In this document: piece after piece, positions 1-25,510 of the stretch
How the letters are laid out: every line of letters begins with the position of its first letter
How positions within the stretch are numbered: position 1 is the stretch's first letter
Source: a virus
Direction: 5' to 3' (one strand)
IMG/VR virus record: IMGVR_UViG_3300018049_000126
Span: 1 to 25,510 of that record
Length of the DNA: 25,510 nt
Notes under the pieces: generated by a model
The model's input: the letters and a program-made list of their open reading frames with translations, nothing else
Databases searched by the model: none
Told to the model about the DNA's origin: nothing
Program-made: the position numbers and the translations under genes

Positions 1-600
1 GGTCACCTTGAAATGAAAGGTTTTGAAATGATGAAAGGCTCGGTCTGTACACATGGACTCGACCTCGGTGTATTCTCGCATTTCCAAGATGTCTATTCAG
101 GTCACTTCCATCATCCATCTCGTTATAAGAATCTCGAGTATCTTGGTGCACCTTATGAGATGACATGGTCAGACTTCGGTGGTAGTCGTGGATTCCATGT
201 ATTTGATACTGAGACTCGTGAAATGACTAAGGTTGAGAATCCTAATAAGATGTTCTTTAAAATTGACTATGATGATGAAGACATGACGATTGATGACATT
301 GCAAGTCTCGATACATCGATGTTGAAAGATACATATATCAAGGTTATTGTAAAGAATCGTACTAACGCTTATCTTTACGACCTCTTCATGAGTAAGCTTA
401 ATGATGAAGGTGCTGCTGATGTAAAAGCAGTTGATGATGCACTTAACCTTGAGTCTGCTGGTGTTGAAGATATTCTCGACGAAACAAAAGACACAAAAGA
501 AATACTCCACAGTTATATTGATTCACTCGATACGACAGCTGACAAAAATAAAATCAAGCAAACAGTTGACGATCTTTATTTAGAGGCACTTAGCTTATAG
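1..600 (+). CDS. 47: Recombination endonuclease subunit gp47 (SbcD/Mre11-like), 5'-truncated
   Basis: C-terminal 199 residues of the phage counterpart of SbcD/Mre11, the nuclease subunit that works with gp46 at double-strand breaks and recombination-dependent replication. The frame is open from base 1, so the true start lies outside the window; the first internal Met is at base 13. Visible landmarks are a GHFHH metallophosphatase motif (about residues 35-39 of the fragment) and an LGAPYEMTW stretch, both typical of T4 gp47. The C-terminus is acidic and probably helical. The stop codon is one base before the gp46 start, as expected for translationally coupled subunits of one complex. Identification rests on these motifs and on gp46 following directly. 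Confidence 0.93.
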   Translation, partial: GHLEMKGFEMMKGSVCTHGLDLGVFSHFQDVYSGHFHHPSRYKNLEYLGAPYEMTWSDFGGSRGFHVFDTETREMTKVENPNKMFFKIDYDDEDMTIDDIASLDTSMLKDTYIKVIVKNRTNAYLYDLFMSKLNDEGAADVKAVDDALNLESAGVEDILDETKDTKEILHSYIDSLDTTADKNKIKQTVDDLYLEALSL

Positions 601-601
601 T

Positions 602-2314
602 ATGCGAATACAGTTTAAACGTGTAAAATACAAAAATATCTTATCGACGGGGAACACCTTTACAACAATTGAAATGGACGAGAGTCCTACTACTTTAATT
701 AGTGGTACAAACGGTAGCGGAAAATCAACGCTCCTGGACGCAATTGTTTTTGGGTTGTACGGTAAGCCATTCAGGAAAATCAATAAGCCACAGTTGATTA
801 ATTCAATCAACCAAAAAGCCATGCTCGTTGAAATAGAGTTTTCGGTTGGTGGTAGTGATTATTGGATACGCCGTGGTATTAAACCCGCTGTTTTCGAGAT
901 CTATAAGAATGGTGAGCTGCTCAATCAAGACGCGGCTAAACGTGATTATCAGTCTTATCTTGAATCGAGTATCCTTGGGATTAACTATAAATCATTCAAC
1001 CAAATCGTTGTTCTTGGTAGTGCAACGTACGTTCCTTTCATGGAGTTACCACCACACAATCGACGAGAAATCATTGAGGACCTTCTGGATATTCAAGTCT
1101 TTAGTACAATGGGTTTATTAGCAAAGGATCGTTTAAACACCAACAAGGACGAGGTGAGCGAGAACGCCTATCAGATTGAAATCGTAGAGTCAAACATTGC
1201 ATTGATTGAGAAGAACAACGAAGAAATCCGTAAGATTCGAGTTGCATCGGTCGATGGCATTAGAGAAAAAATGAATGTACACATCAATGAGATCGAAAAA
1301 CATAACGATACGATTGATGCTATCAATGAAAAGATTCAATCTCTATACGAAACGATAAGTGATAAGAAAGACGTCAACGAAAAAAATATGGAAGCAAGTC
1401 GATTGCGACAAGAACTCGATATGAAAAAGCGTGAGTTCGAAAAGCAATTGAGCTTCTATCATGATAACGATAATTGTCCTACTTGCCAACAGGGGATTGA
1501 TCATGACTTCAAAGAAAATATTGTCAACGAAAAATCCAGTAAAAAAGCGGAGATCGAATTGGCACAAGACAAAATTGCCGATACCATCGAAGGTTACCAA
1601 AAAAGAATTAATGAGATCAACGAGGTTGAGGAAGAAATCCAAAGCGAGTCTTTTAAGATCTCTGAAATCAAAGCGGACATCCGTAGCGCTAAAAATTCTT
1701 TACTTACCCTTAAGGCCGAATTGGAGTCGGCGGAGAGAGAAGTTGAGGAAGTCGACACCACTCAACTTAACGACTTTACGAGTCGCCTTAAAGATTACCA
1801 GACTTCACGTAAGTCTTTACTTGATGAACAAACGACGCTTAACATAATCAGTACGATATTGAAAGATGGCGGGATCAAAGCCCGTATTATCAAGCAATAT
1901 ATTCCAGTTATGAATAAGCTCATCAATAAGTATCTCGCGGCGTTCGATCTCTTTGTTGATTTCCAACTCGACGAGAACTTTAATGAAGTAATCAAGTCTC
2001 GCTTCCGCGATACATTCTCGTATGCTTCATTCTCTGAAGGTGAAAAGCTTCGTATCACATTGAGTATTATGCTTGCATGGCGATCTGTTGCTAAACTACG
2101 TAACTCTGTGAGTACTAATCTGCTTATTCTTGATGAAACTCTTGATGGTGCACTTGATGGTGTGGGAATTGAGAACTTAATTGAAACGTTACACAGTCTC
2201 AATAACGACGATAACATATTTGTTATCAGCCATCGAGGTGATCAGTTTGCTGAGAAGTTTGCAGCACACGTCAAGTTTAAGAAAGTCAAAAACTTCAGTG
2301 AGATTGCTGCCTAA
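602..2314 (+). CDS. 46: Recombination endonuclease subunit gp46 (SbcC/Rad50-like ATPase)
   Basis: SMC-type ATPase of 570 aa that pairs with gp47 to process DNA ends for phage recombination and replication. Walker A is GTNGSGKST (residues 35-43). A long coiled coil follows, interrupted by a CPTC zinc hook (292-295). The ABC signature is FSEGEKLR (477-484) and Walker B is LLILDE (507-512), followed by the D-loop region. Length and domain order match T4 gp46 (about 560 aa). The ATG begins one base after the gp47 stop, with a GAGG ribosome site inside the gp47 coding end. The last base of its TAA is the first base of the next ATG. No anomaly seen. Confidence 0.96.
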   Translation: MRIQFKRVKYKNILSTGNTFTTIEMDESPTTLISGTNGSGKSTLLDAIVFGLYGKPFRKINKPQLINSINQKAMLVEIEFSVGGSDYWIRRGIKPAVFEIYKNGELLNQDAAKRDYQSYLESSILGINYKSFNQIVVLGSATYVPFMELPPHNRREIIEDLLDIQVFSTMGLLAKDRLNTNKDEVSENAYQIEIVESNIALIEKNNEEIRKIRVASVDGIREKMNVHINEIEKHNDTIDAINEKIQSLYETISDKKDVNEKNMEASRLRQELDMKKREFEKQLSFYHDNDNCPTCQQGIDHDFKENIVNEKSSKKAEIELAQDKIADTIEGYQKRINEINEVEEEIQSESFKISEIKADIRSAKNSLLTLKAELESAEREVEEVDTTQLNDFTSRLKDYQTSRKSLLDEQTTLNIISTILKDGGIKARIIKQYIPVMNKLINKYLAAFDLFVDFQLDENFNEVIKSRFRDTFSYASFSEGEKLRITLSIMLAWRSVAKLRNSVSTNLLILDETLDGALDGVGIENLIETLHSLNNDDNIFVISHRGDQFAEKFAAHVKFKKVKNFSEIAA

Positions 2315-3093
2315 TGAATGCGTTAAACAAGTCGGGCATGTGCTTTGAAGGGCTCGACAATCATTTCGAAGAGATCCATACTCAGTATTACGAGTTCTTT
2401 AATCGAAAGACTTATGACTGGTGGTACGAAGTTAAAGAAGGTGATATTTGTTTAGACATTGGATCGTGTATAGGAATGTTTACATGTCTGGCGCTTGATA
2501 AAGGAGCCAGCAAGGTCTACGCCGTTGAGCCTAATCCTACTTTACTTCGAACGACAATGAAAAATGCTTTCCCACATATCTGCAATCGAGAGCAATCACC
2601 AGTCATTCCAATTAACGCATTCATTGGAACCGACAGAGGTAATGCTTTTGGTGCATTCGATGAGAGTCAAGTTCCGTCATTATCTTTCATGGAGCTTATC
2701 GAGAAATATAACATCGACTATATTGACTATCTTAAGATTGACTGTGAGGGTGGTGAATACGACATTCTTACGAAAGAGAATCTTGAGTGGATCAAAGCAA
2801 ACGTCAAACACATGGTCGTAGAGGTACACATCGATACTGTAGAAAACTCAGAAGAAAAATTCAGGCAATTTAGAAAAGATTTTCTATATGATTTCGAAGA
2901 TTATAAAATACGTTTCTGCAAAGAAGACGCAGAGAAAAAGACTTATGCTGATGAGTGGGACTGGGCATCTATGTACCCGTCAATAGAAGATCAGAATTGG
3001 GGTAAGTCGTGGCTCATCTTTATATGCAATAAGTCACTCGAACATAGAAAACACGACTTTGGTCCTCACCTTCATGGATCAAGAAACGGTTGA
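2314..3093 (+). CDS. FkbM-family SAM-dependent methyltransferase
   Basis: 259 aa. Class I SAM-binding motif LDIGSCIG (residues 47-54), the acidic ribose-binding Glu72 in YAVEPNP, and an FkbM-type signature LKIDCEGGEYD (140-150). FkbM enzymes usually O-methylate sugars or other small hydroxylated substrates; the substrate here cannot be read from sequence. The start overlaps the gp46 stop by one base (TAATG), so it belongs to the gp47-gp46 transcript. Its TGA stop is embedded in the TTGACA -35 box of the downstream polymerase promoter. A methyltransferase between gp46 and gp43 is not part of the T4 core. A role in modifying glycosylated DNA or a surface glycan is possible but speculative. Confidence 0.82.
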   Translation: MNALNKSGMCFEGLDNHFEEIHTQYYEFFNRKTYDWWYEVKEGDICLDIGSCIGMFTCLALDKGASKVYAVEPNPTLLRTTMKNAFPHICNREQSPVIPINAFIGTDRGNAFGAFDESQVPSLSFMELIEKYNIDYIDYLKIDCEGGEYDILTKENLEWIKANVKHMVVEVHIDTVENSEEKFRQFRKDFLYDFEDYKIRFCKEDAEKKTYADEWDWASMYPSIEDQNWGKSWLIFICNKSLEHRKHDFGPHLHGSRNG

Positions 3094-3118
3094 CATTCAC
3101 TGCTTACTGTGTTAGAAT
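3090..3118 (+). promoter_or_regulatory. Early-type sigma70 promoter for DNA polymerase
   Basis: TTGACA at 3090-3095, 17-bp spacer, TAGAAT at 3113-3118, then GGCACA. Same architecture as the copies at 6897, 8336 and 14086. The TGA of the upstream methyltransferase lies within the -35 box. Predicted start about 3125, about 22 bases before the polymerase ATG. Confidence 0.85.
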
Positions 3119-3146
3119 GGCACAGTCTTTATGAATAAGGTATATC

Positions 3147-5687
3147 ATGGCTTCTTTCTATACTTCAGTCGAAAGATTTGGTAACAACATCCTTTGGCGT
3201 GGTTACGACAATGGTAAGCGCTTCTCTTATCGCGTTCCATTCAAGCCCACGCTCTATGTACACTCTCCAAAGAAACCTGGCTCGTTTCGCTCGTTACTCG
3301 GTAACAAGACACTCACTCAAATGCAGTTCGGTGACATGCGAGAAGCAAAGAACTTCATTGAGCAATACAAAGATGTCGGTAATTTCGAGATCTTTGGTAG
3401 CACCAATTACGTAGCTCAATTCATCCAGGAACATTATCCTGATGATATTGAGTTCAACATCGACGACATCAACATCGCTTCCTTCGACATCGAGGTTGAC
3501 ATCAGCGATGGATACGCTGACATTGAAACCGCGGATAAGGAAGTCACTTCGATCGCGTTTAAGTCTTCGAAGTCTGAAAAGTATTATCTGCTCGGTCGTA
3601 AGGATTACGACAAAAATAAGACTATCACTGGTATCGATCCTGAGAACATTAAGTTCTATAAATTCGATACCGAGGTTCAACTTCTTCGAGCATTCGTCGA
3701 GTTATGGAAATCAGACTATCCTGATCTTGTAACGGGTTGGAACGTTGAGTACTTTGATATTCAATACATCGTTACTCGAATCATTCGACTCTGCGGTGAG
3801 GATTTGGCTAAGCAACTCTCTCCGTGGAAAAGCATTCGTCAAAACACTCGTGAGTTTTTTGGTAAAGTTCAATCTACGTATCAGCTCTCTGGTATCACTA
3901 TCGTTGACTACATGGATGCATTCAAAAAGTTTGGTTACAAGTATGGTCCTCAAGAATCGTATAAGCTCGATCACATTGCTCACGTAGTTCTCGGTGAAAA
4001 GAAACTGGACTACTCTGAATACGGAGGCTTGACTGAACTCTATGAGCAAAATCCACAACTATATCTTGACTATAATCTCAAAGATACTCAGCTCATTCAA
4101 CGTATGGAAGATGAGTCTGGCCTTTTGGCTCTTGTGCTTACTGTTGCCTATGGTGGTGGTGTTAATATCAATGATGCATTCGGAACTGTAGGCATCTGGG
4201 AAACAACAATCTATCGTCGTCTCATTAAAGACAACGTAGTGCCTAATATCAAAAGTGGTCCTGGTGCACGCGCAGGCGAGCTTGTGGGCGGGTACGTGAA
4301 AGATCCTCGACCCGGCATGTATCCTTGGGTTGTATCGTTTGATTTGAATTCTCTGTATCCTCATCTCATGATGCAATATAACATGTCACCTGAGACCTAT
4401 ATGCCCAATGAACGAGAGGCTGTTACTCAGGAAATGGTGTTGAACGACGACTTCAAAAATACGACTCAAGGCATGTCAGTCGCAGCCAATGGTGTCTGCT
4501 TCGATAATGAGAAACTCGGAATCATTCCCGAGATCATTAATGAGAACTACAACAATCGCTCAAAGATTAAAAAGCAAATGTTGGCAGCCGAGCAGCAATA
4601 TGAGGTTGAGACAGATCCACGCCAAAAAGAACAACTCAAAAAAGAAATCAATCAGCTTCATAATTCTCAGATGGCGATAAAGATTTCGATGAACTCTCTT
4701 TATGGCGCTACGGCAAACATCTACTTCCTCTACTATATTAATGAGATGGCCGAAGCAATCACTACATCTGGTCAGCTCAGTATTCGATATGCTCAAAAGT
4801 CTGTGAATGAGTACCTTAACAAAGTTCTCAAGACCGAAGGTAAAGACTATATCGTCTACATCGATACAGATTCGATTTACGTAAACTTTGGTCCTCTCGT
4901 TAAAGAAGTCTTTGGTACGACTGACATCGATCGAGCTAAGGGCGAAGAGTTCCTCGATAAGATTTGCTCGACCAAGATTGAGCAAGTGATCGAAGCTGGT
5001 TATGAAAAGCTTGCGAAAGACATGGGTGCTTATCGTAATGCGATGGTGATGAAACGGGAAAAGATTACCGATCGCTCGATCTTTATCGCTAAAAAGCGTT
5101 ACATCATGAATACACTCAACTCCGAAGGTGTACACTATGACAAACCAAAGATCAGTGTAACCGGTCTTGAGTCTGTACGATCTTCGACACCTGAGGTATG
5201 TCGTGAAAAAATGAAGCAAGTCTTCGAAGTTATTATGAATGAAGGTGAGTCAGAAACTCAACGCTTCATCGAAAACTTCCGTGAGGAGTTCAAAAGACTT
5301 CCTCCTGAAGAAGTGGGTCGCAACTCTGGTACAGACAGCATTGAGAAGTATATGAACAAAACTTCGCTGTACAGAAAGGGCTGCCCAATGCATGTTCGTG
5401 GTTGTATTCTCTTCAACGACATGCTTTCTAAAAAGAACCTGAACAAGCGGTACGAGTCTATCAAGTCAGGCGACAAAATCAAGTTTGTGTATCTCAAGTT
5501 ACCCAATCCTCTGCGGGAAAATATCATATCGTTTCCTGGTGTTCTTCCAAAAGAGATGGGACTCGAGTCATACATAGACTATAACAAGCAATTTGAAAAG
5601 GTGTTCCTCAGTCCGATTGAGCATATACTAGAAGCTTTGGGGTGGTCGGCTGAAAAAGTGAATACGATTGAAGATTTTTTTGCATAA
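3147..5687 (+). CDS. 43: Family B DNA polymerase gp43
   Basis: Replicative polymerase of 846 aa with 3'-5' proofreading. Exonuclease motifs: Exo I FDIEVD (113-118, Asp114/Glu116), Exo II WNVEYFDIQY (198-207) and Exo III YNLKDTQL (309-316). Polymerase motif A is DLNSLYPHL (399-407), motif B is KISMNSLYG (512-520) and motif C is YIDTDSIY (571-578). All catalytic acids are present. The C-terminus ends in an acidic, aromatic DFFA tail, consistent with the short clamp-binding peptide of T4-type polymerases. It is slightly shorter than T4 gp43 (898 aa). It has its own promoter immediately upstream. In T4 it follows RegA; here it lies far upstream of regA, next to gp46. Confidence 0.97.
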   Translation: MASFYTSVERFGNNILWRGYDNGKRFSYRVPFKPTLYVHSPKKPGSFRSLLGNKTLTQMQFGDMREAKNFIEQYKDVGNFEIFGSTNYVAQFIQEHYPDDIEFNIDDINIASFDIEVDISDGYADIETADKEVTSIAFKSSKSEKYYLLGRKDYDKNKTITGIDPENIKFYKFDTEVQLLRAFVELWKSDYPDLVTGWNVEYFDIQYIVTRIIRLCGEDLAKQLSPWKSIRQNTREFFGKVQSTYQLSGITIVDYMDAFKKFGYKYGPQESYKLDHIAHVVLGEKKLDYSEYGGLTELYEQNPQLYLDYNLKDTQLIQRMEDESGLLALVLTVAYGGGVNINDAFGTVGIWETTIYRRLIKDNVVPNIKSGPGARAGELVGGYVKDPRPGMYPWVVSFDLNSLYPHLMMQYNMSPETYMPNEREAVTQEMVLNDDFKNTTQGMSVAANGVCFDNEKLGIIPEIINENYNNRSKIKKQMLAAEQQYEVETDPRQKEQLKKEINQLHNSQMAIKISMNSLYGATANIYFLYYINEMAEAITTSGQLSIRYAQKSVNEYLNKVLKTEGKDYIVYIDTDSIYVNFGPLVKEVFGTTDIDRAKGEEFLDKICSTKIEQVIEAGYEKLAKDMGAYRNAMVMKREKITDRSIFIAKKRYIMNTLNSEGVHYDKPKISVTGLESVRSSTPEVCREKMKQVFEVIMNEGESETQRFIENFREEFKRLPPEEVGRNSGTDSIEKYMNKTSLYRKGCPMHVRGCILFNDMLSKKNLNKRYESIKSGDKIKFVYLKLPNPLRENIISFPGVLPKEMGLESYIDYNKQFEKVFLSPIEHILEALGWSAEKVNTIEDFFA

Positions 5688-5698
5688 GGAGATAAACT

Positions 5699-6004
5699 AT
5701 GAAGTATCTAATCGCAGTGTGTATGGTAATGTTTGCTTGTTCAGCGAACGCAGATCGATTCTATGACATCCGAGATGAGTGGGTAGCATGTGCGGCATGT
5801 CACGGACAACGTGGAGAAGGTGGCATTGGCCCAACTCTCTATAATCTCTCTGCCGATGAGATCATTGACAAGTTGATGTTGTATCGAAACAACGAAGTGA
5901 TTGGTCCTCAATCAGCAATGATGTGGCCTCAAGCTGCACAACTTGACGATGGTGAAATTGGAACAATTGGTGTATTCGTACAAGAAGGATTTCCGAATGA
6001 GTAA
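5699..6004 (+). CDS. Exported small class I c-type cytochrome
   Basis: 101 aa. Residues 1-18 form an Sec-type signal (basic Lys, hydrophobic core, SANA before the predicted cut). The mature part has a covalent haem site CAACH (Cys31, Cys34, His35), then GIGPTLY, and a distal Met (Met74 or Met75, in MMWPQAAQL) in the position of the sixth haem ligand. The C-terminal helix DDGEIGTIGVFVQEG fits class I cytochromes of the c553 type. It is about 83 aa when mature, a normal size for that group. AAGGAG lies upstream of the ATG, only 11 bases after the polymerase stop. The last 8 bases overlap the next gene. Haem attachment would need host periplasmic cytochrome c maturation. Function is inferred: electron carriage to or from a host oxidase. 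Confidence 0.85.
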   Translation: MKYLIAVCMVMFACSANADRFYDIRDEWVACAACHGQRGEGGIGPTLYNLSADEIIDKLMLYRNNEVIGPQSAMMWPQAAQLDDGEIGTIGVFVQEGFPNE

Positions 6005-6386
6005 AAACTGGGTAAGCGATATTAATATGATGCACTCATATTATCGCATGCATGACACTTTTGAAAGTTTTGATGACGAAAAGAAAAAACTTTTTCTTGA
6101 ATTTCGTACTAACTTTCTACAAGAAGAGCTCGACGAGCTCAAAGAAAACAAAGACAATCCAGAGGAAGTTGTAGACGCTTTGATTGATCTTTGTGTTGTC
6201 GCCATTGGTACACTTGATGCCTTTGGTATTGATGCACATAAAGCATGGGATGAAGTACTCGAAGCTAATATGGCAAAGCGAGTCGGTGTAAAAGAAGGGC
6301 GACCCAATCCGTTGGGTCTGCCTGATCTCATGAAGCCAGAAGGTTGGGAACCACCCGATCATCGAGGTAATTATGGCAGACTTTGA
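5997..6386 (+). CDS. MazG-like nucleotide pyrophosphohydrolase
   Basis: 129 aa, all-alpha NTP pyrophosphohydrolase type (MazG / PRA-PH / dUTPase-like superfamily). Acidic metal-binding helices are visible: EELDEL (residues about 41-46) and EEVVDALIDL (54-63, an ExxxD pattern), followed by GTLDAFGID. The C-terminal GRPNPLGLPDL tail resembles other phage members. I chose the ATG at 5997, with AGAAGGAT ribosome site about 8 bases upstream, over the in-frame ATG at 5943, which would bury 62 bases in the cytochrome gene. Likely role: hydrolysis of a nucleoside triphosphate or alarmone to reshape the host pool. The exact substrate is not readable. Confidence 0.75.
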   Translation: MSKNWVSDINMMHSYYRMHDTFESFDDEKKKLFLEFRTNFLQEELDELKENKDNPEEVVDALIDLCVVAIGTLDAFGIDAHKAWDEVLEANMAKRVGVKEGRPNPLGLPDLMKPEGWEPPDHRGNYGRL

Positions 6387-6552
6387 AACACACCCCCGTG
6401 GTACTGCCGAAGAGATCCGGCTTTCTCGAGAGCTCGCGAACGAAATCAAAAGAGTCGATGAACAGTTTAGAGGAGTCGTTCCTCACTCTGTTTGGGCTAA
6501 GTTTGAAAAGCTAAATAAACACTATCAACGACAAATGGAGACCGAAACATGA
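6373..6552 (+). CDS. Small protein of unknown function (59 aa)
   Basis: Short gene of 59 codons overlapping the pyrophosphohydrolase by 14 bases in another frame and the next gene by ATGA. The product is hydrophilic and probably helical, with EEIRLSRELANEIKRVDEQ in the first half and an aromatic HSVWAKFEKLNKHY stretch in the second. No signal, membrane segment or metal motif. A GAGGT ribosome site sits 5 bases before the ATG, and coupling on both sides supports real translation. Family not recognised. Confidence 0.7.
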   Translation: MADFETHPRGTAEEIRLSRELANEIKRVDEQFRGVVPHSVWAKFEKLNKHYQRQMETET

Positions 6553-6755
6553 GAGACCAAATGCTTGAGGCTTTAAGAGCTCACGCTGAAGGAAAAATCA
6601 AAATGCACAAGATGAATGTCGAAGTGTATTTAAGCAATCCCGCTGGTATCGGCGAGCATCCCGATATTATGGAAGCGATTGAAAAAGAAATCGAGGCTAT
6701 TGCTGAATATGATGATCAAATTGAAGTACTCGATCGTTATTTTCCTACTGCTTAA
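6549..6755 (+). CDS. Small acidic conserved-type phage protein (68 aa)
   Basis: 68 aa, mostly helical and acidic, containing NVEVYLSNPAGIGEHPDI and ending in LDRYFPTA. Starts in an ATGA overlap with the preceding small gene. I recall similar small proteins in marine T4-like phages, but no function is known to me and no catalytic motif is visible. Its last 47 bases are also read in another frame by the lipoprotein gene. Confidence 0.72.
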   Translation: MRDQMLEALRAHAEGKIKMHKMNVEVYLSNPAGIGEHPDIMEAIEKEIEAIAEYDDQIEVLDRYFPTA

Positions 6756-6900
6756 TCTTGGAGGGTGCGCCAATGCACCCTGTTTTGATGTAAGTGTCAG
6801 TGGTAGGTTACCTACCGATGGGTGGGGCAATGCTCGTGGTGAGGTCTGTATACCGCCTCCACCAGAAGAAAAAGACGAAAAAAGTGAAAAAAACGGTTGA
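6709..6900 (+). CDS. Small proline-tailed lipoprotein
   Basis: 63 aa when started at ATG 6709 (a second ATG follows directly at 6712). A hydrophobic signal segment (residues 7-17) leads to LGGC, a plausible lipobox with Cys20 as the lipidated residue. The mature part is about 44 aa with two further cysteines (Cys25, Cys47), then four prolines and a charged EEKDEKSEK tail. It begins inside the previous gene in another frame, and its TGA is part of the next promoter's -35 box. Size, lipobox and proline run resemble outer-membrane spanin subunits (Rz1-like), but no inner-membrane partner is adjacent. A superinfection-exclusion or envelope role is equally possible. A further in-frame ATG at 6679 seems less likely because it would put charged residues before the signal. 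Confidence 0.62.
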   Translation: MMIKLKYSIVIFLLLNLGGCANAPCFDVSVSGRLPTDGWGNARGEVCIPPPPEEKDEKSEKNG

Positions 6901-6925
6901 CATTTACTTCGTACTAGTATAGAAT
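6897..6925 (+). promoter_or_regulatory. Early-type sigma70 promoter for the DUF262/HNH gene
   Basis: TTGACA at 6897-6902, 17-bp spacer, TAGAAT at 6920-6925, then GGTAT. Shares the TTGACATTTAC start and AACGG just upstream with the 3090 copy. The -35 box contains the lipoprotein stop codon. About 60 bases of leader follow before the ATG at 6987, including ACGGAG as ribosome site. Confidence 0.85.
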
Positions 6926-6986
6926 GGTATCTGTTAGTTAATGTAAAGCTAACACTAAAATTCATTTTATTACGGAGTAAAAACGT

Positions 6987-8339
6987 ATGAAGTACGATGT
7001 AGAAGTATGGACCGCGCAGAAACTTGTTCAAATGCTTATCACTGGTAGGCTCAATCCCGATCCTATTGGTCAACGACCAGCAGTTACAGCAAGCAACAAA
7101 AAATCAATCAAAATCGTTCGAGGCATGTTAAACGGATACGGATGTGGTATGCTTACCGTTCGAGATATTCGTAACGATCCCGAAGCTCAAAAAATCTATA
7201 AGTGTGATTATCTCGTAGTCGATGGTGGTCATCGCTGTCGAGCAATAAAAGCTTACTTTGAAGGTAAGTTCCACATCGATGGAAAGTTCTTTAACGATTA
7301 CGAAGAAAACATTTTTGAGCAAATTGAAATTCCTGTTGATTTACGAGTATGTACATCAAAGGAAGCGTCGGTTTTGTTTAAGGCGATTAACACGACTACA
7401 CCGACTAATTTCATGGAAATGATTATGTCGGATGAAGAGTCAGAAGCTTGTAAATACTTTCGTACATTGACTACTTACGTAAAAGAGTATAAGAACGAAC
7501 CACATCCTTTGTTTGCTCGAAACTTTGGAACTGATGGTAACGTTTATCCTAAGAACTTTGACAATGCACTCATGAATCCTCGTCGTCGATGGGATGAGTA
7601 TGTGGCTATGGCTACTATTCGGTCTATGGGCAGGGGCTTAGTTGATTCGGGTCAATCTGAAATCGAAGTTCTTGCTGAAGACAATGAAGTCATTACAAAG
7701 GTTGCACAATCTCAAGTAAAAGACTTCCTTGATCTCGCTCTTGAATTTAAAGAGCATCGTAAAAAGACCTTTAACGATACAACGTTCTCAGCTTTCTTCA
7801 TTTATTACTTTGGCCTTGTGCAAAAGTACAAGAAGTTTACGATCCTCAACGAAGATAAGGTAGAGTTTTTCAATAACTTCCGCCAGGTCTACACTCGATT
7901 GACTGGTAACCAAGACCGTATCCTCGAGGATACAACGACCGAGTACGAAGGTCGCCAACATTACGTAAAAGAGTTTGTCCGCAAAAACGTTAAGAATTTT
8001 GCTAACGGTGCTCTTCAGCAAAAAGTCTTTGAGCTTATGGAAGAGTTTCGTGATGGACCGGATGGTGTCACTCCGCTTGATACTAAGCGATCACTGAATA
8101 GTAATGAGCGAGAAGAAGCTCTTGCTGCTCAAGGATTTAAGTGTGCAATCGATGGATTACCACTCGAGCTTGACGAAGCAGTGTTTGGACATGATACCCC
8201 GTGGTGTAAAGGCGGTGAGTCACATGCTCTTCAGGGTGCAATGATTCGAGAAGAGCACAATCGTGACATGGGAACAACTACACTCGATGAATATCGAATG
8301 GTACTTGAAATGCGAGCTCAACTGGCAAAAGCCAGTTGA
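6987..8339 (+). CDS. DUF262/ParB-like protein with C-terminal HNH nuclease domain
   Basis: 450 aa. The N-terminal domain has LVVDGGHRCRAIKAYFEG (residues 76-93), matching the VDG-Q/H-R core of DUF262 and ParB-like folds, which bind or hydrolyse NTPs in the GmrS subunit of type IV enzymes. A long helical middle follows. The C-terminus is HNH-like: FKCAIDG (384-390), GHDTPWCKGG (401-410), then EEHNRDMG (422-429). The first Cys of the usual zinc pair is present, but its partner is not obvious, so the fold may be zinc-independent. The DUF262 plus HNH order is that of GmrSD-type modification-dependent nucleases. It has its own early promoter and its TGA lies in the next one. Role inferred: attack on host DNA or competing elements, or DNA-maintenance signalling. 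A homing nuclease is less likely given the DUF262 domain. Confidence 0.68.
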   Translation: MKYDVEVWTAQKLVQMLITGRLNPDPIGQRPAVTASNKKSIKIVRGMLNGYGCGMLTVRDIRNDPEAQKIYKCDYLVVDGGHRCRAIKAYFEGKFHIDGKFFNDYEENIFEQIEIPVDLRVCTSKEASVLFKAINTTTPTNFMEMIMSDEESEACKYFRTLTTYVKEYKNEPHPLFARNFGTDGNVYPKNFDNALMNPRRRWDEYVAMATIRSMGRGLVDSGQSEIEVLAEDNEVITKVAQSQVKDFLDLALEFKEHRKKTFNDTTFSAFFIYYFGLVQKYKKFTILNEDKVEFFNNFRQVYTRLTGNQDRILEDTTTEYEGRQHYVKEFVRKNVKNFANGALQQKVFELMEEFRDGPDGVTPLDTKRSLNSNEREEALAAQGFKCAIDGLPLELDEAVFGHDTPWCKGGESHALQGAMIREEHNRDMGTTTLDEYRMVLEMRAQLAKAS

Positions 8340-8364
8340 CATTTGCTTTCTTTTGTGATACAAT
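8336..8364 (+). promoter_or_regulatory. Early-type sigma70 promoter for the modification cluster
   Basis: TTGACA at 8336-8341, 17-bp spacer, TACAAT at 8359-8364, then GGCACA. Same family as 3090, 6897 and 14086. It lies at the head of the run 8391-13209 and carries the stop of the upstream gene within its -35 box. Confidence 0.87.
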
Positions 8365-8390
8365 GGCACATCTAACAATGGAGTTATATT

Positions 8391-8741
8391 ATGGCTAAAA
8401 ACAACGACACTCCCGAAGCGGTCAACGTTCTACAAGAATGTATCGACCTTCAGTTGAAAAAATCTCGGGATTATCAGAATCCTAATTCGACTGTAAAGCA
8501 GGCACAGTACTATCCTAATGGTATTGTGACTATCCACGATATCATGCATGCTAAAATGCTACGTATGAAATCTGTAATGGAAGCTATGCAAAGTGATGAT
8601 TATGATCCCAACTTCGAATCACTTGAGGATTCGGCTAAGGATCTCATCAACTATGCTAGCTTTTTTGTCTCGTTCTGTCGAGGTAAAATCCCTGGTCAAG
8701 ACTCGCGTAACGATGCATTTAACAGGAAGAAAAACGGTTAA
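8391..8741 (+). CDS. DUF1599-like nucleotide-modification-associated protein
   Basis: 116 aa. The pattern KKSRDYQNP near residue 25, HAKMLRMKSVME (about 53-64) and SLEDSAKDLINYASFF (about 77-92) resembles DUF1599 / all-alpha NTP pyrophosphatase-like proteins often found with phage nucleotide-modification genes. The conserved charged residues fit a metal-nucleotide site, but no single diagnostic motif proves catalysis. It is first in the transcript from the 8336 promoter, and its stop overlaps the next start by one base. The assignment is by pattern recall and context. Plausible role: removal of an unwanted nucleoside triphosphate, such as unmodified dCTP. Confidence 0.58.
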   Translation: MAKNNDTPEAVNVLQECIDLQLKKSRDYQNPNSTVKQAQYYPNGIVTIHDIMHAKMLRMKSVMEAMQSDDYDPNFESLEDSAKDLINYASFFVSFCRGKIPGQDSRNDAFNRKKNG

Positions 8742-9466
8742 TGATAGATTACGATAATCTGACAGTAGAAGGCTTTTGGGATAATCAACCTTATCCACAC
8801 GCGATCGTGGATAATTTTTGGAATCCTGATGTAGCACAAAATATACTGGCTGAAGTCAAAGATGTAGAGTACAATGCTGCGTACACTAATCCCTTTGAGT
8901 TGAAGAATGCCTGTAATATCTGGGATAGATTCTCACCCACGGTTTATCAGGCATTCACTTTCTTGAGTAGTAGAAAGTTTACAGATTATCTCGGTAAGAT
9001 ATTAGATATACCAGATCTCATTCCAGACGTTGGATTACATGGTGGTGGGATTCATTATCATCCACCCGGTGGTAAACTGAATCCCCATGTAGATTATAGT
9101 CATCATCCAAAATTAGGTTATCGTAGAAAGCTAAACTTTCTCGTATATCTCAATCCGGGTTGGCAGACAGGTCATGGTGGTGAGTTGGGTATGTGGACTC
9201 CAGAAGGAGCTCAAACTTTTAAAGAGCCCGTAAAAACGATTGAACCGCTGTTTAATCGTGCTGTCGTATTTGAGAGTACACAAACGAGCTATCATGGACT
9301 TGCTCGCCCGACTCAACAGCCAAGAAGAAGTATGGCATTCTATTATTTGGTAGACGACCAAACAGAAACGACAAGTCCTAAAGCAGCTTTCGTTCCCACC
9401 AAGGAACAAAAAGACGATCCCGAAGTTTATAGACTTGCAGAATTAAGAAAAACCCAGAGGTTATAA
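8741..9466 (+). CDS. 2-oxoglutarate/Fe(II)-dependent oxygenase, prolyl-hydroxylase type
   Basis: 241 aa with a complete facial triad on a jelly-roll framework: HVD (His116, Asp118) and distal His185 in TSYHGLA, plus an Arg pair (195-196) in RRSMAFYY that would bind 2-oxoglutarate. Sequence between the motifs (NPHVDYSHHPKLGYRRKLN and GHGGELGMW) is typical of prolyl-4-hydroxylase-like phage oxygenases. It sits between the DUF1599-like and dCMP hydroxymethylase genes in one coupled run. This suggests oxidation of a modified base or nucleotide, but protein hydroxylation is the better-known activity of this subfamily. It lacks the distinctive context of TET/JBP enzymes that I could identify. Substrate unknown. 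Confidence 0.82.
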   Translation: MIDYDNLTVEGFWDNQPYPHAIVDNFWNPDVAQNILAEVKDVEYNAAYTNPFELKNACNIWDRFSPTVYQAFTFLSSRKFTDYLGKILDIPDLIPDVGLHGGGIHYHPPGGKLNPHVDYSHHPKLGYRRKLNFLVYLNPGWQTGHGGELGMWTPEGAQTFKEPVKTIEPLFNRAVVFESTQTSYHGLARPTQQPRRSMAFYYLVDDQTETTSPKAAFVPTKEQKDDPEVYRLAELRKTQRL

Positions 9467-9467
9467 A

Positions 9468-10148
9468 ATGAACAATGTAGATTATATTCGACAACAAATC
9501 ATTGACAAATATCTCGACGAAGATTTTGTCATTGATCGTACTGGTGCTAAAACGATTGAAATCATTGGCGCGACATTTCTCGCTGACGAAGATTATATCA
9601 TTCGTAAACCCAGCCTTGAGTATATTATGCGTGAGCTTCAATGGTATGAATCTCAATCGCTTAATGTAAATGACATCCCTGGTGAAACGCCACAAATTTG
9701 GAAAGACATTTCTTCGACTGAAGGTAAGATTAATTCAAATTATGGTTGGTGTATTCACTCTGACGAAAATGGTAATCAATTTAGTCACGTTCTTCGCGAG
9801 CTGCGTAACAATCCAAATAGTCGACGAGCTACTATGATCTATAACAGACCGAGTATGCATCTTGACTTTAATCGTGATGGTATGAACGACTTTATGTGTA
9901 CTTACGCAAATACGTTCTATATCCGCGATGACAAGCTTCATTCGCATTATCTCATGCGTAGTAATGATGCAGTCTTTGGTTACAACAATGATGTTGCATG
10001 GGCACGTAGTGTTCTCAACAAATTGGCTGGCGAGCTCAATGTTACTCCCGGCGATATCATCTGGACCGCTTCCAACTTCCACGTTTATGAGCGCCACTTT
10101 AAGTTCATTGAAAAGCTAATGGAAACGGAAAGGCCGATCCCAGTCTGA
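9468..10148 (+). CDS. 42: dCMP hydroxymethylase (thymidylate-synthase family), gp42-like
   Basis: 226 aa. Transfers a hydroxymethyl group from methylene-tetrahydrofolate to C5 of dCMP. Nucleophile Cys144 (FMCTYANTF), phosphate-binding Arg164-Ser165, Asp167 and Glu56 (RELQWY) align with thymidylate synthase. The base-selecting position is Asp175 (GYNNDVAW), where thymidylate synthases have Asn. T4 gp42 has Cys148 and Asp179, the same 31-residue spacing, and that Asp is known to give dCMP specificity. Glu56 is likewise four less than the catalytic Glu60 of T4. The ATG follows AGAGGT, two bases after the oxygenase stop. The alpha-glucosyltransferase follows directly, so 5-hydroxymethylcytosine is the likely genomic base. 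Somewhat shorter than T4 gp42 (246 aa). Confidence 0.9.
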   Translation: MNNVDYIRQQIIDKYLDEDFVIDRTGAKTIEIIGATFLADEDYIIRKPSLEYIMRELQWYESQSLNVNDIPGETPQIWKDISSTEGKINSNYGWCIHSDENGNQFSHVLRELRNNPNSRRATMIYNRPSMHLDFNRDGMNDFMCTYANTFYIRDDKLHSHYLMRSNDAVFGYNNDVAWARSVLNKLAGELNVTPGDIIWTASNFHVYERHFKFIEKLMETERPIPV

Positions 10149-10172
10149 CATATATAGAATATAGTTTATGAT
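10145..10172 (+). promoter_or_regulatory. Weak candidate promoter before the glucosyltransferase
   Basis: CTGACA at 10145-10150, 16-bp spacer, TATGAT at 10167-10172, in the 36-base gap before the ATG at 10185. The match is imperfect and the predicted RNA start would fall very close to the GAGG ribosome site, so it may be chance. Confidence 0.25.
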
Positions 10173-10184
10173 GAGTGAGGTTAT

Positions 10185-11420
10185 ATGAATAATGTATCAG
10201 TGATTATGGCTCGAGGTGTAGAAGGTTGTGGCGTAACCAAGTACACCGTGGAGCAAGTCAAGTGGCTTAAGAAACATGGCTATAATGTAAAAGTCTACGC
10301 TTCAAAAGATAAAAGCTTTTCTCGTAAGTATGCTCATGAACTCGGCGAGTTTGAGCACTTTAAGTTTTCTGATACGGAGAAGCTTCAACAAATGATTCAG
10401 GAGTGTAACTCTTCTGATGTTATTATGGTCAACTCACTTCCCGCAAAAGGGAATGGACGAGGTAAAGGTGCAGGTGATGCAGCCCTTGATAACTGGAAGT
10501 TGGCTCTTAAAGAATTCAAAAAGCCCACAGTGCTTATTCAACATGACCATACAGTTTATTCAATTAATCGTAACGGTGCACTCGAAGAAGCGATCGATGC
10601 GGCTGATCTCATCTTTGCTCATGCTCGTACAAACGATTTTTCACAAAAGGTAAGAGAACATTGTGGCCAAGAAGGCCTAGGCTCATTCTTCGGTGAAGAA
10701 CCCGAAGATAAGTTGATTTTACCTTTCCAGCCTGGTATTGACTTCGACGGAACTCGAGCTCAATACTGGAAACCTATCGAAGAGACTGATCCACTACATC
10801 ACAAGTGGATTGGTCGTACGACTTCGTGGAAAGGTTATAAGCTCATGTTCGATTGGCACAATAACTACCTCATGAAAGAAGGCGCACTTACAACGTTCGA
10901 GGGAATCGAGAAATCACCTGCTTGGTTGGGCTTTAAGGAACTCAGCGAATTTTACGACAGCCTTGATTTCAATCCTGATGAACTCGATATTTCTGATCGT
11001 TATGGTAAGCTAGCATCTGTATTTGGTTGCTTTATTAATGATGAGCTTATGCATCGTATGTCTCGCGTAGGATTTGGTTATCAGTTGAGTATCCTTAAGC
11101 CAAAATACATTGAGCGATCAATTGAATATACTCACCAAGAAGTTGTTGCGGCTGGTGCTATTCCAGTCTTTCGAAAAGAGTATGGTGACGTATGCATACA
11201 TAGAGTAACCGGCGATCCTTTATCGGAATCGAAAAACAATTATACACTATGGCTGGGTGAAGGTAATCAAGACCAAGTCATAGAACAGGTCAAAAAGCTT
11301 ACAGCCGATGCTGCTTTGCGAGATGAGTGGAGAGAAGGTGCGTTTGAATTCTATAAGCAACACCAAGACGCCGAGTACACTTTCACAGACCTGATGAATA
11401 GCATCAAGGAGAATCTATGA
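10185..11420 (+). CDS. agt: DNA alpha-glucosyltransferase (T4 alpha-gt-like)
   Basis: 411 aa; T4 enzyme is 400 aa. Transfers glucose from UDP-glucose to hydroxymethylcytosine in DNA. Recognised by co-linear blocks shared with T4 AGT: MARGVEGCGVTK (residues 8-19), IQHDHTVYSINRNGALEE in the first half, WIGRTTSWKGYKLMFDWH in the middle, GFGYQLSILKPKYIERS and EYTHQEVVAAGAIPVF, and YKQHQDAEYTF near the end. The fold is GT-B, and the EYTHxE region belongs to the donor-binding half. It follows the dCMP hydroxymethylase and overlaps the next gene by ATGA with a strong AAGGAG site. The pairing with a D175-type hydroxymethylase makes glucosylated hmC the most economical reading. Confidence 0.92.
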   Translation: MNNVSVIMARGVEGCGVTKYTVEQVKWLKKHGYNVKVYASKDKSFSRKYAHELGEFEHFKFSDTEKLQQMIQECNSSDVIMVNSLPAKGNGRGKGAGDAALDNWKLALKEFKKPTVLIQHDHTVYSINRNGALEEAIDAADLIFAHARTNDFSQKVREHCGQEGLGSFFGEEPEDKLILPFQPGIDFDGTRAQYWKPIEETDPLHHKWIGRTTSWKGYKLMFDWHNNYLMKEGALTTFEGIEKSPAWLGFKELSEFYDSLDFNPDELDISDRYGKLASVFGCFINDELMHRMSRVGFGYQLSILKPKYIERSIEYTHQEVVAAGAIPVFRKEYGDVCIHRVTGDPLSESKNNYTLWLGEGNQDQVIEQVKKLTADAALRDEWREGAFEFYKQHQDAEYTFTDLMNSIKENL

Positions 11421-12607
11421 TTAAACACGCTTCAATTGTACCACTCATTGGTGGTGAAACAATTGGTTCAGAACTCGCCTTTGGTGAGAAGCCAACTTAT
11501 ATGATGTCATACGAAGCTTTTGAAGCTAACGATGCTCATGCACGACACTATTATAGTGGTGTACCTTATTACGTCCTCGACAAAGGAGAAAATCCTACTG
11601 AGTCTGTGGATGTGGTCTCGTCTGTATGTCCTTGTGCCGGTTTATCTCAGCTATCACATGGATTTGGTGACCATAACCCAAACAATGAGTGGATGAGTAT
11701 TACTGCCGAACATGTTCTCGGTACGATCAAGCCAAAAGTTTTCTGGGGTGAGAATGCACCAGGCTTTGCCGGTAAGATCGGTGAGAATGTTCGAAATCAT
11801 TTAAGAAAGATTGGCCAGGAAAATGGATATACAATGAGTGTATATCGTACAAAGTCCTTGCTACACGGGGGCCCGCAAATAAGAGAGCGATCATTCTATT
11901 TCTTTTGGCGTGACGATAAAACCCCGTTATTGAATTTTTACAACAGGGAGCATGTCAAGATTGAAGACGTTATCAAAGGAGTCAGATCAAACTTCCAGAC
12001 CGAGCCTATTAATCCGAAGACGCCGTCTAAAGATGATCTTTATTACAAGTTTATTCTTGAACATATTCATGGTGGTATTAGCCATCGGGATTTTGTTGAT
12101 ATTGTAGAGCCTCAGAAAGTTCGTAACTCTGATGTATTTTCATATATAGAACGTATGGGTTATGATTACTTGCAGGTCGGAGAGTGGATGGAAAAGAACG
12201 AGTACGAGAAAGAAGTCGAAAAGTGTCGTTATCGTTATGAGAAGTTGAAGAATGGTGGCAACATCATGAGACGAGGTACGATTATCCCTAAGGATCATAT
12301 TGGTGCTTTTGTTGGTCACTATCCTACAATGCTGACTCATCCCATCGAAGATCGATACATTAACTATCGAGAAGCAATGACTATTATGGGTCTACCCGAA
12401 GACTTTGAACTTCTCAATCAAAAGAAGTCTGCTAATCATATTTGTCAGAATGTTCCCGTTCAAACGGCAAGGGATATGGCGTCAGAAGTGAAAAAATATT
12501 TAGAAGGTGACCTTCAGCTGGTTGACACAGACTACGTAATACAGTATAATCACAGCCAGAAATCAGAATACGTTGAAAAACAAGATACGCTTGAGGCTTT
12601 CTTATGA
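11417..12607 (+). CDS. C5-cytosine DNA methyltransferase family protein
   Basis: 396 aa with the C5-methyltransferase motifs in order. Motif I region PLIGGETIGSELAFG (residues 9-23); motif IV CPCAGLSQ (71-78) with catalytic Cys73; motif VI GENAPG (111-116, Glu112); motif VIII PQIRERSF (153-160); and near the C-terminus INYREAMTIMGLPEDFEL (IX-like) with QNVPVQTARDMA (X-like). The usual PCQ is PCA and ENV is ENA, so it is a divergent member. The stretch between motifs VIII and IX, about 160 aa, would hold the target-recognition region. It is coupled by ATGA to alpha-gt upstream and dexA downstream. If the genome carries hmC, the substrate may be host DNA, residual cytosine, or the modified base. 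A perfect promoter for dexA lies in its 3' end. Confidence 0.8.
   Translation: MIKHASIVPLIGGETIGSELAFGEKPTYMMSYEAFEANDAHARHYYSGVPYYVLDKGENPTESVDVVSSVCPCAGLSQLSHGFGDHNPNNEWMSITAEHVLGTIKPKVFWGENAPGFAGKIGENVRNHLRKIGQENGYTMSVYRTKSLLHGGPQIRERSFYFFWRDDKTPLLNFYNREHVKIEDVIKGVRSNFQTEPINPKTPSKDDLYYKFILEHIHGGISHRDFVDIVEPQKVRNSDVFSYIERMGYDYLQVGEWMEKNEYEKEVEKCRYRYEKLKNGGNIMRRGTIIPKDHIGAFVGHYPTMLTHPIEDRYINYREAMTIMGLPEDFELLNQKKSANHICQNVPVQTARDMASEVKKYLEGDLQLVDTDYVIQYNHSQKSEYVEKQDTLEAFL
12522..12550 (+). promoter_or_regulatory. Perfect-consensus sigma70 promoter inside the C5-methyltransferase gene
   Basis: TTGACA at 12522-12527, 17-bp spacer, TATAAT at 12545-12550. Both hexamers are exact consensus. The predicted start (about 12557) lies 47 bases before the dexA ATG. 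It lacks the GGCAC that usually follows the other early promoters here. Coding constraint could explain part of the match, but two exact hexamers at optimal spacing are unlikely by chance. Confidence 0.72.
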
Positions 12608-13209
12608 AACATTTGATTTTAGATTTTGAGACAATGGGTACAGATCCGACAGACTGTGCGGTTGTCGATGTTTCTGCTATGGTATTTGATTGGGATCGAT
12701 TTGAATCTAATCCTTATACGTGTAAGGATATAAACAGCGTTAAGAGATTCAAGCTGTCGGTGAGTGATCAGGTTCAAAATTATGGATTTAAAGTCGAGCA
12801 AGGTGTTCTCGACTTCTGGCAATCTCAACCTAAAGAAGTCAAAAGAAATATTGCACCAAAGAAAACAGACTTGACTGTAAAAGAGTTTGTACAGCAATTT
12901 CATGATTTCTTGATTGACGCTGGTGGTATCGGTCATTGGTGGACTCGGTCAAATACTTTTGATCCTGTGATATTGACTCGTCTCTTTGCTGCTGAAGGTA
13001 GAAAGACTCACATGGAAGAGTACCTCAAGTATTACCTTGTACGAGATACGAGAACGTGGATTGATGCTAAACTTAACTTCCCTAAAAAGAATGGATTTGT
13101 GATCGATGAGTGGGAAGAAAATTTTAAAGCCCATGATAGTGCTTGGGATATTTTGATTGACGTACTCAGATTACAATTACTACATAGAACAGAGTTTGAT
13201 TTAGACTAA
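12604..13209 (+). CDS. dexA: Exonuclease DexA-like (DEDDh 3'-5' exonuclease)
   Basis: 201 aa; T4 DexA is 227 aa. DEDDh exonuclease residues: DFE (Asp7, Glu9), Asp120 in SNTFDPVIL, and His177 with Asp182 in KAHDSAWDIL. The block LDFETMG, the RNIAP motif (81-85) and the GFVIDEWEENFKAHDS tail match T4 DexA in order. T4 DexA degrades single-stranded DNA and supports host-DNA turnover. Start overlaps the methyltransferase stop (ATGA). It can also be transcribed from the consensus promoter at 12522. Confidence 0.88.
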   Translation: MKHLILDFETMGTDPTDCAVVDVSAMVFDWDRFESNPYTCKDINSVKRFKLSVSDQVQNYGFKVEQGVLDFWQSQPKEVKRNIAPKKTDLTVKEFVQQFHDFLIDAGGIGHWWTRSNTFDPVILTRLFAAEGRKTHMEEYLKYYLVRDTRTWIDAKLNFPKKNGFVIDEWEENFKAHDSAWDILIDVLRLQLLHRTEFDLD

Positions 13210-13218
13210 GGATTTATT

Positions 13219-14085
13219 ATGAATTTGAAAATTAGCACTGAGCAGTTGAGAGACTACTCAATTTTTATTGGAACTCCAATGTACGGCGGTCAGTGTTCAG
13301 GTTTGTTTACAAAATCCTGTACTGATCTTGCAATGGTTTGTGGAGCTCACGGGATTCCACTTAAGTTTTATTATCTGTTTAATGAGAGTCTTGTGCAACG
13401 AGCTCGTAACTATGTGGTTGATGAGTTTCTTCGTTCAGAGTGCACTCACCTCATGTTTATCGACAGTGACATTGGCTTCCAAGCTCGTGATGTACTCGCT
13501 CTTCTCGGTATTCAGACTTCTGATCCCGAAAAATTTAATATCATTACTGGTCCTTATCCCAAGAAAACAATCGCATGGGAAAAGGTAGCAGCTGCTGCTA
13601 AGCAAGGATTTGCAGACGAGAATCCATTTAACCTAGGTCAGTTTACTTCTGACTATGTATTCAATCCAGTAAAAGGACAGACCTCAATGAAAATGTCTGA
13701 TCCTATTGAGGTAGCCGAAGCAGGCACTGGATTCATGCTCATTCCTCGTGAAACTCTCGAGAAATACGCAGAAGCTTATCCTGAGCTTCTCTATACTCCG
13801 GATCATGTACGTACTGAAAACTTCGACGGCACTCGGAAAATCACTGCGTTTTTTGATTGTGTAATTGATCCTGATACAAACCGCTACCTATCCGAAGATT
13901 ACTTTTTCTGTAAGCAATCTCGAAAAATTGATTTGAGTATTTGGATGTGTCCGTGGATGCAACTCAATCATGTCGGCTCATATATCTTTGCCGGCAATAT
14001 GGCCGCCCTTGGCCAGCTCGGTGTGTCAGCTACTGCAGACAAAACATCGAACCAAAAAACTTATCGTAAAAAGAAAAAGAAATAG
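13219..14085 (+). CDS. Glycosyltransferase-like protein (GT-A/GT2 type)
   Basis: 288 aa. N-terminal half has a Rossmann-like start (YSIFIGTPMYGG), LFNESLVQRARNY and the metal/nucleotide-sugar motif MFIDSDIGF with DSD at 82-84, as in family 2 glycosyltransferases. A second block, EAGTGFMLIPRETLEKY, and SEDYFFCKQSR (an ED/acceptor-side motif) follow. The C-terminus is a poly-lysine tail. I recall related proteins as widespread in marine T4-like phages. It ends the modification cluster and its stop abuts the sliding clamp promoter. It could act on hmC, on the glucose added by alpha-gt, or on a surface glycan. The acceptor cannot be told. Confidence 0.72.
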   Translation: MNLKISTEQLRDYSIFIGTPMYGGQCSGLFTKSCTDLAMVCGAHGIPLKFYYLFNESLVQRARNYVVDEFLRSECTHLMFIDSDIGFQARDVLALLGIQTSDPEKFNIITGPYPKKTIAWEKVAAAAKQGFADENPFNLGQFTSDYVFNPVKGQTSMKMSDPIEVAEAGTGFMLIPRETLEKYAEAYPELLYTPDHVRTENFDGTRKITAFFDCVIDPDTNRYLSEDYFFCKQSRKIDLSIWMCPWMQLNHVGSYIFAGNMAALGQLGVSATADKTSNQKTYRKKKKK

Positions 14086-14114
14086 TTGACATTTACGACC
14101 CACTGTTATATAAT
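14086..14114 (+). promoter_or_regulatory. Early-type sigma70 promoter for the sliding clamp operon
   Basis: TTGACA at 14086-14091, 17-bp spacer, TATAAT at 14109-14114, then GGCACT. Exact consensus hexamers and the best copy of the four-member family. It starts on the base after the glycosyltransferase stop. Confidence 0.92.
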
Positions 14115-14146
14115 GGCACTTAAATTTGAAAGGAGAACTCTTTGTT

Positions 14147-14809
14147 ATGAAATTTTCTGAACGTACTCTTACCATTTTGAAAAGCTTTGCTGGTATCAAC
14201 AAGTCTATTCAAATGAAAGAGGGCACAGTACTCAAAACTATTACGCCCGAGAAAACACTGATCGCTATTGCGAACATTCCCGACGAGATCCCGTCAGAAG
14301 CATGTATCTATGACATGTCACGGTTTTTGTCAATTTTAAGCCTCTATGATGATCCAGACGTGGAATTTCATGATAAATACTTTATTATCTCAGAAGGCAG
14401 ACGACGTACTAAGTATGTCTACGCCGACATTTCAATGATCCATACTCCGCCTGAGAAAGAGATTACGATCCCTTCCGAAGACGTTGTTGTTGATGTGAAG
14501 TGGGATGATTTACAGTCCGTACTGAAAGCGGCAGGTGTGCTTCAGTTTAGTGAGGTAGCTTTTGTAGGCGAAAGCGGCAATTGTTATCTCAAGGCAATCG
14601 ACAGCTCAAACGATAATGCTGACGACTATGATGTCGAAATCGGAGAGACTGACGATACGTTTAAGATTATCATTAAAACCGATAACCTTAAACTGCTACC
14701 TCAAGACTATCGAGTTACGCTTTGCAGCAAAGGTATCTCGGAGTTTCGAGGCAAGGATGTCACGTATTTCGTGGCAATTGATTCTAAGTCGACTTATAAC
14801 AAAGGATGA
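14147..14809 (+). CDS. 45: DNA polymerase sliding clamp gp45
   Basis: 220 aa; T4 gp45 is 228 aa. Trimeric processivity clamp for gp43 and, in T4, coactivator of late transcription. Recognised by the N-terminal MKFSERTLTILKSFAGIN, the clamp-fold stretch IYDMSRFLSILSLYDD, and KTDNLKLLPQDYRVTLCSKG near the C-terminus, all co-linear with T4 gp45. Start at 14147 chosen because AAGGAG (14130-14135) sits 11 bases upstream; an in-frame ATG at 14126 would overlap that site. Ends in an ATGA overlap with the next gene. The late promoters in this window fit a gp45-dependent late system. Confidence 0.93.
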   Translation: MKFSERTLTILKSFAGINKSIQMKEGTVLKTITPEKTLIAIANIPDEIPSEACIYDMSRFLSILSLYDDPDVEFHDKYFIISEGRRRTKYVYADISMIHTPPEKEITIPSEDVVVDVKWDDLQSVLKAAGVLQFSEVAFVGESGNCYLKAIDSSNDNADDYDVEIGETDDTFKIIIKTDNLKLLPQDYRVTLCSKGISEFRGKDVTYFVAIDSKSTYNKG

Positions 14810-15081
14810 ATACTATGAACGAACAAATGCAACAACAGCAGGAACCGGTAAGCATCGCTCTTGGCGATATCGCTACTATGGTTCAGGTCATCGACGTTGT
14901 TTCTCAACGCGGTGGTTTCCAAGGCCAAGAAATGGCAGGTGTTGGTATGCTGCGCAATAAGCTCGCAGCTTTTGTACAGCAAAATGCGCCTGAGCAACAG
15001 GACGACAGCGCTGCAGCAGCTCAAGAAGTTGATGTAGACGTTCCGCCTGAAGGTCCGCTTGCAGATAAGCTGGTTGGCTAA
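14806..15081 (+). CDS. Small Gln/Ala-rich phage protein (91 aa)
   Basis: 91 aa with a core VSIALGDIATMVQVIDVVSQ, then GGFQGQEMAGVGMLRNKLAAFV, and a disordered Gln/Ala/Asp tail ending GPLADKLVG. ATG 14806 overlaps the gp45 stop; a second ATG at 14815 is an alternative start. I recall this type in marine T4-like phages without known function. It is the last gene before a strong terminator, so it is co-expressed with the clamp. Confidence 0.75.
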   Translation: MNTMNEQMQQQQEPVSIALGDIATMVQVIDVVSQRGGFQGQEMAGVGMLRNKLAAFVQQNAPEQQDDSAAAAQEVDVDVPPEGPLADKLVG

Positions 15082-15091
15082 TCTGTTTTGG

Positions 15092-15119
15092 TGGGACCTT
15101 CGGGTCCCATCCCATTTTT
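15092..15119 (+). terminator. Rho-independent terminator with TTCG tetraloop
   Basis: Perfect 7-bp stem TGGGACC/GGTCCCA (15092-15098 with 15103-15109) closed by a TTCG tetraloop. After five bases comes a run of five T (15115-15119). It separates clamp expression from the clamp-loader genes. Confidence 0.85.
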
Positions 15120-15151
15120 ATATGATGTTTTTTTGATGAAGGTTTTATATT

Positions 15152-16105
15152 ATGTCCGTTGATGCAAAATCAAACGAAGTGTTATGGGTCGAGAAATATC
15201 GTCCTCAGGTAATTGATGACACCATCTTACCAGAAAAAATGAAACAAAGCTTTCGTAAGTTTGTTGCTGACGAAAGTGTTCCTAATCTCTTACTTACAGG
15301 TGGACCAGGTGTTGGTAAAACTACAATCGCAAAAGCTATGCTTGATGAGCTTGGCTGCGATTATGTTGTTAAAAATGGCTCACTCAATGTCAATATCGAC
15401 ACCCTTCGATACGAAATATCAACGTTTGCCTCCTCCGTTTCCCTCTCAGGTGGTCGCAAATATGTTATATTCGACGAGGCGGACTACCTCAACGCTGCAT
15501 CTGTACAGCCCGCCCTCCGCAACTTCATAGAAGAATATTCTTCGAATTGCGGGTTTATCTTTACCTGTAATTTCAAAAACCGAATCATCGCTCCTCTTCG
15601 CTCTCGACTTTCTGAAATCGACTTCAGCATCGAACAGTCTGAGCGCCCTACGCTTGCCATGCAATTCTTCAAGCGTGTCAATACAATCCTGCAACAGGAA
15701 AATATTGAGTACGACAAAAACGTAGTCGCTAAAGTAATTGAAAAGCATTTCCCAGACTTCCGTCGAGTACTGACTGAGCTTCAATCCTACGCTGCTTCTG
15801 GTAAAATTGACGAGGGTATCTTTGTCAATCTCAAGCAGGAAAGTATTGATGAGCTCTTCGCTTTACTCAAAGCAAAAGACTTCACTTCAATGCGCAAATG
15901 GGTAGCTAACAACTCCGATCAGGATATGAATGAAATGTTCCGTCGGATCTATGATGCGGCAACCGACAAGATCGAGTTCCGTAGTCTACCCGGCTTTGTT
16001 GTAACCCTCGCGGATTATCAATATAAAGCCAACTTTGTTGCTGACCTTGAAGTCAATATGGTTGCTTTCCTTACGGAAATCATGATCGAAAGTGAATTCA
16101 AATAA
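15152..16105 (+). CDS. 44: Clamp loader large subunit gp44 (AAA+ ATPase)
   Basis: 317 aa; T4 gp44 is 319 aa. Loads gp45 onto primer-template DNA with gp62. Opens with EVLWVEKYRP as in other clamp loaders. Walker A is GGPGVGKTT (50-58), Walker B is VIFDEAD (105-111), and an SRLSEIDF stretch (151-158) holds the SRC-like arginine. The leader after the terminator has GAAGG as a ribosome site. No clear promoter is visible between terminator and ATG, so some readthrough is likely. The stop overlaps the next start by one base (TAATG). Confidence 0.95.
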   Translation: MSVDAKSNEVLWVEKYRPQVIDDTILPEKMKQSFRKFVADESVPNLLLTGGPGVGKTTIAKAMLDELGCDYVVKNGSLNVNIDTLRYEISTFASSVSLSGGRKYVIFDEADYLNAASVQPALRNFIEEYSSNCGFIFTCNFKNRIIAPLRSRLSEIDFSIEQSERPTLAMQFFKRVNTILQQENIEYDKNVVAKVIEKHFPDFRRVLTELQSYAASGKIDEGIFVNLKQESIDELFALLKAKDFTSMRKWVANNSDQDMNEMFRRIYDAATDKIEFRSLPGFVVTLADYQYKANFVADLEVNMVAFLTEIMIESEFK

Positions 16106-16287
16106 TGCCAAAGATTGATGAATATCACGTAGATAAAAAGACACGCGACAATAGATATATTATCTGCCAAACGTGTGAATCATACTTTGGTATGACAGAC
16201 ATGTGTCGCGAGTGTATGTGCATTATGAAGCTTAAGACTTGGTTCAAACCTCGAGCCGGTGGTAAGTGTCCAAAGGGGAAATGGTAA
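16105..16287 (+). CDS. Small zinc-ribbon protein A (60 aa)
   Basis: 60 aa, basic. Cys-rich centre: ICQTCESYFGMTDMCREC followed by MC and a late KCPKGKW, giving CxxC, CxxC and further Cys that could hold one zinc. Translationally coupled to gp44 by TAATG and to the next gene the same way. Its place between gp44 and gp62 implies a replication or transcription role, but I do not recognise a characterised family. Confidence 0.75.
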   Translation: MPKIDEYHVDKKTRDNRYIICQTCESYFGMTDMCRECMCIMKLKTWFKPRAGGKCPKGKW

Positions 16288-16475
16288 TGTTAAAAAAGCG
16301 AGTAACCTGTTTTAATTGTGCAGACAAGATTGCCGCAAAGAAAGCTTTTACTGTAAAGCTCAACACGCTCGATGGAGCCCACGAAGTTAAAATGTGTGAG
16401 AAGTGTGCCGGCGAGTTTGATCAGATTATGATTGAGCTTGAGCAAACTATTAACGAGGTCTATAGCAATGAGTAA
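16287..16475 (+). CDS. Small zinc-ribbon protein B (62 aa)
   Basis: 62 aa with two CxxC knuckles, TCFNC (residues 7-11) and MCEKC, about 30 residues apart, and an acidic helical C-terminus FDQIMIELEQTINEVY. I chose ATG 16287, which overlaps the upstream stop by one base, over in-frame ATGs at 16266 and 16281. GGGG lies upstream as ribosome site. Its last 8 bases overlap gp62. No known family recognised. Confidence 0.72.
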   Translation: MLKKRVTCFNCADKIAAKKAFTVKLNTLDGAHEVKMCEKCAGEFDQIMIELEQTINEVYSNE

Positions 16476-16872
16476 AGAGCTAAGCCCGTTTGATTTTATG
16501 AATGCCGCTTCTTTTAGTAAAGAAGATATCATCGGCAATAGTGACAATCCTGAGTTAACAGAAAAGGAGTATGTTCCCTATATTGTTAATCGTGGATTTA
16601 CTAACTTCGATGATACTATCTTCCATGCGAATGAGATGAATATGCGAGCTCATCTCTTTCCTGCCGCTCAGTTCGACTATTATCGAGCTGCACTGCGTAA
16701 ACGTAAACGATTTTCAAAGTGGCCAAAGGCTACTAAAGACGCTGATCTCGATGCCATCCAGCAGGTCTATCAGTGTTCTAGAACGATCGCGAAGTTATAC
16801 CTTAAGGCACTATCAAAGGAAGATCTAAAGACGATCCATGATCGCCTGAACGTTGGAGGAGTCAAAAAATGA
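16468..16872 (+). CDS. 62: Clamp loader small subunit gp62
   Basis: 134 aa, shorter than T4 gp62 (187 aa). The conserved block AQFDYYRAALRKRKRFSKWPK aligns in character with the HFNYLMAAVPRGKRYGKW segment of T4 gp62, and a helical C-terminus follows. Position after gp44 and before regA matches T4. Start at ATG 16468 (MSKELSPFDF) after ACGAGG; an upstream in-frame ATG at 16432 lies inside the preceding gene. In T4, gp62 forms a 1:4 complex with gp44. Confidence 0.85.
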   Translation: MSKELSPFDFMNAASFSKEDIIGNSDNPELTEKEYVPYIVNRGFTNFDDTIFHANEMNMRAHLFPAAQFDYYRAALRKRKRFSKWPKATKDADLDAIQQVYQCSRTIAKLYLKALSKEDLKTIHDRLNVGGVKK

Positions 16873-16878
16873 TAAATA
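16872..16878 (+). promoter_or_regulatory. Probable late promoter core before regA
   Basis: ATAAATA at 16872-16878, preceded by G, so 7 of 8 to the T4 late box TATAAATA. Overlaps the gp62 stop. Predicted start about 16884, about 55 bases before regA. Confidence 0.5.
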
Positions 16879-16895
16879 GACAAGATGGTTTACCA

Positions 16896-16924
16896 TTGAC
16901 GACACTACTAACAATTATTATAAA
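16896..16924 (+). promoter_or_regulatory. Sigma70-like promoter before regA
   Basis: TTGACG at 16896-16901, 17-bp spacer, TATAAA at 16919-16924, then GG. One mismatch in each hexamer, same spacer as the other early promoters. It lies about 15 bases before the regA ATG, so the leader would be very short. Confidence 0.55.
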
Positions 16925-16938
16925 GGTGATTTTTAATC

Positions 16939-17343
16939 ATGGACAACGAGGATATTTTTAGAGGCGTGGGTGTAGAAGTTAGACTACCGACTGAAGATAG
17001 TTTCCTTAAAATCAAAGAGACTCTCACTCGCATAGGGATCTCTTCTCGAAAAGAAAAGAAGCTGTATCAATCCTGTCATATCTTACACAAGAAGGGTAGA
17101 TATTCTATCCTCCACTTCAAAGAGCTGTTTATCTTAGATGGTAAACACAACACATTTACTGAAGAAGATCAAGCAAGACGTAACACTATCGTTAATCTAC
17201 TCGAAGAGTGGGAGCTGCTTGAAATCGTAGACAAAGAAAAAACGAAAGAGCCCGTTGCTGGACTCAATCAAATTAAGATTATTTCTTATAAAGACAAAGG
17301 TGACTGGGAGCTGGCTGTAAAGTACAATATTGGCAAAAAGTGA
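16939..17343 (+). CDS. regA: RegA-like translational repressor
   Basis: 134 aa; T4 RegA is 122 aa. RNA-binding protein that represses early mRNAs by covering their start regions. Nearly identical order to T4: DSFLKIKETLTRIGI, KKLYQSCHILHKKGRYSILHFKE (the best match), TEEDQARRNTIVNLLEEW, and a C-terminus KYNIGKK. Its N-terminus is about 10 residues longer than T4. The gp45-gp44-gp62-regA order is the same as in T4. Two promoter-like signals stand directly upstream. Confidence 0.93.
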   Translation: MDNEDIFRGVGVEVRLPTEDSFLKIKETLTRIGISSRKEKKLYQSCHILHKKGRYSILHFKELFILDGKHNTFTEEDQARRNTIVNLLEEWELLEIVDKEKTKEPVAGLNQIKIISYKDKGDWELAVKYNIGKK

Positions 17344-17350
17344 GTTTATT

Positions 17351-17860
17351 ATGAAAGTCTATAAGGCGTTTGATGAGGCCGATATTCCGGTCTTTGCTAC
17401 AGAAGGTTCGGCATGCTTTGATATTAAAGCAAATATCAAAAATGGTCAATACGTAACAACATACAATAATTGGAATAAAGAACAGGGCATTCTGGTAAAA
17501 GGAGTCGGTAATAAGCGAGATGCTTTCCAGCTTCCGCCAGGTATCCGCTGTCTTGTTCCTACTGGTTTAATCTTCGATATTCCAGAAGGCCACGTGCTCA
17601 AAATGTTTATTCGATCGAGTGTGGCTTTAAAGAAAGGTTTAGTACTTTCAAACGGGACGGGTATTATTGACTCCGATTATGTGGAGCCTTCGTATATTAT
17701 AGTTACTAATGTAACTGACTGTTTGGTCACAATTGAGAACGGAGAGAGACTTGCTCAGTGTATTCTTGAGCCTACGATCTCTTATGACTTAGTTGAGACT
17801 AAAGAAAGGCCAGCGCAAAAAACTGACCGCGATGGTGGTTTTGGTAGCACTGGCGTATAA
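17351..17860 (+). CDS. dut: dUTP diphosphatase (trimeric dUTPase)
   Basis: 169 aa. All five trimeric dUTPase motifs: GSACFDIKA (19-27), IRSSVALKKG, GTGIIDSDYVEP, GERLAQCILE and a C-terminal RDGGFGSTG. It removes dUTP and makes dUMP, keeping uracil out of phage DNA. Start set at ATG 17351; an in-frame TTG at 17330 lies inside regA. Its TAA forms part of the late promoter TATAAATA at 17856. Confidence 0.92.
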   Translation: MKVYKAFDEADIPVFATEGSACFDIKANIKNGQYVTTYNNWNKEQGILVKGVGNKRDAFQLPPGIRCLVPTGLIFDIPEGHVLKMFIRSSVALKKGLVLSNGTGIIDSDYVEPSYIIVTNVTDCLVTIENGERLAQCILEPTISYDLVETKERPAQKTDRDGGFGSTGV

Positions 17861-17863
17861 ATA
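17856..17863 (+). promoter_or_regulatory. Exact T4-type late promoter for hsp20
   Basis: TATAAATA at 17856-17863, identical to the T4 gp55-dependent late -10 box. By T4 spacing the RNA begins near G17869. No other -35-like element is expected for this class. Confidence 0.85.
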
Positions 17864-17867
17864 AATG

Positions 17868-17892
17868 TGTAGGATGCCGATAGGGTCCTACA
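17868..17892 (+). other. 5'-end RNA hairpin of the late hsp20 transcript
   Basis: TGTAGGA (17868-17874) pairs perfectly with TCCTACA (17886-17892). Inside it, CC and GG can pair around a GATA loop. The outer bases ATG and CAT extend the stem past a bulged A. The predicted late RNA starts at about 17869, so the stem would cap the 5' end. No T run follows, so a terminator is unlikely. Confidence 0.6.
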
Positions 17893-17930
17893 ACATTACA
17901 ATTTAAATTCTTGCTTAAAAGGAGAAAGCT

Positions 17931-18389
17931 ATGACTGGTTTAAACATTAACCACCTCACCCCGTTTACTGTAGGTTTTGATCGAATGCTCGATCGATTCG
18001 AAGTACTTACAGATCAAATGAATCGAACCGGAGGATCCGGTTTCCCTCCCTACAACATCCGTAGAGACGCTGACGAGTTCTATATCGATATAGCGCTTGC
18101 TGGTCTTGACCAAGACGATGTTGAAATCGTAGTAGAAAATGGAACACTAACAATTCGTTCTACATGGGACGAACAAGGTGATTACTTCAACGCTGGAGGG
18201 GAAATTCTTCACCGCGGAATCTCATTCCGTAAATTCACTCGCAAATTCGATATTGCGGATGACATTGAAGTGAAAGGTGCCGAATTCGTTAACGGTCTTC
18301 TTACAGTTCATCTCGAAAGAGTAGTCCCCGAAGAGAAGAAGCCTAAGAAAATCGAAATCGGTAATACGAAAAAGCTGCTGAAAGGCTAG
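17931..18389 (+). CDS. Small heat-shock protein (Hsp20/alpha-crystallin, IbpA-like)
   Basis: 152 aa. N-terminal arm with TPFTVGFDRMLDRF as in bacterial IbpA, then an alpha-crystallin domain of about residues 40-125 (YNIRRDADEFYIDIALAGLD, VENGTLTIRS, and ISFRKFTRKFDIAD, NGLLTVHL). A C-terminal KKIEIGN supplies the I-x-I motif that binds neighbouring dimers. AAAGGAG ribosome site. It is expressed from the exact late promoter at 17856, so its products would build up during virion assembly, consistent with a holding chaperone for capsid or tail proteins. Small heat-shock genes are known in marine T4-like phages. Confidence 0.93.
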   Translation: MTGLNINHLTPFTVGFDRMLDRFEVLTDQMNRTGGSGFPPYNIRRDADEFYIDIALAGLDQDDVEIVVENGTLTIRSTWDEQGDYFNAGGEILHRGISFRKFTRKFDIADDIEVKGAEFVNGLLTVHLERVVPEEKKPKKIEIGNTKKLLKG

Positions 18390-18416
18390 CAAAACTTTTT
18401 ATAATGGAGATACATT

Positions 18417-18974
18417 ATGAATCCTAGAACAGGAAGACGAGTGCCTGACGTCACTTTTCAAACGCGCGTGCGAGACGACTCAGTCGGCGGAACCAATCCT
18501 TACCGATGGGAAGCTATTGGGTCGTCTGACCTCTTTGCTGGAAAGCGAGTGGTCGTATTCTCTTTGCCCGGTGCATTTACACCAACATGCTCAACATATC
18601 AAGTGCCAGGTTTTGAAGAAAACTATAACTTGATTCGTGAGCTTGGAGTCGATGAAGTTTATTGTGCTTCTGTTAACGACTCGTTTGTTATGAATAAGTG
18701 GGCAAAGGATCAGGGTGTTGAAAATGTAAAAATGATCCCAGATGGTACGGGTTGTTTTACACGACAAATGGGTATGCTCGTAGACAAATCAAACCTTGGC
18801 TTTGGTATGAGATCTTGGCGTTATGCTATGGTCGTAACTGATGGCGTTGTCGAAGCATTCTTCGAAGAGCCAGGTCTGAGGGATAATGCTTCTGACGATC
18901 CTTATGGAGAAACTGCTCCAGAAGCGATTGTTGAGTATTTGAAATCAGCGACAGGTTTGAGAGAAGCTAGTTAA
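18417..18974 (+). CDS. Peroxiredoxin (Prx5/AhpE-type, one-Cys-like)
   Basis: 185 aa. Peroxidatic motif PGAFTPTCS (51-59) with Thr55 and Cys58, and an Arg in the FGMRSWRYAM stretch that would complete the peroxide site. The Prx5 block YQVPGFEENY follows. Reduces hydrogen peroxide and organic peroxides; a resolving Cys is not obvious, though Cys70-Cys120 region contains others. It shares the late transcript of hsp20 (27-base gap, ATGGAG ribosome site) and ends at the convergent terminator. Phage-encoded peroxiredoxins are uncommon and fit protection during lysis-stage oxidative stress. Confidence 0.9.
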   Translation: MNPRTGRRVPDVTFQTRVRDDSVGGTNPYRWEAIGSSDLFAGKRVVVFSLPGAFTPTCSTYQVPGFEENYNLIRELGVDEVYCASVNDSFVMNKWAKDQGVENVKMIPDGTGCFTRQMGMLVDKSNLGFGMRSWRYAMVVTDGVVEAFFEEPGLRDNASDDPYGETAPEAIVEYLKSATGLREAS

Positions 18975-19017
18975 AAAACAATCCACGTGGGTGACATCCT
19001 GCCTGGCCGTTTTTTAG

Positions 19018-19040
19018 GGGGACTTTACGTCCCCTTTTTT
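19018..19040 (+). terminator. Rho-independent terminator after peroxiredoxin
   Basis: GGGGAC (19018-19023) pairs with GTCCCC (19029-19034) around TTTAC, followed by six T. It ends the + strand late transcript between convergent genes. Upstream, AAAAAAC (about 18973-18979) and GTTTTTT (19009-19015) could pair to help stop the - strand transcript, but that is less clear. Confidence 0.8.
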
Positions 19041-20865
19041 AATTGGCGAATCCTCCAGCACTATCCTCGCCGCCATTATTCATTTCAACAAGAGCACTCG
19101 AGCTGATGTTTCTATCACCTTCAATAATTGTATTATTAACAGGTGTAATGTTTTCTGTCTTATTGACTATAATAGGTGCTTGATTACCCGCAGAACTTTC
19201 GATAGCTTCGACAAGACGATCAATACTTTCGCTGGATATTTCTGATTTTAACGGCTCGCCCTGTTGTGCTCTTTGAAGCTCTGGGTTTTCTGCTTCGACC
19301 CTCTCTTCTAATGAAGCTCTATCTGAAGGAGTAACTGCAACATCAGGTTCTCCTTCTCTCGCAAGCCTTGCGTTATATTCTTCGAGGGTTTGCACTCCTC
19401 GTGTTTCTGTATCAAAATCTGCAATACCCTTTTCTATTCTATCATTAAGCAGATTTTCGAAATTCTGTCTTTGCATTTCACGCCGTTCAATGATTTCTTC
19501 TAATTCTTTTTTGCGACGATCGCGCTGTTGCCTTGCAATTCTCCTTTCTCGGTTATTTCCAGTTATCGGAGTATCTTCTATACTTTCGAGTTCTTCTCTC
19601 GCTTGATCAATTTCACTATTCAGCCTCTCTCGAGTCTGCTCTGCCATTTCTTCTACAGTTTTATTGTATATAGTTTTTGTGTTTCCACGGCGACGTGTTT
19701 CGGTCCCGCCCTTTTTCAACGCATCTTGAATATCGTTGGGCAATCCTTCGATGTCGTACATAGCATCTCGAACTTCGTGATATAAAGTTTTACCTAATAC
19801 ATAGGCACCACCGAGAATTGCACCAGCAATTAAACCTTTAATTCCAAACATGCTTCCTAACGTAGCAGCTCCAGCAATCGTTGACAGGCCTTCGACACCA
19901 TCTACGGAAGTATTCATTAATTGATCTTTAGTTAAACTTTCTGAGTCTTGTTTAAATAGTTCAGAAGCTTGTGATCCATAATAAACTAAACCAGATCCTA
20001 CTGCTGCAATAATTGCATTTCTTCCAGTAAGTAATGATCTAAAGCCAGAGGCTCGACCGCGGCCTCTACGATCTGGGTCATCGTCTGCCCCATCAACAGG
20101 TGGCCGCGCACCTCCTCCACTTCTTCGTATTGCTTCGAGCGTTGCAGCGGTGATTACCCCATCCTTTATCATTTCTGTTACTGGGCCAGCAGCTAATACT
20201 GCAGCACCTATTCCAAGCGCGCCCACTGCAGCTTGACCGGCTTTTTCTGCCAGCCTTTCTAAATTTTCAGGCGTTAAGGCTTGTTCCATCTGAGATAAGA
20301 TGAGTGGTGTTTTTTCTGCGAGTATATTTAATGCATTGGAGATTTTATCCCATGATGTAGTCGCAATCGACTTAACCATTTTGTTTAAACCGCCTTCGGT
20401 TTTTTCATCAAGGAATCCATAGCCTACTGATAGTGCCGCAATTGTTCCGGCGCCTATCGCTAAATTTTTCATTGTACCCATGCCCATTAATTGTTTAAAC
20501 AATCCTGGGCCAGAAGCCTTATCTTTTTCGCTCCTCAATTCATTTTTAAGCTTTTCTGTTTCAACTTTTTCTCGAAGAGCCTTTAATTCTGCAGATTCTT
20601 GGTCTGCTTCAAGGTCAGCAAAGGCTCGATCCCTTGCTGCTTGTTCTGCTTGTCTTTCTGCGATGTCTGCCTGCGCGCCGATACCTGCACGAACAGCATC
20701 TGTTTGAGAAGCAATATTAGTTGAAATCGTATTGAAAATACCTTCGAACTTAGCCAGCTCAACTTTTACAGAGCGAATTGAATTGTTGCCAGAATTGCGC
20801 AGTAACTCGCCTTCTCGTTTGAGGCGATCAATAATCGCTTCTGTTTCAGCCGACAGTTCAGCCAT
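19039..20865 (-). CDS. 29: Tail tape-measure / baseplate hub protein (gp29-like)
   Basis: 608 aa; T4 gp29 is 590 aa. Helical, charged N-terminus (Ala/Glu/Arg-rich, residues about 70-115) suggests coiled coil. Several Gly/Ala hydrophobic segments follow (about 132-150, 208-230, 280-296, 330-360), as in tape-measure proteins that sit in the tail tube and reach the host membrane. A second coiled coil spans about 410-480, and a polar C-terminal tail follows. The length would set tail length. Start overlaps the preceding small gene by 8 bases. Identified by size, composition and place directly after the tail-chaperone pair, so family-level confidence is higher than exact gp29 orthology. Confidence 0.75.
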   Translation of the reverse strand: MAELSAETEAIIDRLKREGELLRNSGNNSIRSVKVELAKFEGIFNTISTNIASQTDAVRAGIGAQADIAERQAEQAARDRAFADLEADQESAELKALREKVETEKLKNELRSEKDKASGPGLFKQLMGMGTMKNLAIGAGTIAALSVGYGFLDEKTEGGLNKMVKSIATTSWDKISNALNILAEKTPLILSQMEQALTPENLERLAEKAGQAAVGALGIGAAVLAAGPVTEMIKDGVITAATLEAIRRSGGGARPPVDGADDDPDRRGRGRASGFRSLLTGRNAIIAAVGSGLVYYGSQASELFKQDSESLTKDQLMNTSVDGVEGLSTIAGAATLGSMFGIKGLIAGAILGGAYVLGKTLYHEVRDAMYDIEGLPNDIQDALKKGGTETRRRGNTKTIYNKTVEEMAEQTRERLNSEIDQAREELESIEDTPITGNNRERRIARQQRDRRKKELEEIIERREMQRQNFENLLNDRIEKGIADFDTETRGVQTLEEYNARLAREGEPDVAVTPSDRASLEERVEAENPELQRAQQGEPLKSEISSESIDRLVEAIESSAGNQAPIIVNKTENITPVNNTIIEGDRNISSSALVEMNNGGEDSAGGFAN

Positions 20866-21136
20866 TTACTTCGTTCTCCATGAAACAGTTACTGACCTTA
20901 GGATACTCATCGCTTAAAAGAATACCTTCGGCCCACTCGAGTTCTTGAATAAGTCTATTATACCAATGAGCATCATACTCACTATTGCGAGGATTGTCTC
21001 GCTCGATCTTGAGCATTGAAATCCGCATTTTAACGTATTCTCTTCTGGCCATTGCCTTCTTCATTTTACGAGATTCTCGCTCGAGAAGACCAAGCTTACC
21101 TACTGTAGCGCATTCAAATTTCTGTTCGACCTTCAT
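20858..21136 (-). CDS. Small hypothetical protein before tape measure (92 aa)
   Basis: 92 aa, strongly charged and probably all-helical (RESRKMKKAMARREYVKMR, then ERDNPRNSEYDAHWYNRL, LEWAEGILL). No metal, membrane or signal motif. It begins in an ATGA overlap with the end of the frameshifted chaperone and overlaps the tape measure start by 8 bases, so all three are coupled. Function unknown; an accessory chaperone or hub-assembly factor (T4 gp28 position) is only a guess. Confidence 0.7.
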   Translation of the reverse strand: MKVEQKFECATVGKLGLLERESRKMKKAMARREYVKMRISMLKIERDNPRNSEYDAHWYNRLIQELEWAEGILLSDEYPKVSNCFMENEVNG

Positions 21137-21312
21137 TGGTTCTTTTCCTTTTGTTTTTCGATGTAGTTAATCAACATCTGAAAATAAACATCCCTTTCGT
21201 ATGGCATTAAGTTTTCAACATCACTTATCGAGTATTTATGGTGCTGTGCCAATGCGAACACCATTTGATAATATTCGCCCAGACTAATATGACACAGCGT
21301 CAGGAAAAAAAA
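21133..21312 (-). CDS. -1 frameshift extension of the gp26-like tail chaperone
   Basis: The gp26-like frame ends right after eight T (complement of 21305-21312). Slipping back one base on T-TTT-TTT continues in a frame open for 57 codons: FLTLCHISLGEYYQMVFALA, then HHKYSISDVENLMPYERDVY, ending KEKNQ. The frame closes at TGA 21135-21133, in exact ATGA overlap with the next gene. The fusion would be 289 aa. No good independent start or ribosome site exists. The MPYERDVYFQML motif is characteristic of tail-assembly chaperone C-termini. An undercalled T in the homopolymer would give the same fusion. Confidence 0.7.
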   Translation of the reverse strand, partial: FFFLTLCHISLGEYYQMVFALAQHHKYSISDVENLMPYERDVYFQMLINYIEKQKEKNQ

Positions 21313-22001
21313 CTGCGCATACCCTCCACAACGAATGTTTGTTCTTTACCCTCGTTATTCTTATACTTCATTTCATGCCGCAACTTAGGCATGGTTTCGA
21401 AAAACGTTTGAACACCCTTAATCACTTCACCGGGCATTCCTTCCATAAACTCATCAGTCTCATCTTGCGTATATTCAGAAAATAAATGTACCTCATCTTC
21501 TGAAGCAATCTTGTCTAAACAAGAAACCATAATGTAGTAATTTACAAGTGGATCTTTTGGATCCATTTTAACAATCTGCGCAAACTCATCGATCGTTGGA
21601 TACTTGAGATAAAGAATATAGTCTTCATTAACTCTTACTTGATTTGTATGACTTGGGTCTCTCTTTATTTCTACCTTATCAATATTAAGCTCAAGCTGTA
21701 CTGTTTCTTTTGTATCCGGATCTTTGATTTCAAACATCACGGAGTTATCAACCGATCGAGCTCGAAGAATTAAAAGAATATATTCCAAATCGAACATTGC
21801 GAGATCACTTACTTCTCTATCAATCAAGCAATTATTTACGATTTGCCTTGCAGCAAGTAACTCTTGTTCTGGGTCACCGGATTCTGCTGCGACTAAAAGT
21901 ATCTTTTCTTCTTTTACTGTAAATGGTCTATATCTTACTTTTTCCTTTGTCGATGGTAACTCCAATTCAGAAATCGGTAGATCGATTTTTGGTAAAGCCA
22001 T
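21300..22001 (-). CDS. 26: Baseplate hub/tail assembly chaperone (gp26-like), zero frame
   Basis: 233 aa. Resembles the T4 baseplate protein gp26 family (T4 gp26 is 208 aa): LPSTKEKVRYRPFTVKEEKILLVAAES near the start, QIVNNCLIDREVSDLAMFDLEYILLILRARSV, and a beta-rich middle. The N-terminal region is the usual family signature. The 3' end carries a perfect slippery T8 (21312-21305) and stops two codons later. AGGAG ribosome site 7 bases before the ATG. It probably also makes the longer fusion described separately. Likely to prevent aggregation of the tape measure during hub assembly. Confidence 0.8.
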   Translation of the reverse strand: MALPKIDLPISELELPSTKEKVRYRPFTVKEEKILLVAAESGDPEQELLAARQIVNNCLIDREVSDLAMFDLEYILLILRARSVDNSVMFEIKDPDTKETVQLELNIDKVEIKRDPSHTNQVRVNEDYILYLKYPTIDEFAQIVKMDPKDPLVNYYIMVSCLDKIASEDEVHLFSEYTQDETDEFMEGMPGEVIKGVQTFFETMPKLRHEMKYKNNEGKEQTFVVEGMRSFFS

Positions 22002-22017
22002 AATATACTCCTAATAA

Positions 22018-22800
22018 TTAAATGCCTAGCTTATTGCTAATATTGTCAAATGAGTTTGTAACTCTTGTCACGCGATTGACCGCATCCTGAATAGACGTGG
22101 GTCGCCCACCGCGTGTTGTTTGTCGTACGACATCGGCGAAGCCAGCGACTGCTCCAAGGATGTCAAGAATTCCTGTACCACGATTCAGGCGTGATGTTGG
22201 TGATCCGGTCTTCTCGCCTGAGTACTCAATTCTCTTAAAGTTCATAGAGACTGGCACGGTCAAATAACTGTCATTGTTTTCCCACGACAAATCCATATCA
22301 CCTACTACAGTGGGATAACATCCGTCGAGAATTACCTCGTAATATTTGTTATCAAAACTTTCAGTCGAAAAATGTTTTACTGTTACTCGTGCAGAGTACT
22401 CATCTCTGTATCCAATTTCAAATGGAAGCTTATTATCGATCGTAGCAAACGGTCCACCTTTCGTTCCATAGTTTACTACTTGCTGAGCCCAGCGATGGAA
22501 GAACTGAAGAACCTGATGATCTGAGTCAACCATAAAAATTGTTTCAAGCGGACGAGCACCGATACCGACCGGCATTTGACGAGGTAGTTGTCCTACCTGA
22601 GCATTTTCTGCGGTGGTTATGAATACACCAGGAACGTTAGCTGTCTTACAGAAAAAGGTAAATTCTCGTGCACCAAAAACTTCATTACCGCGAGATGCAC
22701 TATCTTTATAAGGTGTGATTGTAACTTCGAAGAGTGAGCTTCGAGCTGGTCCACCAAATCGATCGACAGTTGACTTGAACCTTGTAATATCGAATGGCAT
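22018..22800 (-). CDS. 54: Baseplate-tail tube initiator (gp54-like)
   Basis: 260 aa; T4 gp54 is 320 aa. The start MPFDITRFKSTVDRFGGPARSSLFEVTI and the tube-type beta core (LETIFMVDSDHQVLQFFHRWAQQ, DGCYPTVVGDMDLSWEN) fit tail-tube-like proteins. The C-terminus, with VTNSFDNISNKLGI, resembles the helical end of gp54. In T4, gp54 caps the hub and starts tube polymerisation with gp48. gp48 is present here on the other strand. An ordinary tube protein (gp19-like) is the main alternative. AGAGGA ribosome site lies in the 3' end of the preceding gene. Confidence 0.68.
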   Translation of the reverse strand: MPFDITRFKSTVDRFGGPARSSLFEVTITPYKDSASRGNEVFGAREFTFFCKTANVPGVFITTAENAQVGQLPRQMPVGIGARPLETIFMVDSDHQVLQFFHRWAQQVVNYGTKGGPFATIDNKLPFEIGYRDEYSARVTVKHFSTESFDNKYYEVILDGCYPTVVGDMDLSWENNDSYLTVPVSMNFKRIEYSGEKTGSPTSRLNRGTGILDILGAVAGFADVVRQTTRGGRPTSIQDAVNRVTRVTNSFDNISNKLGI

Positions 22801-22803
22801 TGT

Positions 22804-23415
22804 TTATCCTCTAATAATTTTTCTTGAGTCAGCGTACACTTTCTGTTTGGAAGCGCCGACAAATTTAGCCATCGGTAAAAAGAGAGCAATATCCCATTCA
22901 CTTGGACTGATGTATACAAACCTCGATCTCACTTGTGAGTTGAGGTAGTGCTTAATACAAGGCTTAAACTCTTTAAACTTTGCTGCACTATTCAGTAAGT
23001 CATAAGATAATCTTAACTTCGTTGTCTCGTCATATTTTTTATTTGTAAGCGTATCATAGAGTGCATCCATTAACTTAGCTCGTAACATTGGAGGTAAGTA
23101 ATGTACGTTAATACCCATGAAACCGCCTTTTGCCTTATTTATTGGAAAAATAAGCGGATACCTATCCCAGTAAGGCAGAGTATCTTTATGTTTAGCATCG
23201 TACTCAAAGAGATACATGTTACCCATACGAGCTACATTTTCCATTGAGCTCTTTGAGTCTCTTAAAACCTTTTCACCTGACACGCCAGTTTTCGAGCCAG
23301 ACTTGGCAACATTCCTTGCTTGGTCTCGATACCATTCACGAGCTTTAGCTGTGCGAGCTGGTATCCTACCACTACGAACACCTTTTGCTAAAATTTCGTC
23401 AAAGATTGCTGCCAC
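22804..23415 (-). CDS. Putative DNA end protector (gp2-like) or virion structural protein
   Basis: 203 aa with a GTG start (complement of 23415-23413) preceded by AGGAG that lies inside the end of gp4. Basic N-terminus (RIPARTAKAREWYRDQARN), then YLFEYDAKHKDTLPYWDRYP, LIFPI, GINVHYLPPMLRAKLMDALY and DETTKLRLSYDLLNSAAKF. I recall this pattern in marine T4-like phages, usually annotated as gp2 (DNA end protector) or left as structural. Its place next to gp4 in one operon agrees with gp2 in T4 (order 3, 2, 4, 53). I cannot align it to T4 gp2 by eye, so the name is tentative. Confidence 0.5.
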   Translation of the reverse strand: MAAIFDEILAKGVRSGRIPARTAKAREWYRDQARNVAKSGSKTGVSGEKVLRDSKSSMENVARMGNMYLFEYDAKHKDTLPYWDRYPLIFPINKAKGGFMGINVHYLPPMLRAKLMDALYDTLTNKKYDETTKLRLSYDLLNSAAKFKEFKPCIKHYLNSQVRSRFVYISPSEWDIALFLPMAKFVGASKQKVYADSRKIIRG

Positions 23416-23418
23416 GGA

Positions 23419-23874
23419 TTATACTCCTAATTCTTTTTCTGTCATGATAATAAAGCTCCATCCTCTATCAGCACAAAAGCTTCTTGCTGCTTTCCACTTT
23501 GCTTCATTAACACCATAGGTTTTCACCTCGTTGAGATATCGTCGTGATATCCGACCAGTTTTTGTAGCATTCTTCTTCCTTGGATCTGGTGGAAGTGTCT
23601 GCTTATAGGGCTTTATCTCTATCATTGTGGTGCCCGTCGAACCATCTTTCTTTTTGGCATGTACTATTACATCTGGAAAGTATCTGTGCACTCGTCCATC
23701 GATAGGTGATCGATAGGGCACAATTAACTCCTCCGATTGCCACCAAATAACATCCGGATTCTCATCAACATGGCGAAAAAACTTAAATTCCCACAAAGAC
23801 CTATAAATAATATTGGTAGGATCTCCCTTGTACTTTTTTGGATTCTTAGGTCTAAACCTACCTCTATACGCCAT
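23419..23874 (-). CDS. 4: Head completion nuclease-fold protein gp4
   Basis: 151 aa; T4 gp4 is 150 aa. Co-linear with T4: MAYRGRFRPKNPKKYKGDP start, IIYRSLWEFKFFRHVDENP, DVIWWQSEELIVPY, a nuclease-type core with YFPDVIV (Asp) and MIEIKPYKQTLPP (Glu-x-Lys), then RRYLNEVKTYGVNEAKWKAA. T4 gp4 completes heads so that tails can join. The D and ExK residues are those of a PD-(D/E)xK fold. Only a weak ribosome site precedes the ATG. First gene of the - strand late operon; a probable late promoter lies 49 bases upstream. Confidence 0.92.
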   Translation of the reverse strand: MAYRGRFRPKNPKKYKGDPTNIIYRSLWEFKFFRHVDENPDVIWWQSEELIVPYRSPIDGRVHRYFPDVIVHAKKKDGSTGTTMIEIKPYKQTLPPDPRKKNATKTGRISRRYLNEVKTYGVNEAKWKAARSFCADRGWSFIIMTEKELGV

Positions 23875-23895
23875 GTTTTTCTCTTCGCTTTCCCA

Positions 23896-23903
23896 TATAA
23901 ATA
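23896..23903 (+). promoter_or_regulatory. Exact T4-type late promoter for gp48
   Basis: TATAAATA at 23896-23903, identical to the T4 late box. Predicted start about 23909, giving a leader of about 42 bases to the gp48 ATG. Confidence 0.85.
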
Positions 23904-23922
23904 AAGTGATAGATAGCTATTG

Positions 23923-23930
23923 TATTTATT
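23923..23930 (-). promoter_or_regulatory. Late promoter for the gp4 operon (opposite strand)
   Basis: On the complement of 23923-23930 the sequence reads AATAAATA, 7 of 8 to TATAAATA. Predicted start about 23917, 43 bases before the gp4 ATG. It faces the + strand promoter; the two RNAs would overlap for about 9 bases. Confidence 0.6.
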
Positions 23931-23950
23931 CAAAAAGATAGGTGGATTAA

Positions 23951-25021
23951 ATGGCCGGATTTACACGTCCCGAATGGGAAAAATCGAGAGCGACGCAATC
24001 TTCTGCGTTACTTTCATTCCCAACACAGCCTTTACCTCATAGCATACTTTTACAATTTAAAGAGTATAATTATGCGAGTTTAAAGCCGGCGGGAGGCAAC
24101 GATTCTTCAGCTGACACGAGCTACCAATCATTAACGAGTGGCTTGTATAAGAACCTTTCTAATCGAAGCCCAGAAGTTGCTGGTCAACACTCGATCGAAT
24201 TACCATTCCCTAAAGATTTGACTGATGCCCAAGGCGTAAAGATTCAAGGATTCGAACGAAGCTTCATGTCAGAAAAGCTTTCTACGTTCATAGCCGGTCT
24301 TACTGGTGCGGGCACTGTCGGTGATAGTGCTGCTGCTGGACAAGCTGCGGCCGCAAGCGCTGCTGCAAGGGGGCAAGCTGTTTTTGATCTTTTATCTGGA
24401 GCAGGAAGAAATCTTGCATCGGCCGAAGGACGTGACAAATTAAAGAGCCAAATATCTTCTATACTTGGTACGAGTGGGGAAACCGCTGGCCAAGTTATGT
24501 CGTATATGATGAGAAATTTTTCAGGCGATATTGGTCGAGCTTTAGGAGCAGCGGGTGGCGCAATTGTTAACCCTAATGAAACTCTTGCTTTTGAAGGTGT
24601 GGACTTAAAATCATATACGTTTTCGTGGGATCTCTTTCCAGAAAATGAATCAGACTCAAAAATGGTTCAACAAATTGTTAAATCACTTAAGCAAAATATT
24701 CTACCTGAGTTTGGATCAATAACTGAAATGGAAGGTTTAAATAGAGCTCTATTGAAGTATCCAAACGTATGTTATCTCCAGCTTATCGGTGTTGACCCAA
24801 GCCATTGGCCAAAATTCAAGCCATGTCTTATTTCAAACGTTACAGTGAATTATGCTGGCGGAGGCCAAGTAGCAATATTGAAAGGGGGCAAACCTGCCGC
24901 GGTAAATCTGTCGATTGCGTTTAATGAATTGACGATTCATACTAAAGAAGATTATGCGGGCGAGATTGAAGGAATACCACCGGCCGAATCTGAGAATCCA
25001 GTAGACGAACCAACAGGATAA
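23951..25021 (+). CDS. 48: Baseplate tail-tube cap gp48
   Basis: 356 aa; T4 gp48 is 364 aa. A long N-terminal arm (SLTSGLYKNLSNRSPEVA), IELPFPKDL as in the T4 LPRP segment, a central Ala/Gly-rich helical stretch (about 120-160), and a tube-fold C-terminal half with TFSWDLFPENESDSKMV, LPEFGSI and NVTVNYAGGGQVAILKGGKPAAVNLSIAFNEL. The last blocks match the gp48 order (FTWDL-type, then final beta strands). AGGTGG ribosome site. gp48 binds gp27/gp29 at the hub and seeds gp54. It has an exact late promoter. Confidence 0.82.
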   Translation: MAGFTRPEWEKSRATQSSALLSFPTQPLPHSILLQFKEYNYASLKPAGGNDSSADTSYQSLTSGLYKNLSNRSPEVAGQHSIELPFPKDLTDAQGVKIQGFERSFMSEKLSTFIAGLTGAGTVGDSAAAGQAAAASAAARGQAVFDLLSGAGRNLASAEGRDKLKSQISSILGTSGETAGQVMSYMMRNFSGDIGRALGAAGGAIVNPNETLAFEGVDLKSYTFSWDLFPENESDSKMVQQIVKSLKQNILPEFGSITEMEGLNRALLKYPNVCYLQLIGVDPSHWPKFKPCLISNVTVNYAGGGQVAILKGGKPAAVNLSIAFNELTIHTKEDYAGEIEGIPPAESENPVDEPTG

Positions 25022-25027
25022 TATCGA

Positions 25028-25405
25028 ATGACCAAGTATTTTGAAAATTTTCCTACTGTAGAATATCAGGGTAGGATTGTAAAAGACATCACTCGAAGAA
25101 ATAATTTTCTTCGCAGCGTAACAAACAATCCTTATCTCTTTTTGCCCTACACTGTATCTGAAGGTGAGCGACCAGAAGACGTGGCTCGTTTCTATTATGG
25201 GTCGGTCGATTATGTTTGGCTCGTTTATCTTGCTAATAATATTGTAGATCCTTATCATTCATGGCCGATGGATGAGTTTACATTTAACAATTACATCATT
25301 GCGAAATACGAAGAAGAATCCGGCTTAACAGGAGATGATGTTGTTGCGTGGACTCAATCGGATAACGACGAGAATATCATATATTACGTAAGAGAGATTA
25401 ACTAA
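25028..25405 (+). CDS. 53: Baseplate wedge protein gp53
   Basis: 125 aa; T4 gp53 is 196 aa, so this is a shorter form. The core SEGERPEDVARFYYGSVDYVWLVYLANNIVDPYHSWPM matches the T4 region with PEELANAIYGNPQLYWVLL and DPYYGW. The C-terminus DENIIYYVREIN replaces the longer T4 tail. gp53 clamps neighbouring wedges of the T4 baseplate. CAGGAT ribosome site; starts 6 bases after the gp48 stop, and its TAA overlaps the next ATG by one base. Confidence 0.87.
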   Translation: MTKYFENFPTVEYQGRIVKDITRRNNFLRSVTNNPYLFLPYTVSEGERPEDVARFYYGSVDYVWLVYLANNIVDPYHSWPMDEFTFNNYIIAKYEEESGLTGDDVVAWTQSDNDENIIYYVREIN

Positions 25406-25510
25406 TGGCAGTCGACGAGATCATCCTAGCTCCAGAATCGTTTCAAACGATTTATCTCCGAAGGGAAGATAGAGTAATTCTACGAACGGAGCAAGGTAGA
25501 AAAATTATTA
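25405..25510 (+). CDS. Start of an unidentified gene, cut by the window end
   Basis: First 35 codons of a gene: MAVDEIILAPESFQTIYLRR continuing to RKII at the window edge. It starts in a TAATG overlap with gp53, which marks it as a real member of the operon. Too short to identify. A baseplate wedge protein would fit the context, but the visible part does not match T4 gp5. Confidence 0.55.
   Translation, partial: MAVDEIILAPESFQTIYLRREDRVILRTEQGRKII

Follow-up and report, generated by a model that had tools for sequence, protein, structure and literature searches.

A probable cytosine hypermodification island of T4-like phages in which the sugar module is exchanged and a methyltransferase-like protein is constant

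The run of genes described here is, taken as a whole, probably best explained as an island of a T4-like phage devoted to cytosine hypermodification. It belongs to a widely found locus of such phages in which the DNA sugar chemistry is swapped as a cassette but a methyltransferase-like (MTase-like) enzyme stays constant, and this constancy suggests that the DNA undergoes an additional modification beyond those of phage T4. The window, i.e., the whole stretch of DNA analysed, is a virus fragment of 25,510 bases, drawn from a collection of environmental viral contigs, and contains homologues of the T4 proteins gp46, gp43, gp45 and gp44; a nucleotide search with it for close phage records gave no match. 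All seven open reading frames which a sequence-only reading had placed in the run were found on the + strand between 8391 and 14085 (Table 1). The coupling it had claimed is real, with successive gaps of -1, 1, 36, -4, -4 and 9 nt, and so is the DexA-like member, which matches two families. The gene after the run was identified as that of the sliding clamp from the tblastn matches of its neighbour, which extend into annotated Sinorhizobium phage sliding-clamp genes, and from the conserved order of clamp and gp44.

Table 1. Features of the island and its surroundings, in positions of the window
Feature	Position	Strand	Evidence or remark
gp43 DNA polymerase C-terminal tail VNTIEDFFA	5658..5684	+	reference for the tail motif
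DUF1599-like (nucleotide-modification-associated domain 1) protein, 116 aa	8391..8741	+	phrog_18404 E 6e-13
2OG-Fe(II) oxygenase, OGFOD1/prolyl-4-hydroxylase-like	8741..9466	+	PF13640 E 4e-19; PDB 4nhx E 3e-7
dCMP hydroxymethylase, T4 gp42 type	9468..10148	+	1b49 E 4.5e-72
DNA alpha-glucosyltransferase, T4 AGT family	10185..11420	+	PF11440 E 1.2e-72; 1y6f E 1.5e-87
C5-cytosine-methyltransferase-fold (MTase-like) protein	11417..12607	+	PF00145 E 1e-18
PLIGG, MTase-like residues 9-13	11441..11455	+	at the place of AdoMet motif I FxGxGG
MTase-like catalytic Cys73, motif IV CPCAGLS	11633..11635	+	148/148 sequences
QDTLEAFL, clamp-binding-like C-terminal tail of the MTase-like protein	12581..12604	+	
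DexA-like 3'-5' exonuclease	12604..13209	+	PF16473 E 1.3e-16; phrog_255 E 2e-34
Putative GT-A-fold glycosyltransferase	13219..14085	+	phrog_1574 E 2e-57
Sliding clamp, gp45 homologue	14126..14809	+	tblastn, gene order; presumed docking partner of the tails

The hydroxymethylase, whose best PDB match is T4 gp42, carries Glu56, Cys144 and Asp175, as read by alignment to T4 gp42 and E. coli ThyA; Asp175 is the Asp of dCMP-type enzymes and stands in place of Asn177 of thymidylate synthase. All 161 aligned sequences that are readable at the three sites have the same residues. The glucosyltransferase (AGT) retains the QHDH, IGRTT.WKG and YTH.E stretches of T4 AGT (1y6f). The hydroxymethylase would thus convert dCMP to hm-dCMP, which would be incorporated as hydroxymethylcytosine (hmC), and AGT would attach alpha-glucose to hmC within the DNA. 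Homology and active-site residues bear out both enzymes, so that glucosyl-hmC is to be expected, and the prediction first made from this pair of genes is well supported at the level of sequence.

The MTase-like protein follows the hydroxymethylase in 134 of the 137 hydroxymethylase loci whose contig leaves room for it, alternative sugar modules included, and is absent despite such room at only three (L187, L189 and L192). Among 48 further loci anchored on the MTase-like gene a hydroxymethylase was found in 31 and a contig edge in 17, leaving none with room but lacking the hydroxymethylase. Comparison of the loci showed that the slot between the two genes holds interchangeable sugar modules, the one at L026 and L036 being of the TET-associated glycosyltransferase (GT) family; AGT is one exchangeable module between the hydroxymethylase side and the constant MTase-like protein. 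The first 4 nt of the MTase-like gene lie within the AGT gene, and a 4-nt overlap with whichever gene precedes it is seen at 58 of 81 loci. The MTase tree requires the fewest changes of slot type (13), the trees of the flanking genes requiring 17-19, and the same holds when equal columns are used. The MTase-like protein is co-inherited with the sugar module to a greater extent than with the flanking genes; this could be linkage, as the gradient declines from DexA to GT-A and then to the clamp.

Relatives of the MTase-like protein are encoded on at least 575 IMG/VR stretches. In GenBank an AGT match is present in 626 records and an MTase-like match in only 8. T4, like most of its enteric relatives, produces glucosyl-hmC in the absence of the MTase-like protein, which is therefore not needed for glucosylation as such. 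Distant homologues occur in S-TIM5-like cyanophages and in phage G, phages having a dCMP-type synthase: the second thymidylate synthase of phage G and the "ThyA" of S-TIM61 both have the dCMP-type Asp, and both genomes hold a distant MTase-like homologue. Read by this residue, some phage "thymidylate synthases" (those of the S-TIM5 group and the second one of phage G) are indicated to be of dCMP type. A genome scan for the MTase-like protein found mainly contigs with the same island or with T4-type replication genes; the matches are phage contigs binned into MAGs, so the scan is uninformative on hosts. A literature search, with most subscription papers outside its reach, found no report of the MTase-like partner.

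The C-terminus of the MTase-like protein, TLEAFL, resembles the TIEDFFA of gp43, as would be expected of a client of a T4-type sliding clamp. The tail motif is found in 93 of 111 distinct MTase-like C-termini against 30 of 1056 background open reading frames, and in 27 of 29 distinct gp43 C-termini. It is also carried by other enzymes (GT4, 6/7; GT1, 4/5; HMUDK, 10/10; TAGT, 3/3), and a further GT family ends in AATLEDFFG, so that several unrelated transferases of the slot have a polymerase-type tail; it is missing from some slot enzymes, namely a family of ~370 aa and most AGTs, including that of the window. The motif is rare in the hydroxymethylase (1/96) and the deaminase (3/105), and most enzymes of sugar synthesis have none, UDP-galactopyranose mutase (5/13) being an exception; Fisher tests on these counts serve as description only, relatedness being ignored. 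Because the tail is the same as that of the phage DNA polymerase, tethering to the sliding clamp is predicted. The MTase-like protein would ride the clamp behind the fork and act on newly made phage DNA.

The assignment of this protein to the C5-cytosine methyltransferase family holds, with a PF00145 match that begins only at residue 60. Its AF2 model (pLDDT 92; rows from annotated phage records were excluded from the alignments used for structure prediction) has M.HhaI as top PDB match (E 1e-14). Cys73 (catalytic), Glu112 (of ENV) and Gln154, Arg156 and Arg158 (of QxRxR) are invariant in 148 of 148 sequences. The AdoMet motifs are different. PLIGG replaces motif I, with P9, L10, G12 and G13 in all 147 covered sequences and I11 in 99%, and in the model it sits between a predicted strand (4-7) and helix (13-22). 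In motif II the ribose-binding Glu at position 33 is present in only 34%, and position 34 is Ala, Pro or Gly, never aromatic. Asn345 of motif X is kept in 99%, as in ordinary C5 methyltransferases. The mapping of the AdoMet motifs rests on the order of secondary structure, since the hhalign alignment begins only at residue 61.

The live possibility is a further reaction of C5 type on DNA containing hmC. The MTase-like protein might apply the covalent chemistry of C5 methyltransferases (Cys73, Glu112, Arg156/158) to hmC or to cytosines which were not hydroxymethylated, perhaps through a cofactor pocket unlike the canonical one, thereby adding a step which T4 lacks. Within this step a reaction at hmC or glycosyl-hmC is quite conceivable, if short of probable, and plain methylation of leftover cytosine is to be taken seriously. 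We tentatively propose a new class of clamp-tethered DNA-modifying enzyme, not dependent on canonical AdoMet binding, which would make an undescribed base from hmC or glycosyl-hmC in a step common to many sugar decorations in T4-like phages.

The protein may instead be an ordinary AdoMet-dependent C5 methyltransferase which acts on cytosines escaping hydroxymethylation, as a second line of defence against nucleases of host or phage; this, too, is possible without being probable. The fold and all catalytic residues match enzymes of the M.HhaI type, Asn345 is retained, and a clamp tail would suit a post-replicative methylase. It is opposed by the changes in motifs I and II, and by the finding that the MTase-like protein goes with dCMP-type synthases in every lineage examined and that T4 relatives manage without it.

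The GT-A protein has been considered as the enzyme putting a second sugar on glucosyl-hmC. It is a putative GT-A glycosyltransferase by its predicted fold, with no Pfam match: the AF2 model (pLDDT 88) finds GT-A enzymes in PDB (E about 1e-5, TM about 0.4-0.5), and D82 and D84, which are DxD-like, are invariant in the alignment. The gene lies in the same operon, and T6-type phages are thought to employ a second GT (PMC13390438). However, the same gene is also found beside gp45 in Cr30, phiM12 and DLP6, which have no MTase-like protein and an ordinary Asn-type ThyA or no PF00303 match (in Cr30 and phiM12 Asn is at the dCMP-type Asp site), and this weakens the case for an hmC-specific enzyme; the clamp-type tail was seen in none of 81 distinct GT-A C-termini. 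A second sugar from this protein is unlikely, and the gene is a long-standing neighbour of the sliding-clamp gene and probably lies outside the core pathway.

Slightly less likely still is that the MTase fold serves as a base-flipping reader or scaffold which offers hmC to the preceding glycosyltransferase and has no chemistry of its own. The frequent upstream overlap and the co-inheritance with the slot would fit such a role, but the strict conservation of Cys73, Glu112, Arg156 and Arg158 implies selected catalysis.

The DUF1599-like gene is the conserved first gene of the island and adjoins the hydroxymethylase in most relatives. Its name is supported by PHROG families; PF07659 matches only weakly (E 0.041, below its cut-off), and a PDB profile search for an NTP pyrophosphatase gave only insignificant matches. 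In the window the 2OG enzyme stands between them. It matches 2OG-FeII_Oxy_3/4, OGFOD1, P4H and YhhC, with no TET/JBP family among its profile and PDB matches, and its known occurrence is confined to four nearly identical contigs, relatives having no such gene at this position; it is probably a recent insertion outside the core pathway. A post-replicative route to hmC by the logic of phage TET systems, in which the MTase makes 5mC, the 2OG enzyme oxidizes it to hmC and GTs glycosylate, could draw on the three enzyme types in one run and on the TET-associated GT family in the slot of L026 and L036. It is very improbable: both the family of the 2OG enzyme and its distribution speak against a TET-like route, as the MTase-like protein is nearly always present. 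Oxidation as an extra layer, as had been suggested, is unlikely for the same reasons, and of the three extra enzymes then taken as candidates for adding a layer only the MTase-like protein fits well. It is hardly credible that the MTase-like protein uses carboxy-AdoMet as a carboxymethyltransferase of the CmoX type: the family profile has CmoX (8yf3) as its top match in PDB, and CmoX is also a fold match, but the Arg350 which CmoX requires is replaced by Asn345, and this speaks against such chemistry. No homologue of CmoA or CmoY was noticed in the islands, in a reading not aimed at either by name.

The locus offers the MTase-like protein as a concrete target enzyme, and also a shortlist of possible new DNA bases, with galactofuranose, inositol and pentose among the candidates. 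We suggest the tail as a simple sequence rule which helps to separate fork-side DNA enzymes from makers of sugar donors and aids the annotation of phage modification genes.

The island resembles the gp42 and AGT pathway of T4 in having the same active-site residues in both homologues and T4-type replication genes around it. It differs in forming a single compact operon that stops at the sliding clamp, in having a constant MTase-fold partner which is absent from T4, and in that its AGT is one among many interchangeable modules. Phage TET/5mC hypermodification systems combine a C5-MTase with a glycosyltransferase. The island shares this combination, and the TET-associated GT family in one slot type, but has no TET/JBP oxygenase and would make hmC at the nucleotide level. 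CmoX of Synechococcus phage S-B43 is likewise a phage enzyme of C5-MTase fold with a non-standard cofactor in a hypermodification pathway; it acts on plain cytosine, retains the aromatic and Glu positions for AdoMet binding, and requires Arg350 at the site of Asn304 in M.HhaI (PMC12783734), whereas the family described here has Asn345, PLIGG and a dCMP hydroxymethylase as partner. The T4-like phages RB69 and Thanatos, the latter of Shewanella, have arabinosyl-hmC in place of the glucose sugar (PMC6024577) and deoxypentose-cytosine (PMC12838424), respectively; the accessible parts of these two sources report no MTase-fold partner. A fused nucleotidyltransferase-kinase of ~560 aa at L166 and L118 is like TH1_060 of Thanatos by size and domains only. 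Unlike in RB69 and Thanatos, the sugar module is here an exchangeable cassette in a fixed frame.

All seven ORFs that the sequence-only reading had placed at 8391-14085 were found there, all on the plus strand and with intergenic gaps of -1, 1, 36, -4, -4 and 9 nt; the run is real. Pfam and PHROG matches uphold the family calls for the 2OG oxygenase, the hydroxymethylase, the T4-type DNA alpha-glucosyltransferase (AGT), the C5-methyltransferase-fold protein (MTase) and the DexA-like exonuclease. The DUF1599 call has a Pfam match under the cut-off but is carried by PHROG matches, and the GT-A protein gave zero matches in the Pfam search but its AlphaFold model (pLDDT 88) resembles GT-A enzymes in the PDB (TM 0.4-0.5). 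T4-type replication genes are present on this 25.5 kb viral fragment, whose DNA polymerase shares no more than 45.7% identity with its best phage match in GenBank.

The nearest match of the hydroxymethylase is T4 gp42. The three diagnostic residues, Glu56, Cys144 and an Asp at the position of Asn177 in E. coli ThyA, recur without exception in the 161 aligned relatives with readable sites. The AGT can be aligned with T4 AGT over its whole length and retains the active-site stretches. Judged by this homology, the expected product of the pair would be glucosyl-hmC, and the earlier proposal to this effect holds. The suggested additional layer finds support in one gene, that of the MTase. The 2OG oxygenase resembles OGFOD1 and prolyl hydroxylases and was found in near-identical contigs only; in marine virus AG-345-L05 a relative is surrounded by epimerase-like genes, and no hydroxymethylase was found within 9 kb on either side. 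The GT-A gene adjoins the clamp region in Cr30, phiM12 and DLP6.

Relatives were drawn from viral contigs via three anchors (MTase, AGT and hydroxymethylase). The recurring order is DUF1599, hydroxymethylase, (dCMP deaminase), a variable slot, MTase, (DexA), GT-A, clamp and gp44. The slot holds 37 distinct gene strings among 81 distinct loci; among its occupants are the AGT family, GT4-, GT1- and GT8-type transferases, a ~370-aa family with no Pfam match, UDP-galactopyranose mutase, NAD-dependent epimerase, UDP-glucose dehydrogenase with a TET-associated GT, myo-inositol-1-phosphate synthase with an hmdU-kinase-type helical domain, cytidylyltransferases, kinases, a SIS-domain protein and ribulose-phosphate epimerase. 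The AGT is thus a single cartridge out of many.

Features in the window and in loci of relatives (L-numbers; cl, protein family)
Location	Feature	Remarks
2314-3093	FkbM-type methyltransferase (PF05050, E 6.6e-13)	between gp46 and gp43 genes; absent from most relatives
5699-6004	small cytochrome c-like protein in phage	probable signal peptide, CAACH motif; PF00034 E 2.5e-4, barely clearing the cut-off
6987-8339	ParB/DGQHR-like protein, HNH-like stretch at C-terminus	immediately upstream of the run; weak PADLOC match to NsnA (E 3.5e-5); in relatives, mostly next to AGT or GT4 modules
9468-10148	hydroxymethylase	
10185-11420	AGT	
11417-12607	MTase	
17931-18974	Hsp20 and redoxin/peroxiredoxin gene	downstream of clamp-loader region
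L061:5940-7704, L064:7715-10001, similar loci	slot with myo-inositol-1-phosphate synthase, 5-hmdU-kinase-type helical domain, cl6 family	adjoins dCMP-type hydroxymethylase; candidate for cytosine bearing inositol or phosphate
L166:3407-7919	slot with HAD phosphatase, SIS-domain protein, ribulose-phosphate 3-epimerase, nucleotidyltransferase-kinase fusion	looks like a de novo route to activated pentose
L026:4293-6251	653-aa ORF resembling radical-SAM/B12-type protein	slot region
L189:11402-14509, L193:9698-12757	hydroxymethylase, cl39, PLP-enzyme-like cl41, cl6	MTase not found; reads as a different elaboration of hmC
L222 (Bacillus phage G), 233481-234188	second thymidylate-synthase homologue, dCMP-type (Asp)	~13 kb from MTase homologue gp301
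L117:4766-5602 (cyanophage S-TIM61)	'ThyA' (UYE97116.1)	probably dCMP-type and misannotated, because of Asp at the Asn177 position

The MTase is the constant partner of the hydroxymethylase. Among 160 hydroxymethylase loci, part of them originally obtained with MTase or AGT as bait, 134 have the MTase, 23 end too early to tell and 3 are without it; the hydroxymethylase-anchored set alone gives the same pattern. An alignment-based search added 48 MTase loci, 31 with a hydroxymethylase and 17 cut short, and none of the 48 had room on the contig and lacked it. Distant MTase homologues occur in S-TIM5-like cyanophages (34% identity), Pseudoalteromonas phage XG4 (32%) and Bacillus phage G (26%), each with a thymidylate-synthase homologue carrying the dCMP-type Asp; Cr30 and phiM12, both without MTase, have Asn there. 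In phage G an annotated alpha-glucosyltransferase lies ~3 kb from the MTase homologue. GenBank records matching the AGT number 626 versus 8 for the MTase, and T4-type AGT phages are mostly without it.

The MTase also follows the slot. The minimum number of slot-type changes on gene trees was 13 for the MTase (bootstrap 13-15), 17 for GT-A, 18 for the clamp and 19 for the hydroxymethylase, against about 36 with shuffled labels. With equal column numbers the values were 7 for the MTase, 8 for DexA, 9 for GT-A, 10 for the clamp and 11 for the hydroxymethylase, and this downstream gradient means that physical linkage accounts for part of the co-inheritance. The effect is absent in the deaminase on the slot's other side (17 changes versus 12 for the MTase in another set), which favours the sugar module and the MTase being exchanged as a unit. 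In 58 of 81 loci the MTase gene shares a 4-nt overlap with whichever gene precedes it.

T4-type gp43 binds the sliding clamp gp45 through its C-terminus. In the window the polymerase ends in VNTIEDFFA and the MTase in QDTLEAFL; such a tail was present in 27/29 polymerase and 93/111 MTase C-termini, compared with a background of 30 among 1,056 unclassified ORFs. It recurs in GT4, GT1, TAGT and HMUDK-type proteins and in the cl6 family preceding the MTase (another slot GT ends in AATLEDFFG), and hardly ever in hydroxymethylase, deaminase, DUF1599 or most sugar-synthesis enzymes, UDP-galactopyranose mutase (5/13) being the exception. Fisher tests, which ignore the relatedness of the sequences, were extreme. 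The ~370-aa family and most AGTs, including that of the window, are without the tail, and it was found in 0 of 81 distinct GT-A C-termini. It is absent from the MTase homologues of phage G and S-TIM61, in whose genomes a PF00136 search found no DNA polymerase, and from that of XG4 despite a PF00136 polymerase. T4 AGT is reported to work together with gp45 (PMC6024577).

The predicted MTase model (pLDDT 92) matches the fold of M.HhaI, DNMT1 and CmoX, and Cys73, Glu112, Asn113, Gln154, Arg156 and Arg158 are invariant in 148 non-redundant sequences. Since the profile alignment with ordinary C5-MTases covers residue 61 onward only, cofactor motifs were mapped by the order of predicted strand, loop and helix. 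PLIGG, varying rarely and at Ile only, replaces the ordinary FxGxGG; the ribose-binding Glu position holds Glu in just one third of sequences. M.HhaI and CmoX have an aromatic residue at the position after it, where this family nearly always has Ala, Pro or Gly. We read the predicted cofactor site as non-canonical yet conserved, not dead, and go no further than a putative role on phage DNA that is post-replicative and clamp-associated. Action on hmC with loss of formaldehyde has been described for ordinary C5-MTases (PMC11347137), M.HhaI makes hmC with formaldehyde and M.SssI joins cysteamine to hmC (PMC7176277), so hmC chemistry by this fold is already known in vitro.

Follow-up and report, generated by a model that had tools for sequence, protein, structure and literature searches.

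A gp26-like gene on the minus strand of an IMG/VR virus record, analysed here over its whole 25,510 bases (the window), ends in AGT TTT TTT TCC TGA. In the frame of this gene the stretch that follows looks non-coding, and in the frame one base back it stays open. The locus thus raises a simple question: does translation end at the TGA, or do some ribosomes step back on the run of T's and add a second segment, so that one gene provides two proteins? The question bears on phage T4 as well, where the two corresponding products, gp26 and gp51, are encoded apart.

A gp26-like gene and the reading frame that overlaps its end

The slippery heptamer T_TTT_TTT lies in frame inside the T run (Table 1). 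The original prediction, which proposed a programmed -1 frameshift at this site, recognized the heptamer correctly but counted two codons between it and the stop; there is one sense codon, TCC. The rest of the anatomy reads as it had claimed: the -1 frame runs through 57 codons without a stop, contains the motif MPYERDVY and closes in an ATGA overlap with the start of the next gene. The extension also accounts for the apparently non-coding stretch, which spans 163 bases in the zero frame (21137-21299) rather than the 164 given at first.

Table 1. Features of the locus in window coordinates.
Feature	Position	Strand	Evidence or remark
Tail tube protein gene, upstream	22018..22800	-	phrog_45 tail tube, E 1.5e-33
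Zero-frame gene, gp26-like, putative TAC-N, 233 aa	21300..22001	-	PF12322, E 3.8e-53; phrog_150, E 2.5e-57
SD-like GGAGGG, 9 nt 5' of the heptamer	21322..21327	-	anti-SD pairing peak across clusters
T8 run	21305-21312	-	sequence reading
Slippery heptamer T_TTT_TTT, in frame, inside the T8 run	21306..21312	-	kept in relatives
Zero-frame stop TGA	21300..21302	-	overlapping next -1 codon is ACG, a non-start
Downstream RNA hairpin (predicted), first base 7 nt past the heptamer	21243..21298	-	MFE -24.4 kcal/mol over 75 nt
Hairpin outer arms	21290-21298 / 21243-21251	-	folding
Hairpin inner stem	21268-21278 / 21254-21264	-	folding
-1 frame extension, 57 codons, gp51-like tail	21136..21306	-	phrog_634, E 8e-22; frame open in 102/102 clusters
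Stop TGA of the -1 extension	21133-21135	-	sequence reading
Next gene, 92 aa	20858..21136	-	ATG at 21136, overlapping the stop of the -1 frame as ATGA
608-aa gene, candidate tape measure	19039..20865	-	from position and length only; 3' of the 92-aa ORF

The zero-frame protein belongs to the T4 gp26 family, as it matches both PF12322 ('T4 bacteriophage base plate protein') and phrog_150 ('baseplate hub'); a profile comparison with the T4 gp51 family gives an E-value of 1.7e-10. For the -1 extension taken alone, the match is to phrog_634, 'baseplate hub assembly catalyst' (gp51). At the sequence level, the long form is the short form with a C-terminal tail.

We obtained an AlphaFold model of the gp26-like protein from a 61-sequence alignment, with a pLDDT of 88. 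Its two leading structural matches are 3FGX (Z 8.4, 84 residues) and 2OB9, the tail assembly chaperone (TAC) of HK97 (Z 7.5, 81 residues); the next one falls to Z 2.7. Foldseek alone gives weak matches for the same model (E 0.73-0.97). Both 3FGX and 2OB9 are named phage tail assembly chaperones in PMC9603447. Judging from the model, the gp26-like protein has the TAC fold in residues ~1-93. A model of a T4-type gp51 returned no convincing match in the PDB, the best one having an E-value of 1.1.

The gene is preceded by the tail tube gene. On its other side, the 92-aa ORF has no PHROG match up to E 1, and its best Pfam hit, at E 0.11, is below the cut-off. For the product of the 608-aa gene we found no significant Pfam or PHROG match, nor any BLASTP similarity to the annotated tape measure genes of Cr30 and HTVC008M. 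Genes for an Hsp20-like protein (phrog_432, E 4.6e-35) and a peroxiredoxin-like protein (phrog_2281, E 1.6e-69) adjoin on the plus strand at 17931-18974.

Conservation of the slippery site and of the -1 frame

We collected 262 gp26 loci from IMG/VR and public phages. Six were dropped, their contigs ending ahead of the gp26 stop; the 256 readable to that stop group at 80% identity into 103 clusters, which share descent and are not independent trials. Before counting, we set aside the two-gene phages (L084 and L264-L273) and one partial distant match without the heptamer (L094). The clusters' phages have hosts as diverse as Synechococcus, Pelagibacter, Sinorhizobium, Caulobacter, Vibrio, Aeromonas, Acidovorax and Stenotrophomonas.

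The heptamer T_TTT_TT[T/C] is present at the gene end in 254 of the 256 readable relatives and in 102 of the 103 clusters. The two exceptions are L031, which has G_TTT_TTT, and L177, whose ORF is broken early; the latter is a miss among records but falls inside another cluster. Its contig carries a gp26 99% identical to that of HTVC008M with a shortened zero-frame ORF, probably the result of a sequencing indel.

Codon usage alone would be expected to give the heptamer in ~37 of 102 clusters. As a control, we considered the other Phe-Phe pairs of the same genes, of which only 3 in 101 take its form. Because nearly all relatives keep it at the gene end and so few of these other pairs have it, the heptamer is conserved beyond what the amino acids need and chance is excluded. 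Its distance to the stop is one codon in 90 of 102 clusters, and in all 102 the -1 frame is open across the slip site and stays so over the next 30 codons or more. The check suggested at the outset, whether relatives keep both the T run and the -1 frame, therefore has a positive answer.

Homopolymer runs are error-prone, and the run of the window is a possible error site: had one T been lost in sequencing or assembly, a simple fused gene would appear broken exactly here. The same frame break is found in 254 of 256 readable relatives, across many separate contigs and in cultured phages, often with six T's. The relatives refute the artefact, to which we assign a negligible probability, and the concern that the prediction might describe a miscounted fusion is set aside with it.

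The length of the run also speaks to RNA polymerase slippage, in which one U added on the eight T's of the window would give an identical sequence and the same fused protein. Among the 102 clusters the run counts exactly six T's in 57, ending TTTTTTC, seven in 35 and eight in only 10; a six-T run is short for polymerase slippage. The seven-base register of the heptamer and the hairpin downstream suit ribosomes better, and we consider a transcriptional origin of the fusion highly unlikely.

Alternatively, a separate small gp51 could be begun at or just past the gp26 stop by termination-reinitiation, with the T run encoding a conserved Phe-Phe pair. Public records mostly list two features, the gp51 of S-PM2 begins at an ATG just past the stop, and a start codon overlaps the gp26 stop as ATG in 21 of 102 clusters and as GTG in 9. 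The window, however, has ACG at the codon that overlaps the stop, and its first -1 frame ATG is at codon index 14, inside a conserved helix. An independent start for the extension, which the original prediction had named as evidence against itself, is present in some relatives (30 of 102 clusters) and absent in the window, and so does not refute it.

Other observations also disagree with reinitiation. No ATG, GTG or TTG occurs from the previous -1 stop to codon index 8 in 38 of the 102 clusters, the window included; the next start in these clusters is mostly at index 14 or 18 after the slip, within the conserved helix. A Phe-Phe requirement alone leaves T_TTT in 102 of 103 clusters unexplained. 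With ~20 nt between them, the SD-like motif is too distant from such starts to serve initiation, whereas its spacing suits a slip. Finally, T4 gp51 is a single fused protein. Altogether, we find reinitiation improbable as an account of the locus.

A short gp51 might nevertheless be made besides the fusion in the 30 clusters where the heptamer is followed by a TAATG or TAGTG overlap. This stop-start overlap comes directly after the heptamer in L009, L037 and L091, among other examples. A different arrangement is seen in the distantly related Vibrio phage 207E48.1 of the Ackermannviridae (L094, 1432-2336), where a gp26-like gene precedes a small gp51-like ORF with TAATGATGG. It is without the T_TTT_TTY heptamer and has TAATG, a possible third expression mode.

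RNA signals around the slippery site

The 60 nt that begin 3 nt past the A-site codon fold beyond dinucleotide shuffles, with a mean z of -2.41 over 102 clusters and z < -2 in 62 of them. At twelve other offsets the mean z ranges from -0.01 to -1.42 and is mostly near -0.3; the strongest of these, at -1.42, is the folding window beginning 3 nt earlier. When synonymous codons are resampled instead, the folding is significant (p < 0.05) in 35 of the 42 clusters of the window's clade and in 24 of the 60 others. A control stretch reaches the same threshold in 9 of 102 clusters.

Stem conservation was analysed in two alignments, one of 41 of the 42 clusters that have the window as best query (A1, L090 left out), the other of 36 of 37 clusters (A2, L241 left out). 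In the window's clade, a 7-bp stem formed by 21292-21298 and 21243-21249 is paired in 93.7% of cells, and sliding the same stem by 1-3 columns leaves at most 51.6% of cells paired. Its middle pair switches between U-A and A-U, both bases changing together (Fisher p 6e-6). The 3' base of the covarying pair is the wobble base of an Ala/Val codon; therefore, the covariation is not easily explained by protein constraint.

For this 7-bp stem, none of 500 shuffle controls reached the observed share of cells paired, number of two-sided cells or covariation score (0/500 each). The number of pairs with two-sided changes was reached in 206 of 500 and that of pair types in 62 of 500. A consensus stem sought in the 36-sequence cyanophage-type alignment was not found there. 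A stimulatory RNA structure downstream of the slip is supported by the folding statistics across the clusters and, within the window's clade, by covariation.

On the 5' side, anti-SD pairing peaks ~6-15 nt before the slip across the 102 clusters. Its energy is lower than under synonymous resampling at the level of the group (Wilcoxon p 1.9e-9, mean percentile 0.39), the signal being individually significant (p < 0.05) in only ~5% of clusters. The upstream Gly codon is GGA or GGG in 60 of 102 clusters, versus 219 of 657 elsewhere.

We now propose how the locus would be expressed. The gene would encode the TAC of a T4-like marine phage and very probably gives rise to both TAC-N and TAC-NC, through -1 frameshifting on the heptamer. 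Most ribosomes would terminate at the TGA and release TAC-N, of 233 aa. A minority would pause on T_TTT_TTT, aided by the hairpin 7 nt 3' and probably also by the SD-like GGAGGG 9 nt 5'. Both Phe tRNAs would then re-pair one base back and reading would continue in the -1 frame. The predicted product, TAC-NC, is 289 aa long (232 zero-frame residues and 57 more) and would read ...MRSFF-FLTLCHISLGEYYQ... across the slip. By analogy with G and GT of phage lambda, TAC-N and TAC-NC would cover the tape measure protein and bring in subunits of the tail tube.

A frameshifted TAC is supported by the layout of the sequence, its conservation and the RNA signals, and by homology and fold; from these we infer the occurrence and the rate of slippage as well as the chaperone role. 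A -1 frameshift that joins a gp26-like chaperone to a gp51-like tail, as first predicted, is the best reading of the locus, given the phrog_634 match of the extension (E 8e-22) and the heptamer in 254 of 256 records.

One gene or two: T4 and other known systems

In T4, the baseplate hub assembly chaperones gp26 and gp51 are indeed encoded by two genes, which diverge on opposite strands, but the original prediction did not go further than their separation. The 249-aa T4 gp51 covers the PF12322 model completely and phrog_150 to its end, and the last 100 residues of the protein match phrog_634. These matches identify T4 gp51 as a full gp26-like domain followed by the same tail, which in the window lies in the -1 frame. 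T4 thus relies on two genes, a short one and a fused long one; the window makes do with a single gene and a probable slip.

T4 gene 26 ends in GAG TTC TTT GAG TTA CTA TAA, without a slippery site. More generally, T_TTT_TTY is found at the end of gene 26 in 0 of 15 readable two-gene phages, L266 being unreadable and outside the 15. In contrast, T_TTT_TTC together with an open -1 frame occurs in each of four further one-gene Straboviridae from outside the 256 records (LPCS28, phiAS5, CC2 and Ahp1_CNU-2021). The heptamer and the fused paralogue look mutually exclusive, with the heptamer in 102 of 103 one-gene clusters and these four Straboviridae against none of the 15.

There is, in our view, an even chance that one-gene frameshifting is ancestral in T4-like phages and that the gp26/gp51 pair is derived. 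In that event, perhaps on more than one occasion, a duplicated fused paralogue would have replaced the frameshift and the slippery site would have decayed. In Enterobacter phage EC-F2 (L276, 1501-2794), a long gp51-type gene and a short gp26-type gene, both with PF12322, stand in tandem on one strand; this layout hints at a duplication history separate from that of the divergent T4 genes.

Of 544 matching phage records we sampled 60; 46 of them carry two features where the extension lies, and the other 14 carry the gp26 feature alone. In HTVC008M and C48C1 the annotated gp51 is shortened to ~45 and ~34 aa, respectively, and no gp51 is listed at the locus in ACG-2014i, ACP17, avDM12-TAAL, CC2 and LPCS28. 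Frameshifting would explain this recurrent blind spot of annotation, in which one chaperone is recorded as two proteins or loses one half. It would also bring the long-puzzling 'hub catalyst' gp51 of T4 within the G/GT scheme known from other tailed phages. Side by side, the two kinds of locus naturally allow frameshifting and gene duplication to be compared as ways of setting the ratio of short to long chaperone.

TACs of T4-like phages were identified by Vladimirov, Gautam and Davidson (Virology 2022), in a paper whose title suggests an alternative to frameshifting. As retold in the PRFect paper (PMC10885494), a short gene and a separate long, fused gene occur in some T4-like phages; the 2022 work is also cited, in PMC12846349, as the source on poly-T signals for -1 slippage in T4-like TAC-N genes. 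T4-like TACs and poly-T frameshift signals are thus already in print, and the window is a well-supported further case. Our literature search returned no title on gp26/gp51 or baseplate-hub frameshifting at this locus. In the PRFect paper and in the first 300,000 characters of a 2016 recoding review, baseplate and cyanophage are absent, and in that part of the review gp26 and gp51 are as well. Our searches met no published figures on how far the signal is conserved, nor any mention of the covarying stem or of the heptamer and the fused paralogue excluding one another, though Vladimirov et al. may report parts of this.

With lambda G/GT and the HK97-type TACs, the window shares predicted short and long forms from one gene near that of the tail tube, and a probable -1 shift near its 3' end; the fold of 2OB9 and 3FGX is common to residues ~1-93 of the modelled gp26-like protein. 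Contrary to these systems, the window comes from a contractile T4-like phage and has a larger N domain with an extra C-terminal half. Its family has a U_UUU_UUY heptamer, and the predicted slip is one codon ahead of the stop in 90 of 102 clusters. The TACs of Vandenendeviridae and Andersonviridae likewise have a poly-T -1 signal at the end of TAC-N followed by an open -1 frame, but they belong to other phage families and carry GTTTTT instead of the TTTTTTY seen here (PMC12846349). Closest in arrangement are the Kyanoviridae such as S-PM2 and HTVC008M, which have the locus, the heptamer and the -1 tail in common with the window, whereas their records are annotated as two genes or with a shortened gp51.
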